Shown here: positions 1-36,953 of the stretch, in pieces | Position numbering within the stretch: position 1 is the stretch's first letter | Layout: every line of letters begins with the position of its first letter | DNA from: an uncultured Chloroflexota bacterium | GTDB taxonomy: Bacteria; Chloroflexota; Chloroflexia; Thermomicrobiales; UBA6265 | Reading direction: 5' to 3' | NCBI GenBank assembly: GCA_937870845.1 | Contig: CALMZR010000326.1 | Coordinates: forward strand, 1-36,953 | Length of the DNA stretch: 36,953 bases | The notes under the pieces: model-generated | Database searches by the model: none | Seen by the model: the letters and a program-made list of their open reading frames with translations, nothing else | What the model was told of the DNA's origin: nothing | Translations under genes and position numbers: made by a program

Positions 1-620
1 CGATCCAACCCGCATCCACGCTGACCGCATCCACCAGCCGCCGCGGGGCGCTGCGCCTCCTGGCCGGTCTCGCCCTGGCCGGCTCCGGCCTGGCCGCCCT
101 CGACACCACGGGCGGCGACGCCAAGAGCAAGAACAAGAAGAAAGGCAAGAAGCGCGGCAAGGGCATCTGCGGCGACAAGCGGCACGCCCGCGTCCGCGTC
201 CCCCACGACGGCTCGGTCGTCCACACCGAAACGCTGCAGGCCGGCAAACGTTACCGCCTGCGCGTCTCCGGCCACGTTACCGGCTCCGCGCCGCTGCTGG
301 TCAACCCCGTCGGCATCGACGCCGGTCACATCTTCCGGCAGGGCGACGGCTCCACGACGACGTACGACAGCATCAATGGCGTCGACTACGGCCTCTCCGT
401 CGACGGCGCGGCCGCGTCCTGGGGAGACTATGCCTCGAACCACGTCTACGAGCGCAAGGTCGTCGGCGAGGGCAAGAAGCTCGCCCTCCGCCTCGTCGCC
501 GAGCCCGAGTCGAGCTTCGGCAACTCGGCGCAGGGTCAACCGAGCACGCGGCGGCTCGTGGAGACCCCCATCGAACTCGAGCTCAGCGGCTCCCTGACCG
601 TCGAGATCTTCTGCGACTGA
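1..620 (+). CDS. Exported protein of unknown function, 3' part (start outside window)
   Basis: An open frame runs from the window edge (first full codon at 3) to the TGA at 618-620 and has no start codon here. The visible N-terminal part has an SRR motif followed by a hydrophobic stretch (about residues 13-33), then a Lys/Gly-rich linker, then about 150 residues rich in beta-type sequence ending in IFCD. This is the layout of the exported SRR proteins at the other end of the window, so a Tat-like or Sec-exported surface protein is likely. No enzymatic motif was recognised. The frame uses G/C at third positions like its neighbours, which supports it being real. Confidence 0.8.
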   Translation, partial: IQPASTLTASTSRRGALRLLAGLALAGSGLAALDTTGGDAKSKNKKKGKKRGKGICGDKRHARVRVPHDGSVVHTETLQAGKRYRLRVSGHVTGSAPLLVNPVGIDAGHIFRQGDGSTTTYDSINGVDYGLSVDGAAASWGDYASNHVYERKVVGEGKKLALRLVAEPESSFGNSAQGQPSTRRLVETPIELELSGSLTVEIFCD

Positions 621-687
621 CATCCCCCGCGCCGCCAGCGCCCGATTGCGAGCCCAGCGGTGCTCTCCGTATCCCCCATTCCCCCCT

Positions 688-715
688 GTTGAGCGACCCA
701 TGTGGGTCGCTCAAC
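688..715. terminator. Perfect 13-bp inverted repeat with 2-nt centre
   Basis: Bases 688-700 and 703-715 are exact reverse complements (GTTGAGCGACCCA and its complement), separated by two bases. It lies 67 bases after the stop of the first gene and 138 bases before the next gene. A transcription terminator or an operator for the following toxin module are both possible. There is no T-run on either side, so a classical intrinsic terminator is not shown. Confidence 0.45.
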
Positions 716-853
716 GCATCTGCCGGCGCTGCACACGCACCCTGCGCCGACTCCCCTGGACTATCATTCCTTGCCGGAATCCGGTCTGGGAAACCCGTGG
801 GGCTGATCCAGACTACGTTGCCGGCGAACGAGTCATCCGCACAAGGAGTCGTC

Positions 854-1108
854 ATGGCGCTGACCGAGCCAACATCCGCAAAGATCGAGGCCCAGATCGC
901 GGCCCTGACGGCGCAGCTCAACGACGCCGAGCTGCAGCAGCGCTATCGAGAAGAAACACGCCGCAACGTCGCGCGCTGCGAGCGCAAGTTCGGCATCCCC
1001 TCCGAACGCATCCACGAGGCCATCGACGCTGGCACGCTCGAAGAGACGCTCGAAGTCGTCGAATGGATTTTCGATTACAACCTCCTCTGCCGTGCCGGGG
1101 AACGCTAG
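854..1108 (+). CDS. Small helical protein, probable antitoxin partner of the next gene
   Basis: 84 residues. The ATG at 854 was chosen because AAGGAG lies at 843-848. The protein is almost all helix: a Glu/Gln-rich segment (about residues 8-35) that could form a coiled coil, then a segment resembling a small helix-turn-helix (KFGIPSERIHEAIDAG), and an aromatic C-terminus. It overlaps the next gene by 17 bases, which implies translational coupling. The next product looks like a TumE-type toxin, so an antitoxin role is inferred from position. No family could be named from the sequence alone. Confidence 0.72.
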   Translation: MALTEPTSAKIEAQIAALTAQLNDAELQQRYREETRRNVARCERKFGIPSERIHEAIDAGTLEETLEVVEWIFDYNLLCRAGER

Positions 1109-1598
1109 GAGCGGACGGTTCGGCGGTTGGATTTCGCTCGAACGCTTTCTCCACATCCTTGACCGTCAGCTAGAGCCCCTCCGGGTGAGCGGGTTCGTCC
1201 TCGAAGACGAACTGACGCTCGAGCGCCGGAGGGAGCCTCGTGCATTGCTCTTGCGTGGCCGGGTTCGGTGCATCCACGGGCTGTTTGTCGATGTTCGGCT
1301 GACGATGGCGACAAAAGACGAACGCGCACGCGCCGTGGTTCGGATACTCGACTACTCCTACCACGCCGGCATTGAAGGTTCAGCGGATCGGCCCATTTTT
1401 CGATACGACAATGCCCATGATTACCCCCATCACGCCGACGCCCATCACAAGCACCATTTCGACCACGCCACCTGGAAACGCCTCGACCCTCCGGAGTGGA
1501 TCGGCGAAGCGGATTGCCCGCAACCGATCGATGTCCTTTATGAACTGGAAGACTGGTGGCGTGAGACCGGTCAGCACCTCGATCTTGGGGAAGACTGA
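1092..1598 (+). CDS. TumE-like (DUF6516-type) putative toxin
   Basis: 168 residues from a GTG that overlaps the previous gene by 17 bases. The sequence has the look of the DUF6516/TumE family: an N-terminal 'LERFL' helix, a beta-rich middle with LLLRGRVRCIHGLFVDV, a YSYHAGI segment, and a His-rich stretch (HHADAHHKHHFDHATW, about residues 112-130) before a final helical part. These are small toxin-antitoxin toxins, usually next to a small DNA-binding antitoxin, as here. Family assignment is from memory of the pattern and is moderately certain; toxicity is inferred. Confidence 0.65.
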   Translation: MPGNARSGRFGGWISLERFLHILDRQLEPLRVSGFVLEDELTLERRREPRALLLRGRVRCIHGLFVDVRLTMATKDERARAVVRILDYSYHAGIEGSADRPIFRYDNAHDYPHHADAHHKHHFDHATWKRLDPPEWIGEADCPQPIDVLYELEDWWRETGQHLDLGED

Positions 1599-1641
1599 AC
1601 CACCCGGCCGTCTCTTCGTGTGATCCTTGGCTGACGGCGTC

Positions 1642-2391
1642 CTATCCCTTCCCGAACCCCAGCCCCAGCCGCTTCAGCGACACCCACCGCCCCTGCCCGA
1701 TGATCAGGTGGTCCAGCAGCTCGACGTCGAGCAACCGCCCCGCCGCCACGATCTCCACCGTCAGCGCCACGTCCGCCGCCGACGGCGTGGGGTCGCCCGA
1801 CGGGTGGTTGTGCACCGCCACGATCGCCGTCGCGTTCTGCCGGATGGCGTCCCGAAACACCTCCGCCACCCGCACCTGCGCCTGGTTGACGTTCCCCTGG
1901 TAGACCGTGCGCGCGCCCAGGATGCGGTGCTTGGTGTCGAGCAGCACGACCCGTAGCTGCTCCTGCTCCAGCGCCGCCATCTCGATCTGCAGCAGGTTGG
2001 CGATGTCTTCCGGGGAGCCGACCTGCGGCCGCGCGTCCGGGGAGAGCGCGGCCAGCCGCCGCCCCAGCTCCAGCGCCGCCTTGAGGCGCACCGCCTTGGC
2101 GTCGCCCAGCCCGCGGATGCGCGCCAGCTCCGCCACGTCCATCCGGAACAGCCCGCGCAGCCCGCCGTGCTGGGCCAGCAGCCGCTGCGAGACGTCGGTG
2201 ACGGTCTCCCCCACGATGCCCGTGTTGAGAATGATGGCCAGCAGATCCCCGTCGCTCAGCGCCGACGGGCCGCGCAGCTTGAGCTTCTCCCGCGGCCGCT
2301 CGTCCGGGGCCATCTCGCGCAGCATGAGGCGGTAGCCGGGCGGACGGGCGCCATCGTCCTGCGTCTCGGGAATCGTGCCCACGCCAGCCAT
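1642..2391 (-). CDS. radC: RadC family JAB/MPN domain protein
   Basis: 249 residues. The ATG at 2391 is preceded by a G-rich ribosome site and gives the usual RadC beginning (REMAPDERPREKL, residues 25-37). A helix-hairpin-helix region lies at about 85-105. The C-terminal JAB metal-protease-like domain carries the zinc motif HNHPSGDPTPSAAD, with H194, H196 and D207. RadC was once linked to DNA repair, but that role is disputed. The length is close to the usual 225-250. It is transcribed alone, away from the SH3 gene; the 262 bases between them are presumably promoter DNA with no gene seen. Confidence 0.93.
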   Translation of the reverse strand: MAGVGTIPETQDDGARPPGYRLMLREMAPDERPREKLKLRGPSALSDGDLLAIILNTGIVGETVTDVSQRLLAQHGGLRGLFRMDVAELARIRGLGDAKAVRLKAALELGRRLAALSPDARPQVGSPEDIANLLQIEMAALEQEQLRVVLLDTKHRILGARTVYQGNVNQAQVRVAEVFRDAIRQNATAIVAVHNHPSGDPTPSAADVALTVEIVAAGRLLDVELLDHLIIGQGRWVSLKRLGLGFGKG

Positions 2392-2653
2392 CCCCACCCC
2401 CTCGCCGCGCAGCGCCTGTCTTCGATATCCGTCGTGCCACCCGTCAGCATATCGCAGCCCAGGGGTAGTGCTCGCAACGCGCGCCCTTCGCTCGCTCAGC
2501 ACCGCTCTTCAGCTCGCCATGGCATCCGTTCGCGGCCCACCGCCGGCACGATCGTGCCATCGCGACACCGAATGGCCCCCGACGTGCGTTCTATCTGGCA
2601 AAACGGGTCTCGTGGGGGAGACCGGCGCCGTCGCCATGCCAGGAGGGGTGGTC

Positions 2654-3244
2654 ATGTCTGCATTCGCAATGGTCAACCGTCGAACCGTATCCAAAGCACG
2701 CGCCACGCTCGCGGGCGCTCTGGCGGCGCTGATCCTGGCCCCGGCTCTCGTCGCGGCGCAGACCACGACCGACCCGACCGCCTACGCCTCGACCGCCCTC
2801 AACATGCGCAAGGGGCCCGGAACGACCGACGCCATCCTGGCCATCGTCCCGCTCGGGGCCGAGGTCCTGCGCGGCTCCGGCGCCGCCACCAACGGCTACG
2901 CCCCCGTCACCTACAACGGCCTCTCCGGCTGGGTCGTCGATCTCGGTCTCGTCGGCTCGGTGGAGGAGGTCACCGCCGCCACCGGCCCCGACCCCGTCCC
3001 GGCCACCGAGAACTCGGCGCCAGCCCTCTACAGCGCTGAGGTGCGCTGGGCGCTGCGCCCGCTGCTGCTGCGCGGCGGCCCCGATGTCTCGGCCGAACCG
3101 ATCGCCACCATGCCGGAGGGCGCGGTCGTGACCCTCACCCGCGAGGGGGCCGAGAACGGCTACGTGACGGTCGACTACGACGGCCTCCACGGCTGGGCCT
3201 ATGCCGACCTGCTCGGCGAAGACGAGTCGATGGTCGGTCTGTAA
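2654..3244 (+). CDS. Secreted protein with two bacterial SH3 domains
   Basis: 196 residues. The ATG at 2654 follows AGGAGG at 2641-2646. The first 36 residues form a signal peptide (basic start, hydrophobic core, LVAAQ cleavage region). Two SH3b-type repeats follow, about residues 40-95 and 125-190. Each starts with an ALNMRKGPG-like or LLLRGGPD-like strand and ends in GWVVDLGLV or GWAYADLL, separated by a Pro-rich linker. Such domains usually bind cell wall or surface ligands. There is no catalytic domain, so a surface-binding or scaffolding role is inferred. Confidence 0.85.
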   Translation: MSAFAMVNRRTVSKARATLAGALAALILAPALVAAQTTTDPTAYASTALNMRKGPGTTDAILAIVPLGAEVLRGSGAATNGYAPVTYNGLSGWVVDLGLVGSVEEVTAATGPDPVPATENSAPALYSAEVRWALRPLLLRGGPDVSAEPIATMPEGAVVTLTREGAENGYVTVDYDGLHGWAYADLLGEDESMVGL

Positions 3245-3268
3245 CGGAGTAGAGGCGTCGACGACCTG

Positions 3269-3292
3269 TTTCAGGGCGCCGCGCCCAAGAAA
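3269..3292. terminator. Candidate bidirectional terminator between converging genes
   Basis: A short hairpin (GGGCG at 3274-3278 with CGCCC at 3282-3286) is flanked by TTTC on the left and GAAA on the right. On either strand a GC stem is therefore followed by a short U-rich stretch. It sits in the 48-base gap between the converging SH3 and SixA genes, where a shared terminator would be expected. The stem is short, so this is tentative. Confidence 0.4.
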
Positions 3293-3784
3293 TCACCCAA
3301 TCGTGTGACGCGTCGCCACCTCGCGCAGCGTTCCCGTCCCCGGCCGCACGGTTGCCCAGCTCGGCGCGTCGAACTCGAGACGAGCGAACGCCGAGGTCGG
3401 CAACCGCACGTCGGCGTCACCGCTGGCGAGCGCCTTGGCCAATTCCTCGAATCCCGGGTTGTGCCCGACCAGAATCACGCGGGCGGCGTCGTCAGGCAAC
3501 GCGCGCACCGCATCGAGGAGCGCATTCAGACCGGCGGCGTAGATGCGGGGTTCGACGGTCAGATCGCTCGTGAAGCCGATCCCGTCGGCCACAATTTCGG
3601 CGGTCTGCATCGCGCGCCGCGCATCCGAGGAGACAATCGCGTCGGGCGGCCCGAACGACGCCTTGATGTAGGCGGCCATGCTCTCCGCATCCTGGAGACC
3701 GCGCTCGGTCAACTGCCGGGCGTGGTCGCCGTTGGGCGCGTCGGGCTGAGCCTTGGCGTGGCGCAGGATGAGCAGGGTTTTCAT
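3293..3784 (-). CDS. sixA: SixA-type phosphohistidine phosphatase (histidine phosphatase superfamily)
   Basis: 163 residues from the ATG at 3784; an in-frame start five codons earlier is less likely because the family begins MKxLLxLRHA. The RHAK motif gives R8 and the phospho-accepting H9, and VGHNPG gives the second catalytic histidine (H108). The family dephosphorylates phosphohistidine proteins such as the ArcB HPt domain, but distant members act on small molecules, so the substrate here is unknown. The size is typical for SixA. The gene is not clearly in an operon. Confidence 0.85.
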   Translation of the reverse strand: MKTLLILRHAKAQPDAPNGDHARQLTERGLQDAESMAAYIKASFGPPDAIVSSDARRAMQTAEIVADGIGFTSDLTVEPRIYAAGLNALLDAVRALPDDAARVILVGHNPGFEELAKALASGDADVRLPTSAFARLEFDAPSWATVRPGTGTLREVATRHTIG

Positions 3785-3920
3785 GCCATGCGTCTCCATC
3801 GGGCAGGAAATCGGCCCACGAGTCGTCGTACCGGATCGTCACCCCATCGCTGCTCGCGACCGTCTCTAGCTCTCGCAGCACCGGGGCCGTCAATGGAAGT
3901 CGGCGCCTTGGTGTGCTTGG

Positions 3921-4322
3921 TCAGCGCAGAACCATGAACGTTTCCTTGGTGACCTGAAAGAAGAACTTCCGGTTCGCCGCTTTCGCGAGACGGTACTCGG
4001 CTTCGATGGTGTCTATGAGCTCCATGACGCGGGTGAGCGCCTCTGGATGGGAGCAGCCCTTGAAATAGATCCTATCCGCCTTTTGGAGCCGGCCGCGAAT
4101 ACCTTCGGGCGCGTTCTTGAGGTTGCGAAAATCGGAGTCCAAGGTCACGACGATCGCCCCTTCGGCGAGCGCAGCGGCAGCGACGCTAGCGTCGGGCGAT
4201 CTCGCCGGCAGCGAGCTGCCGACGCTCAGAACCCTATAGCCGCGGCTGGCAAAAAAGGCGCCGAACGACGCCGGCATGTTCTCATCGATCAGGACGGTCG
4301 GGAGCGGGCGGTCGACAGCCAC
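3921..4322 (-). CDS. DUF5615-type PIN-like putative toxin
   Basis: 133 residues from a GTG at 4322. The N-terminus VLIDENMPASFGAFF and the later IVVTLDSDFRNL match DUF5615, a PIN-like nuclease fold. The acidic residues (D13, E14 and the TLDSDF pair) would be the metal-binding site. The gene starts 7 bases after the stop of the upstream DUF433 gene, its usual partner family. A type II toxin-antitoxin pair is the simplest reading. Base composition is lower in G+C than the surrounding metabolic genes, which fits acquisition by transfer. Confidence 0.8.
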   Translation of the reverse strand: MAVDRPLPTVLIDENMPASFGAFFASRGYRVLSVGSSLPARSPDASVAAAALAEGAIVVTLDSDFRNLKNAPEGIRGRLQKADRIYFKGCSHPEALTRVMELIDTIEAEYRLAKAANRKFFFQVTKETFMVLR

Positions 4323-4329
4323 TGAACTG

Positions 4330-4989
4330 TCAACTTGCCGCCGATAGTTTCCTTAGTGACCTCTCGTGCTGAATCGCCCGCTTGACGTCTATCGGCAAGA
4401 GGCGGGGATATTCCTTGAGAATCGCCTCGTCGTCGTAGCCCGCCTCGTGAAACTCCCAGACCGCAGTCGTGGGGATTCTGGTTCCGGCGATAACCGTCCG
4501 ATTCCCGGCGACGTAGCGATTCTGCACGAGTTGGCCAAACTGGTCTTCGGTTCTCTCGACGAGCAAGTTCGCCCGCCTACGCGTTTCGAGCTCCACCCGA
4601 ACCAGATCGAGCGTGCCGATCAGCGCGATCTGGCCTGGCTTGAGCGCGGAGAGGAGTAACTCGGTCTCGGGATCCTTGAAATATAGATGCTGACCGCTGA
4701 CGTAGAAGCGCAATTCCGACCAAGGGGTGTCGTTGTGACGCCTCAGGCGGTCCCCCACGGCGCGCAACCCCTGGAGTGACACGCCGAACCGGTCGCGCAA
4801 CTCCGCGATCGTCCGCAATCCAACGAGGTCGCGGAACGAGTAGATCCTACTGTATGCACCTCCTCGGTCGTCGTCCACCAAACTCGGGCTGAGCACGCCG
4901 GTGTCATCCCAGTATCGGATGCGGCGCTCGGAAACGCCGGTAGCGCGGCTCGCATGGTCTAGTGTGAAGGCCAAGAGAACGGGGGTCAT
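4330..4989 (-). CDS. MerR-type HTH fused to DUF433, putative antitoxin/regulator
   Basis: 219 residues. The ATG at 4989 is preferred over a TTG at 5007 because GGAG lies 9 bases upstream of it. Residues about 5-75 form a MerR-like winged helix (ATGVSERRIRYWDDTGVL, then YSFRDLVGLRTIAELRD). A middle part of unknown fold follows. Residues about 155-205 are a DUF433 domain (GNRTVIAGTRIPTTAVWE, ILKEYPRLLPIDVKRAI). DUF433 proteins are antitoxin partners of DUF5615 toxins. The added MerR part may make it an autorepressor. A TATAGT box at 5046-5051 could be its -10 element. Confidence 0.85.
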   Translation of the reverse strand: MTPVLLAFTLDHASRATGVSERRIRYWDDTGVLSPSLVDDDRGGAYSRIYSFRDLVGLRTIAELRDRFGVSLQGLRAVGDRLRRHNDTPWSELRFYVSGQHLYFKDPETELLLSALKPGQIALIGTLDLVRVELETRRRANLLVERTEDQFGQLVQNRYVAGNRTVIAGTRIPTTAVWEFHEAGYDDEAILKEYPRLLPIDVKRAIQHERSLRKLSAAS

Positions 4990-5342
4990 GTCGAGGCGCT
5001 CCGTCAACAGTTGGCCAAGACGCCCCGCGGGTAGGCGTCACGCAGACTATATCGCAGTCACACCAGACGCGCGATACCCAGGACCAGGGACGCTCGAAAG
5101 GGCGGCTCTCAGTGCTTTTTTTGCGGATTGTACGATCCCCTCCTACGGATAGAGCGGCACGGCCCCTCGCGCCACCGCCGCGTACCTTATGACGTATTGA
5201 CCACGGTTTTCATCGTTTCTCCTGGCGACTCGGAGTAGTCGGTACGACGCGCCCAAAGCGGCCGGTATGAACCGTGCAAGCGTACATCCGGCAAGATGCT
5301 TGCGCTGCGCTCGGCCGTAGCCTCGACAGAAGGGTATCGTCA
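4990..5342. other. 353-base intergenic region between divergent genes
   Basis: This gap separates the MerR-DUF433 gene (leftward) from the sorbosone-dehydrogenase-like gene (rightward), so it should hold both promoters. Visible items are a TATAGT box on the minus strand (5046-5051), with no good -35 seen, and a seven-T run at 5116-5122. Open frames crossing the region have poor amino-acid make-up and no ribosome site. No RNA gene or repeat was recognised. Confidence 0.5.
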
Positions 5343-6557
5343 ATGTCCTGGTTTCACCGTCCAATCGCCCGAGGCGCGCGCGGCGCCGCACTCCTGGTCC
5401 TTCTCCTGGTCGGGATGGCGCTGCCCGCCGCAGCGCAGGAGAACTGGCCGCTGCTGGTCGTCGACGACCCACAAACCGCCAATCCCGATCTCGTCGAGGT
5501 CGCGCTCGGGGGCGGCGACGATCTCGACATGGCCGGCCGCACCGTGGCGCTTCCCGAGGGCTACGAGATCTCGGTCGTGGCCGCGGGCCTGGCTCGGCCG
5601 CGCTTCATGGCGTTCGACGACGCGAGCAACCTGCTGGTGGCGGCAGCCGAGGAAGGAGCCGTGCTGCGCTTCCCTTACGCCGAGGGGCAACTCGGCGAGC
5701 GCGAAGTCCTCGTTTCCGGCCTGGAACTGCCATCGAGCGTCGCCTTTTTCACGGCGGACGACGGGCCATACCTCTACGTGGGCGAGATCCATCAGGTGAC
5801 TCGGTTCGCCTACGACCCGGCCGGTCCCATCGGCGATCCGGAGGTCGTCATCCCCGATCTGCCGGTCGATGGCTCGCACTGGACGCGCACCGTCGCCTTC
5901 GGGCCGGACGGGATGCTGTACCTGTCGGTCGGATCTTCGTGCAACATCTGCATCGAGGCCGAACCGGTGCGCGCCGCGGTCTCTCGCGCCAACCCCGACG
6001 GCAGCGATTTTCAGATCATCGCCACCGGGCTGCGCAACGCCGTGGGGCTGACCTTTCAGCCGGGGACCGACGCGCTGTGGGCGAGCGTCAACGAGCGGGA
6101 CGCCCAGGGCAACGAGATCCCGCCCGATCTGGTCACGATCGTGCTGGACGGCGCCAACTACGGCTGGCCGGGCTGCCAGCCGCCGGATGCCGTTCCCCAG
6201 GTCCCGAACGCGGACTGCTCCGGCATCACCCCGCCGACGGTCGCCATCCAGGCGCACTCGGCGCCGCTGGGTCTCGTCTTCTGGGAAGGCGAGGGCGTGC
6301 CGGAGGCGTTCAGCGGCGATCTCATCGTCGCCCAGCACGGGTCGTGGAACCGGCAGCCGCCGGCCGCGCCGAAGCTGCTGCGCATCGATTTCGAGGACGG
6401 AGCGCCGGTGGCCGCGAGCGATTTCGCCACGGGCTGGCAGAACGAGGCCGGCGAGCGTTGGGGCCGGCCCGCCGGGGTCGTCCTGGCGCCGGACGGGAGC
6501 CTGATCGTCTCCGACGACAGCAACGGGATGGTCTATCGCATCAGCGAGGCGGGGTAG
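5343..6557 (+). CDS. Secreted PQQ-type sugar (L-sorbosone) dehydrogenase-like beta-propeller
   Basis: 404 residues. The ATG at 5343 gives a clean signal peptide (ALLVLLLVGMALPAAAQ, cleavage near residue 34). The mature part has repeated propeller motifs: GLARPRFMAFDDASNLLVAA, RTVAFGPDGMLYLSVGSSCN, GLRNAVGLTFQPGTDALW, GANYGWPGC, and a final WGRPAGVVLAPDGSLIVSDD. These match the glucose/sorbosone dehydrogenase group, six-bladed propellers that oxidise sugars with PQQ outside the membrane. Whether this copy binds PQQ cannot be told from the sequence. It stands alone and converges on the next gene. Confidence 0.85.
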   Translation: MSWFHRPIARGARGAALLVLLLVGMALPAAAQENWPLLVVDDPQTANPDLVEVALGGGDDLDMAGRTVALPEGYEISVVAAGLARPRFMAFDDASNLLVAAAEEGAVLRFPYAEGQLGEREVLVSGLELPSSVAFFTADDGPYLYVGEIHQVTRFAYDPAGPIGDPEVVIPDLPVDGSHWTRTVAFGPDGMLYLSVGSSCNICIEAEPVRAAVSRANPDGSDFQIIATGLRNAVGLTFQPGTDALWASVNERDAQGNEIPPDLVTIVLDGANYGWPGCQPPDAVPQVPNADCSGITPPTVAIQAHSAPLGLVFWEGEGVPEAFSGDLIVAQHGSWNRQPPAAPKLLRIDFEDGAPVAASDFATGWQNEAGERWGRPAGVVLAPDGSLIVSDDSNGMVYRISEAG

Positions 6558-6630
6558 GCACAAGGTCCGCCGCCGATCGTCTTGCAGCAGGGGGGCGCTC
6601 CGGGTGAACGCCGGGGTGGGGCCGCGCCGG

Positions 6631-6665
6631 CGAAGGGTGCGAAGGGTGCGAAGGGTGCGAAGGCT
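6631..6665. repeat. 9-bp tandem repeat, over three copies
   Basis: The unit CGAAGGGTG occurs three times in a row from 6631 to 6657, with a partial fourth copy. It lies in the gap between converging genes, before a GC-rich hairpin (GGGCGCG at 6702-6708 with CGCGCCC at 6713-6719) that may help end transcription. A different 9-bp-period repeat lies downstream of the protease genes at 26420-26455. Confidence 0.8.
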
Positions 6666-6784
6666 ACGGGAGGTAGGGCGGGGGCGCCCTTCGGCCGCCG
6701 CGGGCGCGTCCACGCGCCCCGGCAGCGCTCACCCGGCTGCCGCATGGCGCGAAGCGACTGGCGCGATGGCGTGCGCGCCGCCCG

Positions 6785-7906
6785 TCAGGCCGCGCTCGCC
6801 CCCCCGGCGTGGGCCCACTCGGTCTCGACGATGCGGCGGCTGTCGCCGTCGACGTCGGCCCGGTCGAGCGGCTTCCCCAAGGCTGCCCAGGCCGCGGCGC
6901 CCCCCGCGACGCTGGCGACGTTGTCGAACCCCACCTGCTTGAGGAACTGGGCGGCGCGCAGGGAGCGGAATCCCCCCTGGCAGATCATCAGCAGCGGACG
7001 ATCCCGCGGCAGCTCCTCGATGCGGTCGGCGAGGTCGGCCTGCGGAATATTGACCGCGCCCGGCACGTGACCCCAGCCGTACTCGACCGGCTCGCGCACG
7101 TCGACCAGGAGCGCGTCGGGATCGCGGCCATCGAGATCGTCGATGCCGATCTCCTGCACCTTGGGATTGGTCGTCAGCATCGCCCAGGGGCGGTCGGCCA
7201 GACCGCGGTTGGTCGCCTCGATGGCGGTGATGTTCAAGGGGCGGGCGGGGACCGCTTCGCTGAGGTGGTCGACGAAGGGGACCCGGTCGAGGCGGGCCAG
7301 GGGGTTGAAGAGGCGCTCGAAACCGATGGTGGTGCTGGGGCGGCCGCACATCCCTTTGCCGCACGGCCCCTCGAAGTGGCCGGGGAAGACGGCCACCCAG
7401 TCGGGCAGCCGCAGCAGGCGGGTGAGACTCTCGTACTGGGCGGAGGCATCCCCCCCGCCAAAATCGGGCCTCCCCACGTCCCCAACGAGAAGGGAGTCTC
7501 CCGTGAGCACCATCGACGGCTCCGGGCTGCGCTCCGGGTTGATGACCAGGATCGAGATCAACTCCGGGCGGTGGCCGGGGGTGTGCAGCACGCGCAGCCG
7601 GAGCTGGCCCAGCGGCAACTCCTCGCCGTCGTGGAGGGGACGGAAGGGGTACGTGACTTCGGCGTCACGATAGAGACACAGCTCCGCGCCGTGCTCGGCG
7701 GCGAGGCGGCGAGCCCCGGAGATGTGGTCGGCGTGGATGTGGGTGTCGATTACGTATTTCAGCCGAAACCCGCGCATGGCCAGGAGCGAGTCGTACTCTT
7801 CGACGGCGATCGACGGATCGACGATGGCCGCCTCGTTGCTCTGCCGCGAAGCGACCAGATACGAGGCGCATCCGCATCGCTCGTCGAGGAATTGCTTGAA
7901 GTACAT
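6785..7906 (-). CDS. Persulfide dioxygenase (ETHE1-like MBL fold) fused to rhodanese
   Basis: 373 residues from the ATG at 7906 (AAAGGA seven bases upstream). The metallo-beta-lactamase domain (1-240) carries THIHADH (H56, H58, D60, H61), HTPGH (H112), TGDSLL (D137) and PGHFEG (H177), the iron-binding pattern of ETHE1 persulfide dioxygenases. The rhodanese domain (about 255-360) has its active-site cysteine in MICQGG (C309). Such fusions oxidise glutathione or other persulfides to sulfite and move sulfane sulfur, detoxifying sulfide in the cytoplasm. The small gene upstream runs in the same direction and may be its partner. Confidence 0.9.
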   Translation of the reverse strand: MYFKQFLDERCGCASYLVASRQSNEAAIVDPSIAVEEYDSLLAMRGFRLKYVIDTHIHADHISGARRLAAEHGAELCLYRDAEVTYPFRPLHDGEELPLGQLRLRVLHTPGHRPELISILVINPERSPEPSMVLTGDSLLVGDVGRPDFGGGDASAQYESLTRLLRLPDWVAVFPGHFEGPCGKGMCGRPSTTIGFERLFNPLARLDRVPFVDHLSEAVPARPLNITAIEATNRGLADRPWAMLTTNPKVQEIGIDDLDGRDPDALLVDVREPVEYGWGHVPGAVNIPQADLADRIEELPRDRPLLMICQGGFRSLRAAQFLKQVGFDNVASVAGGAAAWAALGKPLDRADVDGDSRRIVETEWAHAGGASAA

Positions 7907-7920
7907 GATCGCGTCCTTTG

Positions 7921-8024
7921 GGCTGCTGGCTGCTGGCTGTTAGCTCTTGGCTGCTGGCGCTTGGCTCAGTTTCGATTGTCAATTTAGCCCGAAGCCAGCA
8001 GCCAGCAGCCAAAAGCCAATGGCC
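7921..8024. repeat. Inverted heptamer arrays around a 20-base centre (locus A)
   Basis: Seven units with consensus GGCTGCT fill 7921-7969. After 20 bases (7970-7989), five units of the complementary AGCAGCC type fill 7990-8024. Bases 7921-7938 pair perfectly with 7993-8010. The right arm touches the stop codon of the small gene at 8025; the left arm ends one base from the ribosome site of the next gene. No gene lies between the arms. Confidence 0.9.
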
Positions 8025-8321
8025 TCACAACTCACACCCGCCGCGCTCGACGATGGCGGCGCAGTGGGAGGCCGGCCAGACCTCGACGCTGCCGGCCATG
8101 GCGAATGGTTGCAGAAACGCCTCGAGTTTGGCGCGGTCGTCGGCCTCGGCGATGAGGTAGAGGGTGTGCTGGCCGTCGATGACCGCCTCGCCGTGGATGA
8201 CCACGCCGTGCTCCCTGGCGTTCTCCCCGCCGAGGTGGTCGAGGAGCATCTTCCCCATCGCGGGGTTCCTGGCCGGGCACGTTTCGGCCGCGTGCTGGTG
8301 ACGGGCGACAAACAGGCTCAC
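8025..8321 (-). CDS. Small conserved protein, ferredoxin-like/DUF3303-like fold suspected
   Basis: 98 residues. The GTG at 8321 was chosen because AGGAGG lies six bases upstream; an in-frame GTG at 8342 has no such site. The sequence begins VSLFVARHQHAAETCPAR and later has HTLYLIAEADDRAKLEAFLQPFAMAGSVEVWPAS. This looks like a small alternating beta-alpha-beta dimeric barrel with one or two cysteines. No function can be assigned from the sequence. It precedes the persulfide dioxygenase in the same direction, separated by repeat locus A, so a role in sulfur handling is only a contextual guess. Confidence 0.75.
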   Translation of the reverse strand: MSLFVARHQHAAETCPARNPAMGKMLLDHLGGENAREHGVVIHGEAVIDGQHTLYLIAEADDRAKLEAFLQPFAMAGSVEVWPASHCAAIVERGGCEL

Positions 8322-8413
8322 GGCTCGCCTCCTGCTTTCCACGGATCTCGCGTGACGCTATCGTACACCCATCGGCCGCCGTCGCTCGCCATCGCCCGAG
8401 CGGAGGGCGCCGG

Positions 8414-8517
8414 CCGTGTCATGCCGAGCGGAGCGAGGGCTCCCAAGAATCATCTTGGCGTTACCGACACGCCGTCTCATGGAGCGCCGAGATTCCTCCT
8501 GCGTCGGAATGACACGG
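8414..8517. repeat. About 100-bp element with terminal inverted repeats, copy 1
   Basis: The ends CCGTGTCATGCCGA (8414-8427) and TCGGAATGACACGG (8504-8517) are inverted repeats with one mismatch. Inside are GAGCGGAGCGAGG near the left end, GCGTTACCG, and GCGCCGAGATTCCTCCT near the right end. A second copy with the same order of motifs lies at 16398-16487. No gene lies inside. This is a MITE- or REP-like non-coding repeat. Confidence 0.75.
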
Positions 8518-8528
8518 TGGGGCGCGCC

Positions 8529-9224
8529 CTACGTCGGCCGGACCCGCAGCCCGTGCGGGTCGGCGACGTCGGCGCCGTCCACGACGTTCGCGATCGGCAG
8601 CACGGCGATTAGCTCGCCGGAGCGGCCGCCGTCGGCGACCCGGATGAGGCCGAGACCCGGCGTCGCGCCGACGGCGTTATGGTGGTCCGGGGCGTTGCCG
8701 GTCGGCGGGGCCAGCCCGCGCAACGAGGCGAACACCCAGGTCCGATCCGGCGAGACGTCGATCAGGTCCGGGGCCGGGTCGTCGCTGACCGGCCCGGCGA
8801 GCGCGATCTCGTCGACGACATCGTTCGTGGCGGTGGCGACGACGACGATGGCGTTTGCGGCCCGGTCGGCGACCCAGAGGTAGGCGCCGTCGCCGGTCAG
8901 CGCCGCGCCGTGGGAGTCGGCGCCCTCCCCCTCTTCGATGCTGAAGACGAGCGCCGGCGGCGGGGTGTTCGGGGCCGCGGGGGCGCTCGTGAAATCGCTC
9001 ACGTTGAAGGCGTAGAGGCTGGAGCCGAAGGGGTGGGTCGGCGTGCCGCCGCCGGCGTTGAGGTAGAGTGTGCCGTCCGCCGTCTCCACACCGCCGCAGC
9101 CGTTCTGGTTCACCGTCGCCGCGTCGTATTCCGCGACGATGGCCATCGGCGTGGCCGTGCTGTCGACGACGAAGAGTCCCCCGCCACGCAACGTGACGGC
9201 CGTGAATCGGCTGCCAGCGTCGAT
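8529..9224 (-). pseudogene. C-terminal fragment of a beta-propeller protein
   Basis: The frame encodes about 230 residues with propeller-like blades (GGGLFVVDSTATPMAIVAEY, GVETADGTLYLNAGG, GAALTGDGAYLWVADRAANAIVVV, ending in DPHGLRV). It resembles the last half of YVTN- or lactonase-type propellers. The first half is missing. Instead, the same frame begins with residues that belong to an NB-ARC ATPase (VTSRSVLRVSGERDIPV), and the switch happens near 9224. It has no signal peptide and no plausible start of its own. A deletion or an assembly join between two unrelated genes would explain it. Confidence 0.7.
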
Positions 9225-9703
9225 GACCGGGATGTCCCGCTCCCCGGAGACGCGCAGGACGGAGCGGCTCGTGACCATGCCTTCACCCGCGGACAGGCGG
9301 CGAGCCTGACGACGAGGGGCGCCGCCGCGACGACGTGCTCGAAGTTGTCGAGGATGAGCGGGAGCTCCCGACCGCGCAGGAAGGAGATCAGCGGATCGAC
9401 GACGCTGTCGCCCCCGGGCTCCCGTAGGCCGACCGCCTGCGCGATGGCCGGGATCACAAGCTCGGGGTCGGAAACCGGGGCGAGCGCGACGAGGAAGACG
9501 TCAGCGACGTGTGGCGCGGCCTCGGCCGCGACCTCCAGCGCGAGGCGCGTCTTGCCGACGCCGCCGGGGCCGGTCAGGCTGAGGAGGCGAACGTCGGGCC
9601 GGATGAGGCGCTCGCACACTTCCGCCACCAGCCGCTCGCGCCCGATAAACGGGGTGAGCGGCGCCGGCAACGAGGATGGGCGGTCCGGACGAGCAGCGGC
9701 CAT
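9225..9703 (-). pseudogene. 5' fragment of an AfsR/LuxR-like NB-ARC ATPase regulator, frameshifted
   Basis: From the ATG at 9703 the frame reads PLTPFIGRERLVAEV, then a Walker A motif GPGGVGKTR, and a Walker B-like LPLILDNFEHVV. This is the typical start of Chloroflexota AfsR-like ATPase regulators, here without an N-terminal HTH. After CPRVK the frame is lost. The expected continuation (VTSRSVLRVSGERDIPV) is read one frame over, starting near 9278, consistent with one missing base. The similarity then stops at about 9224, so the rest of the ATPase and its TPR or LuxR part are absent. Confidence 0.8.
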
Positions 9704-9909
9704 GTGGGACCTCGGCTGGAGCAGACACCGCGCCATGCGTCGCACATGGAGGGCGCCGCCTGGCCCGGGTCAATCGTAGCAGCCGCTTTCACGCCCCGAT
9801 CCGGGTCGGGGGGCGACGGCGTCCTCACGAGGATGGGCGACCATCCAAAGAAGTCTGATACGGTCACGCGGGTTCAGGCATGGGTTCGACCAAACAAAGG
9901 GGCAATGAC

Positions 9910-10416
9910 ATGGCTGATGCGAACGCTGACTTCGATCGAGAGGCGGCCCAGATCTGGGCGCTGAACCGCGAGGGCCGCGCCGAGGAAGCGCTGGCCGCCG
10001 CGCGAGCCCTGGTCGAGCGCCACCCCGACAATCCCCGCGCCCACTTCGAGTATGGCGGCGCGCTCGATTATCAGGGGCGGGAGGCCGAGGCGGTCGCGCC
10101 CTACCGCCGGGCGCAGGAGCTGGGTCTCGCCGGCGCCGACCTGTCCCGGCTCTACGTGCAACTCGGCAGCACCCTGCGCAATCTGGGCCAGGCGTGGGAA
10201 GCGGTTCACCTCCTGGAAGAAGGGCGCGCGCAATTCCCCGATTACGCCCCCATCCGCGCCTTCCACGCCCTGGCCCTCCTCAGCGCCGACTGCGGCAAAG
10301 ACGCGGCGATCGAGCTGCTCGAGCTGCTCCTGGCCCACGGCGCCGCCATCAACCTGGACGGCTACGAACGCGCCCTCCGCGAGTACACGGCCGAGCTGCG
10401 CAAGCAGACAGGGTGA
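9910..10416 (+). CDS. Tetratricopeptide repeat protein
   Basis: 168 residues. The ATG at 9910 follows AAAGGGG at 9896-9903; an ATG at 9880 is the alternative. The protein is made of helix pairs typical of TPRs: AAQIWALNREGRAEEALAAA, ARAHFEYGGALDYQGREAEAV (approximate repeat edges), LYVQLGSTLRNLGQAWEAV and FHALALLSADCGKDAAIEL. There is no signal peptide, so it should be cytoplasmic. TPRs bind other proteins; the partner is unknown. The gene converges on vapC, and a short heptamer repeat begins just after its stop codon. Confidence 0.82.
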   Translation: MADANADFDREAAQIWALNREGRAEEALAAARALVERHPDNPRAHFEYGGALDYQGREAEAVAPYRRAQELGLAGADLSRLYVQLGSTLRNLGQAWEAVHLLEEGRAQFPDYAPIRAFHALALLSADCGKDAAIELLELLLAHGAAINLDGYERALREYTAELRKQTG

Positions 10417-10417
10417 T

Positions 10418-10438
10418 GAGCTGCGAGCTGTGAACTAT
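10418..10438. repeat. Three degenerate heptamers after a stop codon (locus E)
   Basis: GAGCTGC, GAGCTGT and GAACTAT follow one another starting two bases after the TGA of the TPR gene. No inverted partner array was found before the vapC stop at 10535. The period and position match the larger arrays, so this may be a decayed remnant, but three units could also arise by chance. Confidence 0.4.
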
Positions 10439-10534
10439 GGGCGACCAGTCGAAGGCAGGGGTGCATAGGAGCAGTGTGCCCGCATCGCGTCATCCTGACG
10501 CCCGCGGCGCGGCAGACGGGGCGAAGATAGCCTC

Positions 10535-10963
10535 CTACGCGAGCGGGTTGGTCCAGCGGAGTCCGCGGAAGCGGGCGAAATCTGTATCGGCGGAGCAGAC
10601 CTCGCCCCCGTGCTCGATCGCCAGCGCCGCAAGATGCGCGTCCGTCGTGATGTTGCCCGCCGTCCCCAGCGGCTCGACGAGCCCGCGCAGCACCGCGAGA
10701 TGACGCTCAGTCGGCTGGAGGACGAGTGCACACGGCTGGGCGAGCCAGCCCTCGACCACGGCGAAGGCCTCGGCCGGGGCGAGCGGGTTCGCGAAGAGCT
10801 GAGGGCGGGTCGACAGCCGCACGAACGCGAGCATGACCACCCACGCGAAGCCAACCGGCTCGGTTCCGGACAGCAGCGCTTCGAGCCACGCGCGAGCGCG
10901 GGCATGGAGGAGCGATTCCTCGTCGAGCGCGTACAGGAGGAGGTTGGCATCGGGTAGCTTCAC
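10535..10963 (-). CDS. PIN-domain toxin, VapC family
   Basis: 142 residues from a GTG at 10963. The PIN-domain acidic residues are visible: D5 in KLPDANLLLYALD, a central conserved Glu/Asp area, and TTDAHLAALA followed by SADTDFARF. VapC toxins are RNases that cut tRNA or rRNA when free of VapB. It starts 19 bases after the antitoxin gene, and no good ribosome site is visible, so it probably relies on coupled translation. The length matches the family. Confidence 0.88.
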   Translation of the reverse strand: MKLPDANLLLYALDEESLLHARARAWLEALLSGTEPVGFAWVVMLAFVRLSTRPQLFANPLAPAEAFAVVEGWLAQPCALVLQPTERHLAVLRGLVEPLGTAGNITTDAHLAALAIEHGGEVCSADTDFARFRGLRWTNPLA

Positions 10964-10982
10964 GGAGGCGGCTCGAGCTCGT

Positions 10983-11252
10983 TCACTTCTGTAGCGCGAG
11001 CTTGCGGGCGATTTCCTCGTCCTCGAGAGCGGCGGCCAGTTGCAGCGCGTGCGTCAGGTCGGCGCCCGGCCGCAGCCCCATGGGGCGGGACGGCGCCTGG
11101 TACGGCCGGCCACCACCCCGCTCGGCGGCTAGACCCGCGCGGACGGCGCTATTCAGCGCGGCCTTGAAGGAGAGGTTACGGCGGCGCGCGAGGGCCTTGA
11201 GCTGCTCGGCAACATCGGGATCGAGGGTTACGGTTGTGCGCATCGACGCCAT
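10983..11252 (-). CDS. Ribbon-helix-helix antitoxin, VapB-like
   Basis: 89 residues. The N-terminus MRTTVTLDPDVAEQLKALARRRNLSFKAALNSAVRAGL is a ribbon-helix-helix DNA-binding domain. The C-terminal part (RPGADLTHALQLAAALEDEEIARKL) would wrap the toxin. The ATG at 11252 coincides with the predicted transcription start of the upstream promoter; an ATG three codons later (11243) is possible. No Shine-Dalgarno sequence is seen, as expected of a leaderless message. The pair is expected to repress its own promoter. Confidence 0.88.
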   Translation of the reverse strand: MASMRTTVTLDPDVAEQLKALARRRNLSFKAALNSAVRAGLAAERGGGRPYQAPSRPMGLRPGADLTHALQLAAALEDEEIARKLALQK

Positions 11253-11258
11253 GGAGGC

Positions 11259-11286
11259 ATCATAGCAGCAACTACCATGCTGTCAA
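11259..11286 (-). promoter_or_regulatory. Near-consensus promoter of vapBC with inverted repeat in the spacer
   Basis: On the minus strand TTGACA (11286-11281) is followed after 16 bases by TATGAT (11264-11259). Transcription would start about seven bases on, at or next to the ATG at 11252. A 5-bp inverted repeat, CAGCA (11266-11270) and TGCTG (11278-11282), lies in and next to the spacer and could be the VapB binding site. Confidence 0.65.
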
Positions 11287-11359
11287 GATGCCAGCCGGCG
11301 ATCTCAGTTATGTAGACACGACGACGGCTCGATCGCTCCTTGCTGAAACGTCCTTCTCG

Positions 11360-12271
11360 TCACGCCCGCGCCTTCGGGTCCAGCACATCGCGCAGGCCAT
11401 CGCCGACGAGGTTGAAGGCGAAGACGGTGGCCAGCAGGGCGAGTCCGGGGGCGAGGGAGTACCACGGGACCAGGGCCAGGTGGACCGTGCCCTCGCGGAT
11501 CATCTGGCCCCAGGTGGGGGTGGGGGGCGCGACGCCGAGGCCGATGAAGCTGAGGCTGGCTTCGAGGCGGATGGCCGAGGCGGTCCACAGGCTGGCGTAG
11601 ACGAGCAGATCGCCACCCACGTTGGGGAGGATGTGGACGCGCAGCAGCCGCCCGTCCTTGACCCCGATGGAGCGGGCGGCCTCGACGAACTCCTTGCCCT
11701 TGATCGCCAGCGTCGGCCCGTAGGCGATGCGCGCGAAGCGGGGGGCGATCGTCAGCCCGATGGCCAGGATCATCTTCTCCAGGCCTGGGCCGAGCACGGC
11801 CAGCACGAGCAAGCCGGTGATGAGATCCGGGAAGGCGAGCATGACGTCGGTCAGGCGCATGAGGCCGCTCTCGACCTTGCCGCCGAAGTAGCCGGCGACG
11901 ACGCCGATGGCGGTGCCGAGCGCGCCGCCGAGCGCAACGGAGAAGACGCCGACCATCAGCGCGATGCGAGCGCCGAAGATGACGCGGGAGAGAATGTCGC
12001 GCCCCTTGTCGTCGGTGCCAAGCAGGTATTCCGAGTCGGGCGGGGCGAGGCGGTTGCTGACGCTCTGGTCGAGCGGGTCGTGCGGGACGAGCAGCGGGGC
12101 GGCGATGGCGATGAGGACGATAACCAGAATCATCACCACGCCGAGGACGGCGGTGCGGTTGCTCGTGAACGTGCGGAGGGCGCGCTCGCGCTGGGAGATG
12201 AGGCGCGGCGCGTCGGGCGCGCCGAGGGTTGGCTGCCCGGCAAGTTCGGCGTTGGCGGCCACGTTCGCCAT
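11360..12271 (-). CDS. Oligopeptide ABC importer permease, DppC/OppC type
   Basis: 303 residues. There is one N-terminal membrane segment (VVMILVIVLIAIAAPLL, about 45-61), then the OppC-type GTDDKGRDILSRVIFGARIAL, then five more membrane segments. The EAA loop reads EFVEAARSIGVKDGRLLRVHILPN. The ATG overlaps the stop of the partner permease by four bases (ATGA). It would form the membrane channel with that partner. No ATPase gene (OppD/F) follows; the next genes are the VapBC pair. Confidence 0.93.
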   Translation of the reverse strand: MANVAANAELAGQPTLGAPDAPRLISQRERALRTFTSNRTAVLGVVMILVIVLIAIAAPLLVPHDPLDQSVSNRLAPPDSEYLLGTDDKGRDILSRVIFGARIALMVGVFSVALGGALGTAIGVVAGYFGGKVESGLMRLTDVMLAFPDLITGLLVLAVLGPGLEKMILAIGLTIAPRFARIAYGPTLAIKGKEFVEAARSIGVKDGRLLRVHILPNVGGDLLVYASLWTASAIRLEASLSFIGLGVAPPTPTWGQMIREGTVHLALVPWYSLAPGLALLATVFAFNLVGDGLRDVLDPKARA

Positions 12272-13212
12272 CAGCCGTACCTCACCCGCGGATCGACGTA
12301 GGTGTAGACGATGTCGGTGATCAGGTTGATGACGACGATGATGAGGGCGTAGACGACCATGATCGATTGCAGCGTGGTGTAGTCCTTCTGCTTGGTGGCG
12401 CCGACCATCAGCTTGCCCAGCCCCGGCCGGGCGAAGACCTCTTCCACCAGCACCGAGCTGCCGATGAGGCTGATGGCGAAGATGCCGACCAGCGAGACGA
12501 TGGGGATCAACGCCGCCCGCAGCGCGTGCCGGACCAACACGACCTTCTCCTGCAACCCCTTGGCGCGGGCGGTGCGGATGTAGTCGTCGCTCAGGATGGT
12601 CAGCACCACGGAGCGGGTCATGCGCGCGATGTAGGCCGTCTCGATGAGCCCCAGCGTCAGCGCGGGGAGGATCAGGTAGTGCAGATTCTGGGCTGGTTCG
12701 GAGAAGGGCGCCGATCCCACGGAGGGGAAGAGCCGCACCCGCACGGCGAAGAAGTAGATGAGGAGGATGCCGAGGTAGAACGCCGGGAACGACAGCCCGA
12801 CGAGCGAGACGGCGCGCCCGACGTAGTCGGTCATCGAGTTGCGGCGCACGGCCGTCAGCACGCCGGTCGGGATGCCGAGCAGGAGCCCGATGAGCGTCGC
12901 CGCGAACGCCAGTTCAAGCGTGTACGGCAGCACGAAAGCGATCTGGTCGATGACCGGCGTCTCGGTGATGAGGGAGCGGCCCAGGTCGCCGCGGGCCAAG
13001 TCGCCGAGGAAGATGACGTACTGCCGCCACAGCGGCTCGTTGAGTCCCATGCGCTCGCGCAGGGCCTCCACCGCTTCGGCGGAGGCGTAGTCGCCCAACG
13101 CGGCGGTGGCGGGATCGCCCGGCGCCACGCGCACGATGATGAAGATGATGGTGAAGACCGCGAGCAGCGTGGGGATGGCTAAGAGCAGCCGCCGCGCGAT
13201 GTGGCGGAGCAT
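12271..13212 (-). CDS. Oligopeptide ABC importer permease, DppB/OppB type
   Basis: 313 residues with the classic start MLRHIARRLLLAIPTLLAVFT, then RVAPGDPA and LGLNEPLWRQY-like segments, and the EAA loop DDYIRTARAKGLQEKVVLVRHAL. It ends in DIVYTYVDPRVRYG, which is typical of DppB. Six membrane segments are expected. It overlaps the downstream permease by four bases. Upstream, a double-hairpin repeat (13221-13336) separates it from the substrate-binding protein gene, so its expression may be lower than that of the binding protein. Confidence 0.93.
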   Translation of the reverse strand: MLRHIARRLLLAIPTLLAVFTIIFIIVRVAPGDPATAALGDYASAEAVEALRERMGLNEPLWRQYVIFLGDLARGDLGRSLITETPVIDQIAFVLPYTLELAFAATLIGLLLGIPTGVLTAVRRNSMTDYVGRAVSLVGLSFPAFYLGILLIYFFAVRVRLFPSVGSAPFSEPAQNLHYLILPALTLGLIETAYIARMTRSVVLTILSDDYIRTARAKGLQEKVVLVRHALRAALIPIVSLVGIFAISLIGSSVLVEEVFARPGLGKLMVGATKQKDYTTLQSIMVVYALIIVVINLITDIVYTYVDPRVRYG

Positions 13213-13220
13213 GGAATCAA

Positions 13221-13336
13221 CCCCTCACCCCAACCCCTCTCCCCGTGCGCGGGGAGAGGGGCTTCGGTTTGGCGACAGCGTTGCCATTGGGCTCCCTTCT
13301 CCCCGCGCACGGGGAGAAGGGCCGGGGATGAGGGGC
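13221..13336. repeat. Bipartite double-hairpin (REP-like) element, copy 1
   Basis: Hairpin 1 pairs 13234-13245 (CCCCTCTCCCCG) with 13250-13261. Hairpin 2 pairs 13294-13305 (CCCTTCTCCCCG) with 13310-13321. Each stem is 12 bp with a 4-base loop. The outer ends CCCCTCACCCC and GGGGATGAGGGG are also roughly inverted. It begins one base after the stop codon of the substrate-binding protein gene. A near-identical copy lies at 19471-19590. Confidence 0.88.
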
Positions 13337-13337
13337 G

Positions 13338-14963
13338 TTACTCCGTTGCCAGCGTCGTCATCTCCGTGATCTGCGGGTAGAGCGCCACGCTGGAGACCAG
13401 CTCGTGGCCGTAGTCGAGCTCGGGGACGCGGGCGTAGACCAGGTTCTGCATGTAGAGCGGGTAGGCGGCGAAGTCCTTCAGGATCTGGATGTTGGCCTGC
13501 TTCCACAGCTCGGCCTGGGCCTCCGGGTCGGTCTCGGCGCGGGCCTGCTCGATGAGATCGTCGATCGCCGAATAGTGGGAGAAGTTGGTGATCGGCGCTT
13601 CGCCCTCGACGACGATGGCGTCGGAGTGGAAGAACTGCGACAGGTAGACGTTGGCGTTCGGGCGGAAGGCGACGTAGATGACGATCGGGTTGACGTCCTC
13701 GCGGATCTGGGCGTGCATCGTGGCGTGGTCGACGACCGTCAGGTTCAGCGTGATCCCGATCTCGGCCAATTCGGCTTGGAGCACCTCGTAGTTGGCCGCG
13801 TAGTCGGTCATCTCCGAGGTGATCAGGTCCATGCTGAAGCCGTCCGGGTAGCCGGCCTCGGCCAGCAGCTCGCGGGCGCGCTCGATGTCCTGCTGGTAGA
13901 GAACGCCGGCTTCCTCGGCCTCTTCCATCGTCAGGCCGCCGGGCATGAGCTGGGCGGGGACGACGGAGTAGATCAGCTCGGAGACCGGTTCGCCGCGCAG
14001 CGCGGCGTGCTCCTCGCGGTTGATGGCCAGGGCGATCGCCTCGCGCACGAGCGGATCGTCGAGCGGCTCCTGGGTGACGTTCATGTTGACCCAGACCGCC
14101 TCGGCGACGCCGAAGACGTCGGCCACGATGTTGCCCTCGGCGTTGATGCGGTCGACCCACTGCGCCTCGTTGACGCCGGCGGCCAGATCCAGCTCGCCGC
14201 CTTGCAGCCCCAGCTCGCGGCTGGAGGGATCGGCGATGTAGCGGACCTCGACGCCTCCGAGCTGCGGGGCGCCGCGGAAGTAATCGTCGTTGGCGGTGAG
14301 GACGACGCTGTTCTGCGGGGTGTAGCTCTCGAACATGAAGGGGCCGGTGCCGGCCGGGGCCGTGCGAAACGCCTCGTCGCCGAGCGCCTCGACGGCCTGG
14401 CTGCAGACGATGAAGCCGCCGGAGTAGTTGGCGACCTTGGGCAGGAAGAGCGTTTCGGAGAGCGGCTGATCGAGGGTAATGGCGACGGTGTAATCGTCGA
14501 CCGCCTCCACGGTCATGCCGGTGTAGTCGCGGGAGTAGGCGGAGCGGTCGGGAACGGCTGATTTCTGCAGGGAGTAGACCACGTCCTCGGCGGTCAGCTC
14601 GTAGGCCTCGGTCTCGGCGCTGGGGTGGCACATGACCCCTTCGCGCAGGGTGAAGGTCCAGACCTGCTTGCCGTCGACCTCCTCGGGGGTGGGGATCTCG
14701 GTGGCGAGATCCGGCTCGATCTCGGCGCTGTTGCCGGGGACGAAGCGGACCAGGCCGTTGAAGACCATGTCGGCCACGGTGCGGTCCTGGGTGCCGGAGG
14801 CGAAGTGGGGATCGAGCGAAGCCAGGTCGGCGGCGTTGACGGCGAAGCGCAGGACCGGGCGGTCGCCCTCCTGCGCCGTGGCGCTGCCGACGAGCCCCGT
14901 GAGCGCCCCGGACATGAACACGGCCATCGCGAGCACGATCGCCACGATTCGTCGTCTCGTCAT
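13338..14963 (-). CDS. Oligopeptide ABC importer substrate-binding protein (SBP_bac_5)
   Basis: 541 residues. The ATG at 14963 follows AAGGAGG. A Sec signal peptide is clear (RRRIVAIVLAMAVFMSGAL, cleavage near SATAQ) but has no lipobox cysteine. The mature protein carries family 5 features: a VLRFAVNAADLASLDPH start, DMVFNGLVRF, WTFTLREGVMCHPS, PAGTGPFMFESYTPQNSVVL and AREALA-type C-terminal helices. It captures peptides or similar solutes outside the membrane. It is followed by a double-hairpin element and then the two permeases, and is preceded by the FAD oxidase in the same direction. Confidence 0.93.
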   Translation of the reverse strand: MTRRRIVAIVLAMAVFMSGALTGLVGSATAQEGDRPVLRFAVNAADLASLDPHFASGTQDRTVADMVFNGLVRFVPGNSAEIEPDLATEIPTPEEVDGKQVWTFTLREGVMCHPSAETEAYELTAEDVVYSLQKSAVPDRSAYSRDYTGMTVEAVDDYTVAITLDQPLSETLFLPKVANYSGGFIVCSQAVEALGDEAFRTAPAGTGPFMFESYTPQNSVVLTANDDYFRGAPQLGGVEVRYIADPSSRELGLQGGELDLAAGVNEAQWVDRINAEGNIVADVFGVAEAVWVNMNVTQEPLDDPLVREAIALAINREEHAALRGEPVSELIYSVVPAQLMPGGLTMEEAEEAGVLYQQDIERARELLAEAGYPDGFSMDLITSEMTDYAANYEVLQAELAEIGITLNLTVVDHATMHAQIREDVNPIVIYVAFRPNANVYLSQFFHSDAIVVEGEAPITNFSHYSAIDDLIEQARAETDPEAQAELWKQANIQILKDFAAYPLYMQNLVYARVPELDYGHELVSSVALYPQITEMTTLATE

Positions 14964-15177
14964 CGGGAGTGACCTCCTTGTCGTGTCTGCCGGCATGACA
15001 TGCCGAATCGCGGGGGACCGCCGCCCTCGCCATCGAGGGTGCTGCACATCTGATGCCAGTGGCCAAATACCGCGCACGATCCGCCGGATAGAGGACCATG
15101 GTAGACGCAGCGGCAGTGAATAGGAAAGGCGAGCGCAGGCTCGGGGTGGTCGTTCATAAAGCGGCAGCCTGCCGCAC

Positions 15178-16350
15178 TCAGCCGTGCAGCGTGGCCGCCG
15201 CTCGATCGGCTGTGGCGTGGAACCGGTCGCCACGGAACGGAGCGATCGGATAGGGCGTCGTCCCGCGCTGAACCAGCTCGCGCACGATCTCGCCGGTGAC
15301 GGGGCCGAGGCAGAAGCCGTGGCCGGAGAAGCCAACGGCGACGACGACACCTTCGACTTGGGGCGAACGCTCGATGACGGGCAGCGCGTCCGGCGTCATG
15401 TCGAGCAGGCCGCCCCAGACGCGGGCCAGGGGCGCGGCGGCGAGGCTGGGCAGCGCCTCCACGGCCCGTGAGAGGGCGGTCATGACGTGGCCGGCCGGGG
15501 GCATGACAGGATCGTCGCCGTTGGCGAGGGCATCGAGGCCGTGGGGCCAGGGCGAGCCGCCGCCGGTGAAGCAAACGCGGCCGCCGACCTCCTGCCGCAG
15601 CGCGAGATCGGCGGAAGCGACGCCGAGCACCTGGGCGATGAGGGGCGGCAGGGGGACGGTCTGGATGACCGAAACGTGCCCGATCTCGATGGGAAGCGCG
15701 AGGCCGAGCGGCGCGCACAGCCGAGGGGCGAAGACGCCCGCGGCAACGACAACGGCATCGGCGGCGACGGCGCCGTCGACCGTGCGCACGCCCTGGACCG
15801 TGCCGCCGGCCGTCTCGATGGCGGTGACGAACGTATCGGTACGGATCTCCGCCCCATGCCGTCGCGCGGCGGCGGCGAACGCCTGGACGGCGGCGACCGG
15901 GTTGGCGTGGCCGTCCGTGGGGCAGAAGGAGGCGGCCAGGACCGTTTTGGCCAGTGCCGGGGCGACCTCGCGCACGGCGGCATTGTCGGGGAGGAACGTC
16001 AGGTCGAGGCCGAGGGCCTGCTGCTCGGCGACGATGGCCTGGATGATCGAGACTTCGGCAGGGGAGCGGGCGAGGCGCAGGTTCCCTTCGCGGCGGTATT
16101 CGACGTCGGCGTCAAGCTCTTCTGCGAGAGTCGCCCAGCGGGCGACCGCCGCCCGCGCCAGCGGCAGCTCGGCCGGGTGGCGGCCGGACTGGCGGACGCC
16201 GGCCAGCGTCCAGCCGGAGGCCATGCTGGCAAGCGATCCCTTCTCCAGCAGCGTGACGCGCGCGCCGTCGCGGGCCAGCTCGTAGGCGGCGGCGGTTCCG
16301 CTGATGCCTCCGCCGATGACGACGACCTCGGTTTGGCCGCGGGGCATCAT
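15178..16350 (-). CDS. FAD-dependent amine/amino-acid oxidase (DAO family)
   Basis: 390 residues from the ATG at 16350 (GGAGG nine bases upstream). The N-terminal FAD-binding motif is VVVIGGGISGTAAAYELARDG (GxGxxG at about 13-18), with the acidic residue of the second strand in LLEKG. A C-terminal GFSGHGFCLGPVTGEIV segment closes the FAD site, as in glycine oxidase and sarcosine oxidase beta. Substrate cannot be set from sequence; a secondary or N-methyl amino acid is likely. It lies 214 bases upstream of the binding-protein gene in the same direction, which suggests the importer feeds it. Confidence 0.88.
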   Translation of the reverse strand: MMPRGQTEVVVIGGGISGTAAAYELARDGARVTLLEKGSLASMASGWTLAGVRQSGRHPAELPLARAAVARWATLAEELDADVEYRREGNLRLARSPAEVSIIQAIVAEQQALGLDLTFLPDNAAVREVAPALAKTVLAASFCPTDGHANPVAAVQAFAAAARRHGAEIRTDTFVTAIETAGGTVQGVRTVDGAVAADAVVVAAGVFAPRLCAPLGLALPIEIGHVSVIQTVPLPPLIAQVLGVASADLALRQEVGGRVCFTGGGSPWPHGLDALANGDDPVMPPAGHVMTALSRAVEALPSLAAAPLARVWGGLLDMTPDALPVIERSPQVEGVVVAVGFSGHGFCLGPVTGEIVRELVQRGTTPYPIAPFRGDRFHATADRAAATLHG

Positions 16351-16397
16351 TGAAATGTTCCTCCGAGGCTCGTTCGCGACGATGCGCTGCGTGGAAT

Positions 16398-16487
16398 CCC
16401 TGTCAGTCCGAGCGAAGCGAGGTGTCTCGCGTTACCGGCCTCCCCGCTTCGGCCGCGCCGAGATTCCTCCTTCGTCGGAATGACACG
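16398..16487. repeat. About 100-bp element with terminal inverted repeats, copy 2
   Basis: This copy has the same order of motifs as the one at 8414-8517: TGTCAGTCCGAGCG (16401-16414), GCGTTACCG, GCGCCGAGATTCCTCC and TCGGAATGACA at the right end. It lies in the 281-base region between the divergent oxidase and second binding-protein genes, so it may carry or disturb promoter signals. No gene lies inside. Confidence 0.75.
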
Positions 16488-16631
16488 TGGTAGGGATCTG
16501 CGGCTGTTGGGGGTCCGTCCAACCCACTCCCGATTGGCCACCAATTGAAGGCCGCTTCAGCCCGGTTTGACAAGCGGCGGCCCTGCCGTATGATGCCCCG
16601 AACGCACGAAGCCAGGAGAGGAGGCTCGACG

Positions 16632-18341
16632 ATGACCCGACTCGCAGGGAGGCAGACGTCGCTGCTGCGGCGCCAAGTGGACGCCGCCATCAGGGAGTGG
16701 GAGCGGGGAACGCTCGACCGGCGCTCGCTGCTGCGGCGGGCGGCGCTGCTGGGGATGAGCGCCCCGGCGCTGGCGATGCTGCTGGGGCGGGCCTCGACCC
16801 CGCTCGCGTCCGCATCCGCGCTGCGGGCGCTGCAGGACGACCCCGCGGCCGGGACGCCGGGCGGCACGCTGCGCGTGGCCACCATCGGCGAGCCGCCGCA
16901 TCTGGACGAGCACCAGTCGACAGCGGAGATCATCGCCGTCATCGGTTACTGCGCCTACGAAGGGTTGTTCACCTACGACGCGGACTACCAGCCGATCCCC
17001 GAGCTGGTCGCCGAGCACACCGTCTCCGACGACGGTCTGACGCACACCATGGCGCTGCGCCAGGGGGTGATGTTCCACAACGGCGAGCCGATGACCGCCG
17101 CCGACGTCATCGCCTCCGTCGAGCGTTGGGGGCGGATCAGCGGCGTCGGGCAGCGGCTGATGGAGAAGACGAGCGAGCTGGCCCAGGTCGATGACTCCAC
17201 CATCGAGTTCCGCCTCAGCGAGCCGTATGGGACGATTCTCATCGCGCTGGCGCACAATACGCAGGCCTGCACCATCCATCCCAAGTCGATCCTGGACGCG
17301 GCGGGCGACGACCCGATGACGAACGCCGACCAGTACGTCGGCACCGGGCCGTACCGGCTGGTGGAGTGGCAGCGCGACGCGGCGATGCGTTTCGAGCGCT
17401 TCGACGAGTACCAGTCGTCCTCTGAAGATGGGCCGCTGGGCTACGGCGGGACGAAGTACGCCTACGCCGACGCCATCGAGTTCATCCCGGTGCCGGACGA
17501 GGCGGCGCGCGTGGCCGGGTTGCAGGCGGGGGATTACCAGCTCGCGCTCGATATCGGCAATGACCAGTACGCGGTGCTGGCGGACTTCCCTGGCGTGGTG
17601 GCGGAGATCCTCACGCCGACGAACTGGGATGTCTTCTTCCTCAACTGGGAGTCGCCGATGATGGGCAACCTGGCCATGCGCCAGGCGGTGCAGGCGGCGT
17701 TCGACCACCTGCCGATGCTGCAATCGGGCCGCGGCGGCGACGAGTTCATCCGCCTCGACCCGGGGCTGATGATGCAGCAGACGCCGTGGTGGTCCGAGGC
17801 CGGGGCCGAGCGCTACAACGTCAACGACCCGGAGCTGGCGCGGGCCAAGCTGGAGGAGGCCGGCTACGACGGCGAGCCGCTGCGCTTCCTGACGACGCAG
17901 GAATACTCCTACATGTACGGCGAGGCGATCGTGGCCCAGCAGCAACTGGAGGCGGTCGGGATCACGGTCGATCTGCAGGTGGTCGACTGGGCGACGGTGC
18001 TGGAGCGGCGGGCCATCCCCGAGGAGTGGGACATGTTCGGCACCGGGCACGGCTTCGTGCCCGACCCGAGCCAGATCTCCTACGTCGGGCAGATGAACCA
18101 GTACCCCGGCTGGTGGAGCAGCGAAAGCAGCCTGGCGCTGGCGGCGGAGCTGCTGGCCGAGTCGGAATTCGAGACGCGCATGCCGATCTTCGAGCAGATC
18201 CAGGAGGCGCACTACACGGAGATCCCGGCGATCAAGATCGGCGACTCCAGCAACGTTTCTTTCCGCTCCGAAGCAATCGGGGGCTGGGACGGGCAGTTCG
18301 AGCGGGGGGTGAAGTTCTGGAATCTGTGGCTGAACGAGTGA
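16632..18341 (+). CDS. Oligopeptide-type ABC substrate-binding protein with twin-arginine-like N-terminus
   Basis: 569 residues. The ATG at 16632 follows an AGGAGAGGAGG region. Unlike the other binding protein it has a long N-terminus with LDRRSLLRRAALLGMSAPAL (about 34-53), a twin-arginine-like export signal, then an Ala/Ser-rich cleavage region. Family 5 features follow: GGTLRVATIGEPPHLD, TMALRQGVMFHNGEPMTAADV, YVGTGPYRLVEWQRD and a C-terminal PSQISYVGQMNQYPGWW segment. It is the first gene of the plus-strand importer operon. Its stop codon overlaps the first unit of heptamer locus B. Confidence 0.92.
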   Translation: MTRLAGRQTSLLRRQVDAAIREWERGTLDRRSLLRRAALLGMSAPALAMLLGRASTPLASASALRALQDDPAAGTPGGTLRVATIGEPPHLDEHQSTAEIIAVIGYCAYEGLFTYDADYQPIPELVAEHTVSDDGLTHTMALRQGVMFHNGEPMTAADVIASVERWGRISGVGQRLMEKTSELAQVDDSTIEFRLSEPYGTILIALAHNTQACTIHPKSILDAAGDDPMTNADQYVGTGPYRLVEWQRDAAMRFERFDEYQSSSEDGPLGYGGTKYAYADAIEFIPVPDEAARVAGLQAGDYQLALDIGNDQYAVLADFPGVVAEILTPTNWDVFFLNWESPMMGNLAMRQAVQAAFDHLPMLQSGRGGDEFIRLDPGLMMQQTPWWSEAGAERYNVNDPELARAKLEEAGYDGEPLRFLTTQEYSYMYGEAIVAQQQLEAVGITVDLQVVDWATVLERRAIPEEWDMFGTGHGFVPDPSQISYVGQMNQYPGWWSSESSLALAAELLAESEFETRMPIFEQIQEAHYTEIPAIKIGDSSNVSFRSEAIGGWDGQFERGVKFWNLWLNE

Positions 18342-18486
18342 GGCGGGAGGCGGGAGGCGGAAGGCGGGAGGACGACGGGCGAGGCGCGCCTCGCCAGGGC
18401 ACGGCATGCCGTGCCCCTACCGTTGTCTTGCCGCCTTGCCGTCTTTCCGTTCTTTCCTTCCGCCTCCCGCCTCCCGCCTCCCGCCT
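18341..18486. repeat. Inverted heptamer arrays around two palindromes (locus B)
   Basis: Five units of AGGCGGG type fill 18341-18375; the first unit uses the last base of the preceding stop codon. Four clear units of CCCGCCT type fill 18459-18486, preceded by degenerate 7-8-base units from about 18424. Between them lie two perfect palindromes, GGCGAGGCGCGCCTCGCC (18378-18395) and GGGCACGGCATGCCGTGCCC (18397-18416). The variant unit AGGCGGA occurs in both arms. Confidence 0.88.
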
Positions 18487-18492
18487 CGTCCC

Positions 18493-19443
18493 GTGACCGC
18501 CTACATCCTGCGCCGCCTCGTCCTGCTCGTCCCGGTGATGATCGTGGTCGGGGTGGTGGTGTTTGCGCTGGTGCACCTGACGCCGGGGGATCCGGCGGCG
18601 GTGATTCTGGGGGACCGGGCGACAGCGGAGGATATTCAGCGGCTGCGGGAGCAGTTGGGCTTGAACGACCCGTTGCCGGTGCAGTTCGCGCGGTGGTTCG
18701 GGGACATGCTGCGGCTCGATTTCGGGGAGTCGATCTTCCTGGGGGAGCCGGTGACGCGGGCGCTGCTGGACCGGGTGCAGCCGACGGCGCTGCTGACGCT
18801 CTACGCGCTGCTGATCCAGATCGCCATCGGCGTGCCGGCGGGGGTGCTGGCGGCGGTGCGCCACAATTCGCCGCTGGACCGGGTCTTCACCGTGATGGCC
18901 ATCTCCGGCTCGGCGATCCCGACCTTTTTTCTTGGGATCGTCCTCATCCTCATCTTTGCCGTGCGGCTGCGCTGGCTGCCGTCCGGGGGGTACGCGCCGC
19001 CGGGGGAGGGGCTGGGGGCGCATCTGCAGAGCATGGTCCTGCCGGCGTTCGCACTGGGGTTCTCGGCGGCGGGGCTGCTGGCGCGGATGGTGCGCTCCTC
19101 GATGCTCGACGTGCTGCGCGAGGACTACGTGCGCACCGCCTGGGCCAAGGGGCTGCCCGAACGGCTGATCATCGTGCGCCACGCGCTGAGGAACGCGCTG
19201 ATCCCGGCGCTGACCATTATCGGCATCTCGGTGGGGGCGCTGCTGGGCGGGGCGGTGGTGACGGAGACGGTGTTCACGATTCCGGGGATGGGGCGGCTGG
19301 TGGTGCAGAGCATCGCGCGGCGGGACTACCCGGTGATCCAGGGGGCGATCGTGGCGATCGCGCTGACGTACGTGCTGGTGAATCTGGTGGTGGATGTGCT
19401 GTATGTGTATATCGATCCGCGGGTGCGGTTGGGGGGGGAGTGA
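18493..19443 (+). CDS. Oligopeptide ABC importer permease, DppB/OppB type (second system)
   Basis: 316 residues. The GTG at 18493 gives the standard start TAYILRRLVLLVPVMIVVG. Reading further upstream would translate the heptamer array, which is not credible. Landmarks are HLTPGDPAAVILGDRA, LGLNDPLPVQFARWFG, the EAA loop EDYVRTAWAKGLPERLIIVRHAL and the end YVYIDPRVRLGGE. No Shine-Dalgarno sequence is visible, because the bases before the start are the pyrimidine-rich repeat arm. Its translation may therefore be weak or rely on another route. Confidence 0.92.
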   Translation: MTAYILRRLVLLVPVMIVVGVVVFALVHLTPGDPAAVILGDRATAEDIQRLREQLGLNDPLPVQFARWFGDMLRLDFGESIFLGEPVTRALLDRVQPTALLTLYALLIQIAIGVPAGVLAAVRHNSPLDRVFTVMAISGSAIPTFFLGIVLILIFAVRLRWLPSGGYAPPGEGLGAHLQSMVLPAFALGFSAAGLLARMVRSSMLDVLREDYVRTAWAKGLPERLIIVRHALRNALIPALTIIGISVGALLGGAVVTETVFTIPGMGRLVVQSIARRDYPVIQGAIVAIALTYVLVNLVVDVLYVYIDPRVRLGGE

Positions 19444-19470
19444 TCGAGGCGCACGCCCTCTCCCTCCGCA

Positions 19471-19590
19471 ACCCTCACCCCAACCCCTCTCCCTTTGCGA
19501 AGGGAGAGGGGCTACGTGCCTGCGACATCGTTCCAAATCGCGCTCCCTTCTCCCCGCGCGCGGGGAGAAGGGTTAGGGATGAGGGGCGTT
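19471..19590. repeat. Bipartite double-hairpin (REP-like) element, copy 2
   Basis: Hairpin 1 pairs 19484-19495 (CCCCTCTCCCTT) with 19500-19511. Hairpin 2 pairs 19545-19556 (CCCTTCTCCCCG) with 19561-19572. The first hairpin has changed on both sides of its stem compared with copy 1 (CG pairs replaced by matching TA pairs), so the pairing is conserved while the sequence is not. It lies between the two permease genes. Confidence 0.88.
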
Positions 19591-19609
19591 CGGCGCGAGG
19601 ACGTTCCTG

Positions 19610-20512
19610 ATGGCAATCGTAACGAGCGCCGGACCACGTGCAGAAACCGCGGCCCTCTCCCGCGCTCCGGATCGCTCGCGCTGGGCGGCCGGGGCGCGGA
19701 CGCTGTTCGGCAACCCGGTGACGATCGTTGCTGCCGTCTTTCTGCTCCTCGTGGTCCTTGCCGCGGTCTTCGCCCCGGTGATCGCGAGGCATGATCCGAC
19801 GTTTCTCGATCCGGGGGTGCGGTTGCAGGGGCCGTCGGCCGAGTTCCCGATGGGGACGGACGACCGGGGGCGGGACATCTTCAGCCGGGTGATCTATGGG
19901 GGGCGCGTCTCGCTGGCGATCGGGGTGGGCGTGACGCTGGCGGCGGCGGCGATCGGGTCGGTGCTGGGGCTGCTGTCGGGGTATTTCCCGCGGCTCGATA
20001 CGCCGATCATGCGCACGCTGGACGGGCTGATGGCGTTCCCCAGCATCCTGCTGGCGATCGCGATCATGGCCAGCCTGGGGCCGTCGGCGACGAACGTCTT
20101 TCTGGCGCTGACGGTGGTCTACACGCCGACGGTGGCGCGGCTGGTGCGCAGCACGACGTTGGTGACGCGGCAGCAGCCGTTCGTGGAGTCGGCGCGGTCG
20201 ATCGGGATGACGGACGCGGGGATTTTGCTGCGCTACGTCTACCCGAACGGACTCTCGCCGCTGATCGTGCAGTGCACCTTCGTGGTGGCGTTCGCCATCA
20301 TCTCGGAGGCGTCGCTGTCGTTTCTGGGGGCGGGGGTGGACCCGGAGACGCCGACGTGGGGGAACATGCTGCGCGACGGGCAGCGGGTGCTGCAGGTCGC
20401 GTGGTGGCTGGCGCTCTTTCCGGGGATCGCGCTGGTCCTGACGGTGCTGACGCTCAACGTGCTGGGGGATGCGCTGCGGGACGCGCTGGACCCACGGGGG
20501 CGGGGAAGGTAG
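19610..20512 (+). CDS. Oligopeptide ABC importer permease, DppC/OppC type (second system)
   Basis: 300 residues from the ATG at 19610. After a cytoplasmic N-terminus comes a membrane segment (VTIVAAVFLLLVVLAAVFAPVI, about 37-58), the conserved GTDDRGRDIFSRVIYGGRVSL, and five further segments. The EAA loop is QPFVESARSIGMTDAGILLRYVYPNG, where the usual His of HILPN is Tyr. It ends LGDALRDALDPRG, typical of OppC. It pairs with the upstream permease. The heptamer element with the S23 gene follows four bases after its stop. Confidence 0.92.
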   Translation: MAIVTSAGPRAETAALSRAPDRSRWAAGARTLFGNPVTIVAAVFLLLVVLAAVFAPVIARHDPTFLDPGVRLQGPSAEFPMGTDDRGRDIFSRVIYGGRVSLAIGVGVTLAAAAIGSVLGLLSGYFPRLDTPIMRTLDGLMAFPSILLAIAIMASLGPSATNVFLALTVVYTPTVARLVRSTTLVTRQQPFVESARSIGMTDAGILLRYVYPNGLSPLIVQCTFVVAFAIISEASLSFLGAGVDPETPTWGNMLRDGQRVLQVAWWLALFPGIALVLTVLTLNVLGDALRDALDPRGRGR

Positions 20513-20516
20513 GCGG

Positions 20517-20551
20517 GCTATCAGCTATCAGCTATCAGCTATCAGCTTTCA
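20517..20551 (+). repeat. Left heptamer arm of locus C
   Basis: Four exact copies of GCTATCA are followed by one GCTTTCA. The arm begins four bases after the stop codon of the permease. Read in any frame on this strand it contains no stop codon. It is the exact complement of the innermost five units of the right arm at 20949-20983, including the variant unit in the innermost place. Confidence 0.95.
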
Positions 20552-20576
20552 GCCCGACGGCGACGTGGAGGGCAAG

Positions 20577-20951
20577 GTGGGGGACTTTCGCAACCTCAAG
20601 GTGTGGGAAAAGGGGCATCGGTTGACGCTGGACGTTTACGCCGCGACGAGGCCGTTTCCACGTGACGAACTCGTCGCATTGACCGGCCAGTTGCGGCGAT
20701 CGGTTTCGTCCATACCCGCAAACATCGCCGAAGGGTGCGGACGCAACGGAGACGCTGAGTTGGCGCGGTTCATGGACATCGCCATGGGCTCGGCGAGCGA
20801 GCTCAGCTACCACCTCATCCTTGCCCGCGATCTCGGCTACCTCCTGTCCCAAAACTATGATCGCCTTGCCGGCGAAACGGAGGAGATCAAACGCATGCTC
20901 GCCACCTTCACCGCCCGCCTGCGCAACAAGACGCCAAGACCCGACCGCTGA
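20577..20951 (+). CDS. Four-helix-bundle (S23 / 23S rRNA intervening-sequence) family protein
   Basis: 124 residues. The GTG at 20577 has GGAGGG just upstream and gives the family's usual start GDFRNLKVWEKGH. The family signature follows: FPRDELVALTGQLRRSVSSIPANIAEGCGRNG, with a C-terminal Glu/Lys-rich helix. Members form pentameric four-helix bundles. They are found inside 23S rRNA intervening sequences, and relatives (Avd) assist reverse transcriptases in diversity-generating retroelements. The biochemical role of stand-alone members is not known. The gene lies between inverted heptamer arms, and its TGA stop is the first three bases of the right arm. It interrupts an importer operon. Confidence 0.92.
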   Translation: MGDFRNLKVWEKGHRLTLDVYAATRPFPRDELVALTGQLRRSVSSIPANIAEGCGRNGDAELARFMDIAMGSASELSYHLILARDLGYLLSQNYDRLAGETEEIKRMLATFTARLRNKTPRPDR

Positions 20952-21004
20952 AAGCTGATAGCTGATAGCTGATAGCTGATAGCTGATAGCTGATAGCTGA
21001 TAGC
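20949..21004 (+). repeat. Right heptamer arm of locus C
   Basis: One TGAAAGC is followed by seven exact copies of TGATAGC. It ends two bases before the ribosome site of the dipeptidase gene. Because 7 is not a multiple of 3 and the unit contains TGA, an array of three units closes all three reading frames. With the left arm it could form a perfect stem of 35 base pairs, with register slippage because the right arm has three more units. Confidence 0.95.
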
Positions 21005-21016
21005 CCGGAGGCCCCC

Positions 21017-22084
21017 ATGCTCGTCGTCGACGCCCATCTCGACCTGGCGATGAACGCGGTGATGTGGAACCGCGATCTGGCGCTGAGCGCGCACGAGACG
21101 CGGGGGATCGAGCGCGCGGAAGGGATGACGGAGAAAGGGCGAGGCGCGGGGACGGTGGGGTTTCCGGATTTGCGGGCGGGGGAGGTGGGGCTCGTCTTCG
21201 CCACGGTGATCGCGCGCAAGAACCACGGCCAGAACAGCGGTATCGATTTTCGGACGCACGAGATCGCCTTCGCGCAGGCGCAGGGGCAGCTCGCGTACTA
21301 CCGGGAGCTGGAGCGGCAGGGGGTGATCCGCATCGTGCGCACGCGGGAGGATCTGGCGGCGTGGCGGGCGGGGTGGGACGCGGACCCGGCGACGGCGCCG
21401 TTCGGGTTCGTGCTGCTGATGGAGGGGGCGGACCCGATCGTGGCGCCGGAGCAGGCGGGGCTGTGGTGGAGTGATGGGTTGCGGATCGTGGGGCTGGCGC
21501 ATTACGGGCCGAGCGCGTACGCCTTCGGCACGGGGAGCGCGGGGCCGCTGACGGCCAAGGGGCGGGCGCTGCTGAAGGAGATGGACGGGCTGGGGATGAT
21601 GCTGGACGTCTCCCACCTGACCGACGAGAGTTTTCACGAGGCGCTCGACGTGTTTCGAGGGCCGGTGCTGGCCAGCCACTCCAACTGCCGCGCCCTCGTG
21701 CCCGGCGACCGGCAGCTCGACGACGCCATGATCCGGCGGCTGATCGAGCGGGATGGGGTGATCGGGGCGGCGATGGACGCCTGGATGCTGCAACCGGGGT
21801 GGGTGCGGGGGGAGACGACGAACGAGGGGCTAACGTTGGAGGCGGTGGTGGACCAGATCGACCACGTCTGTCAGATCGCGGGGAACAGCCGGCACGCGGC
21901 GATCGGGACGGACCTCGATGGGGGGTACGGGATCGAGCAGACGCCGCGGGATGTGGACACGATCGCGGACGTGCAGCGGATTGGGGAGCTATTGAGGGGA
22001 AGGGGGTATGGGGAGGAGGACGTGGCGGGGGTGATGCATGGGAATTGGGAGAGGCTGTTGGACGACGGGCTGCCAAAAGCTTGA
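21017..22084 (+). CDS. Membrane dipeptidase, peptidase family M19
   Basis: 355 residues from the ATG at 21017 with GGAG upstream. The zinc ligands of renal-type dipeptidases are present: H7 and D9 (DAHLDL), E136 (LLMEGADP), H200 (DVSHLTD) and H221 (ASHSNC). The late GTDLDGGYG and HGNWERLL segments are also typical. No signal peptide is visible, so it is probably cytoplasmic. As the last gene of the importer operon it would hydrolyse imported dipeptides, including those with D-residues. The heptamer/S23 element lies between it and the permeases. Confidence 0.92.
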   Translation: MLVVDAHLDLAMNAVMWNRDLALSAHETRGIERAEGMTEKGRGAGTVGFPDLRAGEVGLVFATVIARKNHGQNSGIDFRTHEIAFAQAQGQLAYYRELERQGVIRIVRTREDLAAWRAGWDADPATAPFGFVLLMEGADPIVAPEQAGLWWSDGLRIVGLAHYGPSAYAFGTGSAGPLTAKGRALLKEMDGLGMMLDVSHLTDESFHEALDVFRGPVLASHSNCRALVPGDRQLDDAMIRRLIERDGVIGAAMDAWMLQPGWVRGETTNEGLTLEAVVDQIDHVCQIAGNSRHAAIGTDLDGGYGIEQTPRDVDTIADVQRIGELLRGRGYGEEDVAGVMHGNWERLLDDGLPKA

Positions 22085-22099
22085 GCGGTTACGGTCGCG

Positions 22100-22468
22100 C
22101 TACGGCAACGTCGATAGATCGTCGAGGAGCTGTCTTGCCACCGCAATAGCGTTCTGACTGATGGGTCCCGTGTTTGAGAACCCCGCCCTGTAGTCCGCCT
22201 TTATGCGCCAACCCTTGAGGCGTTGCCCATTCTGACCCACGCTCACGTGAATCGGTCCTCGCCCGAGTCCATCGATGAACCACTGCCAAACAACGTGGTG
22301 ATCGCTGCCTCTGCCGGTGAGTGGCACACGTTTTGACTTGGCGTACGCGGAGGCTTTGCCATAGCACGCGTAGTACGCACGGCTAATGGCCGACCGTTCG
22401 CCCCCCTCGCCGCCGACCAGCACGATCAGATCGTCCGCCACGTCCAGATATTCAGCCCAGTCAAACAC
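22100..22468 (-). CDS. HEPN-like small protein
   Basis: 122 residues from a GTG at 22468, two bases after the preceding stop. The N-terminal half (FDWAEYLDVADDL, then RSAISRAYYACYGKASAYA) has the pattern of HEPN-fold proteins, four-helix domains often found as RNase toxins or nucleotide-binding partners. Further on are KADYRAGF and a final helix. The usual R-x4-6-H catalytic motif is not evident, so nuclease activity is not claimed. It is the third gene of a tightly packed operon with lower G+C than its surroundings, ending 15 bases from the converging dipeptidase gene. Confidence 0.72.
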   Translation of the reverse strand: MFDWAEYLDVADDLIVLVGGEGGERSAISRAYYACYGKASAYAKSKRVPLTGRGSDHHVVWQWFIDGLGRGPIHVSVGQNGQRLKGWRIKADYRAGFSNTGPISQNAIAVARQLLDDLSTLP

Positions 22469-22470
22469 GC

Positions 22471-23181
22471 TTACACGTATTCCAACGTGACAGTCACCAG
22501 ATTGCCAATCTGCCTGACTCTATCGAACCACCAGCCTTCGTCAAAGGCCCGAAGCGTTGCCAACGCAATCTCGGGTGCAAGGCTGGAATTGATGACCACG
22601 AACAACTCAGCGTCGTCATCGGATTCCGGATCGTCCATGACCTCCAAGGCAAGGCGCTCAGAGCTGCCGAAGTAGTCAGCGGCCACCAACGCTATGTCCA
22701 GAAGAAGTGGAGGCAAGTCAACATGACGACGAAGGTAGGGTTCAACATCAGACCCTCGAAACTCATAAACCGTCGCAAGGTGTTCGATGATGGAGTCGTT
22801 GAGGTATGTCGAGGGACTGCCCCCCGTAGCTGTGGAAGCATGCCCGATGTCAGCCACGGTCGCGCCGATGCCGAAATCGGCCAAGCGAAGGGCGTATTGA
22901 AGGGTATCAGCGGTGTCTCCAAGCGCTGTTTCGATCGATCGAGCGTCAGGCAGAGCCGCGTGGCTCCACATCTCGGCGATTTCTCTTTTGCTGGTGGAAA
23001 GGGCGATTGTCTTGCGCGCAGGAGCGAAGGGCTCCCGACTGGTGTCCGATGAGGCCATTCGAACCCGGCTCCAACGGCCAAACGTATCCTTCCGTCTCAC
23101 AGCAAGCGATGCGCGAGCGCCCCGATCCTCAGCGAGGTCGGTCCTTTGGTTCCTGGAAAGCGTGGACTGCCTTTCAAGCAT
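22471..23181 (-). CDS. Protein of unknown function, middle gene of the HEPN operon
   Basis: 236 residues if it starts at the ATG at 23181, which overlaps the stop of the upstream gene by one base (TGATG). An ATG at 23058 with a GGAG upstream is the alternative. The protein is mixed helix and strand, acidic near PESDDDAELFVVINSS, and has no signal peptide or membrane segment. No family was recognised. The C-terminal SSLAPEIALATLRAFDEGWWFDRV resembles a folded helical core. Codon use is less G/C-biased than in neighbouring metabolic genes. Confidence 0.68.
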   Translation of the reverse strand: MLERQSTLSRNQRTDLAEDRGARASLAVRRKDTFGRWSRVRMASSDTSREPFAPARKTIALSTSKREIAEMWSHAALPDARSIETALGDTADTLQYALRLADFGIGATVADIGHASTATGGSPSTYLNDSIIEHLATVYEFRGSDVEPYLRRHVDLPPLLLDIALVAADYFGSSERLALEVMDDPESDDDAELFVVINSSLAPEIALATLRAFDEGWWFDRVRQIGNLVTVTLEYV

Positions 23182-23882
23182 CACCGTCTACTCCTGGCGT
23201 CCGCGCCTTGAAGAAGGCTGCGTGCAACGCTGGCTGCACCCTGCAGAGCCACTTCAGGCAGGTGTTGAATCACACTTGGGTCAGGTGGGAGGTTGAACCT
23301 GACGTCTACGAAGAGTTCCTCGCCAAAAGGACGATCGATAACCATGTCGAGTTCCGGGCGATTCAGCACCGAGTCTTCCGGAAGCACGACATGCAGCCCC
23401 CGAATCTCCCCACGAGGAATCGAAAGCTCGCTATTCTCCAGCTTGAATGGCAGGGGTATAGCCAATACACGTTCATCAGGCACTTCCAGCCTAAACTCCA
23501 CGCTCGCCCTCATCCAATTCGCAGTGCCGAGTAACTGCACGGTTGAGATGAACGTTGCTTCTTGCTTCGAGCGTTTGGAGCCACTCGAGACAGCTAGCCT
23601 CCCAGTTTCATAGCTGATCGAAAGTCGGAGTTCTTCTGGGGAGTCGTCGGCTCTCCAGAGCATAGCCTCTATCACGTGTTGGGTCTTGCGCCTGTCGCGC
23701 GTTGCGTACGTGGCGAAAAAATCAAGAAGGACGGCGTCTGCCTCTGGCGGTCGCTCGGCATACGGCCCCAGGATCGAGGCCCCTTCTTCCGTGTGGAAGC
23801 TCCCCATGATCGTCAGCTCAGTGGCATCACGAGAAGCCAGATTGAGTCGCGGGAACCTAGAATGGCGAGCGACGGATCTCAT
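23181..23882 (-). CDS. Protein of unknown function, first gene of the HEPN operon
   Basis: 233 residues from the ATG at 23882. The sequence alternates strands and short helices and looks cytoplasmic, with no signal peptide. Segments such as LRLSISYETGRLAVSS and VEFRLEVPDERVLAIPLPF suggest a beta-sandwich-like fold. No known family or catalytic motif could be identified. The gene overlaps the next one by one base, so the three genes are probably made together. Its third-base composition is lower in G+C than that of genes to the right. Confidence 0.68.
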   Translation of the reverse strand: MRSVARHSRFPRLNLASRDATELTIMGSFHTEEGASILGPYAERPPEADAVLLDFFATYATRDRRKTQHVIEAMLWRADDSPEELRLSISYETGRLAVSSGSKRSKQEATFISTVQLLGTANWMRASVEFRLEVPDERVLAIPLPFKLENSELSIPRGEIRGLHVVLPEDSVLNRPELDMVIDRPFGEELFVDVRFNLPPDPSVIQHLPEVALQGAASVARSLLQGADARSRR

Positions 23883-24018
23883 CGGTTGGCTTTCCGTAGT
23901 CCCGAGGATAGCTTACGCCTTCCTCACTTGACCGGGACGGGGCACTCTAGCCGTAATCCAGACCAGCGTCAACGAATACAGGAGTGTGACCGTGCTGCTC
24001 AGCGGTCGGGGAATTGGC

Positions 24019-24978
24019 ATGAAGGCTGAGGAAAGTTCGGAGAGCAAGGAGCTTTTCAGGCGAGAGAGAGTCGTCCTGCAGGTATTGACCATGCTGCTCG
24101 TGCTGGCGATGGCCGGCGAGGCGCTTGCTCCTGCTGCCGTCTCGGCGCAGCGAAAACCCAGCGGCGGCGTCAATACCGAGGTCGTCGGCGGCCAACCCGT
24201 CCCCCAGGGGACCTTCCGGTTCATGACCTTCGTCCGCGTCGACGCCGCCACTGGGCCGTTCATCTGCGCAGGTAGTCTCATCGCGCCGCGCTTCGTGCTG
24301 ACCGCGGCCCATTGCCTCGAAGATGATTTCGGGAATGTCGTGCCGCCCGGCGATTTCCGCCTGACCATCGGCCGCGCGTTCCTGCCCGACTCCAGCAAAG
24401 GGGTCGTGCGCGGCGTGGTCGATGCTGCGCAGCACCCGCAGTGGAATCCACCGGTCTCGGGCAACGAGTTCGACGTGGGCGTGCTCGAGCTCGACGCGGC
24501 GGTCCCGTCGTTCATCGCTCAGCCGCTCGCATTCGTCGATGGCGGGGAGACGCGCTTCGACGAGGCCGGGCGGTCGGTGGTCGTTGCAGGCTGGGGCGTG
24601 ACCTCCTCCGGCGCCTCCACCAACCGCTTGCAGTCCGCCAGGCTCAACGTCGTCGACAATGCCGCCTGCGCCGATGCCTACGCCGACTTCGCGCAGGCCG
24701 TGATGGTCTGCGCCGCGTTCCGCGGCCGGGATTCGTGCCAGGGCGACAGCGGCGGCCCTCTCTTCGCGCGCGAAGTGATCGGCTTCGACGTCAAGAAGAA
24801 GAAAAAGAAGAAGGGGCACAAGCGCGAGAAGGTCCGCGTCCCCATCTCCCGCGACGTGCAGATGGGGATCGTCAGCTTCGGCCGCGGCTGCGCCCTGCCC
24901 GGCTTCCCCGGCGTCTACACTCGCCTCAGCGACGACGAGGTCAACGACTTCATTGTGAGCGAAGTGGGTTTCGGGTGA
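24019..24978 (+). CDS. Exported trypsin-like serine protease 1 (S1A) with poly-Lys insertion
   Basis: 319 residues from the ATG at 24019; a GTG at 23992 with AGGAG seven bases upstream is an alternative start. An N-terminal hydrophobic segment (about 19-43) serves as signal. The triad is H98 (LTAAHC), D152 (DVGVLEL) and S244 (GDSGGP). D238 lies where trypsin has Asp189, predicting cleavage after Lys/Arg. NTEVVGG marks the activation site, so a short propeptide is expected. A Lys-rich insertion (about 259-272) sits after [11 protein letters not shown]. The stop codon lies in the first unit of heptamer locus D. A paralogue follows. Confidence 0.92.
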   Translation: MKAEESSESKELFRRERVVLQVLTMLLVLAMAGEALAPAAVSAQRKPSGGVNTEVVGGQPVPQGTFRFMTFVRVDAATGPFICAGSLIAPRFVLTAAHCLEDDFGNVVPPGDFRLTIGRAFLPDSSKGVVRGVVDAAQHPQWNPPVSGNEFDVGVLELDAAVPSFIAQPLAFVDGGETRFDEAGRSVVVAGWGVTSSGASTNRLQSARLNVVDNAACADAYADFAQAVMVCAAFRGRDSCQGDSGGPLFAREVIGFDVKKKKKKKGHKREKVRVPISRDVQMGIVSFGRGCALPGFPGVYTRLSDDEVNDFIVSEVGFG

Positions 24979-25008
24979 CGGGTGACGGGCGTCGGGTGTC
25001 GGGGTGAG
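24974..25008 (+). repeat. One-sided heptamer array at a stop codon (locus D)
   Basis: Five units in register: GGTGACG twice, then GGCGTCG, GGTGTCG and GGGTGAG. The TGA of protease 1 (24976-24978) is part of the first unit. No inverted partner array was found before the next gene. Confidence 0.7.
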
Positions 25009-25085
25009 AGAGTACGGGGCGACGACGCTCGCGTCTCGGAGCGCCGGCCGCCGGTCGCGCGGACCCGGCGAGCAGACATGCCTTG

Positions 25086-25121
25086 GGAAGCGACGCGGGA
25101 AGCGACGCGGGAAGCGCCGCG
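25086..25121. repeat. 12-bp tandem repeat, three copies
   Basis: The unit GGAAGCGACGCG occurs at 25086-25097 and 25098-25109, and with one change at 25110-25121. It lies in the 409-base gap between the two protease genes (24979-25387). The gap also holds heptamer locus D on its left side and an A+T-richer promoter-like stretch on its right. No gene was seen in the gap. Confidence 0.8.
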
Positions 25122-25231
25122 CGATGAGTCCTCACGATCGGCGGCATAACGCGGTCGAGATGTGTACAAGATAGGCATAAGAGACGTTTGCGCCTGCAAT
25201 GTACGAAATACTCTTGATACTTCCTTGCCTC

Positions 25232-25260
25232 TTGAGGTTTGGCTGATTCGTATGTAAACT
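25232..25260 (+). promoter_or_regulatory. Candidate promoter of protease 2
   Basis: TTGAGG (25232-25237) and TAAACT (25255-25260) are 17 bases apart, and each matches four of six consensus bases. They lie in a stretch much richer in A+T than its surroundings, about 125 bases before the start of the second protease. The long leader is unusual. Confidence 0.4.
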
Positions 25261-25387
25261 GTGCCGGCTCGATCCCCAGGGTGGGTGACAGGCAATCGGG
25301 GTTTGGCAGCCGATCGTCGCGGGGAACCGCGGCGGTTTGTTTGCGTGGTGCTGCGCGGAGCGCAGGAGCTGGAAGCTGGAGGACGGG

Positions 25388-28179
<2,792 letters not shown>

Positions 28180-28255
28180 CCGTCCCGACGTTGCCATGCG
28201 TGGATGGCGCCGCAACCGGGCGCCTCATTCGTGCGATTCCGAGGGGGGCTCGATC

Positions 28256-30127
28256 GTGACGCGCGTGTCGGAGCATCACCCGCGGCCGCAATTGCAGCGG
28301 GCGGCGTGGCAGTCGCTGGACGGCCCGTGGGATTTCGCCCTGGATGCGGCGGGGGTCTGGTCCCGGCCGGACGAGGTCGCCTGGGGGCAGACCATCGAGG
28401 TTCCGTTCGCGCCGGAGACGCCGGCGAGCGGGCTCGGAGTGAAGGGGTACTTCCGCGCCTGCTGGTATCGCCGCCGCGTGCGGATAGTCCCGCCGCGGCA
28501 CGGGGAGCGGATCGTGCTCCGCTTCGGCGCGGTCGACTACGCGGCCCGGGTCTGGATCGACGGGGCCTACGCCGGGGACCACGAGGGCGGCTTCACCCCC
28601 TTCGCGTTCGACGTCACCGATCTCCTTGGGGCCGGCGCATCCCACGAGATCATCGTCCGCGCCGACGACGACCCCCACGACCTGGCCAAACCGCGCGGCA
28701 AGCAGGATTGGCAACCGGAGCCGCACGCCATCTGGTACCCGCGCACCACCGGCATCTGGCAGACGGTCTGGCTGGAGCGCCTGCCCGCGTCGTGGATCGA
28801 CTCGCTGCGCTGGACGCCGGGCGCGGCCTCCTGGGACATCGCCTGCGGGGCCGCGATCGGCGGCGAGCCGCGCCACGACCTGCGCCTCGAAGTCGTCCTC
28901 ACGGTCGGCGACGACCAACCGCGCACCCTGGCGCACGACGTTTACTCGGTGGACGCCGGGGAGGTGCACCGCCGCATCGCCCTCTCCGACCCCGGCATCG
29001 ACGACTATCGCAACGAGCTGCTCTGGAGCCCGGGGTCGCCGACGCTGATCGACGCCGTGCTGCGGCTGCTGGGTCCGGGCGGCGAGGCGCTCGACGAAGT
29101 GCTCAGCTACACGGCGCTGCGCTTCATCGGCATCGAAGGGGACCGGGTCGTGCTCAACGGGCGGCCGCTGCCCCTGCGCCTGGTGCTCGACCAGGGGTAT
29201 TGGCCGCAGAGCGGCATGACCGCGCCGGACGCGGACGCGCCGCGCCGCGACGTCGAGCTGGCGAAGGCGATGGGGTTCAACGGGGTGCGCAAGCACCAGA
29301 AGATCGAGGATCCACGCTACCTCTACTGGGCGGACCACCTGGGGCTGCTGGTCTGGGAGGAGATGCCGAGCGCCTACCGCTTCACCAGGCGGAGCATGGA
29401 GCGGCTGGCGCGAGAGTGGACGGCGGCGGTGCTGCGCGACCTCAGCCACCCGTGCATCGTCACCTGGGTTCCCTTCAACGAGTCGTGGGGCGTGCCCGAC
29501 CTGCCGACGCACCCGCCGCAGCAGGATTTCATCCTGGCGCTCTATCACCTGACGCGGGCGCTCGACCCGACGCGGCCGGTGGTCGGCAACGACGGCTGGG
29601 AGAGCGCCGCCACCGATATCTTCGGCATCCACGACTACGACCAGGACGTCGAGCGGCTGCTGCGCCGGTATGGGGTGGACGACGTGCCCGCCATCCTGAG
29701 CAGCCTGCGGCCCGGCGGGCGCCGCCCGACGCTGGCGGGGCACGACCACGCTGGACAGCCGATCGTGCTCACCGAGTTCGGCGGCATCGCGTACGCCCCG
29801 CCCGGTCAGCGTGACGGCGTGTGGGGATACGGCGTGGTCGAGACCGCCGACGATCTGGCCATGGCGTACGAGGCGCTACTGCGCACCGTCCACGCCCTGC
29901 CGCTGCTGGCGGGGTTCTGCTACACCCAGTTCGCGGACACCTACCGGGAGATCAACGGGCTGCTCTACGCGGATCGCACGCCGAAGTTCCCGCTCGAGCG
30001 CATGGCCGCGGCGACCCGCGGCGAGCACGCGCGGACCGGCGGCAAGACGTACGCCGCCGGTGACGGCGGCGAGGACGCTCCGGACCGGACGCCTGTGCCG
30101 ACCGGCTCGCCCCAGCCGGCGCCCTGA
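28256..30127 (+). CDS. Glycoside hydrolase family 2 protein
   Basis: 623 residues. The GTG at 28256 follows a G-rich site (GAGGGG); an ATG at 28196 would add 20 residues that look non-coding. Domains: N-terminal jelly-roll (about 10-180: LDGPWDFALD, WYRRRV, DYAARVWIDG), an immunoglobulin-like domain (about 180-290), then a TIM barrel with acid/base E409 (VPFNESWG) and nucleophile E507 (VLTEFGG). Beta-galactosidase, glucuronidase and mannosidase are all in this family; the substrate cannot be set. No signal peptide. It probably works with the GH51 enzyme. Confidence 0.92.
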   Translation: MTRVSEHHPRPQLQRAAWQSLDGPWDFALDAAGVWSRPDEVAWGQTIEVPFAPETPASGLGVKGYFRACWYRRRVRIVPPRHGERIVLRFGAVDYAARVWIDGAYAGDHEGGFTPFAFDVTDLLGAGASHEIIVRADDDPHDLAKPRGKQDWQPEPHAIWYPRTTGIWQTVWLERLPASWIDSLRWTPGAASWDIACGAAIGGEPRHDLRLEVVLTVGDDQPRTLAHDVYSVDAGEVHRRIALSDPGIDDYRNELLWSPGSPTLIDAVLRLLGPGGEALDEVLSYTALRFIGIEGDRVVLNGRPLPLRLVLDQGYWPQSGMTAPDADAPRRDVELAKAMGFNGVRKHQKIEDPRYLYWADHLGLLVWEEMPSAYRFTRRSMERLAREWTAAVLRDLSHPCIVTWVPFNESWGVPDLPTHPPQQDFILALYHLTRALDPTRPVVGNDGWESAATDIFGIHDYDQDVERLLRRYGVDDVPAILSSLRPGGRRPTLAGHDHAGQPIVLTEFGGIAYAPPGQRDGVWGYGVVETADDLAMAYEALLRTVHALPLLAGFCYTQFADTYREINGLLYADRTPKFPLERMAAATRGEHARTGGKTYAAGDGGEDAPDRTPVPTGSPQPAP

Positions 30128-30290
30128 CCCCGACGCACGCGTCCTCGCCCGCGGTATTTATTGGCATGTATCGTGCGATTGTGGGCGCGGGCGGGACTCA
30201 ACCGCGTCCCGGCTCTCTCACGTGAATGCCGGAGATCGATGACGGCGACGTTGGGTAGCGTGGCGGAAACGGCCACGTATGGGGAATCGT

Positions 30291-31433
30291 ATGCTGCTCG
30301 CGTTTTCACATCTGCGCTGGGGTTTTGTTTGGCAGCGACCGCAGCATCTGCTCACGCGCTTTGCGCGGCGAATGCCGGTCGTCGTCGTTGAAGAACCGGA
30401 ATGGGGCGCGGGAAGCGACGACCTTCGCGTCCGGCGCGAGCACGGAGTCACCGTGGCGACGCCGCTGATGGCCGGAACGGCGGACGCGGATGGTTTCGGA
30501 CCCCACGTCAACGGGCGCATCTCGCGGCTCATCGCGCCGCTGCTGCCGATGGCCGAGACGCCGACGTACTGGTACTACACGCCGATGGCGCTCGGCGCCG
30601 AGCCGGCCGGATCGTGGCCCGCGTTGACGGTCTACGACGCGATGGACGACCTGGCCAGCTTTCTCGGCGCGCCGGCCGCCCTGCGCGAGCGCGAGCGGCG
30701 CCTCATGGCGCGGGCCGATCTCGTCTTCACCGGCGGGCCGACGCTCTACCGCGCGCGCCGCGATCGGCGCCCTGACGCCCATTGCTTCCCCTCCGGCGTG
30801 GAGGGCGCCCATTTCGCGCCGGGGCCGTTCACCGCGTCGCCGCCCCGCGAACTGACGAGCCGCCCGCGCCCGATCCTGGGCTACTACGGGGTGATCGACG
30901 AGCGGCTCGATCTGCCGCTCATCGCCGGGATCGCGGACGCCCGCCCCGAGTGGACGATCGCCCTGGTCGGCCCGGTGGTCAAGATCGACGCAGACGCGAT
31001 CCCGGAGCGGCCGAACATCATCCGCTTCGGCCAGCAGGCGTACCGCGATCTGCCGGGGTTCCTGAGCGCCTTCGACGTGGCGCTGATGCCGTTCGCCCGC
31101 AACGAGGCGACCCGTTCCATCTCGCCGACGAAGACGCTGGAGTACCTGGCGGGGGGGAAGCCGGTCGTTTCGACCCCCATCGCCGACGTCGTCGACCTCT
31201 ACGGCGACGTCGTCTCGCTCGGGGAGACGGCCGAGGCGTTCGTGGCCGCGGCCGAGGCGCTGCTGGGCCGCACGGCGGAGGAAGAGCGGCGCTGGCGGGC
31301 GAGCGCCGCCCACCACGTCGCCGCCAACGACTGGGACGCGATCGCGTCCAGGATGATGGACGTGATGGCGCGCGCGCGATTGGCGAAGCTGGCGCCGGCC
31401 GCCGAAGCGGCCGCGGTCGCGCTGACGGCGTAG
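30291..31433 (+). CDS. GT4-like glycosyltransferase
   Basis: 380 residues. The ATG at 30291 (GGGGA five bases upstream) is preferred over one at 30279 because homologues begin MLLxFSHLRW. Further landmarks are GFVWQRPQHLLTRFARR, PVVVVEEPEW, and in the C-terminal half ILGYYGVIDERLD, PNIIRFGQQAYRDLPGFLSAFDVALMPF and SPTKTLEYLAGGKPVVSTPI, the donor-binding region of the GT-B fold. It is the first gene of a three-gene set with UDP-galactopyranose mutase, so it may transfer galactofuranose or another sugar for a surface polysaccharide. Confidence 0.88.
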   Translation: MLLAFSHLRWGFVWQRPQHLLTRFARRMPVVVVEEPEWGAGSDDLRVRREHGVTVATPLMAGTADADGFGPHVNGRISRLIAPLLPMAETPTYWYYTPMALGAEPAGSWPALTVYDAMDDLASFLGAPAALRERERRLMARADLVFTGGPTLYRARRDRRPDAHCFPSGVEGAHFAPGPFTASPPRELTSRPRPILGYYGVIDERLDLPLIAGIADARPEWTIALVGPVVKIDADAIPERPNIIRFGQQAYRDLPGFLSAFDVALMPFARNEATRSISPTKTLEYLAGGKPVVSTPIADVVDLYGDVVSLGETAEAFVAAAEALLGRTAEEERRWRASAAHHVAANDWDAIASRMMDVMARARLAKLAPAAEAAAVALTA

Positions 31434-31446
31434 GGGAGCCCGAGCC

Positions 31447-32556
31447 ATGTTCGACTTCCTGATCGTCGGCGCCGGGTTTGCCGGCAGCATCCTGGCCGAG
31501 CGGCTGGCGCGCGAGGACGGCGCGCGGGTGCTGCTCATCGACCGCCGGCCGCACATCGCCGGCAACGCCTTCGATGACCACGACGACGCGGGCATCCTCG
31601 TCCACCGCTACGGCCCGCACATCTTCCACACCAACAGCCCGGAGGTCTTCGCGTATCTCTCGCGGTTCACGGAGTGGCGCCCGTACCAGCACCGGGTGCT
31701 GGCCAGCGTGGAAGGGCGGCTGGTCCCGATCCCGATCAACCTCGACACGGTCAACACGCTCTTCGGGCTGAATCTCACCTCGGACGAGCTGGCCGCCTGG
31801 TTCGAGCGGGTCGCCGAGCCGCGGGAGCGGATTCTCACCGCCGAGGACGCCGTAGTGAGCAAGGTCGGCCGTCAGCTCTACACCACCTTCTTCCGCGGCT
31901 ACACGCGCAAGCAGTGGGGCGTCGACCCGACCGAGCTGGACGCGCAGGTGACGGCGCGCATCCCGACGCGGACCAACCGCGACGACCGCTACTTCACCGA
32001 CCGCTTCCAGATGATGCCGCGCCACGGCTACAGCCGCATGTTCGAGCGCATGCTCGACCACCCCAACATCAAGATCATGCTCAACACGGACTACCGTGAG
32101 GTCGAGACGTTCGTGCCCTACCGGCAATTGATCTGGACCGGCCCCGTCGACGAGTACTTCGGCTATCGCTTCGGCCCGCTGCCCTACCGCTCGCTGGAAT
32201 TCCGCTTCGAGACGCACGACACGGAGACCTGGCAGCCGGTCGGCACGGTCAATTACCCCAACGACTACGATTTCACCCGCGTCACGGAGTTCAAGCACCT
32301 CACCGGCCAGCAGCACCCCCGCACGACGATCGTCTACGAGTACCCACGCGCGGAGGGGGATCCCTACTACCCCATCCCGCGGCCAGAGAACGCCGAACGG
32401 TACAAGGCGTACGCGGCGCTGGCGGAGCAGACGCCGAACGTGCATTTCGCCGGCCGGCTCGGCACGTACCGTTACTACAACATGGATCAGGTGGCGGCTC
32501 AGGCGCTCACGCTCTGGGAACGGATTCGCCCGGGTCGTCTCCTGACCGTCGCGTAA
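31447..32556 (+). CDS. glf: UDP-galactopyranose mutase
   Basis: 369 residues, the usual length. The FAD-binding start FDFLIVGAGFAGSILAERLA is followed by LLIDRRPHIAGNAFD and RYGPHIFHTN. Conserved flavin-site and substrate-loop parts include PIPINLDTVNTLFG, GYTRKQWGVDPTEL and FAGRLGTYRYYNMDQV. It converts UDP-galactopyranose to UDP-galactofuranose in the cytoplasm. It begins 13 bases after the glycosyltransferase and ends 16 bases before the GH1-like gene. The set points to a galactofuranose-containing glycan. Confidence 0.97.
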   Translation: MFDFLIVGAGFAGSILAERLAREDGARVLLIDRRPHIAGNAFDDHDDAGILVHRYGPHIFHTNSPEVFAYLSRFTEWRPYQHRVLASVEGRLVPIPINLDTVNTLFGLNLTSDELAAWFERVAEPRERILTAEDAVVSKVGRQLYTTFFRGYTRKQWGVDPTELDAQVTARIPTRTNRDDRYFTDRFQMMPRHGYSRMFERMLDHPNIKIMLNTDYREVETFVPYRQLIWTGPVDEYFGYRFGPLPYRSLEFRFETHDTETWQPVGTVNYPNDYDFTRVTEFKHLTGQQHPRTTIVYEYPRAEGDPYYPIPRPENAERYKAYAALAEQTPNVHFAGRLGTYRYYNMDQVAAQALTLWERIRPGRLLTVA

Positions 32557-32572
32557 GGCACAATCCGTTCCC

Positions 32573-33919
32573 ATGCTGGAGCTGTGGGGCGGCATCGAAT
32601 GCACGGTCAACCGCGTCGGCGACCGCTACTTCGACCAGATCGTCCGCACCGGCCACCACGACCGCATCGACGATCTCGACCGCTTCGCCGCGCTGGGGAT
32701 CACGGCGCTGCGCTATCCGGTGCTGTGGGAGCGCGTCGTGCCGGACGACCCCGGCCAGCCGGACTGGGCCTGGTCCGACGCCCGGCTGGCGCGGTTGCGC
32801 GAGCTGGGCATCCGACCGATCATCGGGCTCTGCCACCACGGCAGCGGCCCGCGCTGGACAGGGCTACTGGATCCGGCCTTTCCCGAGCACCTGGCCCGCT
32901 ACGCGCGGGCGGTCGCCGAGCGGTACCCGTGGGTCGAGGATTTCACCCCGGTCAACGAGCCGTTGACGACAGCCCGCTTCGCCGCGCTCTACGGCCACTG
33001 GCATCCCCATGCCCGCGACGAGCGGAGCATGATGCGGGCGCTGCTGCACCAGTGCCGGGCGGTGCAGCTGGCGATGCGCGAAATCCGGGCGGTCAATCCC
33101 ACCGCCCGACTCGTGCAGACCGAAGACCTGGGTCACGTCTGGAGCACGCCGGAGCTGCGCTACCAGGCCGACTACGAGAACGAGCGGCGCTGGCTGTCGC
33201 TCGATCTCCTGTGCGGCAGCGTGGGGCCGCAGCATGCCTTGTGGCCGCATCTGTTGTGGCTGGGCCTGCCGGACGACGCCCTCGCCCCCCTGCGCGATGC
33301 TCCGTGCGAACCCGACGTCATCGGGGGCAACTACTACCTGACCAGCGAACGCTTCCTGGACCACCGCCGGGCGCGCTACCCGGCCCGGACACACGGGAGC
33401 AACGGGCGCTGCCGCTACGCCGACGTCGAGGCCGTGCGCGTGCTGGCCGACGACCTGGCGGGGCCCGCTGCTCTGCTGCGGGAGGCGTGGCAGCGGTACG
33501 GGAGGCCAGTGGCCGTCACCGAGGCGCACCTGGGCGCCGCGCCGCGCGACCAGGTGCGGTGGCTGGCCCAGGTCTGGGGTGCGGCGAGCGACCTGCGGCG
33601 GACGGGCGTGGACGCGCGGGCGGTGACGATCTGGTCGCTGCTGGGCGCGTGGGACTGGCACTGCCTGGTGGCTCGCGACGAGGGACGCTACGAGCCCGGC
33701 GTCTTCGATGTCCGGGGGCGAAGCCCCGTGCCCACGCCGCTGGCCGACCTGGCGCGGAGCCTGGCGCAGGGGGCAGCGCCCCGCTGGCCCTGGCTCGACG
33801 AGCCGGGCTGGTGGAAACGGCCGGAGCGGCTGCTCTATCCCCCGGTCGATCGGGAAGGCCGCGACGTCATGAGTGGCGCGAGCGGCGCCCGTCAGCGGTG
33901 GATGGACGGGGCCGCCTGA
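32573..33919 (+). CDS. GH1-like protein (half of a GH1-RmlD-type protein)
   Basis: 448 residues from the ATG at 32573. It has a beta-glucosidase-like barrel with E129 in TPVNEP as acid/base and E317 in VAVTEAHLG as likely nucleophile. The C-terminal EPGWWKRPERLLYPP is the linker seen in larger homologues, where an RmlD-like reductase domain follows. Here the protein ends about 25 residues later, and no reductase frame follows before the next gene. It may be a natural short form. Function is unproven; the position with glf suggests a role in polysaccharide production rather than sugar digestion. Confidence 0.82.
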   Translation: MLELWGGIECTVNRVGDRYFDQIVRTGHHDRIDDLDRFAALGITALRYPVLWERVVPDDPGQPDWAWSDARLARLRELGIRPIIGLCHHGSGPRWTGLLDPAFPEHLARYARAVAERYPWVEDFTPVNEPLTTARFAALYGHWHPHARDERSMMRALLHQCRAVQLAMREIRAVNPTARLVQTEDLGHVWSTPELRYQADYENERRWLSLDLLCGSVGPQHALWPHLLWLGLPDDALAPLRDAPCEPDVIGGNYYLTSERFLDHRRARYPARTHGSNGRCRYADVEAVRVLADDLAGPAALLREAWQRYGRPVAVTEAHLGAAPRDQVRWLAQVWGAASDLRRTGVDARAVTIWSLLGAWDWHCLVARDEGRYEPGVFDVRGRSPVPTPLADLARSLAQGAAPRWPWLDEPGWWKRPERLLYPPVDREGRDVMSGASGARQRWMDGAA

Positions 33920-34142
33920 ACGGCCCACGGGCCGGAGCGGGACGGCGGCGAGCCGGCTCGGGGCGGACAGGGTGGACAGGGACGCGACCGCGGCCCGATT
34001 CGGATACACTGCGGCGACGCCGCGTTCCGCGCAACGCAGCGAGGCGACGGCCAAAGCGTGGCCGTTCCCCGGCGACGGAGAGACGCGGAAGCGTCGTCCG
34101 CGGATCGGCCCGACGCAAGGCCGGATGGAGAGGAGACCGGAC

Positions 34143-34652
34143 GTGGACGACCGGCGATTCGACGCGTTGACGCGGGCTCTGGCCGATTGCGATTCGATCT
34201 CGCGGCGTGGGGCGCTGCGGCGCCTGGGCCTCGCCGGCGCCGTCGCCGCGCTTGCGGGGTGGCGCGGTCGGCGGGCGGCCTCGGCCAACCACTGCACGTA
34301 CGAAGGCTGCGGCTGCTCGACCGGGACGCAGCACGCCTGCGGCCATGGGCTCGTCTGCTGCGCCAGCAGCCCCGGCACGCCGGGCGGAGCCGGAGTCTGC
34401 ACGCCCCGCGGGCAGTGCGGCGGGGGCTGCACGAGCCGCGGCGGCGCCTGCCCGGGCTACTGCAACTGGGGTGACGGCTGCGCCGACTGCTGCACCGGCT
34501 ATTGCGGCAATCGCGGCGCCTGCGACACGCCGCCGAACCTCAACGCGACCTGCACGAGCGGGACGCAGGCGCCGTGCCTGTATGGGCTGGTCTGCTGCTC
34601 GTACGTGCCTGGGCTCGTCGGTGGGGCCGGAACCTGCGAGTACAGCTGCTGA
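34143..34652 (+). CDS. Cys-rich exported protein with SRR-type signal
   Basis: 169 residues. The GTG at 34143 follows AGGAG; an ATG at 34125 is an alternative. The N-terminus DDRRFDALTRALADCDSISRRGALRRLGLAGAV (first 35 residues) is the conserved start of this group: an RFD motif, then SRR and a hydrophobic segment, suggesting Tat-like export. The mature part has 22 cysteines, in two similar blocks (CTYEGCGCSTGTQHACGHGLVCC and CTSGTQAPCLYGLVCC), so disulfide-rich repeats are likely. Function is unknown. It converges on another Cys-rich gene, with a hairpin between. Confidence 0.8.
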   Translation: MDDRRFDALTRALADCDSISRRGALRRLGLAGAVAALAGWRGRRAASANHCTYEGCGCSTGTQHACGHGLVCCASSPGTPGGAGVCTPRGQCGGGCTSRGGACPGYCNWGDGCADCCTGYCGNRGACDTPPNLNATCTSGTQAPCLYGLVCCSYVPGLVGGAGTCEYSC

Positions 34653-34690
34653 GCGGTGCGGGGCAAGCGACACCGAAAGTCATAGGCACG

Positions 34691-34717
34691 GCGGGAGCGC
34701 TTTCCTTGCGCTCCCGC
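34691..34717. terminator. Candidate bidirectional terminator hairpin
   Basis: GCGGGAGCGC (34691-34700) and GCGCTCCCGC (34708-34717) form a perfect 10-bp stem with the loop TTTCCTT. It lies in the 159-base gap between two converging Cys-rich genes. There is no long T-run on either side. Confidence 0.6.
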
Positions 34718-34811
34718 GATGCCGAAGGCCGCTTGTCGCGGCGAACGCGGTGGACACCGCAATCCCATCTCTTGCCTGCCTGTCTGGGCGCCCCACAGGC
34801 TGGACTGGATA

Positions 34812-35693
34812 TCAAGAATCTGGGGGATCGGTGCTGCATGGCGCAGCACAAATGTTGCCCCCGATGACGCAGCAACTCGGCTGCGAGCCGGCAACACAAA
34901 ACGTCCCCAGTCCGTATGTCGACTCGCAGTCGTCGTCTTGTTCGCATTCGCCGCATTCGCTGGCGGGGGGGATAAACTGTCCGCAACGGGTGTCGCCGCT
35001 CATGGACTGGAAGCAAAAGCAGTCGACCCGGGCGTTGCAGTTGATCTGAGGGTTTCCCACGACGGTGGGGCAGGTATCGGCGCCCTCCTGACAGCTGCCT
35101 CGTCCGGTCACACAGCTGCTAGTGTCCGCATCGGCACAGATTTTGCCGACCGCGCAGCAGACATCGCCGCAGTCTTCGCGGTTGGCAGGACACAGGCAGG
35201 CATGCCCCTGGCATGTCCTGTCTCCGTCGCAGTCGTCGTTGTCGCAGCAGTCGCGGCATTCGCCTGTGCAGCAGACCTGGTCGCCGCAATGGTAGTCGTC
35301 GCAGCAGGTCTGGCACACGTTGCCGCCGCAGTCTTGCGTGCCGCCCGGACAGGCGCATTGGCAGGAACCATCCAGGGTCTTGTCGCCGCTGCAACTCTGG
35401 ACGCAGGCGCCGCCGCACGGTTCGAACCCGGCATCGCAGCCGCAGACTCCGCCTTGGCAGATATCGCCGTCGCCGCATCCGGCGCCGTCGGGTTTCGCCT
35501 TGCACCTGCCTTTGACGCAGGTCTTGCAGGCGCCGCAGGCGCCGCACTTTTTCTTCTTGCCCTTCTTCCTGGAGGCAGTTTCGGCCCGGCTGAGCACGAC
35601 GGCCGCGCCGCCGAGGGCAAGAGCGATGAGATCCCGGCGCGAGGGCGCGACGGCGAGGATGCGGGCGATGCGGTCGAAGCGCTCGGCGTCCAT
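34812..35693 (-). CDS. Highly Cys-rich exported protein with SRR-type signal
   Basis: 293 residues from the ATG at 35693 (GGGAGG seven bases upstream). It begins MDAERFDRIARILAVAPSRRDLIALALGGAAV, then a KKGKKKKCGACGACKTC stretch. It has 48 cysteines, most in short CCxxxxC or DCCDNDDC units, which recalls metal-binding or disulfide-stacked repeats. No catalytic domain is seen. The RFD...SRR start is shared with the proteins at 34143 and 36235, so one family or one export route is likely. Function is unknown. Confidence 0.82.
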   Translation of the reverse strand: MDAERFDRIARILAVAPSRRDLIALALGGAAVVLSRAETASRKKGKKKKCGACGACKTCVKGRCKAKPDGAGCGDGDICQGGVCGCDAGFEPCGGACVQSCSGDKTLDGSCQCACPGGTQDCGGNVCQTCCDDYHCGDQVCCTGECRDCCDNDDCDGDRTCQGHACLCPANREDCGDVCCAVGKICADADTSSCVTGRGSCQEGADTCPTVVGNPQINCNARVDCFCFQSMSGDTRCGQFIPPASECGECEQDDDCESTYGLGTFCVAGSQPSCCVIGGNICAAPCSTDPPDS

Positions 35694-35821
35694 AGCGGCG
35701 CCTCCCAGGTTGCGGCGCGGGGAACGGGGCGAAGACGCCCATCCGCCTCAGGAGCGAGGCGCCGACGCCGCGGCGCGCGGGCCGCGGCGGAATCCTCACG
35801 ACATGGAGCGGCGGCAGCCGG

Positions 35822-36235
35822 TCAGCAGTTCTCGCCGGTCGCGGTGCGGCAGCCCGTACCCCCGCTGTTGTTCTTCTTCTTCTTTTTCTTCTTCTTGCAG
35901 TTGCGGCCGTCGCAGCTCAGGTCCTTCTTCTTGCTGCGCCCCGTGCAGACGCCGTTCTTGCACTCCTGCTTCCCGCCGCAGCAGTCGTTATCGCCTTCGC
36001 ACCCATGCCCGCCTTTCGGGACGCAGTCCGCGCAGTTGAAGGCGATGCACGTGCCGCAGCACTCGTCGTTCGTGGTGCAGAACTGGCCGTCTTCGAGGCA
36101 GGCTTCGGCCTCCTCGATCGCGGCGCGGGTGGTAACCCCGGCGATGGCCGCGCCGGCAAGAATCTTGATCGTGTCGCGGCGCGGCAAGCCGACCGCGAGC
36201 CTCTTTGTCCACGAGTCGAAGCGTCGTCCGTCCAT
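35822..36235 (-). CDS. Cys-rich exported protein with poly-Lys tail region
   Basis: 137 residues. The ATG at 36235 (GGAGGAG upstream) gives MDGRRFDSWTKRLAVGLPRRDTIKILAGAAIAG, the same RFD...RR start as the other two. The mature part has 16 cysteines (CTTNDECCGTC and CEGDNDCCGGKQECKNGVC, a pattern like small disulfide-knot proteins), then a run of eight lysines followed by NNSGGTGC. A start at 36295 would bury the signal behind 20 residues and is less likely. The gene is divergent from the regulator at 36479. Function is unknown. Confidence 0.82.
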   Translation of the reverse strand: MDGRRFDSWTKRLAVGLPRRDTIKILAGAAIAGVTTRAAIEEAEACLEDGQFCTTNDECCGTCIAFNCADCVPKGGHGCEGDNDCCGGKQECKNGVCTGRSKKKDLSCDGRNCKKKKKKKKNNSGGTGCRTATGENC

Positions 36236-36478
36236 GGCGGTCGTCTCCTCCACCGCTGCGTCCGCCGTCGCGCCGATCTGCGCTGATCCGGCCATGCCAA
36301 GGGGCTGCCGGACGAGGCATCCGCGCGCTCGACTCGGAGCCTAGCGCGCCCCGCGCCCGAATCCCAGGTGAAACCCACAGGATTGCCCACGGCTTTGACC
36401 ACATCTTCGCCAGGATTGCGCCACAATGCCGTGCGCAACCAGTCGCTCGTATCCCCGTGTATCGCCGGGGCGCTGCCG

Positions 36479-36953
36479 ATGAACGCGACCGATCCAGGCG
36501 AGTTTGCCGCGACCCTGCGCTGCTTGCGCCGGGCGGCCGGCCTTACCCAGCAGGAGCTGGCCGACCGCTCCGGCGTCAGCGTCCGCTCCGTGAGCGATCT
36601 GGAGCGGGGCATCAGCGGGCGGCCCCGCCGCGACACGGCGCGCATGCTGGCCGCGGGCCTCGGGCTGAGCGACGCGAAGCGGGAAGCGTTTCTCGAAGCG
36701 GCGCGCCCGCGCCCGCGCCCGATGCGGCCCAGCTACCCGGCGCCGCCGGCCCCGGGCGCCCCCCTGCTGGGGCGCGCCGCCGAGCTGTGGGCTATCGAGG
36801 AGGCGCTGATCGGGCGCAGGGCGCCGATCGTGACCCTCACCGGCCCCGGCGGGGTCGGCAAGACGCGGTTGGCGACCGAGGCGGCTCTCCTGCTCGCCGA
36901 TCGCTTCGCCGACGGCGTGGTCTTCGTCCGCCTCGAGGCGCTCGCCGACCCGG
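36479..36953 (+). CDS. XRE-HTH / NB-ARC ATPase transcriptional regulator, N-terminal part
   Basis: The frame from the ATG at 36479 runs off the window, giving 158 residues. Residues about 8-70 are an XRE-type helix-turn-helix (LRCLRRAAGLTQQELADRSGVSVRSVSDLERGI, first part, then RRDTARMLAAGLGL). After a Pro-rich linker comes an NB-ARC-type ATPase with Walker A GPGGVGKTRLA. Such proteins usually go on with TPRs. It is divergent from the Cys-rich gene at 36235, 243 bases apart, and could control it. Its ATPase part is related to the broken gene at 9225-9703. Confidence 0.9.
   Translation, partial: MNATDPGEFAATLRCLRRAAGLTQQELADRSGVSVRSVSDLERGISGRPRRDTARMLAAGLGLSDAKREAFLEAARPRPRPMRPSYPAPPAPGAPLLGRAAELWAIEEALIGRRAPIVTLTGPGGVGKTRLATEAALLLADRFADGVVFVRLEALADP

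What the first reader, a model, noticed from the sequence alone, without database searches (positions are those of the whole stretch)
7921..8024. Third inverted-heptamer unit with only a 20-base centre
Seven GGCTGCT-type and five AGCAGCC-type units face each other. Eighteen bases pair exactly. The right arm abuts a stop codon and the left arm stops next to the following ribosome site. This is the smallest form, as if the cargo had been lost.
Basis: seen in the sequence. Interest (0 to 1): 0.7.

Follow-up and report, generated by a model that had tools for sequence, protein, structure and literature searches.

The report
S23-linked inverted seven-base repeat arrays
The short stretch is one of many paired, facing arrays of seven-base repeats scattered through this genome, and arrays of this kind flank nearly every S23 gene (a five-subunit protein of unknown job) examined across many bacterial phyla, which suggests the protein reads the repeats and could explain why seven-base repeats are so common in bacteria.

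Summary
In detail: 7921-7965 and 7986-8024 are facing arrays of a 7-nt unit (TGGCT-NN, 18 bp exact pairing, 20-nt centre) lying exactly between a DUF3303 stop codon and the next gene's ribosome site. It is not chance (29 inverted 7-nt pairs in 552 kb, 0 after shuffling). Its family's S23-bearing member lies on another contig; the S23 element in the window has another unit (TCAGC-NN). In 140 non-redundant S23 loci from many phyla, 133 have 7- or 8-nt flanking arrays, mostly inverted (81 of 100 two-arm 7-nt elements). The unit follows the S23 protein, not the genome; TCAGC-type arms most often hold exactly five triplets at 7-nt pitch, and solved S23 structures have five chains. Sampled S23-free relatives have no such arrays (0 in 494 kb; 55 in 781 kb of S23-bearing genomes). 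Best reading: arrays are tracks read by S23 pentamers; the focal locus is an array-only copy, perhaps serving as an intercistronic hairpin. 'Lost cargo' is not supported: centres are unique and hold no S23 remnant. No paper found links heptamer repeats to S23. Binding is inferred; how arrays spread is unknown.

The parts
7921..7965 (+). left array of the focal element, 7 units TGGCT-NN, reads towards the centre
7966..7985 (.). 20-nt centre, no similarity to S23 genes or to other centres
7986..8024 (-). right array, inverted copy of the same unit type, 5-6 units
7914..7919 (-). ribosome-binding-like AAAGGA of the downstream gene, next to the left arm
6785..7906 (-). metallo-beta-lactamase plus rhodanese gene downstream of the element
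   Evidence: PF00753, PF00581
8025..8342 (-). DUF3303 gene whose stop codon abuts the right arm
   Evidence: PF11746
18340..18371 (+). left array of a second array-only element, unit AGGCG-NN
18456..18487 (-). right array of the second element
20514..20553 (+). left array of the S23-bearing element, unit TCAGC-NN (GCTATCA)
20577..20951 (+). S23 gene (PF05635, 124 aa, GTG start); its TGA stop lies inside the right array
20947..21007 (-). right array of the S23-bearing element, GCTGATA x8

Best explanation
The focal feature is an array-only member of a protein-repeat system built on S23 (23S rRNA-intervening-sequence, four-helix-bundle) proteins. Each S23 gene is flanked by short arrays of a 7-nt (sometimes 8-nt) unit with about five fixed and two free positions, and array-only pairs with the same unit are scattered between genes. 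Shown: the arrays, the S23 association, inverted orientation in most elements, the unit following the protein rather than the genome, absence of arrays in sampled S23-free relatives, and in TCAGC-type arms a commonest size of five triplets at 7-nt pitch. Inferred: the S23 homopentamer binds one arm as a ring, one subunit per unit, on single-stranded DNA or RNA, as TRAP does on triplet repeats, and this binding drives upkeep and spread of cognate arrays, much as RAYT proteins are thought to do for REPINs. The cognate protein of the focal arrays would be the S23 on contig C45. Between DUF3303 and the lactamase gene the arrays also form a strong intercistronic RNA hairpin, which may be a secondary use. 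Not explained: how arrays reach new sites.
For: S23 flanks: 203 of 274 hold a 7-nt array, against 1 of 274 shuffled and 25 of 250 pieces 900 bp away; other periods 1-19. 133 of 140 non-redundant S23 loci have at least one 7- or 8-nt array, 110 have both; of 100 elements with two 7-nt arms 81 are inverted, 9 direct, 10 ambiguous; the two arms share their unit (0.70 against 0.51 between elements). Unit similarity tracks protein identity (Mantel r 0.54, 0 of 2000 permutations); the window S23 unit is closer to homologues in other genomes (0.58) than to paralogues in its own (0.375). TCAGC-type arms carry exactly five AGC triplets in 44 of 86 cases (3: 9, 4: 16, 6: 8, more: 9); five of seven S23 loci in viral contigs (two nearly identical) show five GGC triplets in at least one arm (read by eye). 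The S23 fold matches 2gsc and 2rld, each with five chains, and the DGR protein Avd. Array-only units match own-genome S23 units better than foreign sets in G000 (0.612 against 0.471, maximum 0.549 of 300 sets) and in five of six genomes tested. S23-free genomes: 0 arrays in 494 kb, 8 genomes; S23-bearing: 55 in 781 kb, 10 genomes. Insertion: an S23 element sits between nrdB and nrdA on Nostoc pNe_5, and a Calothrix plasmid has the same junction without it.
Against: No binding or movement was shown. No nuclease or recombinase domain was found in S23. Array-only elements have unique centres, unlike REPINs or MITEs, so they were not copied as whole units. G020 has arrays that do not match its one known S23, and G003 had none in the 35 kb sampled. 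About half of the TCAGC-type arms have more or fewer than five triplets. About one element in ten has arms in direct orientation. The Mantel test is not corrected for phylogeny, and the loci are biased towards relatives of the window's S23. Only one empty site was compared base by base.
Confidence: 0.6

Rival explanations
1. The pairs are ordinary intercistronic stem-loops (mRNA stabilisers or attenuators) kept by selection on RNA structure; repetition and S23 linkage are incidental.
For: The focal RNA folds to -58.1 kcal/mol, z -4.55; it sits between two genes on one strand; at the junction of the second window element G001 and G002 carry a different hairpin.
Against: A hairpin needs no 7-nt period, yet 29 of 39 inverted array pairs of periods 5-11 have period 7. 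The free positions do not complement each other across arms beyond chance (0.759 against 0.753). It does not explain S23 linkage or absence in S23-free genomes.
Confidence: 0.15
2. S23 elements are selfish mobile elements moved by an unknown host or foreign recombinase; the arrays are only their ends and S23 is passive cargo.
For: Empty site in the nrd operon of a Calothrix plasmid; the window S23 element is missing at the matching junction in G001 and G002, although synteny downstream is lost there; scattered presence among relatives.
Confidence: 0.15
3. Heptamer arrays are replication-slippage products, 7 nt being favoured by the polymerase (proposal of Mrazek et al. 2007 as summarised in PMC4679880).
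For: Some arrays are long and uniform (window 20947-21004; a 293-nt array at L153).
Against: Slippage predicts neither inverted pairs, nor free positions inside fixed ones, nor absence in S23-free genomes, nor unit match to S23.
Confidence: 0.05
4. Array-only pairs are S23 elements that lost the gene by deletion.
For: Same unit families as S23 elements.
Against: Centres share nothing with S23 genes or with each other, best hits 10-15 nt; each of ten centres searched is found only at its own place in G000, with one 33-nt partial hit in G003.
Confidence: 0.05

Closest known systems
REPINs and their RAYT transposases
   Same: Inverted pairs of short repeats scattered between genes, several families per genome, each linked to one distinctive gene whose flanks carry the same repeat (PMC3116915).
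   Different: The protein is a four-helix-bundle S23, not a tyrosine transposase; arms are tandem 7-nt arrays; centres are not shared between copies.
GGGAATC/(GGGANTN)n and GGGGA(C/T)T arrays of Xanthomonas and Nostoc (Rehm et al. 2015, PMC4692102)
   Same: 7-nt units with fixed and free positions, mostly between genes, four units commonest, about 70 convergent inverted pairs per Xanthomonas genome; X. campestris also has the S23 protein XCC0516 (PDB 2gsc).
   Different: Described as G-quadruplex repeats; S23 does not occur in the main text. The arrays around XCC0516 were not examined here.
TAACTGA heptamer repeats of Beggiatoaceae, Cyanobacteria and Bacteroidetes (MacGregor 2015, PMC4679880)
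   Same: TAACTGA is an ACTGA-NN unit and forms the arrays of one cyanobacterial S23 gene seen here (L255).
   Different: Proposed as sites for S1, Csp or Csr proteins; S23 not mentioned; mostly direct repeats.
TRAP, the ring-shaped RNA-binding attenuation protein (own knowledge)
   Same: A ring protein reading short motifs at a fixed pitch along one strand would be the same binding principle.
   Different: TRAP has 11 subunits and another fold; here five units at 7-nt pitch; binding is only inferred.
S23/23S_rRNA_IVP family and the DGR protein Avd
   Same: The window protein is S23 by Pfam and by fold; Avd shares the fold.
   Different: Avd belongs to diversity-generating retroelements; no link to repeat arrays was looked for or found for it here.

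Membership tests
S23 / 23S_rRNA_IVP (PF05635), for the protein of the linked element | profile match above the gathering score | tested here: met
   122.1 bits against 33.8
S23 / 23S_rRNA_IVP (PF05635), for the protein of the linked element | fold of the solved members | tested here: met
   TM 0.84-0.89 (by query length) to 2gsc chains, pLDDT 93.6
S23 / 23S_rRNA_IVP (PF05635), for the protein of the linked element | homopentamer | not testable with these tools
   solved relatives have five chains per entry; biological assembly not checked
REPIN/RAYT | associated tyrosine transposase gene | tested here: not met
   the gene inside the arrays is S23, not a transposase
REPIN/RAYT | inverted repeat pairs between genes, family-specific, linked to a cognate gene | tested here: met
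   position between genes read for the window elements only
REPIN/MITE | copies alike over their whole length | tested here: not met
   centres unique
intrinsic terminator | hairpin followed by a run of T | tested here: not met
   no T-run after the hairpin on the gene strand
known RNA family (Rfam 15) | covariance-model match at gathering score | tested here: not met
   no match in the window

The most novel reading that the evidence does not exclude
S23 proteins are sequence-specific ring readers of five-unit heptamer tracks and the cause of heptamer arrays in bacteria: each S23 clade recognises its own unit and promotes gain or upkeep of cognate arrays by a route that needs no classical transposase, possibly with a reverse transcriptase as for the related Avd protein.
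Probability: 0.35. Interest if true: 0.93.

Novelty: categorically new. Interest (0 to 1): 0.84.

Why it matters
S23 proteins are widespread and have had solved structures since 2006 without a known function, and the excess of 7-nt repeats in bacteria has been noted since 2007 without an accepted cause. A link between the two, with unit specificity following the protein and a five-unit track for a five-chain protein, would turn both into one testable question and suggest a class of dispersed repeats whose partner protein is not a transposase.

Tried and rejected
Orthologues of the lactamase-rhodanese gene gave no empty-site comparison because neighbouring genes differ. No S23 in annotated phages; seven S23 loci in viral contigs, all with an array in at least one flank, L353 only weakly. 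Rfam gave nothing. Complementarity of the free positions across arms, which would support a pure hairpin role, was not above chance. Paper searches for S23 with heptamers, IVS or Avd found no prior link; only open-licence papers are held, so earlier subscription papers may be missed. 23S rRNA IVP is named in a figure legend of a CRISPR survey (PMC10910872); what it refers to was not checked. Xanthomonas genomes could not be reached.

Full report
What is there. The window (contig C326 of a 5.09 Mb draft genome in 418 contigs; a congener, G003, carries the same S23 contig as a Thermomicrobiales MAG) holds three units made of facing 7-nt tandem arrays: 7921-8024 (focal, TGGCT-NN, 20-nt centre), 18340-18487 (AGGCG-NN) and 20514-21007 (TCAGC-NN, around an S23 gene). 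The focal element lies between the stop codon of a DUF3303 gene and the ribosome site of a metallo-beta-lactamase/rhodanese gene, both on the minus strand.

Is it more than chance. The focal pairing (18 exact bases) and its array score exceed all shuffles. In 552 kb of this genome, 29 inverted array pairs have period 7, five have period 8, and 0-3 any other period; shuffled sequence gives none. Pieces chosen without regard to arrays (205 kb) hold 23 arrays of period 7. The 18-nt core of the focal arm has 82 near matches genome-wide against 5 for the reversed control, mostly as facing pairs.

Families and their S23 genes. The genome has seven S23 genes, all flanked by inverted 7- or 8-nt arrays, each with its own unit. 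The 28 array-only 7-nt pairs examined match the five heptamer S23 units of the same genome with mean similarity 0.612, against 0.471 for sets of five foreign units. The focal arrays fit the S23 on C45, whose protein is 65% identical to the window's S23.

Beyond this genome. S23 relatives were fetched from 80 genome contigs of many phyla, from relatives and from plasmids. Of 140 non-redundant loci, 133 have at least one flanking 7- or 8-nt array and 110 have both; these counts do not by themselves state orientation. Of 274 flanks, 203 hold a 7-nt array, against 1 after shuffling and 25 of 250 pieces 900 bp away. Orientation was counted separately: of 100 elements with two 7-nt arms, 81 are inverted, 9 direct and 10 ambiguous. 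Inverted orientation is the rule, not a constant.

Unit anatomy. Units usually have about five fixed and two free positions, for example TCAGC-NN, where all 16 NN pairs occur. In TCAGC-type arms the commonest array is exactly five AGC triplets at 7-nt pitch, 31 nt: 44 of 86 arms. Solved S23 proteins 2gsc and 2rld have five chains per entry; the predicted fold of the window protein matches them and Avd.

Unit follows protein. Unit similarity rises with S23 protein identity (Mantel r 0.54, 0 of 2000 permutations). The window S23's unit resembles those of its homologues in other genomes more than those of its own genome's paralogues. At about 60% protein identity across phyla the non-coding arms should be randomised unless constrained; the free positions are, the fixed ones are not. 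The test is not corrected for phylogeny.

Presence and absence. Eight S23-free relatives had no 7- or 8-nt arrays in 494 kb; ten S23-bearing ones had 55 of period 7 in 781 kb. Among these ten, G021 had no array of period 7 and one of period 8, and G003 had none in the 35 kb sampled. Dispersed arrays match own S23 units better than foreign ones in five of six genomes tested.

Movement. An S23 element lies between nrdB and nrdA on a Nostoc plasmid; a Calothrix plasmid, 85% identical there, has the junction without it. The window's S23 element is missing at the matching place in G001 and G002, though downstream synteny is lost. At one syntenic junction G000 has TGGCT-NN arrays, G002 AGTCG-NN arrays and G001 none; at another both G000 and G002 have AGTCG-NN arrays with unrelated centres. 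Junctions are thus re-used or units turn over.

Mechanism. I favour S23 pentamers reading one arm each, one subunit per unit, and promoting cognate arrays. Binding, strand type and route of spread are inferred. The RNA of the focal element folds strongly, so a local role as an intercistronic hairpin is plausible, but free positions do not pair across arms beyond chance and the 7-nt period is unexplained by a hairpin.

Against known systems. The layout recalls REPINs and RAYTs (PMC3116915), but the protein is no transposase and centres are not shared. Xanthomonas and Nostoc heptamers (PMC4692102) and TAACTGA repeats (PMC4679880) look like the same repeats described without the protein: TAACTGA arrays surround an S23 gene in L255, and X. 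campestris is the source of the S23 structure 2gsc. No paper found links the two, within an open-licence library.

Noticed in passing
window 8418-8515: Stretch of the type GTCATGCCGAGC...CGGAATGACA. A dispersed repeat of about 90 bp with dozens of copies in G000 and G002 (seen from L044 16115-16206) may be the same family; the two were not aligned.
   Followed up: no
window 13228-13327: Facing pair of C/G-rich hairpins (CCCCTCTCCCC...GGGGAGAGGGG), 88% complementary; similar hairpins stand in G001 and G002 at the junction that carries the 18340 element in the window.
   Followed up: partly
window 18389-18455: The centre of the second element holds a further 8-nt-like array (GTCTTGCC GCCTTGCC GTCTTTCC), as if two families were nested.
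   Followed up: no
L237 1501-1860: S23 gene between cas6 and cas4 on Pseudanabaena plasmid pPg_01, with very long heptamer arrays on both sides.
   Followed up: no
L351-L357: S23 genes on seven viral-labelled contigs; five GGC triplets in several arms, with a recurring innermost unit GGCGTTCGGC.
   Followed up: partly
window 20947-20951: The S23 stop codon TGA lies inside the right array; arrays overlapping the end of the gene are seen in many S23 loci.
   Followed up: partly
L127, L147, L149, L153, L169, L181, L183, L237, L248: S23 loci whose two 7-nt arms score better in direct than in inverted orientation; L153 has a 293-nt array.
   Followed up: no

Follow-up and report, generated by a model that had tools for sequence, protein, structure and literature searches.

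Why does a gene of the S23 family stand between two inverted arrays of 7-bp repeats inside a transporter operon, and is it a resident of that operon or a mobile element that has inserted there? The locus lies in the window, by which we mean the whole 36,953-nucleotide stretch of DNA that was analyzed, and its features are annotated on the plus strand. The left terminal array (20517-20553) consists of four copies of GCTATCA, one GCTTTCA and a final GC, and it is located shortly 3' of the stop codon (20510-20512) of the gene for an OppC-type ABC transporter permease (19610-20512). The right terminal array (20947-21004) reads GC, TGAAAGC and seven copies of TGATAGC, and the ATG of an M19 membrane dipeptidase gene (21017-22084) follows 12 bases past its end. 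The repeat content is exactly that given in the first-pass annotation of this DNA, and the gene order SBP_bac_5, BPD_transp_1, OppC-type permease, S23 unit, M19 dipeptidase bears out the transporter-operon setting that it described. When anchored at their inner ends, the arms are 100% complementary over 37 bp (20517-20553 against 20947-20983). The window contains 11 copies of GCTATCA where 1.65 would be expected, a count that 0 of 100 shuffles reach, and all 11 copies are confined to the two arrays flanking the S23 gene.

Of the ORFs between these arms, just one matches a known family, and it is the S23, or 23S_rRNA_IVP, four-helix-bundle gene itself (20565-20951, plus strand); no known transposase was found in this long form of the unit. 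The match to PF05635 (23S_rRNA_IVP) has an E-value of 1.5e-35 and a score of 122.1 bits against a curated cut-off of 33.8, and the ORF also matches TIGR02436, which upholds the initial assignment of the gene to this family. Its start codon is the GTG at 20565 or that at 20577, and its TGA stop codon (20949-20951) is created by the first unit of the right array. When the RNA spanning positions 20505-21016 is folded, the arms form a long closing stem (z = -8.9 relative to shuffles), so that terminal inverted repeats form a stem around the S23 ORF. The window unit had been likened to the hairpin-forming intervening sequences (IVSs) of 23S rRNA, transplanted to an mRNA operon, and this likeness is supported by the closing stem and by the finding, presented below, that S23 genes generally have such arms. 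The unit is located in an ABC-transporter operon, outside rRNA genes. None of five conserved 23S motifs (0/5) was found in the S23 loci searched, and a 23S rRNA location was rejected for those loci.

The same architecture recurs at many other S23 genes. The genome that contains the window (G000) has six more of them, each beside inverted arrays with a period of 7 or 8 bp; their units are TGGCTNY, AGGCGGR, AGTCGTG, GGGTGNC and two 8-mers. S23 genes are carried by 87 of the 150 genomes of the window's class. At 44 of 77 multi-phylum loci, which are the usable S23 loci chosen by sequence, and at 28 of 36 loci of this class, one or both flanks of S23 contain a tandem array no more than 250 bp away, and such arrays were found in 7 of 286 and 9 of 133 control windows placed 750-1400 bp away. 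These counts dispose of a concern raised when the window unit was first described, namely that S23 genes elsewhere might lack arrays; about 40% of the multi-phylum loci, most often those of Bacteroidota, are without a clear one. The array period is 7 in 93 of 107 cases and 8 in 10 of 107. The S23 units sit in unrelated operons (cas I-D, suf, trb and ABC transporter operons). Among loci with clear neighbors, S23 is co-directional with both neighbors in 80 of 106 and antisense to both in 2 of 106. Most simply read, this orientation bias means either that the host operon supplies the transcription of S23 or that insertions in other orientations are lost. On the Pseudanabaena galeata plasmid pPg_01 (L182, 2860-3465), a type I-D CRISPR operon is interrupted by an S23 gene with long AAAGCTA-type arrays, which separates cas6 from cas4. 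S23 genes are also found on 29 putative viral contigs from IMG/VR (L194-L222), many of them with similar arrays.

The heptamer unit differs from locus to locus and is the same within both arms of a locus. We compared each upstream arm with the reverse complement of the downstream arm from the same locus and obtained a score of at least 18 in 47% of 113 loci, compared with 0.7% for mismatched loci and 1% for far flanks. A locus's own downstream arm outscores all others in 64 of the 113. The inverted arms, in other words, are locus-specific. The first-pass annotation had also emphasized that the variant unit is innermost in both arms, making them mirror images. This is correct for the window locus and does not hold as a general rule, given that the order of variant units agrees between arms no better than in shuffled arms over 46 S23 loci (18 above the shuffled mean); mirror symmetry of unit order as a general sign of fold-back copying was rejected over these loci. 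Since unit order is not mirrored, the two arms preserve a common word rather than an exact stem, and strict stem pairing is under no obvious selection. Purines predominate in 51 of 63 upstream arms, and AG is found in 80% of units, GG in 57% and CC in 2%. This strand asymmetry of the arms suggests either that one strand is recognized or that the arms provide a translation signal.

The commonest arm size is 4-5 units, and some arrays extend to 26 units. Long arrays of this kind, together with copy numbers that differ between the two arms, are what might be expected if arrays and inverted arms were products of replication slippage or template switching at quasi-palindromes, with no element involved. 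We find this explanation scarcely credible, as it cannot account for precise gene insertion, for one word at dozens of sites or for the pairing of word and protein across phyla, and it is contradicted by the insertion polymorphisms described below.

The pairing of word and protein is seen as a correlation: the more alike two S23 proteins are, the more alike their heptamers tend to be (Mantel r 0.21, p 0.0002). Among cross-phylum pairs with a protein similarity greater than 0.6, heptamer similarity is at least 5/7 in 51%, against a background of approximately 3%. The window's own heptamer is essentially identical to the one found at S23 loci of two distant genomes, one deltaproteobacterial and one from Nitrospinota, and the S23 tree contains 37 phylum changes against a minimum of 15, with the G-numbered genomes assigned to Chloroflexota by inference.

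The possibility that the unit is mobile had been raised from the window alone. Because no recognizable DNA-level ortholog of the window operon was found in genus-mates, and hence no empty site for the window locus, mobility was shown on Nostocales plasmids, where ten homologous operons were compared and S23 content differs. At the gene2/gene3 site, S23 is present in Nostoc C052 pC052_D, ATCC 53789 pNsp_a and N6 pNPM1, and it is cleanly absent from five other plasmids that read straight through (for example, GGTTCTAGGTTATGC). At the gene3/gene4 site, S23 is present only in ATCC 53789 pNsp_c and is of another type, with AAAGGGG-like arrays; the other plasmids have short stop-to-start junctions at this site, TAATG in several of them. 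In pNPM1, a gene-less element of 182 bp, bounded by similar arrays, has interrupted the S23 ORF, and the intact target of this element, GAGAGCAG|ATAAAGC, survives in two relatives. The 182-bp element has 103 matching places in 43 plasmids and is thus a true repeated family. Precise empty sites, presence and absence of S23 and a nested insertion all substantiate the suspected mobility in these plasmids.

The duplication of target sequence is at most 1 bp at the cleanest site, that of the 182-bp element, and is 0-3 bp, an ambiguous value, at the other two; no fixed target tetranucleotide is found at the three resolved insertion sites. When the elements are compared with miniature inverted-repeat elements (MITEs) and insertion sequences, terminal inverted repeats are present and a target-site duplication of the kind expected is not. 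Some known insertion sequence families also lack target-site duplication. At the gene1/gene2 site, two Nostoc plasmids (L187 520-830 and L189 520-870) have a common position and common outer arms with different interiors, an apparent exchange of the interior, perhaps as a result of nested insertion plus deletion between direct arrays. A 4-kb cluster in another genome (L226, G008:C28:377500-384500) contains nested inverted arrays of at least three heptamers (GGCAAAG, AACTGGT and ACCATCA) and looks as if elements insert into one another.

The opposite view would be that S23 is a resident RNA-binding regulator, inherited vertically as a fixed member of its operon, and that the arms are a hairpin in its own mRNA. 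The strong RNA stem and the strong co-direction of S23 with its neighbors are compatible with such a role, as is one other site in the window's genus, where S23 is common to four congeneric species and its ORFs are intact. The units at this site are AGTCGTG, GGAGTCGA, AGTCGGTS and AGTCGAN, such that both arms change together and the core AGTCG is kept, and the flanks are 80-85% identical among three of the four species. Vertical descent and fast change thus both occur at S23 sites. We nevertheless consider a fixed regulatory member quite unlikely in light of the presence, absence and shifts of position in Nostoc operons, the nested insertion, the gene-less dispersal and the unrelated host operons. 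In addition, one site in two genomes (L054 and L070) has flanks that are approximately 80% identical, yet its heptamers differ (AGGCAAT and AACTGGT) and its S23 proteins are 54% identical. The first-pass annotation had named a fixed S23 in orthologous operons as the observation that would count against its proposal; S23 is not fixed in the Nostoc operons, so that this objection was not borne out, although S23 is common to four species at one other site in the window's genus.

Arrays of S23 words are also dispersed without the gene. In G000, searches with three S23 words gave 231, 178 and 157 hits, compared with 33, 2 and 1 for reversed-word controls. All 16 of the GCTATCA cases in this genome that were examined in full are forward-then-reverse pairs with interiors of 49-107 bp, and the interiors of these short elements look unrelated when compared by eye. 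Unlike interiors are unusual for MITEs. The dispersed intergenic 7-bp tandem arrays characteristic of STRR-like repeats are present. Among 31 genomes, only two contain AACTGGN arrays: G005, and G008, where an S23 with this heptamer resides. Dispersed arrays and S23 heptamers co-occur in the tested genomes of the window's group, and gene-less relatives with the cognate heptamer fit a protein that acts in trans, in line with the earlier idea that the unit has its own helper protein. GCTATCA arrays are also numerous in G002 (98% complete), with 34 hits, and in G001, with 28, and despite this no S23 with a GCTATCA heptamer was found in either genome. Arrays can therefore spread in genomes that now have no matching S23, whether because the gene was lost or for another reason. 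The cross-phylum test was mixed, in that amplification of the cognate heptamer is only modest in Thiohalocapsa and Pseudaminobacter and unrelated genomes carry similar arrays.

The window itself contains five further period-7 arrays (at 7921, 7986, 18340, 18456 and 24972), which were found without preset words. Four of the five rank a same-genome S23 heptamer first of 72, and the fifth ranks one second. Two of these arrays are the arms (18340-18371 and 18456-18487) of a gene-less element in the same transporter operon (18340-18487, no strand assigned), which has the form (GAGGCGG..)n ... (CCGCCTC..)n and begins at the stop codon of the solute-binding-protein gene; the best match to its unit among the 72 S23 heptamers is that of L003, from the same genome. 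Its interior contains two short palindromes, GGCGAGGCGCGCCTCGCC and GGCACGGCATGCCGTGCC. Two others are the arms (7921-7952 and 7986-8019) of a gene-less element of the TGGCTNY family (7921-8019, no strand assigned), for which the cognate S23 is L002 (G000:C45), ranking first and second of the 72. This inverted pair has an interior of approximately 33 bp and adjoins the start of a minus-strand gene. The remaining one is a single array of GGGTGAC/GGGTGTC (24972-25003, plus strand), for which the best match of the 72, and the cognate S23, is L005 (G000:C183); no inverted partner was found nearby. The window also holds repeats of other kinds. The 18-mer AAGCCCCTCTCCCCGCGC, a different dispersed repeat, occurs three times in intergenic DNA (13247, 26489 and 26503), and a 9-bp tandem repeat of GATGCC(G/A)AA at approximately 26420-26455 occurs again on another contig beside a GCTATCA array (L036, 1577-1603) and is possibly another dispersed repeat family, of period 9.

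Gene-less inverted pairs at intergenic sites, inserted with no target duplication, are reminiscent of REPINs (PMC3116915). The arrays might accordingly be substrates of an unrelated trans-acting transposase, for example a Y1/RAYT enzyme, and S23 a passenger caught in an array pair. Y1 enzymes (PF01797) are indeed present in some carriers, namely G003, G005 and G008. However, G000, the genome with the most arrays, has one borderline PF01797 hit, and Y1 is absent from G001 and from near-complete G002 in spite of the many GCTATCA arrays of both; a Y1/RAYT partner was rejected on this absence. Moreover, it is S23 and not Y1 that is enclosed by arrays in the various phyla and that varies together with the heptamer, and the three resolved sites have no fixed target tetranucleotide. 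We therefore regard a foreign transposase with S23 as its passenger as unlikely.

The structure of the S23 protein points toward another kind of partner. Its AF2 model has a pLDDT of 95.7 and matches 2gsc and 2rld, as a four-helix bundle; the nearest solved fold is XCC0516 (TM 0.94), and BT_0352 also has the same fold. After S23 itself, the closest fold is that of Avd of diversity-generating retroelement (DGR) reverse transcriptase complexes (TM of about 0.84). Residues Q38, N49, A51, E52, G53 and E75 are invariant in 119 of 119 sequences, with residues 45-53 partly biased by the search pattern. Q38, R41, S45, N49 and E52 are spaced 3-4 residues apart on one helix, where they could make up a surface for binding or catalysis; S23 is without a recognized catalytic motif. 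Given the resemblance to Avd, an Avd-like S23 might cooperate with a reverse transcriptase of DGR, group II or retron type that copies the hairpin RNA into new sites, a mechanism that would fit both the sense-strand bias and duplication-free insertion. Yet PF00078 reverse transcriptases were found in 0 of 13 genomes of the window's group, all rich carriers included, so a reverse transcriptase partner was rejected and a retro-mechanism appears very improbable. Because PF00078 is absent from these 13 genomes and Y1 from G002, neither a retroelement partner nor a RAYT seems to be needed in these carriers, as judged from draft assemblies.

Taken together, these findings make it probable that the S23 element is a mobile element composed of one small gene between inverted arrays of 7-8-bp units, the protein of which recognizes its own unit and spreads gene-less copies. 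The architecture, generality and mobility of S23 elements are well supported, and they are apparently a very widespread and previously undescribed kind of bacterial mobile element; binding of the protein to the unit, its action in trans and the enzyme that cuts and joins are what we infer. According to this model, the S23 protein, an Avd-like four-helix bundle with a solved relative that is a pentamer, would recognize, in nucleic acid, the unit that its own element carries, and a breaking and joining activity, supplied by the host or by the element itself, would spread both the elements that encode S23 and the derivatives that have retained the arrays without the gene. Insertions would be precise, with 0-1 bp duplicated as at the cleanest site, and would persist at intercistronic junctions, and S23 copies would be retained when co-directional with the host operon, their probable source of transcription. 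The arms of the transcript could pair to form a stem whose loop contains the ORF. The 23S rRNA IVSs have this arrangement and would then be rRNA-inserted members of the S23-element class.

A more far-reaching proposal, for which we would claim slightly less than an even chance, takes several statements together: that S23 proteins are the recombinases or specificity subunits of a new class of transposable elements present in many phyla, that the heptamer ends coevolve with them, and that the heptamer repeats of cyanobacteria and xanthomonads are gene-less descendants of such elements, and 23S rRNA IVSs rRNA-inserted ones. If this is true, a role would be provided for a large family of orphan proteins that has been noted chiefly as an oddity of fragmented 23S rRNA, and the carrier would be named for the heptamer repeats of cyanobacteria, xanthomonads and Beggiatoaceae. 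Each S23 protein would bring its own predicted target word, making both questions testable, and a small all-helical protein that moves DNA, or steers another enzyme, by way of stacked 7-base words would constitute a new principle among mobile elements. A literature search, conducted mostly outside subscription journals and preprints, found no paper linking S23 to heptamer arrays.

Several known systems share parts of this architecture. Dispersed heptamers such as GGGAATC in Xanthomonas, GGGGA(C/T)T in Nostoc and Anabaena, and TAACTGA in Beggiatoaceae and Cyanobacteria also form 7-bp intergenic tandem arrays. Rehm et al. described approximately 70 convergent inverted heptamer pairs in X. campestris and saw no mobile element (PMC4692102), and MacGregor, in a study of TAACTGA arrays, raised the speculative idea that the mobile element might be a protein that binds them (PMC4679880); the accessible portions of these two studies leave the origin and carrier of the repeats unexplained and do not mention S23. 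TAACTGA (PMC4679880) is one base off TAGCTGA, which is a rotation of the window's right-arm unit, and the species in which the GGGAATC arrays were described is also the source of XCC0516, the solved S23 structure. By resemblance, S23 may be linked to the Xanthomonas and Beggiatoaceae repeats. Avd of diversity-generating retroelements has its fold in common with S23 (TM of about 0.84), whereas S23 has invariant residues of its own and the 13 genomes are without PF00078. The IVSs of 23S rRNA with an S23p ORF in Leptospira, Coxiella and Xanthomonas contain a gene of the same family in the loop of a stem formed by terminal inverted repeats. In Coxiella the stem of the IVS is 28 bp long, and GACAGAT heptamers in tandem immediately precede the start of S23p (PMC4990558); IVP ORFs are found within 16S and 23S insertions of CPR bacteria (PMC11270868). 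In contrast to the 23S rRNA IVSs, the window unit is located in an mRNA operon, its arms are tandem arrays of locus-specific units, and its gene-less relatives are dispersed in the genome. In REPIN/RAYT systems, gene-less inverted pairs that form hairpins, occupy intergenic sites and are cognate to a resident gene are likewise spread in trans. There, however, the gene is a Y1 transposase and the REP is a single palindromic word, whereas S23 elements have S23 as their gene and tandem arrays as their ends, and Y1 is missing from at least one near-complete carrier genome. In its workings the S23 unit resembles both an IVS and a REPIN system, yet by the features tested it belongs to neither.
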